A stretch of DNA of 34,521 nt from assembly GCA_020717845.1 (NCBI GenBank), contig DYDG01000008.1, positions 10,318-44,838 on the forward strand. The letters are read 5' to 3'. This document shows, piece after piece, positions 1 to 34,521 of this stretch (its first letter is position 1; every line of letters begins with the position of its first letter). This DNA comes from Marinifilum sp. (lineage in GTDB: Bacteria; UBA9089; CG2-30-40-21). Position numbers and translations under genes: made by a program. The notes under the pieces were generated by a model. The model was given only the letters and a program-made list of their open reading frames with translations. It was not told the origin of the DNA and did not search any database.

Positions 1-434
1 TTGGGAGAGAGGGCAGCCGAACAATTTTCGCACAAAATAGAGGGAACAGCAGTGTCTGAGGACACATTGAGTAGAGTGGGTGATACTGACCAACTACGGA
101 TTCAACTGGGGATGGTTCATCAGGAAGGAGCAGCAGATGAAATGGGGGAAGGGCTTATTGAGCCTGCTGGGATTAACCCTACAGTCCCATCTGCCTCAGA
201 CCAGACTGACCAGATAGCACTCGATAAGTTGAGTGCTTTGAAATTACATGGTTATTCTCACACGAAATTGGGAGAGAGGGCAGCCGAACAATTTTCGCAC
301 AAAATAGAGGGAACAGCAGTGTCTGAGGACACATTGAGTAGAGTGGGTGATACTGACCAACTACGGATTCAACTGGGGATGGTTCATCAGGAAGGAGCAG
401 CAGATGAAATGGGGGAAGGGCTTATTGAGCCTGC
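1..434 (+). repeat. Exact 167-bp direct repeat, 267-bp period
   Basis: Bases 1-167 and 268-434 are identical base for base, and identity stops sharply at 168/435. The left limit is unknown because copy 1 begins at the window edge. The period of 267 bp is 89 codons, so the reading frame is kept. The intervening 100 bp aligns only weakly at protein level with bases 435-534, so an old repeat family has been duplicated again recently. Confidence 0.97.
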
Positions 435-846
435 CAAGGTTAGTCCCGCAGATATATCTATTTTAGAACAGAGGGGAGTGCTTCATAAACTGTCTACTTC
501 AAAATCAGTGGGTTATCCCCCTACAGAATCAAGTATGGAAATAGCTGCACAGTTACCCGAAAAGATAGGAGGGCAAATAGCATTACTGGCAGAAAAGTGG
601 TTTGAAACCAATAAGGGTTCGGTAGTATCTCAAAACGGGTTGGCAAATGAAGCGAACACAGCCAAAAATCTACAACCAGAAATCTATAATCTGCAATCAA
701 ACCCAATCACCCCTTTAGTAAATAATACATTTAATATCCAGCTTTCACAAAATCAAAAGAAAAGCGTAGAGGATATACAATTGTTGGAGGAAAGGATTAA
801 TAAAATACTTGTAGAACAAGCTAAGAGATATGGGATTTTAGTTTAG
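1..846 (+). CDS. Probable phage/CIS tape measure protein, C-terminal part (5' end outside window)
   Basis: The open frame runs in from the left edge. The TTG at base 1 is unlikely to be the start, because the identical codon in the second repeat copy (268) is an internal Leu following Lys. The 281 visible residues contain an exactly duplicated block (residues 1-55 and 90-144, period 89) and a third, diverged copy, recognisable by repeated KLS..K..GY..T and AAxxxxxKI patterns. The C-terminus has VNNTFNIQL, then an acidic helical stretch ending ILVEQAKRYGI. As I know the family, this NNTFNI plus short amphipathic helix arrangement is typical of tape measure C-termini. The position just before a DNA-circulation-type protein, hub and spike also fits the Mu gp42 or XkdO slot. 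The role would be to set tail length and occupy the tube lumen. The alternative is an unrelated repeat protein. A compound hairpin follows directly. Confidence 0.55.
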   Translation: MGERAAEQFSHKIEGTAVSEDTLSRVGDTDQLRIQLGMVHQEGAADEMGEGLIEPAGINPTVPSASDQTDQIALDKLSALKLHGYSHTKLGERAAEQFSHKIEGTAVSEDTLSRVGDTDQLRIQLGMVHQEGAADEMGEGLIEPAKVSPADISILEQRGVLHKLSTSKSVGYPPTESSMEIAAQLPEKIGGQIALLAEKWFETNKGSVVSQNGLANEANTAKNLQPEIYNLQSNPITPLVNNTFNIQLSQNQKKSVEDIQLLEERINKILVEQAKRYGILV

Positions 847-943
847 TTGGTTTTGTTAGTTTAGTTGGTTAATTAGTCGTAGTCGTAGTTGTAGGATGGG
901 TGCTAACCCATCTATTCCTAACTAACCCCAACCAACAAACCAC
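842..943. repeat. Compound hairpin with GGATGGGT/ACCCATC core (copy 1)
   Basis: The inner palindrome GGATGGGTGCTAACCCATC (about 893-911) is bracketed by a TTAGTTGG-rich left arm (842-870) and a complementary CTAACC/CCAACC-rich right arm (919-943). A long two-part stem results. It fills the gap between the tape-measure-like gene and the next gene, ending at that gene's ribosome-binding site (GGAG at 944-947). Two other gaps in the tail operon have the same architecture. Confidence 0.85.
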
Positions 944-952
944 GGAGCAAAC

Positions 953-1849
953 ATGATAATAAAGCCAATATTGGACAAATGGGAGATAAAAGGAATACAG
1001 TCTATTAGTACCACCGAAAATCGTGCTTTAATAGAGCATACGATTCCAGGGCTGGCTGGAAATCTATTACAGGATATGGGGGAAGTGTCTACCTCGATTA
1101 TTATCCAGGGAACATTACCTCATGCAGATGACATTCGGGATAAATTTTTAGAAGAGGTGCGAAAGAAATTTGTGGCTGGTGAACCCATACCATTTATGGC
1201 AGATATTATTACTGAGACAGATGTAAAAGAGGTGGTTATTTCTAACTTTCAGATAACAGAAATAGCTGGTTCAGCAGAGCCATGTCAGTATCTGATTAAT
1301 TTAAAAGAATATATCCCACCACCTGAACCAGCAGCAGCCACTGCTATGGCAGACATACAAACAGATATTGATTTAGAGGCTGATTTAGGAGTTCAAACAA
1401 CAGTTCAATCTCTTTTTGACGACATGCAGGCAGAATCCAGTCTAACAGATCTCGGGCTTGATACCGATAAGATAGGCGCTGTCATGGATAACATGGATTC
1501 TGGTCAACTTAATAACTTTCTTGATAGCATAGGAGATGAAGGGTTAGGTAAATTTGGAGAGGTATTAGACGATCTTGGGATAGATGCTATTAAGCAATTA
1601 GCCGAATCTCTGGGGTTGAGTTTGCCTTTAGGAGGATATGCAGGATCAGAAGAGGTGCTTGCAGATTTGTTAGGAGGAGTAAAGGGAATGGTAGGTGGTG
1701 ACTCAGGAGAGTGGGGTTCGGTAATTGGAACAACCTCAGGTAAGATTATAGGCAAATTGTTACTTACTTTAGTGGGAGGAGGTGATGGCAAAACAGACTG
1801 GGACGGCTTAACAGATACCTTTAAGGATACGTTAGGTAAACTGTTTTAG
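953..1849 (+). CDS. DNA-circulation-type tail protein (Mu gp43-like N-terminus)
   Basis: This 298-residue protein has an N-terminal ~120-residue domain containing a W-x-I, then IPGLAGNLLQDMG, an IIIQGTL strand, a helix with a basic RKKF, and FQITEIAG. This pattern resembles the phage DNA-circulation N-terminal family (Mu gp43-type), which sits between tape measure and hub in Mu-like tails. After a PPPEP linker (about residues 121-126) the rest is an Asp/Gly/Leu-rich region of short repeats (LDxDKIG, GxGKFG, LLGGVKG) with no recognised fold. The start is the ATG at 953 with GGAG five bases upstream. Known members of this slot join the tape measure to the baseplate hub. The name is historical, and a role in DNA circularisation is not implied. 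A LysM-bearing XkdP equivalent was considered, but no LysM motif is visible. Confidence 0.5.
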   Translation: MIIKPILDKWEIKGIQSISTTENRALIEHTIPGLAGNLLQDMGEVSTSIIIQGTLPHADDIRDKFLEEVRKKFVAGEPIPFMADIITETDVKEVVISNFQITEIAGSAEPCQYLINLKEYIPPPEPAAATAMADIQTDIDLEADLGVQTTVQSLFDDMQAESSLTDLGLDTDKIGAVMDNMDSGQLNNFLDSIGDEGLGKFGEVLDDLGIDAIKQLAESLGLSLPLGGYAGSEEVLADLLGGVKGMVGGDSGEWGSVIGTTSGKIIGKLLLTLVGGGDGKTDWDGLTDTFKDTLGKLF

Positions 1850-1890
1850 CTAAAGCGAATGAATTTTTAATAATTAAGGAGGTGTTGGAA

Positions 1891-2073
1891 ATGGCTTTTA
1901 ATGCTGCTGATGTGGGCAAACTTAAAGTGGAGATCACAAAAGAAGATGGGATTCTGGCAAAAATAAATGATCTGGCTATGGCCACTCCGGAACAACAAAG
2001 CTCCAAAATAGTTCCTTTAATTGGTGCGATAATAGGTCTGCTTATGACAGCTATTGAAGCAGCAATGGACTGA
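1891..2073 (+). CDS. Small tail-cluster protein of unknown function
   Basis: This protein has 60 residues. The ATG at 1891 is preferred over the in-frame GTG at 1882, because the GTG lies inside the strong Shine-Dalgarno AAGGAGGTG (1876-1884), which gives six bases of spacing to 1891. The N-terminal half is mixed and charged (KLKVEITKEDGI). The C-terminal half is a hydrophobic, glycine-containing helix (about residues 44-58, VPLIGAIIGLLMTAIEAA) that could be a membrane or lumen-packing helix. I do not recognise the family. Its place between the circulation-type protein and the wall peptidase suggests a small tail component, chaperone or holin-like peptide; a holin normally has more than one membrane helix. 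A good hairpin (2086-2127) follows the stop. Confidence 0.6.
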   Translation: MAFNAADVGKLKVEITKEDGILAKINDLAMATPEQQSSKIVPLIGAIIGLLMTAIEAAMD

Positions 2074-2085
2074 CTTATTCATGCT

Positions 2086-2127
2086 CATAAGGGTGTATTA
2101 TTGGTTTTGAAATAGTACATCCTTATG
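2086..2127 (+). terminator. Stem-loop after the 60-residue gene, possible terminator
   Basis: CATAAGGGTGTA (2086-2097) pairs with TACATCCTTATG (2116-2127) across an 18-base loop, with one G-U wobble. It lies 12 bases past the stop codon. There is no clean T-run after it, so it could be an attenuator, an RNA-stability element or another dispersed repeat rather than a true intrinsic terminator. Confidence 0.4.
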
Positions 2128-2180
2128 AAACTTATCAAATGGGGAATACAAAGCATTGGTGCTTTAGTGGTTTGAACGGC

Positions 2181-2440
2181 TATACTCGATGTTCAAGTTT
2201 TTCGGTAATTGTTTGTTGTAGGATGGGTGATAACCCATCTATTCCATCAACGCAGGTCAGACAAAGCGACGTGTAACAATCTCTACCCATCCAGATGGTA
2301 CCCTTACATTTTGCGGTATGTGCAAACCAAAGAGGGGATAGATGGGTTAGCACCCATCCTACATCATTTCAGATGCAGGGTTTTGAGGTGATGGCAAAGG
2401 TTCTGCTTATCCTTCAAAAAAACTTGAACATCGAGTTATA
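2181..2440. mobile_element. MITE-like element 1 (260 bp, terminal inverted repeats)
   Basis: The left end TATACTCGATGTTCAAG (2181-2197, continuing in T-rich sequence to 2203) is matched in inverted orientation by the right end (about 2416-2440; reverse complement TATAACTCGATGTTCAAG plus Ts). The two ends differ by one inserted A plus the length of the T-run. There is no coding capacity. The interior holds two opposed copies of the GGATGGGT/ACCCATC palindrome. The same ends, with a different interior, occur at 11579-11891. Both elements stop 12-16 bases before the ribosome-binding site of a tail gene. The TA at each tip could be a target duplication, but this is inference. Bases 2074-2466 hold no gene. 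Confidence 0.6.
2217..2363. repeat. Opposed pair of GGATGGGT/ACCCATC palindromes
   Basis: TGTAGGATGGGTGATAACCC (2217-2236, continuing to ATTCC at 2245) and a reverse copy at 2336-2363 (gatgggttagcacccatcc core) face each other inside MITE-like element 1. Each copy can fold alone and the two can pair with each other. Confidence 0.85.
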
Positions 2441-2466
2441 GGAATTTTAATGGAGGTATGAGCTTT

Positions 2467-3195
2467 ATGAAAATGGGATTACATATTTTAGGTAAAGATG
2501 AGCAGCTTAAAGGGGTGGTTAAGGTTGAGCTGCCAGGGATATATCCGAAGGGAGACCCGCTTCCTGAACATATGGCTAAGTTAGTAGAAGAGGCGGCTGT
2601 GGGACTTGCAAAGGTATACGAACAGATAGTTGAAGAAGGCGGACATTTGTATATTAGCGATATGCTGCGTTCAGCAGCTATGCAGCAAAAAGCCCATGAA
2701 GATTGGAAATCAGGGAGAAAGTCTTCTTATAGCCCACCAGCATGTAGTAGTGTGCATGAATCTGGGCGGGCAATCGATATTGATCCGTTTGATACCGGAA
2801 TTGGACATAAAAGGGTTAGAGAAATTCTGAATGCTAATGGCTGGACAAATATTGTTCCTACCCTTACTGGTAAGGAATGCTGGCATTATGAATTTCGTGG
2901 AAAAAAATGGAATGAATATTACAAGAATCATGATTATAAGTCTATGGCAAGAGGGATGAAGGAAGAGATTGGTAATTTAGCTGCCTTAGAACAGGCTGAA
3001 AAAAATGAAGAAGATATGAAATGGGTTCAGGAATCTCTTAATAAATTAATGGGTACAACGCTGCCAACAGATGGTGACTTTGGGGCAAAGACTAAGTCTG
3101 TGGTAATGCAATTCCAGAAAAAGTACGGTCTGCAAGCAGATGGAATCCCGGGTCCTAAAGCTAAGGCTAAAATGAAAGAACTGTTGGAGGCATAG
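2467..3195 (+). CDS. M15-family peptidoglycan peptidase with C-terminal peptidoglycan-binding domain
   Basis: The protein has 242 residues. The ATG at 2467 is preferred because GGAGGT (2452-2457) abuts the upstream in-frame ATG at 2458 (spacing zero) but is nine bases from 2467. The N-terminal catalytic domain carries the LAS/M15 zinc signature: SVHESGRAIDID (His97, Asp104) and CWHYEF (His140). Residues ~183-242 form a PG_binding_1-type repeat (VQESLNKLMG, TDGDFGAKT, VMQFQKKYGLQADGIPG). The expected reaction is cleavage of peptide bonds in peptidoglycan stem peptides. Inside a tail operon, between tape measure and hub genes, it is most likely a tail-associated wall hydrolase that helps the tube cross the murein, or an endolysin or release factor for the particles. 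No signal peptide is seen, so delivery by the particle or by lysis is expected. Confidence 0.85.
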   Translation: MKMGLHILGKDEQLKGVVKVELPGIYPKGDPLPEHMAKLVEEAAVGLAKVYEQIVEEGGHLYISDMLRSAAMQQKAHEDWKSGRKSSYSPPACSSVHESGRAIDIDPFDTGIGHKRVREILNANGWTNIVPTLTGKECWHYEFRGKKWNEYYKNHDYKSMARGMKEEIGNLAALEQAEKNEEDMKWVQESLNKLMGTTLPTDGDFGAKTKSVVMQFQKKYGLQADGIPGPKAKAKMKELLEA

Positions 3196-3214
3196 AATTT
3201 AAAGGGATGATTGT

Positions 3215-4219
3215 GTGATAAATATGCTTAAACCAGCTTATAAATTAACCATAGGTTCAACTACTATTGACTCTTCAACTGACCCAACAGCCAGTATAAT
3301 AGTCAGTATCGAGGTTAGGCTTGATATAGATATTCCGGCTGATAGCTTTGAGATTGTCCTGGGACAGATACGTGAATTAAGTATAGCCAGAGGTGATAGT
3401 GCAACAGTAGAGTTAGGCGATAAAGATAGTCTGCTAAAGGTGATGGAAGGCACTGTGGCGACTATTAAATCAACCATAACTCAGACAAAAATAACAGGTT
3501 TCAACGCTATCTCCAAACTTCTTGCTTTGCGTATCAACCAGGTCTATGAAAAACAGACTGCCGGGGCTATTGTGGCTGATTTAGCCAGTCAGGCAGGGGT
3601 AGATGTTGGTGAAAAAGAAGATGGGATTGAGTTTCCCTATTATACCATTGATTCTAATAAGAATGCTTATGAACATATACGAGAGTTGAGTAAAAAATGT
3701 GGGTTTGATGTCTATCTGACATCGGATAGCAAGTTGACCTTTAAAAAGTTTGCTAAAACATCTGCTGATCATATATTTGAATACAGCAAAGATATTATTG
3801 AGTTCGAGAAATATGCTCAGGAAGAGGTATTAGCACAAGTTACTATCTTTGGTGAAAGCCCGTCAAGCTCTCAAGGGGATGAAACCTCACACTGGCTAAC
3901 AAAGAGCTTTGAGGATTACAAAGGCACCTCAGGCTCTGGCACAGAATTGAAGATTGAAGATGTAACTATCAAGACTAAAGATGCGGCTGATACCTTTGCT
4001 AATGCTGAATTAAACACTCTTAAAAAGAATACTGTCAGTGGTATTCTGAAGATATTGGGTAATGCCAATATTAAATTGGGTGATGCCATTGAGATTAAAG
4101 GGATGCCAAATGAAGAGATGAATGGTGTGTTTCAGGTGCGAAGTATATGCCACTACTTGAGTAAAGAAAGTGGATTTATTACTCAAGTAGGGATTAGAGG
4201 GTTAACAATTAACAATTGA
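3215..4219 (+). CDS. gpD-type baseplate hub protein
   Basis: The protein has 334 residues. The GTG start at 3215 has AAAGGGA seven bases upstream; an ATG at 3224 is possible but poorly spaced. The sequence shows the gpD/gp44/XkdQ hub pattern: an N-terminal strand set with PADSFEIVLG (about residues 37-50), a central helix-rich stretch (AGAIVADLASQAG; AYEHIRELSKKCGFDVYLTSDSKLTFKK) and a C-terminal beta region ending GVFQVRSICHYLSKESGFITQ. In known systems this trimer links tube to spike and adopts a VgrG/gp27-like fold. The last codons (LTINN and stop) lie inside the heptamer repeat array that begins at about 4201, so the native C-terminus has probably been replaced or trimmed by the repeat. 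The spike gene follows after an inserted four-helix-bundle gene. Confidence 0.75.
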   Translation: MINMLKPAYKLTIGSTTIDSSTDPTASIIVSIEVRLDIDIPADSFEIVLGQIRELSIARGDSATVELGDKDSLLKVMEGTVATIKSTITQTKITGFNAISKLLALRINQVYEKQTAGAIVADLASQAGVDVGEKEDGIEFPYYTIDSNKNAYEHIRELSKKCGFDVYLTSDSKLTFKKFAKTSADHIFEYSKDIIEFEKYAQEEVLAQVTIFGESPSSSQGDETSHWLTKSFEDYKGTSGSGTELKIEDVTIKTKDAADTFANAELNTLKKNTVSGILKILGNANIKLGDAIEIKGMPNEEMNGVFQVRSICHYLSKESGFITQVGIRGLTINN

Positions 4220-4253
4220 CAATTCACAATTCACAATTGACAATTAGCAATTA
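4204..4253. repeat. Heptamer array, left flank of four-helix-bundle gene
   Basis: Tandem near-7-mers of the form ACAATTG/ACAATTC (AACAATTGACAATTCACAAT and onward) run from about 4204 to 4253. The orientation is opposite to the array at 4637-4707. The hub stop codon TGA (4217-4219) lies inside the array. Confidence 0.9.
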
Positions 4254-4278
4254 ATAATTATATTTGAGGTTAATAAAA

Positions 4279-4638
4279 GTGGCAAAAGGAGATGATATTC
4301 AGGAGAGGTTAATTGATTTTGCTGTAAAAATAATAAAACTGTGCACATCTTTACCCAAAATACAGTCGGGTAGACATGTGGCGGACCAACTTCTTCGTTG
4401 TGGCACTTCGCCTGCTCCAAATTATGGAGAAGCTCGCGGTGCAGAAAGTAGAAACGACTTTGTACATAAACTTGGAATTGCACTTAAGGAACTAAACGAG
4501 TCTGGAATTTGGCTTGAAATAATCAAACGCAGTGAGATGCTGGACTTAGACATTATTGAACCGATTATGACTGAATGTAGTGAGCTTGCAAAAATAATTA
4601 GTTCGAGTATCCGCACTGTTGGGAAAAAGGAGAACTAA
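4279..4638 (+). CDS. Four-helix bundle protein (23S rRNA IVP/avd-like family)
   Basis: The protein has 119 residues. GTG at 4279 has GAGG nine bases upstream; TTG at 4264 is the alternative. It consists of four amphipathic helices with the family landmarks DIQERLIDFAVKIIKL, VADQLLRCGTSPAPNYGEARGAES, FVHKLGIALKELNESGIWLEII and a C-terminal ELAKIISSSIRTV helix. This is the four-helix-bundle family first known from 23S rRNA intervening sequences and related to the avd accessory protein of diversity-generating retroelements. Its molecular function outside retroelements is unknown. No reverse transcriptase or variable repeat is visible here. The gene sits between hub and spike, where no tail gene is expected, and is flanked by opposed heptamer arrays, which suggests insertion as a cassette. 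It keeps operon orientation, so downstream tail genes may still be transcribed. Confidence 0.8.
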   Translation: MAKGDDIQERLIDFAVKIIKLCTSLPKIQSGRHVADQLLRCGTSPAPNYGEARGAESRNDFVHKLGIALKELNESGIWLEIIKRSEMLDLDIIEPIMTECSELAKIISSSIRTVGKKEN

Positions 4639-4707
4639 TGGTGAATTGTGAATTGTCAATGGTGAATTGTGAATTGTGAATGGTGAATGGTGAATGGTGA
4701 ATTGTGA
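4637..4707. repeat. Heptamer array, right flank of four-helix-bundle gene
   Basis: Tandem TGAATTG/TGAATGG units (GGTGAATTGTGAATTGTCAA and onward) run from the stop of the four-helix-bundle gene to just before the spike gene's AAGGAG. This is the inverse complement of the array at 4204-4253, so the two could form a large stem with the gene in the loop. Confidence 0.9.
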
Positions 4708-4721
4708 CAAGGAGATATAAA

Positions 4722-5600
4722 ATGCCAAATCTCGTAGATACTATTCAAAAGATCGTTCAGCATGAGTTGCAAAAGATACGAATTGGTGAATTAGGGGTAG
4801 TAACTTCTGTATTCCCTCATGCTGATGATGGCGATAAGGATAATTACGAATGTAATGTAAAGCTGAAAAATAGCGGTCTGGAGTTGCGTAAAGTGCCAGT
4901 AGCTACAGGCCATATTGGAACGGTTGCTATCCCGAATGTAGGCGATCTGGTGCTGTTGTCTTTTGTTAAAGGGGATGTGAATCAGGCAATTATTACCAGT
5001 AGATTATACAACGATGAGGACAGACCGCCAGCAAACAAACCCAATGAGATTATTCATCGGCTGCCACTTCATGCTGAGGATGATAAGGCAATTAAGTTAG
5101 AATTGCGAAATATTGAAGATAATACTCCTCCACGTGAGCTATTGTTAGAGATGCCTGAAAAGATTAAGATGCAAATAGTTGATACTAAAGTCTATCTTCA
5201 GGTAGGAGAGACAAAAGTTACTATTGTCCAGGAGGGTGATAGTGACGGTAAACTGACTATCGAGACCGGAAAATCAAAAATGACCATGAACCAGGATGGT
5301 GATATTGTTGTTGAATCAGAGGCAAAACTTGAGATTAAAACTAAAGCAGATACCATTATTACATCTGAAGGTAAACTTGATTTAATATCAAAAGGTGATA
5401 TGTCCCTGTCTGGCCCCAATATTAATATCAAAAGTGACCAGGCAACTAAAATTGAAGCAGGCACTGATGGCACATTCAAAATAGGTGCCTCTGGAAAGAT
5501 AGAAACCGGAGCACCGTTGACCATTAAGTCAGGGGCAACTGCAAAGATAGAGGCTTCTGCTACGATGGATATTAAAGGGGCGATGGTGAATATTAATTAG
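4722..5600 (+). CDS. gpV/gp45-type baseplate spike protein
   Basis: The protein has 292 residues. The ATG at 4722 has AAGGAG (4709-4714) seven bases upstream; the in-frame GTG at 4704 lies inside the repeat array and is rejected. The N-terminal ~100 residues form an OB-like domain (RIGELGVVTSVFPH, VKLKNSGLELRKVPVA, AIPNVGDLVLLSFVKGDVN, AIITSRLYND), matching phage V/gp45 spikes and the VgrG gp5 domain. From about residue 140 the sequence turns into short beta-repeats (KLEIKTKADTII, KLDLISKGDMSL, INIKSDQATKIEAG, LTIKSGATAKIEAS) of the triple-stranded beta-helix type. The trimer would form the membrane-piercing needle below the hub. The PAAR gene downstream would cap its tip. The long helix compared with Mu gp45 suggests an extended spike. 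Confidence 0.8.
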   Translation: MPNLVDTIQKIVQHELQKIRIGELGVVTSVFPHADDGDKDNYECNVKLKNSGLELRKVPVATGHIGTVAIPNVGDLVLLSFVKGDVNQAIITSRLYNDEDRPPANKPNEIIHRLPLHAEDDKAIKLELRNIEDNTPPRELLLEMPEKIKMQIVDTKVYLQVGETKVTIVQEGDSDGKLTIETGKSKMTMNQDGDIVVESEAKLEIKTKADTIITSEGKLDLISKGDMSLSGPNINIKSDQATKIEAGTDGTFKIGASGKIETGAPLTIKSGATAKIEASATMDIKGAMVNIN

Positions 5601-5685
5601 TTGAGTTAGTTGGGTTGGTTGAGTTTGGAGGTAGGATGGGTGATAACCCATCTATTCTATTAACTAACCAAACTAACTCAACAAA
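5598..5685. repeat. Compound hairpin with GGATGGGT/ACCCATC core (copy 2)
   Basis: A left arm TTGAGTTAGTTGGGTTGGTT (5601-5620, continuing to 5627), a core at 5631-5658 and a right arm TAACTAACCAAACTAACTCA (5661-5680, continuing to 5685) form a two-part stem. It begins at the spike stop codon and fills the gap to the PAAR gene. Confidence 0.88.
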
Positions 5686-5718
5686 CAAAACGAACTAAAC
5701 CAAACGGAGCAAGCCAAA

Positions 5719-6111
5719 ATGGGTATGCCAGCAGCCAAACAAGGTGACCAGATAATGGCCACAGATATACATATTATTATGATTCCGAGTCCTGGAGGGC
5801 CGATACCGACACCATTACCACATCCATTCGTCGGAATTATAAATGGTGGGTTAAGCAGCGATGTAAAGATTATGGGTATGCCGGCAGCAACTATGAACTC
5901 AACAGCACAGAATGTACCACCGCATATTCCACAGGGTGGTCCGTTTCAGAAACCGCCTACAAATAAGGCGACTATTCAGATTGGTAGTATGACAGTGAAG
6001 ATAAACGGTAAGATGGCTGCCAGAAATGGTGATATGGCTATGACTTGCAATGACCCGGCAGATATGCCGATAGGAACTGTAATGGCTGTGGGAACAGTGA
6101 TGATTGGGTGA
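5719..6111 (+). CDS. PAAR-motif spike-tip protein
   Basis: The protein has 130 residues, with an ATG start and GGAG nine bases upstream. It has the features of PAAR-like tip proteins: two MGMPAA segments (residues 1-6 and ~54-59), a PHPFVGIINGG turn, a central PPHIPQGGPF, and a C-terminal ATIQIGSMTVKINGKMAARNGDMAMTC-type repeat unit. In known type VI secretion and injection systems PAAR proteins form a zinc-bound cone that sharpens the VgrG/gpV spike and can carry effectors. This copy has no effector domain fused to it. Adjacency to the spike gene fits that role. PAAR genes are unusual in classic Mu or PBSX prophages and more usual in injection systems, which slightly favours a domesticated device. 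Confidence 0.75.
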   Translation: MGMPAAKQGDQIMATDIHIIMIPSPGGPIPTPLPHPFVGIINGGLSSDVKIMGMPAATMNSTAQNVPPHIPQGGPFQKPPTNKATIQIGSMTVKINGKMAARNGDMAMTCNDPADMPIGTVMAVGTVMIG

Positions 6112-6178
6112 TTAGTTGGTTTGGTTAGTTGTAGGATGGGTGCTAACCCATCTCGAACTCTCAACCAACAAAACCAAA
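6112..6178. repeat. Compound hairpin with GGATGGGT/ACCCATC core (copy 3)
   Basis: A left arm TTAGTTGGTTTGGTTAGTT (6112-6130), a core from 6131 (GGATGGGTGCTAACCCATC) and a right arm rich in CAACCAACAAAACC (6161-6178) follow directly on the PAAR stop codon. The ribosome-binding site of the next gene overlaps the end of the right arm. Confidence 0.85.
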
Positions 6179-6191
6179 AGGAGTATTCATC

Positions 6192-6626
6192 ATGCCAAAT
6201 GAAATATTCGGCACAGATTTGAAATTAACAGATAAATATTGGAGAAAGGGAGAGTTGGAGACAGATCTTCAAACGGTTATTAGCAGGAAAAACCTGAAGG
6301 ATTTTGGTCTGGCAGCCGGATATGAAAACTTAGCTCAAGCCCTTACCCTTAGATTGCTTACCCCTAAAGGGGAATTATCTAAGTTAGGACATCCAGATTA
6401 TGGCTCAAGATTACATGAGCTAATTGGTGAGATTAATAATGCCCGGACAAGAGGAATAGCAAAGCTATACTGTAAAGAGGCTATCTTGCATGACCCCAGG
6501 GTAGAGAAGATAATCAGTATCAAAGCAAACCCGGTATCTCGCAATCGGATAGATGTTCATGTAGAAATTCTTCCGATTAAAGAGACTAAACCATTAAATC
6601 TGGTGTTTCCGTTTAATCTTGGGTGA
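6192..6626 (+). CDS. gp25/gpW-type baseplate wedge and sheath-initiator protein
   Basis: The protein has 144 residues, with ATG at 6192 and AAAAGGAG eight bases upstream. The gp25-like family is recognisable from the central block: a helix with NLAQALTLRLLTPKGEL, then GHPDYGSRLHELIGE, followed by a helix and paired strands (VEKIISIKANPVSRNRIDVHVEI). Length matches the family (about 110-150). In characterised tails the protein nucleates sheath polymerisation on the baseplate. The old name 'lysozyme' for this family is not supported by function. Its position between spike/PAAR and gpJ is the standard order. Confidence 0.82.
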   Translation: MPNEIFGTDLKLTDKYWRKGELETDLQTVISRKNLKDFGLAAGYENLAQALTLRLLTPKGELSKLGHPDYGSRLHELIGEINNARTRGIAKLYCKEAILHDPRVEKIISIKANPVSRNRIDVHVEILPIKETKPLNLVFPFNLG

Positions 6627-6633
6627 TATTCAA

Positions 6634-6704
6634 TCCACAGATTACACAGATTGCACAGATTACACAGAGTAATAAATAGAAAAAAATCTGTGAAATCTGT
6701 GGAG
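6634..6704. repeat. CACAGATTA-type repeat hairpin
   Basis: CCACAGATTACACAGATTGC (6635-6654, continuing to 6668) is opposed by AAAATCTGTGAAATCTGTGG (6683-6702). Together they form an imperfect stem in the gap between the gp25-type gene and gpJ. This is a different repeat family from the GGATGGGT palindromes. Confidence 0.8.
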
Positions 6705-6735
6705 ATATTCCCCTTACTTACACTGGAGGTGTTAA

Positions 6736-8199
6736 ATGGCATTTGTAGAAAGAAGTTATAAAGAAATTACAGATGAAATCCTGGCTAACATTGTAGAAGA
6801 CAACAGGACTACTGACAACAAGATTACTGATATAAATGTAGGTAGTGTAACCAGGACCATTGTGGAAGCTCTATCAAGAGAGATAGCGTTACTTTACAGT
6901 CAAGTAAATAGAGTGTATCTTGCAGCCTTTGTTGATACAGCAGAAGGCAATTCTTTAGATTTTGTTGTATCCATTTTAGGAATTAAAAGACATACTGCGG
7001 ATTATGCCTCTGGAAAGGTTACATTCTCACGGACTACTCCTACACCAGCAGATATTACTATTCCTGTGGGGACTGTGATTACTGGGACCAAGCTATCTAA
7101 TTTTGAGACTACAGAAGAGGTAACTCTGGCTAAAGGTAAAAAAGAGATTGAAGTTTCCATAAAAGCAACCATCCCTGGCGAAAAAGGTCAGGCTAAGCAA
7201 AAAAATACCCTAACTATTATGCCCAAACCAGTGTTAGGGATAGAGAAGGTAAGCAATGAAGTAGCTACTGAGTTGGGAGTAAACGATGAGACTGACGACC
7301 AGCTTCGAGTAAGAGCAAAAAGAGCCCTCCAGGGTGCTGGCAAAGCCACTATAGATGCCATCAAATTTGCTGCTATGTATCAAGGAGCTAAAGCAGTTGA
7401 GATTCATGAAATGCCTCAAGGAATTCCAGGTGAAATTAATATAGTTGTTGACTGTGATCTGGGTAAAAAAGAAAATGTACAGGACGCAATTGAAGTAACT
7501 CGAGCAGCAGGGATAAGGGTTAATCTGCTGTTTACTGAAAAAGTAATGCTAACTATGACCCTTCAAATTATCTTAGACCAATCAGATTTGCTTGAGAAAG
7601 AACTACTAACGATAAAAGGAAAAATAGAAGATAAGATTAAAGAATATATCTCCGGACTAAAACCAGGAGAAAAGGTTTTAGCCAATAAGATTATAGCATT
7701 AGCGTTGAGCATTCCCAATGTACATAATGTGATGATTGGTAAGATAAAAACCCTAAAGAATAGTAATAATGATGATACAGTAAATAGAGTTCTGGGAAAT
7801 AATGATATTGTTATTGGTAAATTTGAGAAAGCAGAATTAGAAATTTTATCATTTGAAATTACTTTTGGAGAAAAATCTTCTACCTATCTGGATTTGAAAG
7901 TTGAAGCTAAGTTAACAACTAACAACGCCATAGAGGAACAAGAGATAAAGCAAGCAATCGAATCACGAATAAAAACTTATATCTCCAGGATAGAGAGGCA
8001 AGTAAGCTTTGATGAAATTCTCAAAGCTATGGATGATCCTTATGACTTGCGATATTCTATTGATAAGGATAAAACAACAGGTAAAGCTATCCATTCTATG
8101 GATGGAATAATTGTTGATTTGTGTAAAGGGGCAAAGGATAATGTCAGAGATGATGAGGTAGTAGAACTGCGAAAGATGGAAGTAAATATTATAAAGTAG
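6736..8199 (+). CDS. gpJ-type baseplate wedge protein
   Basis: The protein has 487 residues, with ATG at 6736 and GGAGGT upstream. It has clear Baseplate_J features: the N-terminal INVGSVTRTIVEALSREIA helix, the LAAFVDTAEGNSLDFVV block, a beta domain with IPVGTVITG and FETTEEVTL, then NDETDDQLRVRAKRALQGAG and a loop with EIHEMPQGIPGEINIVV. A C-terminal segment (about residues 255-487) contains two similar alpha/beta units (LTMTLQIILDQ and SSTYLDLKVEAKL, each followed by KGKIEDKIKEYI or KQAIESRIKTYI). This suggests an internal duplication of the distal domain. In known systems gpJ and gpI form the wedge around the hub. The next gene begins nine bases after this stop. Confidence 0.85.
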   Translation: MAFVERSYKEITDEILANIVEDNRTTDNKITDINVGSVTRTIVEALSREIALLYSQVNRVYLAAFVDTAEGNSLDFVVSILGIKRHTADYASGKVTFSRTTPTPADITIPVGTVITGTKLSNFETTEEVTLAKGKKEIEVSIKATIPGEKGQAKQKNTLTIMPKPVLGIEKVSNEVATELGVNDETDDQLRVRAKRALQGAGKATIDAIKFAAMYQGAKAVEIHEMPQGIPGEINIVVDCDLGKKENVQDAIEVTRAAGIRVNLLFTEKVMLTMTLQIILDQSDLLEKELLTIKGKIEDKIKEYISGLKPGEKVLANKIIALALSIPNVHNVMIGKIKTLKNSNNDDTVNRVLGNNDIVIGKFEKAELEILSFEITFGEKSSTYLDLKVEAKLTTNNAIEEQEIKQAIESRIKTYISRIERQVSFDEILKAMDDPYDLRYSIDKDKTTGKAIHSMDGIIVDLCKGAKDNVRDDEVVELRKMEVNIIK

Positions 8200-8208
8200 G
8201 AGTCTTAA

Positions 8209-9777
8209 ATGGGTGAAACAACATCAAAAAAACTATTTGAAGGTGAGGATATTTTCTACCTTAACATCCCCCAGTCTGCCCGTATTAAGTCAGCTTCTAT
8301 TAAAGTAAAAGGATCTGCGTTTGCAGGGAATATAGTTGGTTCTTATGGCACAACAAGATTAGATGCAGCAGGGAAAGTAAGTCAAATAACCATTGATTTT
8401 CATTCGATGAGAACTATTAATCGATTGGTTTTAGAGGTAGATGAAGCAAGCCCACAGAAATGTGAGTTAAAGGTGTGGGGAGGCATGTCATGGTTTTTAC
8501 CGGGACCAGAATATAGGTTTGCCTTTAATAATAAAAAAATTGATACGACCTTTGCGGAAATTACTACTCAAAAGATATTACTAAATTTTATCAATATCGC
8601 TGCTTCAACTGCCCAGACAGCAACCGTGACAACTACTCCAGCCTCTGAGACAGAACCAGAGAAGTTATCTGTAGCAGTAGGTGATATAAATAGTGGAATA
8701 TCTCCTGTTCTGGCAAAGATTACCAAACTTGAAGTATATGCCTTAAGTTTCCCCTCTAATGTATTGATAGGACTTAAGGATATGTCTCCCCTATTGGTAT
8801 ACCCGGGAGTGTTGAGTACCACTGTATCAATTCCTGACTGTACAAAGGAATTGAATGAATACCTGCAAACTTGTCAGATTGATGTTAGTGGGGTTCCCCT
8901 GGTGATTCATACAGATACATTAGGACAAATAGAGCTTATAGAAGAAGCTGTTAACTACAATACTATTACCAGCGATAACATTATCGAGGGACAAAAAGAA
9001 AAAAGTTTGGAGTTTATTGGCAAGGAGGAAAAAAAACTAACCATAAATATCCCTATAAAGACACAAATCACAAGCCTTACCATGGATATTGAAGGGGATT
9101 TTGCCAAAGAGATGATCTCAGATGCGTCAGGACATACTGATACTAATACAGGTATAATGATTTGTTCCGAGTATACGATAAGCCAGCAAATTTTATTAGA
9201 AGAAGAGTTATCAATAGTTGGCATTGCACTTTACTTAGCCAAACTTACGCCAGAGGCTAAACTGAAAATAGAAATACGGTCTGGGACCAATCAGGAACCA
9301 TCCAGAACAACACTTGCTTGCACAGAGATACAGGTCAAAGAAAACGAATTTGCCTGGATATTAGCCCAGTTTGCCAAACCAATAACCCTTTTGAAAGAGA
9401 ATAATTACTGGATAGTATTAAACGCAATCTCTGGTGAGTTAGAATGGCGGACTGATCCCCAAAAGCCTTATAATGGTAGTTTAATCCTTAGTAAAGATAA
9501 GGGTGTTTTCTGGATAAAAAATGAGAGAATGAACGCTCTGTTTCAGCTTGTTTTTATTCCAGAAGCTTCTGTTTCACCAATAGGACTTCAAATAGACAAT
9601 AATAAAGTTGATCTGTGGACATCAACAGAATTGGCAAAATTTACTTTTACACAGGAGTTGCTTAACGCAGCAAATAAATGTTTAACATTAGCAGATAATT
9701 TGACCCTTACTTTCCAATCTAAGACTTCTGGAATATTAAAGATATCAAATATGCTGATTGAGGTGGAAGAACATTGA
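8209..9777 (+). CDS. Unrecognised beta-rich baseplate-associated protein with two similar modules
   Basis: The protein has 522 residues, with ATG at 8209 and TAGGAG seven bases upstream. I do not recognise the family. Two segments begin alike: YLNIPQSARIKSASIKVKG (about residues 17-35) and LTINIPIKTQITSLTMDIEG (about 280-300). This suggests two related beta-sandwich units. The IP..a.I.SA.l.v pattern resembles starts of carbohydrate-binding-type sandwiches in other secreted proteins. Further features are GMSWFLPGPEYRFAF and a hydrophobic stretch NYWIVLNAISGELEWRTDP late in the protein. It lies between gpJ and the gpI-like gene and overlaps the latter by four bases, so it is surely co-translated. 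By position it could be a baseplate decoration or receptor-binding subunit. Standard Mu or P2 tails have no gene in this slot. Confidence 0.6.
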   Translation: MGETTSKKLFEGEDIFYLNIPQSARIKSASIKVKGSAFAGNIVGSYGTTRLDAAGKVSQITIDFHSMRTINRLVLEVDEASPQKCELKVWGGMSWFLPGPEYRFAFNNKKIDTTFAEITTQKILLNFINIAASTAQTATVTTTPASETEPEKLSVAVGDINSGISPVLAKITKLEVYALSFPSNVLIGLKDMSPLLVYPGVLSTTVSIPDCTKELNEYLQTCQIDVSGVPLVIHTDTLGQIELIEEAVNYNTITSDNIIEGQKEKSLEFIGKEEKKLTINIPIKTQITSLTMDIEGDFAKEMISDASGHTDTNTGIMICSEYTISQQILLEEELSIVGIALYLAKLTPEAKLKIEIRSGTNQEPSRTTLACTEIQVKENEFAWILAQFAKPITLLKENNYWIVLNAISGELEWRTDPQKPYNGSLILSKDKGVFWIKNERMNALFQLVFIPEASVSPIGLQIDNNKVDLWTSTELAKFTFTQELLNAANKCLTLADNLTLTFQSKTSGILKISNMLIEVEEH

Positions 9778-11435
9778 ATAAAACAGATAAAATTTTTAGC
9801 TATCTACCAGATTTATATCGAAATACAGGGAAAAATTCTCTTGTTTACCATTTGGTTGGCAGCTTTGCTCAGAAACTTCAGGCTATCGAGGATGATAACT
9901 TTGAGATAATGAAGTCCCATTGGGTAAATCATACTGATATAGGTGAAAAAAAAATAAATGACCTGAGACTGTTAGGAAGTCTATTTGATATTAAACCAAT
10001 CGAAGGTGAGTCAGTAGAATGGTATCGTAGACGGCTTAAAAAGATGATTAGAATCTATATTGATGGTGTGGGGACTACCAGGGCAATAATAGAGGTTGTC
10101 GCAGCTGTTTTTGGCTGGGATGTTTGCCCAAAAATTACCTTGCCTGGTAAAACTAAAGAAGTTGATGAGTTTACTACTATAGCTAAAATGGTTTATTCAG
10201 GTCAGCTATGTAGTGATCCTCCTAACGAATGCCCTAAGAAATGTAAAAATTTTAATCTTGAGATTATCGATAATCCGAAAAGACTATCTTCCAGAGAAGT
10301 AAAAGAGGAGGAAGTGAACAATCAGTTCTGGGAAGTAATCAATTGCGGTATATATAAAGCTACTCCATCTATTACTATTAAAGCCTCCAATAGAGAAATC
10401 AAGAATCCTATTGTTCTTAATAACACTACTGGACAAGGACTGGTTTATGTTGATACTATTGCAAAAGGAAGTATCCTTAGGATTGTGCCAGGAGAGAAAG
10501 CAGTTTTAGATGATAGGGATGTGTCAGATAGAATATTTTACTTTGCCTGCTGCCGTTTTGAAGAAGGCAAGTTTAACCAAACAGTATTTGAAAGGATAGA
10601 AAAGGGGCTTTTTGGACTCAACCTACCTTCAGGAAAATTTTTCGAAACTAAGTTTGATGAATCTGTTTTTGATCCAATTGAACAAAGGCTTTCTTCACCT
10701 GAATTACCGCCAGGTAAGACACAATGGTCGGCTATGGTAATGAAGGAAGATAGCTTAATATATCCTCTTCTTAAAGAGAGATTTGAAGAAAGTCTATTTG
10801 AAGAAGCGGTTTTTGACCATAGTGGCTTTGATGTAATTGCTCTTGATCTCCAGGAAGATGGAGAAATCCATGGCAATATCAAGCTTGATTGGATAGAAAG
10901 ACAAACCGCTGCCTTTATGGTCAGGTTACCAAGAAATTTACCAGATTTGGTCGTTAGTTCATTAAAAGTTAGTAACCTGCGGGAATTGTTGGAAAAAGAG
11001 ATTAGAAAGGTTAAAGCAGCCGGAGTTGAGTCGATTATTGAATATTGGCTTAAACCTTTTGAAGAAGAGCATGAACAAACAGCTAACTTCTTAGGAATAG
11101 ATGACTTGATTCCTCAAGTAGAGGAACATGACTCAGGTGAGTCTATGAAAATAGCGATAGAATGCGCGTTGGAAGAGTCTCACCCTATAATTGATAGCCT
11201 CGCAGTTGCCTCTGAAATTAGCACTAAAGAGCTGCAATCACAGGAAGATAAATTTGGAGTCAAAATTGAGGCTAAATGGACACAACCCCATGAGCAAATG
11301 GAAAGGTTATCTGTAGGAATAGAAGCAAGGGAGAAAGAAGAACACTTAATGAAAGATAGCCTGGTCTTTTCAGGGATTTTTGGTGTGACTTATTTTGATA
11401 CTGCATATTTTGTGGCAACGGCAGATGGTAGATAG
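9774..11435 (+). CDS. gpI-like baseplate protein with long acidic C-terminal extension
   Basis: The protein has 553 residues. The TTG start at 9774 overlaps the previous stop (TTGA), with GAGGTGG upstream. The N-terminal ~150 residues fit the phage tail protein I/P2 gpI-like class: IFSYLPDLYRN, then GSLFDIKPIEGESVEWYRRRL, then IYIDGVGTTRAIIEVVAAVFGW. Residues ~255-350 contain repeated aromatic units (KFNQTVFERIE, KFDESVFDPIE, RFEESLFEEAVFD). The remainder is acidic, ending in segments (SMKIAIE, SLAVASEI, RLSVGIEA, DSLVFSGI) that read like successive beta strands. Typical gpI proteins are about 180-250 residues, so the C-terminal ~350 residues are an extra region. They may replace fibre-anchoring modules. 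A 484-base gene-free stretch follows. Confidence 0.6.
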   Translation: MNKTDKIFSYLPDLYRNTGKNSLVYHLVGSFAQKLQAIEDDNFEIMKSHWVNHTDIGEKKINDLRLLGSLFDIKPIEGESVEWYRRRLKKMIRIYIDGVGTTRAIIEVVAAVFGWDVCPKITLPGKTKEVDEFTTIAKMVYSGQLCSDPPNECPKKCKNFNLEIIDNPKRLSSREVKEEEVNNQFWEVINCGIYKATPSITIKASNREIKNPIVLNNTTGQGLVYVDTIAKGSILRIVPGEKAVLDDRDVSDRIFYFACCRFEEGKFNQTVFERIEKGLFGLNLPSGKFFETKFDESVFDPIEQRLSSPELPPGKTQWSAMVMKEDSLIYPLLKERFEESLFEEAVFDHSGFDVIALDLQEDGEIHGNIKLDWIERQTAAFMVRLPRNLPDLVVSSLKVSNLRELLEKEIRKVKAAGVESIIEYWLKPFEEEHEQTANFLGIDDLIPQVEEHDSGESMKIAIECALEESHPIIDSLAVASEISTKELQSQEDKFGVKIEAKWTQPHEQMERLSVGIEAREKEEHLMKDSLVFSGIFGVTYFDTAYFVATADGR

Positions 11436-11437
11436 CT

Positions 11438-11513
11438 ATAGATGGGTTTCACCCATCCTACCTGGCAGCGTGCTCTCTGATGTAGGATGGGTGAAGTGAA
11501 ACGTAACCCATCT
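11438..11513. repeat. Two opposed GGATGGGT/ACCCATC palindromes
   Basis: ATAGATGGGTTTCACCCATC (11438-11457, continuing to 11462) is a reverse-oriented copy. A forward copy with a longer loop (GGATGGGTGAAGTGAAACG to ACCCATCTA) spans 11481-11513. They begin three bases after the gpI-like stop codon. Confidence 0.85.
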
Positions 11514-11578
11514 AAGTTCTGCAGTCCCACTTAACAAAGAGGATTAGAGAGTTGTTGCTATAGGTAAAATACATAAGC

Positions 11579-11891
11579 TATAACTCAATGTTCAAGGTTT
11601 TTAACTTGTGATAGTCAGAATAGAACGGCTTAGCATATTTGTAGCTGCGGGAGGTAGCACTGGCAGCAGACCTTCTGCCTCTGGCAGGTTTGCCCCCGCT
11701 ATCTTCCAATCACGTTTGTAGCTGCGGGGCTTGCCCCCGCCTATCCAAAAAGCGACCACAAGGCGGTTGTTGAGCCTGTCGAAACGAGGTAGCACCTCTG
11801 GCAGGTCGCAGCTACAAAAATGCTGGCAGACATTTTACCGCTCTGGCATAGTAGTTCCTATGAGCCACAAAAACCTTGAACATCGAGTATA
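11579..11891. mobile_element. MITE-like element 2 (313 bp, terminal inverted repeats)
   Basis: The left end TATAACTCAATGTTCAAGG (11579-11597, then Ts) and the right end (11869-11891; reverse complement TATACTCGATGTTCAAGG) match each other and the ends of the element at 2181-2440. The interior differs. It carries GC-rich repeats of another family: GTAGCTGCGGG at 11641, GTAGCTGCGGGGCTTGCCCC at 11718-11737, and the reverse CGCAGCTAC near 11808. There is no gene inside. The right end is 11 bases before the Shine-Dalgarno sequence of the next tail gene. The whole gap 11436-11919 is non-coding. Confidence 0.6.
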
Positions 11892-11919
11892 AGCCAAATT
11901 CAAAGGAGGTGTAATGATT

Positions 11920-12384
11920 ATGGGAAAAGTGGAAACACATGGTATTAGCGGCAAGGTGAAGATTATCTTAGAGGATAGTAGTGGTAAGGTAATTACTACA
12001 AGGGAGGTGAAGAATACTATTGTCACCAGCGGTAAAGAATTGGTAGCACAACTTTTCTGCGGTGAAAAAACAGACCCAATATCGCAAGTAGGAGTAGGAA
12101 GCGATAGTGCTGCTACAAGTGCATCTGATACCGGGCTAAAAAAAGAAATTTCACCAAGAGTAAATATTCAGAAGGTGGAGGGACAAACTAAATATACAAC
12201 CACCGAAGAAGGTAAGGCAAAGGTGTCATTATCAGCTACATTTGATGGCGATAATGGTGTTGGTGCATTGTCTGAGGCAGGCATATTTAGCAAGGCTGGA
12301 GTGCTCTACAATAGAGTAACCTTTGATGTTATCAATAAAGCTAAAGGTCATATATTGACTTTGAGCTGGGAGATTACATTTTAA
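11920..12384 (+). CDS. Tail-fibre-associated structural protein
   Basis: The protein has 154 residues. The ATG at 11920 is nine bases from AAGGAGGT (11903-11910); the in-frame ATG at 11914 is only three bases away, so 11920 is preferred. The sequence is beta-rich: GKVKIILEDSSGKVI, then NTIVTSGKELVAQLFCGE, QVGVGSDSAATSASDTGL, ATFDGDNGVGALSEAGIFSKAGVLYNRVTF and a final ILTLSWEITF strand. The 'VTSGKELVAQLFxGE...ISQVGVG' and 'EAGIFSKAGVLYNRVTF' patterns recur in small phage tail proteins next to fibre genes. I do not know a named function. It lies between the gpI-like protein and the tail fibre, which suggests a connector or fibre-base subunit. Confidence 0.55.
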   Translation: MGKVETHGISGKVKIILEDSSGKVITTREVKNTIVTSGKELVAQLFCGEKTDPISQVGVGSDSAATSASDTGLKKEISPRVNIQKVEGQTKYTTTEEGKAKVSLSATFDGDNGVGALSEAGIFSKAGVLYNRVTFDVINKAKGHILTLSWEITF

Positions 12385-12470
12385 GTAGATAGCGAATGAA
12401 CATGTGCTGCAATTCTCATTATGAAATGTGTAATACAAGGAGAAAAAAGAGGAATTGATAGTAATCCCCT

Positions 12471-12530
12471 CTTGAGAGGGGGTAGGGGGTGTGTTATTCT
12501 CTTGAGAGGAGGTAGGGGGTGTGTTATAAT
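12471..12530. repeat. 30-bp tandem repeat, two copies
   Basis: Two adjacent 30-bp units start CTTGAGAGGGGGTAGGGGGT (12471) and CTTGAGAGGAGGTAGGGGGT (12501). They differ at one internal base and at the last few bases. The preceding CCCCTCTTGAGAGGGG (12466-12481) can fold into a short hairpin. They occupy the gap ahead of the tail fibre gene. Confidence 0.85.
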
Positions 12531-12583
12531 AAGAATTGCTGGGACATATGCTACAAAATAAGCCAAAAAAGGAGGTATTTAAA

Positions 12584-14077
12584 ATGACAGAACCTTATGT
12601 CAAAAAAAGTGCAGGAGAACTAATAAGGTCAGAGGATTGGAACAATATACAGGTTAGGTCTAAAGAGGAGATAGATACAGTTAGACAAGAAGTAATAGAG
12701 GCAAGGGGTGAACATAAGAGTCTGAAAATAAGGTTTGATAAGAATCCGGGGCCAAAAGGGGATAAAGGGGATGCCGGGCTAAAAGGAGATACAGGACCAG
12801 CAGGATCAGGAGCTGTAATTGGAGATGTGTTGAAATTAAAAAACTTAACTGTGGATGGTAATGTTTTCATCGGGGCGACAGGCTCACAGAGAAAATTAGA
12901 AATTAGCGGTGATGTGAGTGGTATTAGCTTTGAAGGATTTTCTGCATCCCCAAATGCAGGGGCAATTCGTTTTGGCGATAGTTCTGGATGGAAACTTCAC
13001 TTTGGTCGATCACGAAATTCTGCAGATGGACCACTTAATTCTAAAACCGATGGAGTTCTGATGACAATTCAAGATAACGGCAATGTCGGCATCGGGACGG
13101 TGGAGCCAAAGGAAAAATTGGAAGTTGTTGGTACAGTAAAAGCCACTAAATTTGTAGGAGATGGTTCTGGGTTAACTGGAATACCCTCAACGGGAAATGG
13201 ATCTAAACTTTCTGTAAATAATGGGGCAAATACAGGAGTAGGAAAAGGACTATGGTTGTGGGATCAGAATGATCCTGCTCATGTGATTTATAGTGCTAAT
13301 CCGAGTGGAAAAAGCCCAGCTAATAATAAACCCGCAACAGGATATTTTGACTCTGAGTATAGATTGAGGGTGCGAACAGCCAGTGGTCAGGGATTTCTTT
13401 TTGAAAATCATCTCGAAACTGCATTGGTAGATATTGATGCAACTAATGGAAGGCTTTGGACAAGGGGAGCGATATATTCCGGGAATTCAGACCTCTATTT
13501 TACAAAAATAGATCACGATCATACTGAAATAGGAAACACCGCAGGTTGTGCTGCGATTGAAAATGCAAAGAATTATGATGCATTAATGATCTTAGGAAGA
13601 GCAGGAACCGGCAAGGGGCGGTATGTCAAATTATGGGACTATTTACAAGTCAATGGTGGGATGGATATCACGGGCAACGTCGGCATCGGGACGACAACGC
13701 CACAAGCAAAGTTGCATGTCAATGGAGATTTAGTGGTGGATGGTCTTCTTACGTATAAAGGGAACAAATTGCCTAAAATTGCCTCTGGTACAACAAAACC
13801 GACTGACTGGCAAACAAATTATGATGCTCCTGGAATAGGGAATGGTGGAATATTTATGGATGTTAATACAAGTAAAGCTGGGTTCTCTAAAATCCCCGTT
13901 TATGTAACTACTCTTCATGGAAATAACACTAATTGGGCTAGTCCAGGCTGTATTTCTATATCTGCTGCGAGTAATAAAGGATTTCGTGTCCAGGTTAGAT
14001 GGGCAGATAACATAATGATTCCCCTTGATGTTATGAAAAGCTCTGATTGGTGCATTCAGTGGATTGGTATAGAATAG
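12584..14077 (+). CDS. Tail fibre with collagen-like segment and NVGIGT repeats
   Basis: The protein has 497 residues. The ATG at 12584 has GGAGGT (12571-12576) seven bases upstream; the upstream TTG at 12536 has no ribosome-binding site. An N-terminal helical segment (about 1-50) is followed by seven Gly-X-Y triplets (residues 56-76, starting [19 protein letters not shown]), a trimerising collagen-like stalk. The body contains [17 protein letters not shown] followed by [12 protein letters not shown], and a second [17 protein letters not shown] cassette near residues 366-382, both common in bacterial and phage fibre proteins. The C-terminal ~100 residues look globular ([31 protein letters not shown]) and may bind the target surface. 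No peptidase S74 chaperone domain is visible. This is the likely receptor-binding protein of the tail. Confidence 0.8.
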
Positions 14078-14161
14078 GATACTAAATTGATCGAATTCGA
14101 AATGTCGAATATGCCTGAACTGATCAAAATTGAAGATCACAAATCAGGACGCATTAAGTAA

Positions 14162-14331
14162 TAGGATGGGTGATAACCCATCTATCCTCTGAACCCCCGC
14201 ATGACATATCCATCATGCCAGACAGGTGGTGTCCGGGGAGATGAGGGAAATAGATGGGTTACGCTTCACTCCACCCATCCTACATCAGAATTATGCTATC
14301 AATGTAGGATGGGTGATAACCCATCTATCCT
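14162..14331. repeat. Cluster of three GGATGGGT/ACCCATC palindromes
   Basis: Forward copies lie at 14162-14190 and 14303-14331, with a reverse copy having a longer loop at 14250-14284. The gap 14078-14394 between the fibre and coiled-coil genes holds these repeats and an imperfect palindrome (TTGATCGAATTCG to GATCAA) near 14087-14129, with no supportable gene. Confidence 0.85.
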
Positions 14332-14394
14332 CTGTCAAGAATGTGAACATGCAGTTGTAGTCAAGAAAATTTGTAACGAAAAAAGGAGAAAAAA

Positions 14395-14586
14395 ATGGAA
14401 AATGGGTTTAAAAAGCGATTGGAAGAACTAAAACAAGAGTTTGAAAAGGGACAACAGCAATTGGATGCTCTGGATAAACAGCGGGCTGATCTGCGAGATA
14501 CCCTGCTGCGGATAAGTGGGGCTATCCAGGTGCTGGAAGAAGAGATTGAAAAAACAAAGGATACAGAAGAAAAGGAATCTACATAA
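14395..14586 (+). CDS. Small coiled-coil protein at the end of the tail cluster
   Basis: The protein has 63 residues, with ATG at 14395 and AAAGGAG ten bases upstream. It is almost entirely a charged heptad-patterned helix (FKKRLEELKQEFEKGQQQLD, ALDKQRADLRDTLL, IQVLEEEIEKTK) with no membrane segment. I do not recognise a named family. Small coiled-coil proteins next to tail fibres can be fibre-associated, fibre-assembly or regulatory factors. It is the last gene of the tail region; the next gene is on the opposite strand. Confidence 0.6.
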   Translation: MENGFKKRLEELKQEFEKGQQQLDALDKQRADLRDTLLRISGAIQVLEEEIEKTKDTEEKEST

Positions 14587-14594
14587 CTCGTTGT

Positions 14595-14655
14595 CAGGTT
14601 CAAGGTTCACGGCTGGTCGTCTTTATTCTCTCTCCAACCTGTGAACCTTGAACTG
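14595..14655. terminator. Stem-loop between convergent tail cluster and rseP
   Basis: CAGGTTCAAGGTTCAC (14595-14610) pairs with GTGAACCTTGAACTG (14641-14655), with 15 of 16 positions matching across a 30-base loop. The location between convergent transcripts suits termination, but no T-run follows, and GTTCAAGGTTCAC is a commonly dispersed repeat. The remainder of 14656-14846 has only a CTCTGTGTCCTCTGCGGTGA-type repeat (14808-14827). Confidence 0.45.
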
Positions 14656-14846
14656 TGAAATCTAAACTGCTTTTAGCCCTTTCCTGGAGCAATTCTTCTT
14701 GATACTCAATGTTGTTGTTTTATCCTGTTGCATTGTGGCTTTGATCTTTACCCAACCAGCTAATGCTCTAACCCTTTCTCAGTGTCAATTTTTCAACAAT
14801 TCTCTACGTTCTCTGTGTCCTCTGCGGTGAAAAATCCAATCCCCTT

Positions 14847-16202
14847 TTACCCCAGCGACAATCCAAGGCACCTTAGAATATCATGATAGGTTACCATTAG
14901 AAGAAGTGATAAGAGAAGGATTATGCCGACAACATTTGCTGTCTCTTGAACCTTCCAGGCAATCTTCTTACTGCTAAGCTTTTCAATAAAAAGAAGAACC
15001 AGATGCCCGCCATCAAGCACTGGAAGTGGAAGCAGATTAAAAAACCATAGGTTTACACTTAAAAAACCGATGAAGAGCAGCAGATTGCCCAGTCCTGACT
15101 TGCTTTGCTCGCCAGCCATGTGGAATATCCCTACTGGACCAGACAGATCGTTGACAGAGATACATTTGTCAACAAAGCCCTGAATAACCATGATAATGTA
15201 TTGAGGTGTGCCAATAACAGTCCTTAAGAACCCTTCGCTCAATGCCTCCACAGGAGACAATCTCTGCATATGTATCTTGCCAACAACTGGCTTTATCCCA
15301 ATCTGTCCCCTTATGGCAATCTTCTTGCCCTCTGCCATCTTACCTTCAACAGGGGTGACATTAACCTCTATCTTTTTATTCTGGCGAAGGATAGAAAAAA
15401 CAAGAGCCTTGTTTATGTTACCATAGACAACCTTGGTAACATCTTCCCACTCATCAATTTGCTTGCCATCTATGGAGGCAATAATATCTCCTGATTTCAA
15501 TCCTGCCTTTTCCGCAGGATAGCCCTTGACCAATTCAGCAATCTCAGGGCTGATATATGGCTTGATCCCAAGCATAGAAATATCAACAGGCTGCGTCGAA
15601 GAAAGCTGCAGCTTGAATGTTTTCTTGCTGCTCCTATTTTCATCCCGAAGGACAGTGATTTGAACCATTTCCTTTGGCTTTTTCTTCAAGAGGATCCCTT
15701 GAACATCATCCCATGTCTGGACAGATTTAGAATCGACTTGAATAATCTTATCCTTAAACCTTATCCCGGCCTCATAGGCACTGCTTTCTGTCGATATTTT
15801 CCCAATATCTGAAGGTAATTCAGGAACACCAATACCAATCATCAGACCTATGGCATAGATAAAGATAGCCGATATAAAGTTGGCAAATGGGCCGGCAATG
15901 ATGATAAATGCCCTTTTCTTTTTGGAGGCTGAATAAAATTCCCATGGCTCACCCGTTAGCTTATCAGGAGTATCACCAGCCATCTGAACATATCCTCCGA
16001 GCACAGGCAGTGCAGAGATGCAATACCTGGTCTCATTCCTGGTAAACCCAATCAACTCTGGCCCAAAACCTATAGAAAACTTCTCTACCCTTACCCCCAT
16101 CTTCTTAGCAGCCAGAAAATGTCCCAACTCGTGGATAAAGATGACCACACTAAAAGCAATTAGTGGTGCAATGACATACAGAAGAATAGCATTAATATCC
16201 AT
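14847..16202 (-). CDS. rseP: RseP-type site-2 intramembrane protease
   Basis: The protein has 451 residues, with an ATG start and AAAGGAT upstream. It is an M50 zinc metalloprotease: HELGH at residues 24-28 in the first membrane helix, NLLPLPVLDGGH near the C-terminus (third ligand), and membrane helices at both ends. Between the catalytic halves are two PDZ-like domains (about 130-205, with SSAYEAGIRFKDKI, and about 220-290, with YPAEKAGLKSGDIIASIDG). In other bacteria RseP cleaves anti-sigma factors and remnant signal peptides in the inner membrane. No anti-sigma gene is visible in the window. It is the last gene of the - strand housekeeping run, 66 bases after dxr, in the conserved dxr-rseP order. 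Confidence 0.95.
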   Translation of the reverse strand: MDINAILLYVIAPLIAFSVVIFIHELGHFLAAKKMGVRVEKFSIGFGPELIGFTRNETRYCISALPVLGGYVQMAGDTPDKLTGEPWEFYSASKKKRAFIIIAGPFANFISAIFIYAIGLMIGIGVPELPSDIGKISTESSAYEAGIRFKDKIIQVDSKSVQTWDDVQGILLKKKPKEMVQITVLRDENRSSKKTFKLQLSSTQPVDISMLGIKPYISPEIAELVKGYPAEKAGLKSGDIIASIDGKQIDEWEDVTKVVYGNINKALVFSILRQNKKIEVNVTPVEGKMAEGKKIAIRGQIGIKPVVGKIHMQRLSPVEALSEGFLRTVIGTPQYIIMVIQGFVDKCISVNDLSGPVGIFHMAGEQSKSGLGNLLLFIGFLSVNLWFFNLLPLPVLDGGHLVLLFIEKLSSKKIAWKVQETANVVGIILLLSLLLMVTYHDILRCLGLSLG

Positions 16203-16268
16203 GATTCACATCCTTTTTTTATTGTAACCCAGAGTCATTATACTGGGATTGTAAACGTTTAAACGTCA

Positions 16269-17450
16269 TTAGTGAGATTGGTGGGCAATGCCCACCCTAC
16301 CTTGATTGTCATGAACTAATAGAGTGGCAGCATCCTTCCCCCACTCAGTAGCAGCGAATATATCATCTATCGATGGGGCAGGAATAGGTTTATGGCTATC
16401 CATAACCTGTTTTATCACCCTGGGAATATCCATAAAACCAATCTCTCGTGCTAAAAATTTGCTTACAGCCACCTCATTGGCTGCATTCAAGACAGCCGGC
16501 ATTGTCCCACCTATCTTGATGGCAGCATAGGCAAGCTGCAAGCATGGGAATCTATCAGTGTCAGGCTCCTCAAAGCTTAAATGCCCTATTGCTGCCAGAT
16601 TCAGCCTTTCAATTACGCCATCAAGCCGTTCTGGAAATGACAGACAATAGGCAATGGGTGCTTTCATATCAGGCACAGAGAGCTGGGCTATTACCCCTCC
16701 ATCAACCAACTCAACCATAGAATGGATAATGGATTGAGGATGAACAACTACCCCAATATCCTCTGCTGGCATCCCAAAAAGATGATGTGCCTCAATAACC
16801 TCCAGCCCTTTGTTCATCAGGGTTGCTGAGTCAATGGTTATCTTTGCCCCCATGCTCCATGTAGGATGTTTAAGAGCATCATCAGGTGTTATTGATTCAA
16901 GATCCTTTCTATGGCAAAATGGTCCCCCTGAGGCTGTAAGAATAATTCTCCTTATCTCCGCCTTATCCCTGCCGTGAATACATTGGAATACAGCATTATG
17001 CTCGCTGTCTATGGGCAGGATTTTTACCCCATATTCTTTTGCCATATCCATCATAATCCTGCCGGCAGCAACCAATGTCTCTTTGTTTGCTAAGGCAATA
17101 TCCCGGCCGCATTTGATTGCCGCAATCGTTGGAGCAAGCCCTGCAGCCCCAACCATAGCTGAAACAAGCAGGTCAACATCTGCCATGCCTGCTATCTGGA
17201 TATGTCCCTGCTCTCCGCTTAATATCTCAACATCATATCCCTTAAGCAATTCTTCAAGCTGAGCAGCAGCATCTGCATCCCTGACAGATACTGCCTCAGG
17301 CTTAAACTGAAGCACCTGTTCGGCTAATAGATTGACATTCCTGCCGGCAGATAATGCCCTAACCTTGAACTTTTCAGGATATCTTTGTATTACCTGAAGA
17401 CACTGGACACCAATAGAGCCTGTTGAGCCAAGGATGGCAATTCGTTTCAT
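16269..17450 (-). CDS. dxr: 1-deoxy-D-xylulose 5-phosphate reductoisomerase
   Basis: The protein has 393 residues, with an ATG start. It catalyses the NADPH-dependent conversion of DXP to MEP, the first committed step of the non-mevalonate isoprenoid pathway. Visible landmarks are the nucleotide-binding GSTGSIG (8-14), LANKETLVAAG, the metal/substrate motif PIDSEHNAVFQ, SGGPF, HPTWSMGAKITIDSATLMNKGLEVIEAHHLF (substrate loop and metal-binding Glu) and HPQSIIHSMVEL. The last ~10 residues (GRVGIAHQSH) are read through a dispersed palindrome at 16280-16301, so the native C-terminus appears to have been altered by the repeat. It follows cdsA and precedes rseP. Confidence 0.97.
   Translation of the reverse strand: MKRIAILGSTGSIGVQCLQVIQRYPEKFKVRALSAGRNVNLLAEQVLQFKPEAVSVRDADAAAQLEELLKGYDVEILSGEQGHIQIAGMADVDLLVSAMVGAAGLAPTIAAIKCGRDIALANKETLVAAGRIMMDMAKEYGVKILPIDSEHNAVFQCIHGRDKAEIRRIILTASGGPFCHRKDLESITPDDALKHPTWSMGAKITIDSATLMNKGLEVIEAHHLFGMPAEDIGVVVHPQSIIHSMVELVDGGVIAQLSVPDMKAPIAYCLSFPERLDGVIERLNLAAIGHLSFEEPDTDRFPCLQLAYAAIKIGGTMPAVLNAANEVAVSKFLAREIGFMDIPRVIKQVMDSHKPIPAPSIDDIFAATEWGKDAATLLVHDNQGRVGIAHQSH
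16280..16301. repeat. GGTGGGCAATGCCCACC palindrome inside the end of dxr
   Basis: A 17-base near-perfect palindrome with a CTACC tail (GTAGG on the dxr strand) encodes the GRVGIAH of the Dxr C-terminus. Its layout (GTAGG next to a palindrome) resembles the tail-region family, but its core is different. Confidence 0.8.
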
Positions 17451-17489
17451 TGAAACTCTCCATTTAAGCAGGTATCAGGCGACTGATAC

Positions 17490-18302
17490 CTATACCTGCC
17501 ACAACATCCAATAATACAAAAATGGTGCTGTAAGGATAATGCTGTCAAACACATCTAATAGTCCACCGTGACCTGGGATCCAGTTGCCAGAATCTTTTAC
17601 CCCAGCAGCTCTTTTGATGGATGATTCTACTAAATCACTTATCTGCCCCATGACGCTTATGATAAAAGCAAGAAGAATGACCTGAGCCATAGGTATCTTA
17701 AGTGTCCCAAGGGGACAGTATCTCTGGTAAATAATAAACGCTATTACCCCTGCTATTACCCCACTGATACACCCGGCTACTGCACCCTCAACAGACTTGT
17801 TTGGGCTTATTTGAGGTATAAGTTTATGCTTGCCAAACCTTGTCCCCAAAATATAGGCACCTGTATCTGTAAGCCAAACCACAAAAAATAGAAACAATAT
17901 CAGATAGCTGCCATGAGGCAGGTGCTTTATCAATATCAAATGGCTCAAAAGATAAACCACATAGATAACTGCAGCCAGCGTTGGACCAAACCTCTTAAGA
18001 AACTCATTCTTAAGTAACAGCCCACAAATAAACAATAGCCAGAATAGGATAAGAAAATACCCAGAAAAAAGATGATACCATGTTGGTTTGACACAGGCAA
18101 TGATTATCAAGGGGATTCCGAGAACAAAGCAGAGTGTCTTGAATGGTTTTGCACCACTTCGCTGGCTCAAGCAGATAATCTCTATCAACCCAATAATAAT
18201 AACCCCAGCTATTATTGTTGGAAACAGAAAACTGTATTTACTAAAGATAGAATATATCAAAAAAGGAATAAATAATAAAGCAGGTATCAGCCTTATACCC
18301 AT
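17490..18302 (-). CDS. cdsA: Phosphatidate cytidylyltransferase (CDP-diglyceride synthase)
   Basis: The protein has 270 residues and about eight hydrophobic helices. It converts phosphatidic acid and CTP to CDP-diacylglycerol in the inner membrane for phospholipid synthesis. The signature is near the C-terminus: SDLVESSIKRAAGVKDSG, then PGHGGLLDVFDS. The canonical signature has Arg after the LLD (GG..DR.D); here it is Val, a visible departure at a usually conserved position. GAYILGTRFGKHKL and SPNKSVEGAVAG are also typical. A short palindrome (AGGTATCAG, 17470-17478, with CTGATACCT, 17483-17491) touches the stop codon. It stands between uppS and dxr as in many bacteria. Confidence 0.93.
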   Translation of the reverse strand: MGIRLIPALLFIPFLIYSIFSKYSFLFPTIIAGVIIIGLIEIICLSQRSGAKPFKTLCFVLGIPLIIIACVKPTWYHLFSGYFLILFWLLFICGLLLKNEFLKRFGPTLAAVIYVVYLLSHLILIKHLPHGSYLILFLFFVVWLTDTGAYILGTRFGKHKLIPQISPNKSVEGAVAGCISGVIAGVIAFIIYQRYCPLGTLKIPMAQVILLAFIISVMGQISDLVESSIKRAAGVKDSGNWIPGHGGLLDVFDSIILTAPFLYYWMLWQV

Positions 18303-18322
18303 ATATGTCTCCTAATCTAAAG

Positions 18323-18376
18323 AGGTGATCAGTGATCGGTAATCGGTAAGAGAGAGGAGGTGATCACCGATTACCA
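18323..18376. repeat. GATCGGTAATCGGT repeat hairpin between uppS and cdsA
   Basis: GGTGATCAGTGATCGGTAAT, starting near 18325, is partly opposed by GGTGATCACCGATTACC near 18359-18375. It forms an imperfect hairpin in the 87-base gap upstream of cdsA. Confidence 0.6.
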
Positions 18377-18389
18377 TCTACCACTCACC

Positions 18390-19145
18390 TTACAAAGCAA
18401 CCGTGCCACCAAATCGTCTTTTTCTTTTTTGATAATCAGCCAATGCCTGATAAAAATGTTTACAATTAAATTCAGGCCAATACACAGGGGTTATCCAGAG
18501 TTCTGTATAGGCAATCTCCCATAAGAGGAAGTTGCTTATTCTCATCTCACCTGAGGTGCGAATAAGCAAATCAACCTCAGGCAAATCAGAGGTAGACAGA
18601 TACCCTTGAAACACAGTCTCATTGATTTCATCTACCTGTATCTTTCCAGCATGAATATCCTTTGCAAGATGAGATACTGCCTCAACAATATCAGCCCTGC
18701 CGCTATAGTTTAAGGCAATATTCAGTATAAGTCCAGAATTTTTGGATGTCTCCTCAATTGCTTTAGCCAATTCACGTTGCACAAATTCAGGCAGTTGATG
18801 GATTCTACCCATAAACCTCATCTGCACATTCTGTTTGTTAAGGCTTTTCACCTCTATCTTCAAATATTTACATAACAATGCCATTAAGGCTTTAATCTCT
18901 TTTTGTGGTCTGGACCAATTTTCTGTAGAAAAAGCATAAAGGGTTAATGCTTTTATACCCAGCCCATTAGCGGTTTTTATTACCCTTTTTACTGACTTCA
19001 TCCCTGCCTGATGTCCTGCTATTCTTGGTAATCCCTGAGATTGTGCCCATCTGCCATTACCATCCATAATAATCGCCACATGTTCAGGCAAACGGCTTTT
19101 ATCTATCAAGGAAAGAATCTCTTCATCCTCATTTTTCGTTTTCAT
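18390..19145 (-). CDS. uppS: Isoprenyl transferase (undecaprenyl diphosphate synthase)
   Basis: The protein has 251 residues, with an ATG start. This cis-prenyltransferase makes undecaprenyl diphosphate, the lipid carrier for peptidoglycan and surface polysaccharides. Motifs are HVAIIMDGNGRWA (catalytic Asp28), GLPRIAGHQAG, LTLYAFSTENWSRP, NIALNYSGRADI and DLLIRTSGEMRISNFLLWEIAYTE (C-terminal diphosphate-binding Arg/Ser), then WPEF. The gene order uppS-cdsA-dxr-rseP is conserved across bacteria. It is separated from the ferredoxin gene upstream by 127 bases holding a hairpin. Confidence 0.97.
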   Translation of the reverse strand: MKTKNEDEEILSLIDKSRLPEHVAIIMDGNGRWAQSQGLPRIAGHQAGMKSVKRVIKTANGLGIKALTLYAFSTENWSRPQKEIKALMALLCKYLKIEVKSLNKQNVQMRFMGRIHQLPEFVQRELAKAIEETSKNSGLILNIALNYSGRADIVEAVSHLAKDIHAGKIQVDEINETVFQGYLSTSDLPEVDLLIRTSGEMRISNFLLWEIAYTELWITPVYWPEFNCKHFYQALADYQKRKRRFGGTVAL

Positions 19146-19180
19146 AACATTATCTATCCTATGAATGCTTACTGATAAGA

Positions 19181-19226
19181 TTTAGGGAGTGGCAGCGACG
19201 TATAATGCCACCACCAACTCCCTAAA
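19181..19226 (-). terminator. Stem-loop between ferredoxin and uppS
   Basis: TTTAGGGAGT (19181-19190) pairs with ACTCCCTAAA (19217-19226), with additional TGGCAG/GGTGGC complementarity inside. On the - strand it follows the ferredoxin gene, with only a short T-containing stretch after it. It could be a weak terminator or processing site. Confidence 0.4.
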
Positions 19227-19272
19227 GAATAATTTCTTTCAGCATAGTAGACTTCTACCTTAAGCATTCAAT

Positions 19273-19440
19273 TTACTCTTCTATGATTGCCCCTACAGGA
19301 CAGGACTCAACACAGTCTCCACATTCTATACATTCATCTGTGATTTTATACTTGTCCTCTCCTTCCTCAATGGCATTGTTTGGACATGCCTCCAGACATG
19401 TCCCACATGCCACACACTCATCAGTAATAATATAAGCCAT
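19273..19440 (-). CDS. 2[4Fe-4S] ferredoxin
   Basis: The protein has 55 residues. The ATG at 19440 has AAGGAGGTG about ten bases upstream. Two clostridial-type cluster motifs are visible, CVACGTCLEACP and CIECGDCVESCP, each providing CxxCxxC...CP, in the usual ~55-residue length. It is a low-potential electron carrier of anaerobic metabolism. Neighbours are uppS downstream and hicA upstream. The adjacency to isoprenoid genes (dxr is three genes on) may be meaningful, because the MEP-pathway enzymes IspG and IspH need reduced ferredoxin or flavodoxin; this is inference. Confidence 0.95.
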   Translation of the reverse strand: MAYIITDECVACGTCLEACPNNAIEEGEDKYKITDECIECGDCVESCPVGAIIEE

Positions 19441-19502
19441 TTTCCATTACACCTCCTTTTGTGTATCGTTACAATTTACTACAATGCTTTATAATCGACA
19501 GA

Positions 19503-19727
19503 TTATAGTAGTTCCTCAAATTCTTCCAGAGTTAGACCACTTTGGCGTATAATAGACCTCAATGTTCCTTTGGCAATTTCTTTATGATTTGGCACAGTTA
19601 ACCGTCGATACGGATAAATTTCATTTCTAAGGATAATATGGCTTCCTGCCTGATAATCTATAAAATACCCTACCTTTTCTAATATTTTACAGAGTTGTTT
19701 CCCTGAAATTATTGGCAATTTACTCAA
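19503..19727 (-). CDS. hicA: HicA-type toxin (mRNA interferase)
   Basis: The protein has 74 residues, with an ATG start that overlaps the end of hicB by four bases. It is a dsRBD-like HicA fold with KLPIISGKQLCKILEKVG, GSHIIL (catalytic His30), LTVPNHKEIAKGTLRSIIRQSGLT and a C-terminal acidic helix. HicA toxins cleave mRNA independently of the ribosome and are neutralised by HicB. All key features look intact. The pair is set into an essential-gene operon, downstream of frr. Confidence 0.93.
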   Translation of the reverse strand: MSKLPIISGKQLCKILEKVGYFIDYQAGSHIILRNEIYPYRRLTVPNHKEIAKGTLRSIIRQSGLTLEEFEELL

Positions 19728-19936
19728 GCTGCTACCTCAACAATTTCTTCTTCAATTGGTAGAGGAATAGGATCGTTATGTTTTTTAAGACTCTCTAAAT
19801 ATCCTTTGATAGCATCTTGAATATTCTCAATAGCTTCTTTCCGAGTTTTACCTTGTGAAATACATCCAGGTAAAGAAGGGCACTCAACTACAAATATTCC
19901 ATCTTCATCTTGCTCAATTAAAACTCTATGTCTCAT
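19724..19936 (-). CDS. hicB: HicB-type antitoxin (short form)
   Basis: The protein has 70 residues, with an ATG start nine bases after the frr stop. The HicB partial RNase-H-like fold is recognisable in VLIEQDEDGIFVVECPSLPGCISQGKTRKEAIENIQDAIKGYL as read in segments (the LPGC..QG.T..EA..N...A motif). The C-terminal DNA-binding domain of longer HicB forms is absent, so this copy may not autoregulate through its own HTH, and transcription may depend on the upstream ribosomal operon. Confidence 0.9.
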   Translation of the reverse strand: MRHRVLIEQDEDGIFVVECPSLPGCISQGKTRKEAIENIQDAIKGYLESLKKHNDPIPLPIEEEIVEVAA

Positions 19937-19945
19937 GTTTTTCCA

Positions 19946-20503
19946 CTACCTTTCCATAATCTCCTTTTCCTTCACACTCAGCATATCTTCAATCTTTTTA
20001 ATATAATCATCTGTAATATGTTGAATCTTTTCCACAGCCTTTTTTGATTCATCCTCAGCAACAAGCTTTTCATCCTCTGCTTTTTTTACTGCCAAATTCT
20101 GATCCCGTCTGATATTACGAATAGCTACCTTTTCATCCTCAGCTTTTTTCTTGATTACTTTCACCATTTCTTTACGACGATCCTCGGTTAGCTGCGGGAT
20201 AGAAAGCCTGATTGCTATTCCATCACTTGAGGGAGTAAGCCCAAGGTCTGATTTCATGATAGCCTTGGATATAGTATCGATCATTGATTTATCCCATGGA
20301 GCAATGACAATCAGACGCGGCTCTGGAATAGAGACATTAGCCACTTGATTAACAGGAACCATACCCCCATAATAATCTACCTTAACTGACTCTAACATGC
20401 TAATTGATGCCCTTCCTGTTCTAATGATACTCAATTCATGCTTAAAGGCATAAATTGTTTTCTCCATCCTATTTTTTGTTTCATCATATATCTTTTCTAT
20501 CAT
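19946..20503 (-). CDS. frr: Ribosome recycling factor
   Basis: The protein has 185 residues. The ATG at 20503 is chosen because AAAGGA lies eight bases upstream and this gives the standard RRF length; an open frame runs a further 15 codons upstream to an ATG at 20548 without support. It acts with EF-G to split post-termination ribosomes. Visible features are FKHELSIIRTGRAS, VDYYGGMVPVNQVANVSIPEPR, PWDKSMIDTISKAI, DLGLTPSSDG, IRLSIPQLTEDRRKEMVK and the long C-terminal charged helices. It follows pyrH, as in most bacteria. Confidence 0.96.
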   Translation of the reverse strand: MIEKIYDETKNRMEKTIYAFKHELSIIRTGRASISMLESVKVDYYGGMVPVNQVANVSIPEPRLIVIAPWDKSMIDTISKAIMKSDLGLTPSSDGIAIRLSIPQLTEDRRKEMVKVIKKKAEDEKVAIRNIRRDQNLAVKKAEDEKLVAEDESKKAVEKIQHITDDYIKKIEDMLSVKEKEIMER

Positions 20504-20578
20504 GGTTTCCATCCTTTGTTGTAACATAAGCATCCTGCTTGTGAACAATAGGAGATACTGTGTGTGATATCTCTTACA

Positions 20579-20602
20579 TACTCAAGCTGGAAGCTTGAAT
20601 TA
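20579..20602. repeat. CAAGCTGGAAGCTTG palindrome (copy 1)
   Basis: ACTCAAGCTGGAAGCTTGAA lies between pyrH and frr. A second copy is at 21507-21531. It is a short perfect-arm hairpin with a 3-base loop. Confidence 0.8.
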
Positions 20603-20604
20603 CA

Positions 20605-21318
20605 TTATGATATCACCGTCCCAATCCCTTCACCCTGTATCACCCTTTTAATATTCCCTTCCTGTGTAAGATTAAATACTATTATAGGCAGGGAATTTTC
20701 CATACACAGAGAGATAGCAGTGCTATCCATTATCCTTAATCCCTTACTCAAGACATCCATATATTTCATAGAATCATATTTGACAGCATCAGAATGTTTT
20801 ACAGGGTCTTTATCATAAACCCCATCAACCTTTGTTGCCTTCAAGATAACCTCTGCCCCAATCTCTGCTGCACGCAAGGCTGCGGCTGTATCTGTTGAGA
20901 AGAATGGATTGCCTGTGCCGGCAGCAAAGACAACTATTCTGCCCTTTTCTAAGTGTCTTATTGCCTTTCTTCTGATATATGGTTCAGCCACCCGCTGCAT
21001 TTCAATGGCAGATTGCACCCGGCAATGAAGCCCTATCTTTTCTAAGGCATCCTGAATAGCAATTGCATTTATAACCGTAGCCAGCATACCCATATGATCT
21101 GCAGATGTGCGATCCATGTGCGAGGCTGCTTCACTTATTCCGCGAAACATATTTCCGCCGCCAATAATGATGGCTATCTCTGTGCCTAATTCCTTTACCT
21201 CTTTTATCTGTCTGGATATTCCAGAAACAACATCAGGAGAAATTCCATACGTTTGCTTCCCCTGCAACACCTCTCCGCTTAATTTAAGGATTATCCGCTT
21301 ATATTTTAAGTCAGCCAT
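20605..21318 (-). CDS. pyrH: UMP kinase
   Basis: The protein has 237 residues, with an ATG start. It phosphorylates UMP to UDP in pyrimidine nucleotide synthesis and belongs to the amino-acid kinase fold. Motifs are [11 protein letters not shown] at the N-terminus, [65 protein letters not shown] and [15 protein letters not shown]. It lies between tsf and frr in the canonical order. Confidence 0.97.
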
Positions 21319-21351
21319 TTTTCCCTCGTTTCGACTCCGCTCAACGACCTG

Positions 21352-21432
21352 CTATCGGCTTTTTTTATTTTTTGAGCCGATAGTTGGTGAGATTACCCAG
21401 AGGAAAAACAGGATGGTTATTATCAGAAACAT
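21352..21432 (-). CDS. Possible 26-residue membrane peptide
   Basis: The frame starts at the ATG at 21430-21432, with AAGAGGAGG ending four bases upstream. It encodes a hydrophobic helix (MFLIITILFFLWVISPTIG) and a basic tail (KNKKSR). The strong Shine-Dalgarno and the single membrane helix followed by positive charges look like a real small membrane protein, although nothing else proves expression. The 3' end overlaps a CTATCGGCT/AGCCGATAG stem (21352-21360 with 21376-21384). The remaining gap 21319-21527 has only dispersed repeats. Confidence 0.35.
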   Translation of the reverse strand: MFLIITILFFLWVISPTIGSKNKKSR

Positions 21433-21506
21433 GCTGCCTCCTCTTTAGTTTCCCTCCGCGTTTTGACTTCGCTCTACAGCCATTAGCACAAACATCCCGT
21501 TTGTAA

Positions 21507-21531
21507 CTCACAAGCTGGAAGCTTGAGTTAC
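21507..21531. repeat. CAAGCTGGAAGCTTG palindrome (copy 2)
   Basis: The same palindrome as at 20579-20602, here reading ACTCACAAGCTGGAAGCTTG and running into GAGTTACC. It overlaps the stop region of tsf (CDS ends at 21528). Confidence 0.8.
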
Positions 21532-22121
21532 CCACCCAGAACATATCTTGCAAATCGACGAACAACGATATTTTCTCGAACCTTAGCCACATAACTGATA
21601 ATATATTCATTTATAGTTATCTCAGGATTTTTGACAAATGGCTGCTCCAGCAGGCAAACATCCTTGAAATATTTTTCCACACGCCCTGAGATCATCACTT
21701 CCCACACCTTTTCTGGTTTTCCAGATTTCTCAGCCTGCTCCTTGTAGATACTTTTTTCTTCTTCAAGCTTTTCAGCAGAGATTTGATCCCTTGAAACACA
21801 AATAGGATTGGATGCAGCGATATGCATAGCAATATCCTTGCAAAGCTCCTTAAACTCATCTGTTCTGGCAACAAAATCAGTTTCACAGTTAACCTCAACC
21901 ATAACACCTATCTTGCCACCCATATGGATATAGGCATACACAGCCCCATCCTTTGCTTCCCTGCTTGCTTTTTTTTGAGCAGCTGCCATACCCTGTGTTC
22001 GCAGGATTTTTAATGCCTTATCCATGTCTCCTTCAGCCTTGTCAAGTGCCTGTTTACACTCCATCATCGGGGCATCTGTTGCATCCCTTAATTCCCTAAC
22101 CATTGCTGCTGTTATCTGCAT
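21528..22121 (-). CDS. tsf: Elongation factor Ts (short form)
   Basis: The protein has 197 residues, with an ATG start. It is the nucleotide exchange factor of EF-Tu. The N-terminal UBA-like domain (VRELRDATDAPMMECKQALDKAEGDMDKALKILR) and core NCETDFVAR motif are clear, and the C-terminus ends with VAKVRENIVVRRFARY. It is the short bacterial form with a single core subdomain, as in Thermus-type proteins, compared with about 280 residues in E. coli. The end of the gene contains part of a dispersed palindrome. It follows rpsB by 43 bases. Confidence 0.96.
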   Translation of the reverse strand: MQITAAMVRELRDATDAPMMECKQALDKAEGDMDKALKILRTQGMAAAQKKASREAKDGAVYAYIHMGGKIGVMVEVNCETDFVARTDEFKELCKDIAMHIAASNPICVSRDQISAEKLEEEKSIYKEQAEKSGKPEKVWEVMISGRVEKYFKDVCLLEQPFVKNPEITINEYIISYVAKVRENIVVRRFARYVLGG

Positions 22122-22164
22122 CGATTTATTTCTCCTCCTCTTCTTCTATCCTCGCTATACAGGT

Positions 22165-22959
22165 CTAAAGACCCTCACTACTATCTTTTTTTGTCTCTAT
22201 CTCCATCTCCTTCTCGACATCTTTCATCCCCTGGTCTGCTGTTTCCTGTTTTTCCTTTAGCAATTTTGCCTGTTCAAATGCCTTTCTGCCATCAACAATT
22301 GCATCCCCTATTACCGAGGATATCAACTTGACTGCCCGGATAGCATCATCATTACCAGGTATGCAGTAATCAACCTCTTCAGGGTCAGCATTGGTATCAA
22401 CAATAGCTACAATCGGGATATGCAGTCTTCGTGCTTCCAAGACAGCTATCCTTTCCTTCTTGGTATCCACAATAAAGATAGCCTGTGGATATGCGGTCAT
22501 ATCCCTGATACCATCAAGAAGTTTTCCCAGTCTGTACTGTTCTTTTTTCAACAAAGACACTTCTTTTTTGGTCAGATGTTCAAATTTCCCTGCCCGTTCC
22601 ATCTCCTCTATTTCCTGAAGCTTAGCCACGCTTTTTCTAATGGTTACCAGATTGGTAAGGCTTCCGCCCAGCCATCTTTTCGTAATATGAAATGCCCCGC
22701 AGGACTGTGCCTCTTCCTGAACAACATCCTGAACCTGTTTTTTTGTTCCTACGAATAGAACCTGACCCCCAGCTGTAGCCACATCCCGGACATAGGAATA
22801 AGCTGCCCTTAATCCCTTCATTGCTTTTTGCAGGTCAATGATATGAATATCATTCCTCTGGGTAAAAATATAGGGTGCCATCTTAGGATTCCATTTTTGG
22901 GTTTGATGTCCAAAATGGACTCCAGCTTCAAGAAGCTGTTTTATAGTAACTTGCATCAT
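22165..22959 (-). CDS. rpsB: 30S ribosomal protein S2
   Basis: The protein has 264 residues, with an ATG start and AAGGAGG about eight bases upstream. It has typical S2 segments: [28 protein letters not shown] in pieces, [55 protein letters not shown] and [30 protein letters not shown]. The C-terminus carries a charged extension. It begins the rpsB-tsf-pyrH-frr block. Confidence 0.97.
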
Positions 22960-22987
22960 TGTTGTTGCCTCCTTAGATTAACAAAAT

Positions 22988-23012
22988 AAGTCTTATATGT
23001 CTTATAAGACTT
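22988..23012. repeat. AAGTCTTATA/TATAAGACTT hairpin upstream of rpsB
   Basis: AAGTCTTATA (22988-22997) and TATAAGACTT (23003-23012) form a ten-base-pair stem with a five-base loop between speE and rpsB, followed by a further ATATGACATAT. It could act in the rpsB leader or simply be a dispersed repeat. Confidence 0.7.
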
Positions 23013-23025
23013 ATATGACATATTT

Positions 23026-23940
23026 TCAATATGTCAACGGGACATCATCCTGAATCAGCTTTCCATCCTTTTCAAATGATTCTCTCAAGTATTTATGTAA
23101 AGAAAACATGGCTAAATGTGTTTCCTGATCATAGTATCTAAGAGATGCCAGCCCTCTTTTTTCTAATTCAGCAGAAAGCTCATCCCCTGACAACACATCC
23201 CTGTTTTCATTGACAAAGCTTACAGTGAACCCCCACAGCAAAGCAATTGAGGGGATAAAGGTATGATATGCCCGGACATTAGGAAAGACTGTTTTGAGTG
23301 TCTTGTGAATAGATGAGAAACAGAGCAGATCATTGTTGGCTGCAGAACCTGATTGAACAATCAGCACCCCATCTGAGGTAAGCCGTTGATGGACTATTTG
23401 ATAAAACTCTTTGGTAAACAATAAATATGCTGGACCACCCTCTAAAGGCTCAGTAATATCTATAATAATTATATCAAATCGTTTAGATGTTTCCTCTAAA
23501 TATTTTCTTGCATCAAGACACAAAACCTCTACCCTTGGATCGTCAAATGCCCCCATATGCCATGCAGGCAAATGTTCTTTACAAGCATCTACAACCTCTT
23601 CATCAATATCTACCATGACTACATGCTCAACGCCAGGGTGCTTTAATATCTCCCTTACCGTTGCTCCTTCACCACCACCGACAACCATAATATTCCGTGG
23701 GGCAGGATGAGCAATCATCCCAGGATGCACCAATGCATCGTGATAGATATGCTCATCTGATTCTGAAGACTGAACCTTTCCATCCAATATCAGACACCGA
23801 CCAAATCGCAGGCTATCTACTATTGCCATCTGCTGGAATTTTGTTTGCATAGAAACTGGCATTCCTGTAATAGCAATGGAATGCTGCTCATAGACATGCA
23901 TTGGCTCAACCTGCCATGTATAACTTTTATTAGTAGACAC
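23026..23940 (-). CDS. speE: Polyamine aminopropyltransferase (spermidine/thermospermine-synthase type)
   Basis: The protein has 304 residues. It transfers an aminopropyl group from decarboxylated S-adenosylmethionine to an amine acceptor. Visible parts are the N-terminal beta domain (LRFGRCLILDGKVQSSESDEHIYHD in pieces), the nucleotide-binding VVGGGEGATVRE (86-97), MVDIDEEVVD (acidic loop) and the catalytic loop IIDITEPLEGGPAYLLF (D161). Classical spermidine synthases have DSTDP followed by a short loop; DITEPLEGGPAYLL is closer to the plant ACL5/thermospermine-synthase type, so the acceptor and product are uncertain. It is two bases downstream of speD, whose product supplies the donor. Confidence 0.9.
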   Translation of the reverse strand: MSTNKSYTWQVEPMHVYEQHSIAITGMPVSMQTKFQQMAIVDSLRFGRCLILDGKVQSSESDEHIYHDALVHPGMIAHPAPRNIMVVGGGEGATVREILKHPGVEHVVMVDIDEEVVDACKEHLPAWHMGAFDDPRVEVLCLDARKYLEETSKRFDIIIIDITEPLEGGPAYLLFTKEFYQIVHQRLTSDGVLIVQSGSAANNDLLCFSSIHKTLKTVFPNVRAYHTFIPSIALLWGFTVSFVNENRDVLSGDELSAELEKRGLASLRYYDQETHLAMFSLHKYLRESFEKDGKLIQDDVPLTY

Positions 23941-23942
23941 CT

Positions 23943-24347
23943 CTATTGTTCCTCCTGCTTAATATCTTGCTTATGCTTTAGCGGCTGGTATTTTTGATCC
24001 CTTAGTATCCCCCGCTTCATTTCTATAATTGAAGATGATTTTGCGTCCAGATGAGTGACAAGATAATCCACAGCTAAATATGGGTCTATCCTATCGCCGC
24101 AGGTAAAAACATCGCACGCAGCATACCCGTATTCTGGCCAAGTATGAATTGAAAGATGAGATTCAGCAATAATAATCATCCCGCTTACCCCTATTGGAGC
24201 AAACTTATGAAACTCAATCTTCAAGATAGTTGCACCCGATACTTCAGCTGCATGTGTCATTGCATCTGTTATCCCATCCACATCATTCAATGCCTCATGA
24301 TTACAATCATATAATTCTAATAACAAGTGACGGCCCAACGCTTCCAA
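23943..24347 (-). CDS. speD: S-adenosylmethionine decarboxylase proenzyme
   Basis: The protein has 134 residues. The TTG start at 24347 has a G-run Shine-Dalgarno (AAGGGGGG-type) upstream; no better start is visible. It is a pyruvoyl enzyme making decarboxylated SAM for polyamine synthesis. Self-cleavage would occur at Glu62-Ser63 in IIAESHLSIHTWPE, giving a pyruvoyl group from Ser63. His68 and Cys83 (DVFTCG) match the processing residues of the Thermotoga-type short enzyme. It has a C-terminal charged tail (KHKQDIKQEEQ). It overlaps no other gene, leads directly into speE and is divergent from the FapA-type gene. Confidence 0.96.
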   Translation of the reverse strand: MEALGRHLLLELYDCNHEALNDVDGITDAMTHAAEVSGATILKIEFHKFAPIGVSGMIIIAESHLSIHTWPEYGYAACDVFTCGDRIDPYLAVDYLVTHLDAKSSSIIEMKRGILRDQKYQPLKHKQDIKQEEQ

Positions 24348-24480
24348 TTATCAACCCCCCTTCTCCCATTTAGTTAAAATTATTAGCAGATTAATAGCCT
24401 GCTTTTATGTGATTTTTATATTATACTATTAATTTTCTAAATGTCAATAAAAATTTAATCCAAAAACATATTTTTTTTTA

Positions 24481-24509
24481 TGGAAATAATCAGCCTTTCG
24501 TGATATAAT
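24481..24509 (+). promoter_or_regulatory. Sigma70-like promoter with extended -10
   Basis: TATAAT (24504-24509) is preceded by TGA (TGn extended -10, 24501-24503), with a weak TGGAAA (-35, 24481-24486) 17 bases upstream. Transcription would start near 24516. That leaves too little leader for a Shine-Dalgarno before the ATG at 24526 and supports the GTG at 24577 as the FapA-type start. The surrounding 24348-24525 is AT-rich intergenic sequence. Confidence 0.65.
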
Positions 24510-24576
24510 TAAAAATAGGCTGTAAATGCAGCGTATCAGCCTTGTTAGGAGAGTCTGCAAAGGAGTTAAAAAATCA

Positions 24577-27500
24577 GTGGAGAAGAAGATATTTTCAATA
24601 CTAAATAATCGTATAAGCATAGAGATTTCAGAAGATGAAACAAAGGCATATCTTACACTTGCTTTGTCGTTTGAAGACAGGATGCCTGTCCTTGACGAAG
24701 TGGTTAATGCCCTGGCAAAATTAGAGATACAGGATGCGATTGTTAGTGTCGTTCAGGATGTATTAGCGAAAAGAGACATGAACAAACCAGTATTAATAGC
24801 CAGAGGAACCCTGCCAACCAGGGGAAAGGATGCCTTTTTTATTTATCAATTCGGCAATCACATAGAGGACAAAGAGATAGAGGTTTTTCCAGGACAGCTT
24901 TTGGCCGTAAAAAGACCTCCAACCATTGGCAGTCCAGGGGTTTCAGTAACAGGAAAACCGATCCCGCCTCTGCACGGAAAAGATATTGTCATTAGTTCAG
25001 GCAAGAATGTTTTTATTGCAAATGACGGAACAAGTGTCTTTGCCTTAGAAAAGGGCAGGGTTATGTGGAAGGGCAATACTATCATTGTAGATGATATTAT
25101 GGAGGTATCAGGTGATGTAAATACTGATATAGGCAACATCTCTTTTAAGGGAACGGTAAGTGTCGAGGGTGAGGTTAAGGATGGGCTTACTATTCATGCT
25201 GACGGTGATATTAATGTCAACGGAAATGTAGGGGCATGCACGCTTGAATCTGCCGGAGATATTACCATTACTGGAATGGTGAACGAAAAAAACGAAAAGG
25301 ACGGAAAGGGATCAGCACGACTTTGTGCTGAAGGGGATATATCTGTTCACTCTGTTCGAAGGGCATATATTCAGGCAAAAAAGGATGTTATTGTTGAAAA
25401 GGGCATTGAAAATAGCACGGTTTTTGCCAGAAATGTTCGTGTAGATAATGGTTTTATCCACGGCGGAGAAATAACTGCTTCATCAGGTATCATTGCCAGG
25501 CAGATTGGCAGCCCAGAGATAGAGATGTTTACAGACATTAATCTAAGGGATGATGGAGAGATTGTCTGCTCTCATGTTTACCCAAAAACAAGAATTACTC
25601 TTGGTGAAAAGGTCATAGAGGTAAACAGTCATCCTGAGGTAGATGTCAGACATAGACATGTTTCAGAAAAACAAGCTCTTCCTATCCATGCAGAAAGGGA
25701 AGGTGCCGGAGGAGAATCTCAGGTCTCTACCCATGTAGTCGTGGATGAACGAGTAAATAAGATATTTTCGACAAGGACATTCTCAGTCCTGCTGAGAGCA
25801 TCAAGCCTGCTGGATGCTCGGGAGATAGGTGCCAGATTGCTTAACCTTGACCCTTCAGAGGTAGATTCCCAGATGGTCTCTATGGCTAATGCAGACGAGA
25901 ATACCTTTCTTATCCGTATATTTCGACTTGATGCACCTGGTGAATGGCTAAAAATAGAAGGGGAACGGTCTGTTTTTGATATTCATTATGATCAAGATGG
26001 ACACTTTGAGTTTATGAATACTGAGACAGGGCTTTTTTTAACCGTAAGCCCCTCACTTGGCAAGGGGAAACGGACAGTATACGAAGATGTGCTGGAATAT
26101 ATTGAAAAACATGATGTTGGTGAGGTTGACAAGCAGCTGACAGAGAAAACAGTTATTGAGGCATTGAATATTCCAGTCAGGGTTGGGAAAAGGAAAAAGG
26201 TCTCTGATATTGATGCCCACATTCGAGTAGAGGTGCTGCCAACCCTTACCAAGGCAATCATCTTTGTTGTGCCGCCAAAAGCTGGCGGTGTGGCTATTCA
26301 GTATGAAGAGGTTATGGAAGAACTAAGGGCAAATGGGGTGGTTGCCGGGATTAAAGAGGATGTGATTCGCGAGATTATTGACCCCAACTACCGTCCTTAT
26401 GGTCCTGTAACCATTGCTGAAGAAACACTGCCTGTTCAAGGGTCGCCGGCACAGATAGAGTTTAAGTTTAGAACACATAAAAAAATAATCCTTACAGAGG
26501 ATGAACGTGGACGTGTTGATTTTAAGGCATTAAATCTTATCGAAAATGTTAAGACAGGACAAATATTAGCTGTAAAAACCCCGCCTGGTGACGGTATCCC
26601 AGGAAGGCTTGTCAATGGCAAGGAAACCCTTGCCAGACCAGGATCAGATATAAAGATGCCCCTGGGAAGAAATATCTATCTGGCAGCCAATAATACTCAG
26701 ATTCGTGCCTCCATGGATGGTCATGTCCTCCTTGTTGGCGGAAAGGTTAATGTTGAGGGGACACTCGTAATTCCAGAAAATGTTGACTACTCCACTGGAA
26801 GCATTTATTTTCTTGGTTCTGTTATTGTCAAGGGTGACGTGCTGGATGAGTTTCAGGTTGAGGCTACGGGCGATGTTCTTGTCCATGGATGTGTAGGGAA
26901 ATGCTTCATCTCAGCCAGTGGCTCTATCGCTATTGGCGAAGGGGTAAAGGGTAAGGATACAGCCAGATTATTTGCCGGACAGAATGTGGTTGCCAAGTAT
27001 ATAGAACATGCTACGGTCGAAGCAAAGGAAGATATTCGGGTATTGGAGGAAATCCTTCATTCCAAGGTTGAGGCAGGGAATAAGGTTATTCTTGAGGGAA
27101 AAAGACGGGGTGTTATTATCGGCGGACTGACCCGTGCCAGCAATGAGGTTGCTACTAAGGAATTAGGGTGTCCCGCTGGCGTTAAAACCATGATAGAGGT
27201 TGGTGGTTCACCAAGAACAAGGCAGGAGTTGGTTGCCCTTCAAAGTCTTTATCAGCAAGAGATAAATATCTATGAGCAATTAGAACTAAATATCGCTCAT
27301 CTGAAGAAACAAAAGAATGTAGGCAAGCTTTCACTTGAGGGCGATATGAAGCTGCAACGACTGCTCTGGAAACATAAAAAGCTTACTGCACGCATGGAAC
27401 GATATACTAACCAGAAGGAGTTTCTGGAAACAAGGATAAAAAGAGCAGAACCAGGGGTAATAAATGTTTCTGGATACCTTTATTCAGGGGTAGTGGTTAC

Positions 27501-27624
27501 AACAAAAATAGCAACCATGCTGATAAAAGAGCACTACAAGGCTGTTTCTCTTGGATTTAATGGTGTTGGTGTGGAGATATGCCCGTTTGGGGCGTATAAG
27601 GAGCCGATAGAGGTGGGAGAATAA
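24577..27624 (+). CDS. Double-length FapA/DUF342-type polymer-like protein
   Basis: The protein has 1015 residues if it starts at the GTG at 24577 (AAGGAG 11 bases upstream); the ATG at 24526 would add 17 residues but has no ribosome-binding site. It contains two tandem FapA/DUF342-type halves, offset by about 555 residues. The first shows KRPPTIGSPG, NVFIANDGTSVFALEKGRVM and a beta-helix with VSGDVNTDIGNISFKGTV. The second shows KTPPGDGIPG, MDGHVLLVGGKVNVEGTLVI and VDYSTGSIYFLGSVIVKGDV. Between them, about residues 386-450, is a Jag-N-like stretch (LLDAREIGARLLNLDPSEVD). A long coiled coil (about 885-965) precedes the C-terminal strand-rich end. Known FapA proteins affect flagellar assembly or polar localisation and have a bactofilin-like beta-helix. 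Single-unit members are far shorter, so this is an internal duplication. A FliK-like gene lies elsewhere in the window. Confidence 0.75.
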   Translation: MEKKIFSILNNRISIEISEDETKAYLTLALSFEDRMPVLDEVVNALAKLEIQDAIVSVVQDVLAKRDMNKPVLIARGTLPTRGKDAFFIYQFGNHIEDKEIEVFPGQLLAVKRPPTIGSPGVSVTGKPIPPLHGKDIVISSGKNVFIANDGTSVFALEKGRVMWKGNTIIVDDIMEVSGDVNTDIGNISFKGTVSVEGEVKDGLTIHADGDINVNGNVGACTLESAGDITITGMVNEKNEKDGKGSARLCAEGDISVHSVRRAYIQAKKDVIVEKGIENSTVFARNVRVDNGFIHGGEITASSGIIARQIGSPEIEMFTDINLRDDGEIVCSHVYPKTRITLGEKVIEVNSHPEVDVRHRHVSEKQALPIHAEREGAGGESQVSTHVVVDERVNKIFSTRTFSVLLRASSLLDAREIGARLLNLDPSEVDSQMVSMANADENTFLIRIFRLDAPGEWLKIEGERSVFDIHYDQDGHFEFMNTETGLFLTVSPSLGKGKRTVYEDVLEYIEKHDVGEVDKQLTEKTVIEALNIPVRVGKRKKVSDIDAHIRVEVLPTLTKAIIFVVPPKAGGVAIQYEEVMEELRANGVVAGIKEDVIREIIDPNYRPYGPVTIAEETLPVQGSPAQIEFKFRTHKKIILTEDERGRVDFKALNLIENVKTGQILAVKTPPGDGIPGRLVNGKETLARPGSDIKMPLGRNIYLAANNTQIRASMDGHVLLVGGKVNVEGTLVIPENVDYSTGSIYFLGSVIVKGDVLDEFQVEATGDVLVHGCVGKCFISASGSIAIGEGVKGKDTARLFAGQNVVAKYIEHATVEAKEDIRVLEEILHSKVEAGNKVILEGKRRGVIIGGLTRASNEVATKELGCPAGVKTMIEVGGSPRTRQELVALQSLYQQEINIYEQLELNIAHLKKQKNVGKLSLEGDMKLQRLLWKHKKLTARMERYTNQKEFLETRIKRAEPGVINVSGYLYSGVVVTTKIATMLIKEHYKAVSLGFNGVGVEICPFGAYKEPIEVGE

Positions 27625-27625
27625 A

Positions 27626-27750
27626 ATAGGCTGAAGGAAGGAAGAAGGAAGAAGAAAAGGCTTCTATGGATAAATACCGTGAATGGCTGATTAACCTTCA
27701 GCTTTCAGTCTTCAGCCTTCCTTCCTCCAGCCTTCCTTCAGCCTATTCCA
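27626..27750. repeat. GGCTGAAGGAAGG inverted-repeat hairpin
   Basis: AATAGGCTGAAGGAAGG (27627-27643) is opposed by CCTTCCTTCAGCCTATT (27732-27748) in the 139-base gap after the FapA-type gene. The interior has further AAGGCTTCTATGGA and CAGTCTTCAGCC pieces shared with the repeat at 30911-31000. Confidence 0.8.
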
Positions 27751-27763
27751 ACGGAGGTGTGTA

Positions 27764-28108
27764 ATGATTTGTCCGCATTGTGGGTATGAAAGAAATGCAG
27801 AGAATGCCCTTTATTGTAATTTGTGTCAGGTGTCATTTTGCAAAAAGAAGATACCACTGCAAGAAACGCAAGAAACGCAAAAAACTTCTACCAAAAAGAT
27901 TACTACCATCGATGACCTTCCTGACGAACTAAAGACAAAGCTGTTAAAGGAAAAGGACGCTATTATTCACAGCAAAGAGGATAATTTTATGGATTCCAAA
28001 AAGATGATGCTGCTTGGCATCCTGCTTGTCCTTATTCTACTGATAATTGGCGGGATGTTTGTCCTACTGCCGACAATTAAAACAATTCTAACAAAAGGGC
28101 AGGGATAA
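27764..28108 (+). CDS. Zinc-ribbon membrane protein
   Basis: The protein has 114 residues, with ATG at 27764 and GGAGGT upstream. An N-terminal zinc ribbon (CPHC at 3-6, CNLC at 18-21) is followed by a charged linker (about 30-80, including TTIDDLPDELKTKLLKEKD) and one membrane helix (about 81-102, MMLLGILLVLILLIIGGMFVLL). No named family is recognised. The ribbon would face the cytoplasm, by the positive-inside rule applied to SKKMM. Its stop is one base from the ATG of the MerR-like gene, so the two are translationally coupled, and a membrane sensor/regulator pair is a reasonable guess. Confidence 0.7.
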   Translation: MICPHCGYERNAENALYCNLCQVSFCKKKIPLQETQETQKTSTKKITTIDDLPDELKTKLLKEKDAIIHSKEDNFMDSKKMMLLGILLVLILLIIGGMFVLLPTIKTILTKGQG

Positions 28109-28109
28109 T

Positions 28110-28649
28110 ATGTGGTCTGAAGGATGGAACAGGATATTTGAGGCACTTAACGACAAGACTATTCTCTGTAATCAGCTAACCAAGCATACAGACATTACCT
28201 ATCGAATGATAAATGACTGGGATTCAAGGGGAATGTTTGATGCTGAGAGGCAGACGATACGCGGCTGGCGAAAGTTTTCTATGCTTGATGTTATAAAACT
28301 CTCTATTATAAAAAAGCTTAAGGATGAGGGATTCCCCCTCTATAGACTGAAAGGCATGTTAAGCTGGCTGGAATGTAACCCGGCTATTGAGTTTGGCATC
28401 AAACAATTGGTAGAGAATACTAATTGCTATCTCTATACAGACCTTGAGGATGAATATGGCATATATTCTGATGAAGAGCTATTGGATTTTCTTAAGGTTA
28501 AAAAGGAGAAAGAACGTATATCAATCATCGTGCCCATAAACCATCTGATAAAAAATATCCTTATCTCCATCAAATCTACATCGCTTGAGGTAAAGATTGA
28601 ATCTGGGCAATATATGTTTAAGATTAACGGGGTATGGATTGTTCCATAA
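28110..28649 (+). CDS. MerR-like DNA-binding regulator
   Basis: The protein has 179 residues, with ATG at 28110 directly after the preceding stop. The N-terminal winged-helix pattern is of the MerR type: ITYRMINDWDSRGMFDAERQ (recognition helix and wing), WRKFSMLDVIKLSIIKKLKDEGFPLYRLKGML (second helix pair). The C-terminal half (about 80-179) is unassigned, with a charged linker (KVKKEKERISIIVP) and strands VKIESGQYMFKINGVWIVP. No cysteine metal-binding loop of classical MerR metal sensors is seen. It sits upstream of the polysaccharide export promoter, so that operon is a candidate target, but no operator can be shown. Confidence 0.7.
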   Translation: MWSEGWNRIFEALNDKTILCNQLTKHTDITYRMINDWDSRGMFDAERQTIRGWRKFSMLDVIKLSIIKKLKDEGFPLYRLKGMLSWLECNPAIEFGIKQLVENTNCYLYTDLEDEYGIYSDEELLDFLKVKKEKERISIIVPINHLIKNILISIKSTSLEVKIESGQYMFKINGVWIVP

Positions 28650-28786
28650 ACTTGCTATTGTGGTCAACAAAGCATAATGGGCCAGTGAACGGTAGGGAAA
28701 AGAAGATAGTGCATTATACAGAGGTGTCCAAAAGTGGAAAAGGAGAAGATGGAAAAGTAGGGGAACTATCTGTTCTGGCAATACCT

Positions 28787-28851
28787 TTTCTTCCCTTTTC
28801 TTCCCTTTTCTTCCCTTTCTCCCTTTCTCCCTTTCTCCTTCTTCTTACACA
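28787..28851. repeat. CT-rich low-complexity tract
   Basis: TTTTCTTCCC occurs about three times, followed by CTTTCTCCC-type units about three times, an 8-10 bp microsatellite on one strand. The gap 28650-28956 otherwise holds no gene and ends with the promoter at 28898. Confidence 0.85.
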
Positions 28852-28897
28852 TCTTCCTACTAATGACTGACCGATTACAACAAAGCTGGAAATTTTA

Positions 28898-28929
28898 TTG
28901 ACAAATCAAAAGAATTATGGTATTATAAT
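28898..28929 (+). promoter_or_regulatory. Strong sigma70-like promoter
   Basis: A perfect TTGACA (28898-28903) has a 17-base spacer to TATTAT (28921-28926); TATAAT overlaps at 28924-28929 with a 20-base spacer. A start near 28933-28936 would leave a short leader with AAAGGGG before the ATG at 28957. This is the best promoter seen in the window. Confidence 0.75.
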
Positions 28930-28956
28930 TACATAGCTATCCTAAAGGGGAAAATA

Positions 28957-29646
28957 ATGAAACTACAAAAAGTAATTATACTTGGCTGGGTTCTTTTTTT
29001 TCTTGGACTGAGCAATATTAGCCTGGCTCAAGAAAGTTCCTCGTATCTTCTTGGTCCTGAGGATATAATCAGGATTGTTGTCTGGGAAAATCCTGAGATA
29101 AGCGGTGAATTTAAGGTTGATCCTGCAGGGAATATCACCATGCTTATAATTGGCGAGATACGGGTTGAAGGATTAACCACAACTGAATTGGAAAAGATAT
29201 TATACGAAAAACTTGGCAAGTATATTGAAGACCCAAAGATAACTATCACTATCCTTGGATATTTTAGCAAAAAGGTTTATATCTTAGGACAGGTAATACA
29301 ACCTGGAAAGTATTCAATTGGTGGTGAATATATTACTATTCGAGAGGCTATCCTAAAGGCTGGGTTGCCGACAAAGGATGCTGACCTGAAAAGGGTAAAG
29401 ATTATTACTCCTGGGAAACCACAGCCTGTCACCAAAATAATAAACCTTCATAAGATCCTTTATAAGGGTGATCTGGAAAAGGATATAAAACTTGATTCAG
29501 GAGATGTTGTTTATATCCCTATGGCTTTAATACCCAGGATAACTGATACCCTGGGACGGATTAGTTCTCCCTTTATGCAATATCTCTCCTTAGAGAATTT
29601 ATTGGACAGGATGTTTGGAAATAGCAGCACTAATAGCACACAGTAA
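28957..29646 (+). CDS. Wza-type polysaccharide export protein
   Basis: The protein has 229 residues, with ATG at 28957 and AAAGGGG upstream. It has an N-terminal signal peptide (about 1-24, MKLQKVIILGWVLFFLGLSN and ALA-like end at SLAQ), then a Poly_export domain (YLLGPEDIIRIVVWENPEISG, VDPAGNITMLIIGEIRVEGLTT, TITILGYFSKKVYILGQVIQPG) and an SLBB-type segment (GKYSIGGEYITIREAILKAGLP). It belongs to the outer-membrane polysaccharide channel family. It lacks a lipobox Cys at the cleavage site, so it may be a periplasmic or adaptor form. The BY-kinase gene follows 24 bases later, typical of capsule or exopolysaccharide export. Confidence 0.88.
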   Translation: MKLQKVIILGWVLFFLGLSNISLAQESSSYLLGPEDIIRIVVWENPEISGEFKVDPAGNITMLIIGEIRVEGLTTTELEKILYEKLGKYIEDPKITITILGYFSKKVYILGQVIQPGKYSIGGEYITIREAILKAGLPTKDADLKRVKIITPGKPQPVTKIINLHKILYKGDLEKDIKLDSGDVVYIPMALIPRITDTLGRISSPFMQYLSLENLLDRMFGNSSTNSTQ

Positions 29647-29670
29647 TCGTTAACACTGGAGGATTAGACA

Positions 29671-30507
29671 TTGCCGGAAAAATTACTTGCAACGATAAGA
29701 GAGAAAAAGACACCTGATGAAAAAAAAACTGCACCGGGAAATTTTTCAACTACATCCATTGCTTATCCTAAAGATGATTCAGGAATAGATGCTCGAATTG
29801 TAACCTATCATAGCCCCAAAACCCCAATCTCTGAGCAATATCGAATCATAAGAACCAATCTCCAGCGGGTACATCCTGAACATCCTCCACGACTTATTGC
29901 CGTATCAAGCTCTATTCATAGTGAGGGTAAAACAACAACATCTACTAATCTGGCTATTGCCCTGGCACAGGATTTACATAAAAATATCCTTTTAGCAGAC
30001 TGTGACTTAAGAAAACCAAATATCCATAACCTGTTGGGGTTAAGGATGGAGGGAGGAATGTCAGATGTTCTCATGAAAGGGACGGAATTAGATACTGTTT
30101 TCAAGAAAACCAGGGTAGAAAATCTGACTGTCATTACCTCAGGCAGAATACCGTCTAATCCAGCAGAGCTTTTAGGTTCTCACCGCATGAGAGATCTGCT
30201 GGTTGAGCTTAAAAATCGTTTTGATTATGTTATTCTGGATACACCCCCAATACTTGCTATCACTGACACAAGTATACTGGGATCATCTGTTGATGGTGTT
30301 ATTGTTGTTATTCAGGCATGGAGAACCCAGCGAGAGGCTCTTGCCAGAGCAAAATCGCTTTTGTCAAACGTTCATGCCCATGTCATAGGATATATTCTTA
30401 CCAATGTGGAACACTTTGTTCCAGGTTATCTCTCCAATTATGGATACCATTATGGTTATGGACAATACTCTGGATATTACGCCCACTCCGAATCCGAAGA
30501 GGTTTGA
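29671..30507 (+). CDS. BY-kinase of the CpsD/CapB type (polysaccharide regulator)
   Basis: The protein has 278 residues. The TTG start has GGAGG upstream. It is a bacterial tyrosine kinase: SSIHSEGKTTT (Walker A, 80-90), LLADCDLRKP (A', 107-116), DYVILDTPP (Walker B), an EQYRIIR segment of the oligomerisation ExxRxxR type (55-61), and a tyrosine-rich C-terminal tail (YLSNYGYHYGYGQYSGYY, about 254-271) for autophosphorylation. It is the cytoplasmic half only; no membrane activator (Wzc-N/CapA type) is encoded next to it. By analogy it controls polymer length or export. The tail-encoding bases overlap the start of archease. Confidence 0.88.
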   Translation: MPEKLLATIREKKTPDEKKTAPGNFSTTSIAYPKDDSGIDARIVTYHSPKTPISEQYRIIRTNLQRVHPEHPPRLIAVSSSIHSEGKTTTSTNLAIALAQDLHKNILLADCDLRKPNIHNLLGLRMEGGMSDVLMKGTELDTVFKKTRVENLTVITSGRIPSNPAELLGSHRMRDLLVELKNRFDYVILDTPPILAITDTSILGSSVDGVIVVIQAWRTQREALARAKSLLSNVHAHVIGYILTNVEHFVPGYLSNYGYHYGYGQYSGYYAHSESEEV

Positions 30508-30910
30508 TTCTTTTGAACATACCGCAGATATGGGTATAATAGCCTATGGCAGCACAAGAGAAGAGGCATTTGCCAATATTGCCTGCGGAATGTTTGCCCT
30601 TCTGGCAGAATCAGATAACATCACCCTTAAAAAATCTATAAATATTGAGGCATCGGGATACAATTATGATGAGCTGCTTGTAAATTTCTTGAGTGAGTTG
30701 TTGTATCATTGCTCCACAAAAGGAATGCTATTTAATAAGGTTGCAATACTGGAATTAACACCAACCCTTATCAAGGCAAAGGCTTATGGCGAAAAATACA
30801 CCTCAAGTAAACATCAATTGCGGCAAGAGATAAAGACTGTCACTTACCACCAGTTGAAGATTGAGGATACTGGGTGTGGATGGGAAATTCGAGTGATATT
30901 TGATGTGTGA
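30458..30910 (+). CDS. Archease
   Basis: The protein has 150 residues if it starts at the ATG at 30458; the ATG at 30452 is equally possible, and neither has a strong Shine-Dalgarno. Archease is the cofactor that helps RtcB complete guanylylation and turnover in RNA ligation. Landmarks are FEHTADMGIIAYGSTREEAFANIACGMFALL (in segments; N-terminal Asp ligands), ELLVNFLSELLYH, AKAYGEKYTS, and a C-terminal beta-strand pair ending IRVIFDV. It overlaps the kinase gene by 50 bases and precedes rtcB. The overlap lets the kinase's tyrosine-rich tail and archease's N-terminus share DNA. Confidence 0.85.
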   Translation: MDNTLDITPTPNPKRFDSFEHTADMGIIAYGSTREEAFANIACGMFALLAESDNITLKKSINIEASGYNYDELLVNFLSELLYHCSTKGMLFNKVAILELTPTLIKAKAYGEKYTSSKHQLRQEIKTVTYHQLKIEDTGCGWEIRVIFDV

Positions 30911-31000
30911 AAGGCAGGTAAATAGACGGAAGGCTGAAGACTGAAGGCTTCTATGGAGATTGGTCTTTAGTCTATCCACCTTATTGCCTGCTTATTTCCT
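30911..31000. repeat. AGGCAGG/CCTGCTT inverted repeat with AAGGCTTCTATGGA
   Basis: AGGCAGGTAAATAGAC (30913-30928) is opposed near 30970-30993 by GTCTATCCACCTTATTGCC, in the gap before rtcB. The central GAAGGCTTCTATGGAGAT repeats a unit of the element at 27626-27750. Confidence 0.75.
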
Positions 31001-31015
31001 ACTAAGGAGGCACCC

Positions 31016-32473
31016 ATGAACCCATGGCAGGGTCCAATAGAACAGCTTGATGATTATCGCTTCAAGATACCAAAAAGCTATATGAATGAGATGAGGGTTC
31101 CTGGTCTTATCTATGCCAATGTAGAGATGATGGAGCATATTAAGAACGATAGCACCCCTATTCAGATAGCCAATGTTGCCTGCCTTCCAGGCATAATAAA
31201 ATATTCTATAGCCATGCCTGATATTCATTGGGGGTATGGCTTTTCTATAGGCGGAGTAGGGGCAACAGAGATTGATAAGGGTGGTATTATCTCTCCGGGT
31301 GGGGTAGGGAGTGATATAAATTGCGGGGTCCGGCTGTTGCGGACAAACCTTAGCCTATCTGATATTGAGGATAAATTACCAGCTCTTGTTAATGGATTAT
31401 TTCGCAATATCCCTGCAGGGGTAGGCTCTCACGGTGCAATCAAGCTCTCACCAAAGGATACCGCAGATGTTTTGCATACTGGTACTAAGTGGGCAGTTTC
31501 TCATGGTTACGGCATCCCTGAAGATATTCTCTATACAGAGGAGCATGGACAATTACCATTCGCCAATCCCGAACAGATAAGCCAGCGGGCATTAGAACGC
31601 GGGCATAATCAGCTTGGCACACTTGGCTCTGGAAATCATTTCCTGGAGATTCAGGTCATAGACAGGGTATTTGATCCCAAAATAGCAGCTATTTTTGGAC
31701 TGAAGGAACAGCAGATTACAATCATGATCCATACTGGATCGCGTGGACTTGGGTATCAGGTCTGTGAAGATTATCTCCGTTCTATGGGTGATGCCAGCCG
31801 CAAGTATGGTATCTATCTGCCAGACAGACAATTAGCCTGTGCACCAGTAGACAGCCCTGAAGGCAAGGGATATCTTGGAGCAATGGCCTGTGCTGCTAAT
31901 TATGCCTGGGCAAACAGGCAGTGTATTATGCACCTGACAAGAAGGACATTTGAGCAGATCCTTGGGCTTAGTGAAAAAGAGATTGGGATACAATTGGTTT
32001 ATGATGTTGCCCACAATATTGCTAAGATAGAGAAACATATGGTCAATGGTAAAGAAACAACCCTCTGTGTCCATCGCAAGGGAGCAACCCGTGCCTTTCC
32101 AGCAGGGCACCCTGATATTCCAGAAAGATACAAAGATGCTGGACAGCCTGTAATTGTTCCAGGCGATATGGGCCGGGCATCTTATGTCCTTGTCGGCACA
32201 CAACTGGGCATGGATGAAGCCTTTGGCACTGCCTGCCATGGAGCCGGCAGAATAATGTCAAGAACCAGAGCAATAAAAGAGGCAAAGGGCAGATCCATTA
32301 CCAGAGAGCTTGCAGATAAGGGTATCATTGTCCGATCTTCTGGCAAAGAAACCCTGGCAGAAGAGATGCCTGAGGCATATAAGGATGTCAATGTTGTAGT
32401 CAATATCCTTCATCAGGCAGGCATTGCCAAAAAGGTAGCAAAGATAAGACCATTGGGGGTGGTGAAGGGGTGA
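31016..32473 (+). CDS. rtcB: RtcB RNA-splicing ligase
   Basis: The protein has 485 residues, with ATG at 31016 and AAGGAGG upstream. It joins RNA 3'-phosphate or 2',3'-cyclic phosphate ends to 5'-OH ends in a GTP- and Mn-dependent reaction. Landmarks are AMPDIHWGYGFSIGGV, SPGGVGSDINCGVRLL (Asp and Cys metal ligands), LGSGNHFLEIQ, IMIHTGSRGLG, VYDVAHNIAK, HRKGATRAFPAG and CHGAGRIMSRTRAIKE (guanylylated His). Length matches long bacterial RtcB. Archease lies upstream, a common and functionally linked pair in repair of broken RNAs; a pool of tRNA-cleaving toxins (for example HicA) would be one possible source of broken ends, but this is inference. Confidence 0.96.
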   Translation: MNPWQGPIEQLDDYRFKIPKSYMNEMRVPGLIYANVEMMEHIKNDSTPIQIANVACLPGIIKYSIAMPDIHWGYGFSIGGVGATEIDKGGIISPGGVGSDINCGVRLLRTNLSLSDIEDKLPALVNGLFRNIPAGVGSHGAIKLSPKDTADVLHTGTKWAVSHGYGIPEDILYTEEHGQLPFANPEQISQRALERGHNQLGTLGSGNHFLEIQVIDRVFDPKIAAIFGLKEQQITIMIHTGSRGLGYQVCEDYLRSMGDASRKYGIYLPDRQLACAPVDSPEGKGYLGAMACAANYAWANRQCIMHLTRRTFEQILGLSEKEIGIQLVYDVAHNIAKIEKHMVNGKETTLCVHRKGATRAFPAGHPDIPERYKDAGQPVIVPGDMGRASYVLVGTQLGMDEAFGTACHGAGRIMSRTRAIKEAKGRSITRELADKGIIVRSSGKETLAEEMPEAYKDVNVVVNILHQAGIAKKVAKIRPLGVVKG

Positions 32474-33018
32474 GGACAGAATTCAGAAGCCAAAAGTGTA
32501 GGATAGATACGGTTGAGGTTGTGCCTGAGGAACAACTGCAACGAGTCGTGTTTCTTGATAGGGATGGGGTGATTAATAAAAAATTAGAAGGGGATTATGT
32601 CAAGACCTATGACGAGTTTATTTTCCTTCCCGGAACAATAGATGCCATAAAAAAGATCAAGCAAAAGGGGTTAATGGTCATCATTATTACCAATCAATCA
32701 GGAATTGGTCGGGGAATAATGTCAGAGGATGATTTGCTTGATGTCCATGAGCAGATGCTTGCTGAGCTGAAAAAGAATGGCGTAACCATAGATGCTATCT
32801 ATTATTGCCCTCATTCTCCGGACAATGGCTGCGATTGCCGAAAACCTAAAGATGGGCTGTTTAAGCAGGCATTAATGGATTTTAATATAGACATGGAACA
32901 TTCATGGATGATTGGGGATGAACAAAAGGATGTCGAGGCAGGGGAAAAGGCTGGGTGTCAAACATACCTGCTGTCAAAAGGGGAATTGTTGATTGAAGCA
33001 ATAGAGCTATTACTATAA
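32470..33018 (+). CDS. GmhB/HisB-type HAD phosphatase
   Basis: The protein has 182 residues. The GTG start overlaps the rtcB stop by four bases (GTGA), with GAAGGGG upstream; a later GTG at 32521 is an alternative. It has HAD motifs VVFLDRDGVINKK (Asp30, Asp32), IIITNQSGIG, and MIGDEQKDVEAG, plus a zinc loop YYCPHSPDNGCDCRKPKDG (Cys113, His115, Cys121, Cys123). This combination is typical of D-glycero-D-manno-heptose 1,7-bisphosphate phosphatase and of histidinol-phosphatase; the zinc loop favours the GmhB type. It would supply heptose for lipopolysaccharide or S-layer glycans, consistent with a diderm envelope and the neighbouring polysaccharide export genes. Confidence 0.85.
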   Translation: MRTEFRSQKCRIDTVEVVPEEQLQRVVFLDRDGVINKKLEGDYVKTYDEFIFLPGTIDAIKKIKQKGLMVIIITNQSGIGRGIMSEDDLLDVHEQMLAELKKNGVTIDAIYYCPHSPDNGCDCRKPKDGLFKQALMDFNIDMEHSWMIGDEQKDVEAGEKAGCQTYLLSKGELLIEAIELLL

Positions 33019-33047
33019 ACATCAAGTAATCAGGAGGTCAAATATTT

Positions 33048-33623
33048 ATGAAAAAGGGATGTATGATTGGATTAGGGGTGGCTGGCATATTGATTCTGGC
33101 TATAGTTATGATTGGAGGCTGGGTGCTTTCTTACTATAATCAAATGGTTAGCAGCAAGGAAACTGTAACCTCTACATGGGCACAGGTAGAGAATCAACTC
33201 CAGAGAAGGGCAGACTTGATCCCAAACTTAGTCAATGCCACCAAGGGATATATGAAGCATGAAAGCCAGATATTTATCCAAATTGCTGAGGCTCGAGCAA
33301 AACTTGCCGGAGCACAGACAATTGGTGAAAAGATCAAGGCTTATACTGGTATGGAGTGTGCCCTTAGCAGGCTGCTGGTAATAGTGGAAAGGTATCCTGA
33401 CCTGAAAGCAAACCAGTCATTTGCACGATTGATGGATGAATTGGCAGGAACAGAGAACAGGATTTCTGTAGAAAGAAAACGATATAACGAAACAGTAAGG
33501 GAATATAATGTGCTTATCAAAAGGATCCCTGGAATATTTTTTGCAGGTATATTTGGATTTAAGGAGTCTCCTTATTTTGAGATTGAGGAAAAAGCAAAAG
33601 CAGTGCCAAAGGTAGAATTTTAA
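33048..33623 (+). CDS. lemA: LemA family protein
   Basis: The protein has 191 residues, with ATG at 33048 and AGGAGG upstream. One N-terminal membrane helix (about 7-29) is followed by a long helical domain with YYNQMVSSKETVTSTWAQVENQLQRRADLIPNLVNATKGYMKHE in segments, then SRLLVIVERYPDLKANQSFARLMDELAGTENRISVERKRYNETVREYN and a final IFGFKESPYFE. These are the defining LemA landmarks at standard length. The family's function is not firmly known. It converges on the FliK-like gene; no TPM-domain partner is adjacent. Confidence 0.93.
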   Translation: MKKGCMIGLGVAGILILAIVMIGGWVLSYYNQMVSSKETVTSTWAQVENQLQRRADLIPNLVNATKGYMKHESQIFIQIAEARAKLAGAQTIGEKIKAYTGMECALSRLLVIVERYPDLKANQSFARLMDELAGTENRISVERKRYNETVREYNVLIKRIPGIFFAGIFGFKESPYFEIEEKAKAVPKVEF

Positions 33624-33667
33624 GTGGTGCATGAGAATAACTGAATTCACCGCAGAGTTCACAGGGA

Positions 33668-33694
33668 CAGTAGAGAAGGATACTGTCTCTACTG
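33668..33694. terminator. Stem-loop between convergent lemA and the FliK-like gene
   Basis: CAGTAGAGA (33668-33676) and TCTCTACTG (33686-33694) form a nine-base-pair perfect stem with a nine-base loop, eight bases from the end of the - strand gene. It suits a bidirectional terminator, but neither side has a strong T-run. Confidence 0.45.
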
Positions 33695-33701
33695 AAGATG
33701 A

Positions 33702-34521
33702 TTATGCCACAAAATTGATCGTATCCCTCATCCCTAATCTGGAAATATTATCTACACTTATTTGCTGTTTCTTTTCCTTCAAAACACGAGGACCAAAGAT
33801 CAATGTATCTTCCCGCTTTTGTTTATTTCCCAAATGTCCATCCCTGACAAAAACATTAATTAGTCCTACATTTATTTCCGACATTTCCAGAGCATTTCTT
33901 AACATTTCAAGATTAGCTTCAATTAATTCTTTAACATAGGCATCCTGAACCAAAAACGTAGCAGTCAACCTTTCTTCTTCCATTGAAAGAATAAACTCTA
34001 ATTCCCCCAAATATTCAGGTTTTAATTGGATATGCATTTGAGTAATTTCATCTTTAAGATTAATGTTTATCTCCTTGACCAATCTGTTGATTATTTCTTT
34101 TGCTGAATCAGAAAGATCTTGCCAGGAGGATGTAATAGGCGTTTTTTCTATTAAAGACCCATCATGGGGAGTATTAAAAGGTGTCCCTGCCTGCTCATTT
34201 CCCATACCCATGTTTATATCCGTGCTATTATTATCCTTAAGCAATATTCTTTCTATCCCTTCCTTGATTTTATTCATTATCTCCATGTTTTGATCCATAC
34301 TATTTGAGTCCATCATATCCCGCTTGGATTGAATTGTCACTACAGCAGGCATGGTATTAACACTGCTGACGGCTGATGGCTCACGGCTCACGACCTGGCT
34401 CACCACTGCAGGCTTAGCAACAACATTGTCAACGGCTGATGGCTCACGGCTAACGGCTTGATTTACCGTTGCAGGCATGGCTGCAACCATGTTGACAGGG
34501 GTGCTACCCTCAACGGCTGAC
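33702..34521 (-). CDS. FliK-like flagellar hook-length control protein, C-terminal part (5' end outside window)
   Basis: The open frame continues past the right edge of the window (at least ten further codons without a stop), so the ATG at 34490 need not be the start. The C-terminal domain (LKDEITQMHIQLKPEYLGEL, then EFILSMEEERLTATFLVQDAYVKELIEANLEMLRNALE in pieces, EINVGLINVFV) matches the Flg_hook domain at the C-terminus of FliK. In known systems FliK is the molecular ruler of hook length and switches export specificity. The visible N-terminal part contains degenerate ~21-residue repeats (SAV...PAVV.Q.VSREP). The DNA of the repeats (GGCTGATGGCTCACGGCT at 34371 and 34434, period 63 bp) matches a common dispersed-repeat style. 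Confidence 0.7.
   Translation of the reverse strand, partial: SAVEGSTPVNMVAAMPATVNQAVSREPSAVDNVVAKPAVVSQVVSREPSAVSSVNTMPAVVTIQSKRDMMDSNSMDQNMEIMNKIKEGIERILLKDNNSTDINMGMGNEQAGTPFNTPHDGSLIEKTPITSSWQDLSDSAKEIINRLVKEININLKDEITQMHIQLKPEYLGELEFILSMEEERLTATFLVQDAYVKELIEANLEMLRNALEMSEINVGLINVFVRDGHLGNKQKREDTLIFGPRVLKEKKQQISVDNISRLGMRDTINFVA

Follow-up and report, generated by a model that had tools for sequence, protein, structure and literature searches.

Why does a gene for a small four-helix-bundle protein, framed by two opposed arrays of heptamer repeats, sit between two structural genes of a tail operon? In the window, i.e. the whole stretch of 34,521 nucleotides of Marinifilum sp. that was analysed, the upstream host gene encodes a YQBQ-like baseplate hub (3215..4219; Pfam match below threshold) and the downstream host gene a spike/gpV protein (4722..5600; Phage_base_V Pfam match). 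Between them lie a left heptamer array (4202..4260; reverse-complement unit AATTGTG/AATTGTC/AATTGTT), an open reading frame for 119 amino acids with a GTG start (4279..4638) and a right heptamer array (4637..4707; unit AATTGTG/AATGGTG), all on the forward strand. TRF assigns a period of 7 to both arrays, with 8.4 and 10.1 copies, respectively, and the two arms are 81% complementary across 59 nt. The gene product is a four-helix bundle of PF05635, the family of the 23S rRNA intervening-sequence protein (IVP), scoring 66.1 bits (E 3.8e-18) and thus above the curated cut-off of 33.8. It also matches PDB 2rld (E 7e-19) and, by profile, 2gsc (XCC0516 of X. campestris, E 3e-16), two solved relatives with five chains per entry. 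The opposed, complementary arrays around a four-helix-bundle gene that a preliminary description had reported are therefore present, with the left array starting at 4202 and not at 4204, two bases further to the left. The IVP family has been known for decades from 23S rRNA, whereas the window IVP is located in the hub-spike spacer and not in a 23S rRNA gene, and to our knowledge it has no known catalytic domain. The reading that we favor, with some reserve, is that of a mobile cassette akin to the 23S rRNA intervening sequence (IVS) that has been relocated to mRNA spacers, in which the IVP gene is framed by complementary heptamer arrays and for which we infer a role in trans. Gene and arrays form a recurrent package in which the unit varies and the period of 7 does not, the arms match, gene and arrays travel together, the occupied spacers are polymorphic and the two are tied at the genome level.

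The cassette fills its spacer exactly, from the hub stop codon to the spike Shine-Dalgarno sequence AAGGAG, which lies directly 3′ of the right array. The 3′ end of the hub gene falls in the left array, where positions 4202-4219 read TTA ACA ATT AAC AAT TGA and thus encode L-T-I-N-N followed by the stop codon TGA, and the IVP stop codon TAA (4636-4638) overlaps the right array. In the archaeal tail operons L031, L033, L034 and L037 the hub homologues terminate just before the array-coded residues of the window hub, the spike starts from about -4 to +22 nt from the hub stop, so that the genes abut or overlap, and neither a gene nor an array is found at the junction. Both the proposal that the gene sits where tail operons have none and the proposal that the array rebuilt the end of the hub are borne out by these relatives. 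Among the genomes searched, archaeal tail-like operons of Nitrososphaeria, Bathyarchaeota and Methanosuratincola are the nearest to the hub and spike region (window 2458-6626; 34-43% identity), and this similarity suggests that the tail operon is a contractile injection system common to both domains. Gene-less inverted arrays occupy further stop-start spacers of the same operon (835-953, 5597-5705, 6111-6189 and 6634-6703), with 9-nt or irregular units (e.g. TTAGTTGAG and CACAGATTA). Three of these four spacers hold a 21-bp palindromic insert (TAGGATGGGTGNTAACCCATC) that is also seen at 2219, 14162 and 14305.

On the level of the transcript, a stem is predicted in which the arrays pair and the open reading frame forms the loop (4202..4707, forward strand). 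RNAfold gives -134.6 kcal/mol for 4195-4730 (z -3.7), none of 100 shuffles was as stable, and an Rfam search of the window returned no match. The arrangement resembles the 23S rRNA IVS with an IVP/S23p reading frame of Leptospira and Coxiella, where a gene of the same family lies between complementary ends within a transcribed unit and a stem is formed. By contrast, the cassette resides in protein-coding operons, in the gap between stop codon and Shine-Dalgarno sequence, is present in many copies per genome and has heptamer arrays as arms, with a unit that differs by locus, which widens the range of the IVS, across phyla, beyond rRNA to the spacers of mRNAs. The arrays might also be a device acting at the RNA level only, namely a stem that is cut by RNase III or insulates neighboring genes, with its complementarity under selection, and not the ends of a mobile unit. 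The strong stem predicted at the window, the 28-bp terminal stem of the Coxiella 23S IVS, which is cleaved by RNase III (PMC4990558), and the same-strand position within operons agree with such a device. Selection for pairing, however, needs no period of 7, and the genome-level tie of IVP genes to unlinked arrays would be left unexplained, so that we regard this explanation as rather unlikely.

How widely the package holds within the family is seen from the relatives of the window IVP in 290 genomes, which yielded 87 loci with usable flanks in 36 families. At least one flank is periodic at lag 7 in 54 of the 87 loci (62%), compared with 28 of 695 control ORFs (4%) from randomly chosen stretches of genomes rich in IVPs (OR 39, p 1.7e-39), which excludes a chance origin for the class, while any other lag from 3 to 13 was found in 0-3 loci; about 38% of the IVP loci have no heptamer flank. 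Left and right arm belong together, with a median complementarity score of 33 within a locus as opposed to 16 for crossed arms (p 9e-32) and 16 for ORFs other than the IVP within these loci (p 2e-15), and 44 loci from 22 families combine a lag-7 flank with complementary arms. The period of 7 stays constant; the sequence of the repeat unit does not, and differs between loci. The window genome (G000) itself has eight PF05635 matches, several others of which are likewise inside inverted arrays but with different units, e.g. GGGATTAGGG/CCCTAATCCC at L001, and one (L007) lacks a heptamer flank. Furthermore, six IVPs were examined on plasmids whose records are finished and assigned to a named organism (Anabaena, Dolichospermum, Gloeocapsa, Treponema, Chlorohelix and Bernardetia, from four phyla), and all six have a lag-7 array on one or both sides. 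Since periodicity, complementarity and the plasmid records agree, the gene-array package is general to the IVP family. Short-read MAGs can misassemble repeats, and a few loci contain runs of N, but six named bacteria have the package on plasmids that are complete circles, and this, together with the enrichment of period 7 only, excludes a low-complexity or assembly artefact for practical purposes. Arrays with periods of 8 and 9 occur at 3.2% and 1.4%, respectively, of ORF flanks in the stretches drawn at random from genomes rich in IVPs (L261-L279, L290-L299) and are nearly absent from IVP flanks; other periods may associate with other proteins.

Sister species show the same spacer in different states. 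Between flgF and flgG, G006 carries one IVP (IVP-a) with AAATTAA arrays, G005 a gene-less GTGAATA/TTTTCAC array with an upstream flank that is 95% identical, and G007 a different IVP (IVP-b) with GTAAGTC/GACTTAC arrays. The L056 site is filled in G002, while in G003 the stop codon is followed immediately by the Shine-Dalgarno sequence, and the L059 site is filled in G008 and empty in G013. Both clean empty sites (G003/L223 and G013/L228) consist of just a short stop-to-Shine-Dalgarno spacer without terminal inverted repeats (TIRs). At the L080 site G002 has an IVP with AATTATG arrays, G000 gene-less GGGATTAGGG arrays and G001 a short hairpin, and in a metalloprotease spacer G004 has an IVP and G005, G006 and G007 have three different gene-less arrays. 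The neighbors of IVP genes are mostly on the same strand (68 versus 6 upstream, 54 versus 15 downstream). These spacers and strand counts place the insertion point in the gap between stop codon and Shine-Dalgarno sequence, in the direction of the operon.

Gene and arrays also travel together. Arms are similar between loci (score of at least 30) in 47% of the pairs with an IVP identity above 60%, as against 2-9% at 30-60%, and above this 60% limit it is often one and the same unit that accompanies IVPs of different genera, at genome sites with no relation to each other. The AATTGTG unit is common to L041, L042, L043, L044 and L071 at unrelated sites, in a group comprising the window, G004, G006 and G007. 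A search for other IVPs within the same arrays thus succeeds mainly for close relatives. The preliminary description is supported in part; gene and arrays do act as a single cassette, as the shared unit of related IVPs at unrelated sites and the polymorphic presence between sister species show.

Part of this mobility has a conventional route, since some relatives are inside a MITE with TIRs and 8-10-bp duplications. One IVP lineage in the genus of G004 and G007 is within such a MITE (TIR CTAATCATGTCCCACAATTTTTACTGG, 8-10-bp duplications), the L043/L044/L071 family has CTAATCATG...CTTATC ends with 8-10-bp duplications, L042 and L015 have common ATGTGTTTAGCG ends and L073 is accompanied by a ATTTTAGG duplication. 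All of these ends and duplications fit an ordinary MITE cargo, according to which a transposase alone would move the cassette via outer TIRs. This is nevertheless improbable, since the window copy and others (e.g. L056, L059 and L081) are without an outer TIR, the clean empty sites show none, and bare cassettes lacking TIRs or duplications are common. Besides the arrays, no outer TIR and no target duplication was seen at the window copy, nor was a strict target duplication seen at bare cassettes when the two clean empty sites were compared. The arrays themselves were rejected as a fixed-sequence TIR, since their units differ between loci. Two MITE-like elements elsewhere in the window (2184-2436 and 11583-11888) have ACTCGATGTTCAAG...CTTGAACATCGAGT ends, and similar ends are found at L023 and L024 beside TAATTGACAATTG heptamers.

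Many arrays contain no gene. Gene-less arrays outnumber gene-bearing cassettes, so that arrays may pre-exist and the IVP may follow. A MITE family found in two species with 16 or more copies (L177-L195; e.g. G007:C288, C105 and C24) has target duplications of 8-10 bp and an internal heptamer hairpin, most copies of the G004/G007 MITE have arrays and lack the IVP, and in the MITE copies L177 and L183 the IVP is internally deleted. A copy in the window genome (G000:C149) has kept both arrays and the first IVP codons, the reading frame having been lost between two TGGCAAAA repeats. An exclusive association of the AATTGTG unit with IVPs was rejected, since gene-less copies are present in G000 and in four viral-contig stretches, where the neighbors were partly inspected; no close IVP relatives were found in viral contigs. 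The main rival to a mobile IVP cassette is based on such arrays and sees the IVP as a passenger: inverted arrays would arise by replication slippage and hairpin-templated synthesis in stop-start spacers and offer safe landing sites, in which IVPs accumulate by recombination between arrays or on MITEs. Orthologous spacers with gene-less arrays of different units (L220 and L226; L189, L196 and L197) and the MITE copies with internal arrays but mostly without IVP speak for it, and polymerase slippage has been put forward before as the origin of heptamers (Mrazek 2007, cited in PMC4679880). What a passenger leaves unexplained is why arrays distant from IVPs are nearly confined to genomes that have an IVP, with a dose response, and why IVP flanks prefer period 7 over the co-resident 8- and 9-nt arrays. 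We consider this rival possible but doubtful.

The genome-level tie between genes and arrays emerged from a whole-genome count in the 290 genomes, which used two degenerate heptamer patterns, each also read backward (four in total), and included arrays beside IVPs. Arrays were present in 69 of 121 IVP-positive and 15 of 169 IVP-negative genomes (OR 13.6, p 2e-19, statistics that ignore kinship and base composition), and the link persists outside the phylum of the window (p 2e-15). With 0, 1, 2-4 and 5 or more IVP copies, 8, 30, 51 and 80% of the genomes have arrays, respectively. In random stretches, chosen irrespective of IVPs and with none of their arrays adjoining an IVP, 22 arrays were found in 490 kb of IVP-rich genomes and 0 in 432 kb of IVP-zero genomes, corresponding to 7 of 20 versus 0 of 19 genomes (p 0.008). 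The supposed bond of arrays to the gene hence holds strongly at the genome level but is not exclusive, as the window genome, sister species and viral contigs all contain gene-less arrays, and the 15 IVP-negative genomes still hold arrays. The tie is correlative. A dedicated reverse transcriptase or transposase acting in trans, which the preliminary description had envisaged, was not found to be tied to the arrays: reverse transcriptase genes (OR 1.65, p 0.07) and Y1 transposase genes (OR 2.4, p 0.002) make no difference within a given IVP stratum, and both were rejected as trans factors for lack of an association independent of the IVP. No catalytic partner of the IVP was found when these two kinds of gene were checked across genomes; the reverse transcriptase matches of the window genome are on contigs C111 and C128 and not on C3.

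For the mobile IVP cassette these results point to a protein that probably takes part in making or spreading arrays in trans. The cassette would insert after the stop codon of one gene and before the next Shine-Dalgarno sequence of a same-strand operon, and the transcript would fold into a long stem with the IVP reading frame as a loop, like the 23S rRNA IVS. The IVP may bind the array stem or hairpin, as RNA or single-stranded DNA, and, in cis as well as in trans, make, extend or re-insert arrays, catalysis being supplied by a putative host enzyme. Gene-less arrays would then be footprints or non-autonomous copies, comparable to REPINs with respect to RAYTs, and the stem could let the host transcript tolerate the insertion by shielding it, by analogy with the 23S IVS. 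More tentatively, and with less than even confidence, bacterial heptamer arrays could owe both their creation and their spread to IVPs, which would recognize a geometry (the 7-nt period and the hairpin) and recruit a host polymerase. This would amount to a new small mobile system, with a four-helix-bundle protein without recombinase domains and gene-less arrays as its non-autonomous offspring, and would mean that complementary arrays can be built behind stop codons with no need for a fixed sequence.

Among known systems, REPIN-RAYT likewise comprises a gene family whose presence accompanies dispersed short repeats in inverted pairs; however, the RAYT is a Y1 transposase, whereas the linked gene here belongs to PF05635 and the repeats share a period rather than a sequence. 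In diversity-generating retroelements Avd serves a reverse transcriptase. The window cassette contains neither a reverse transcriptase nor template/variable repeats, although PF05635 has a structural homologue in Avd (PMC10053308). Heptamer arrays are known from cyanobacteria as STRR. As in the cassette, tandem 7-mers lie in spacers, often as inverted pairs, in STRR and in the arrays of Xanthomonas, Beggiatoaceae and Geobacter: the available parts of the respective papers describe GGGAATC heptamers with 70 inverted pairs in X. campestris, near the preceding ORF (PMC4692102), TAACTGA heptamers in Beggiatoaceae and cyanobacteria (PMC4679880) and paired heptanucleotide sites in Geobacter (PMC2700814). 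In those same parts no protein linked to the arrays is named, heptamers are said to be, in many bacterial genomes, the commonest class among long simple repeats (Mrazek 2007, cited in PMC4679880), and a repeat-binding protein, possibly itself the mobile element, is asked for (MacGregor 2015; PMC4679880). X. campestris has both inverted heptamer arrays and a PF05635 protein of solved structure (XCC0516, PDB 2gsc), and nothing treating IVPs and heptamer arrays together was found in the literature searched. The IVP family is now tied to these arrays locally, by co-travel and at the genome level, which provides a candidate protein for an old class of repeats and gives each of the two a testable partner.

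Some IVP loci have neighbors of other kinds. On plasmids of cyanobacteria and Chloroflexota (L238, L240 and L242) the IVP has helicase/DUF1156 genes on one side and DNA methylase or Swt1-HEPN genes on the other, and may belong to a defence operon. In the window genome, one IVP with complementary arms (L002, G000:C111) adjoins CRISPR-like repeats (GTATGAATGTTTGAGCCGATGATAAGGTGATTGCGAC) on the contig that also carries a reverse transcriptase fragment, and in Anabaena cylindrica pANACY.01 (L237) an IVP with heptamer arrays is located between cas2 and cas1, antisense to both.
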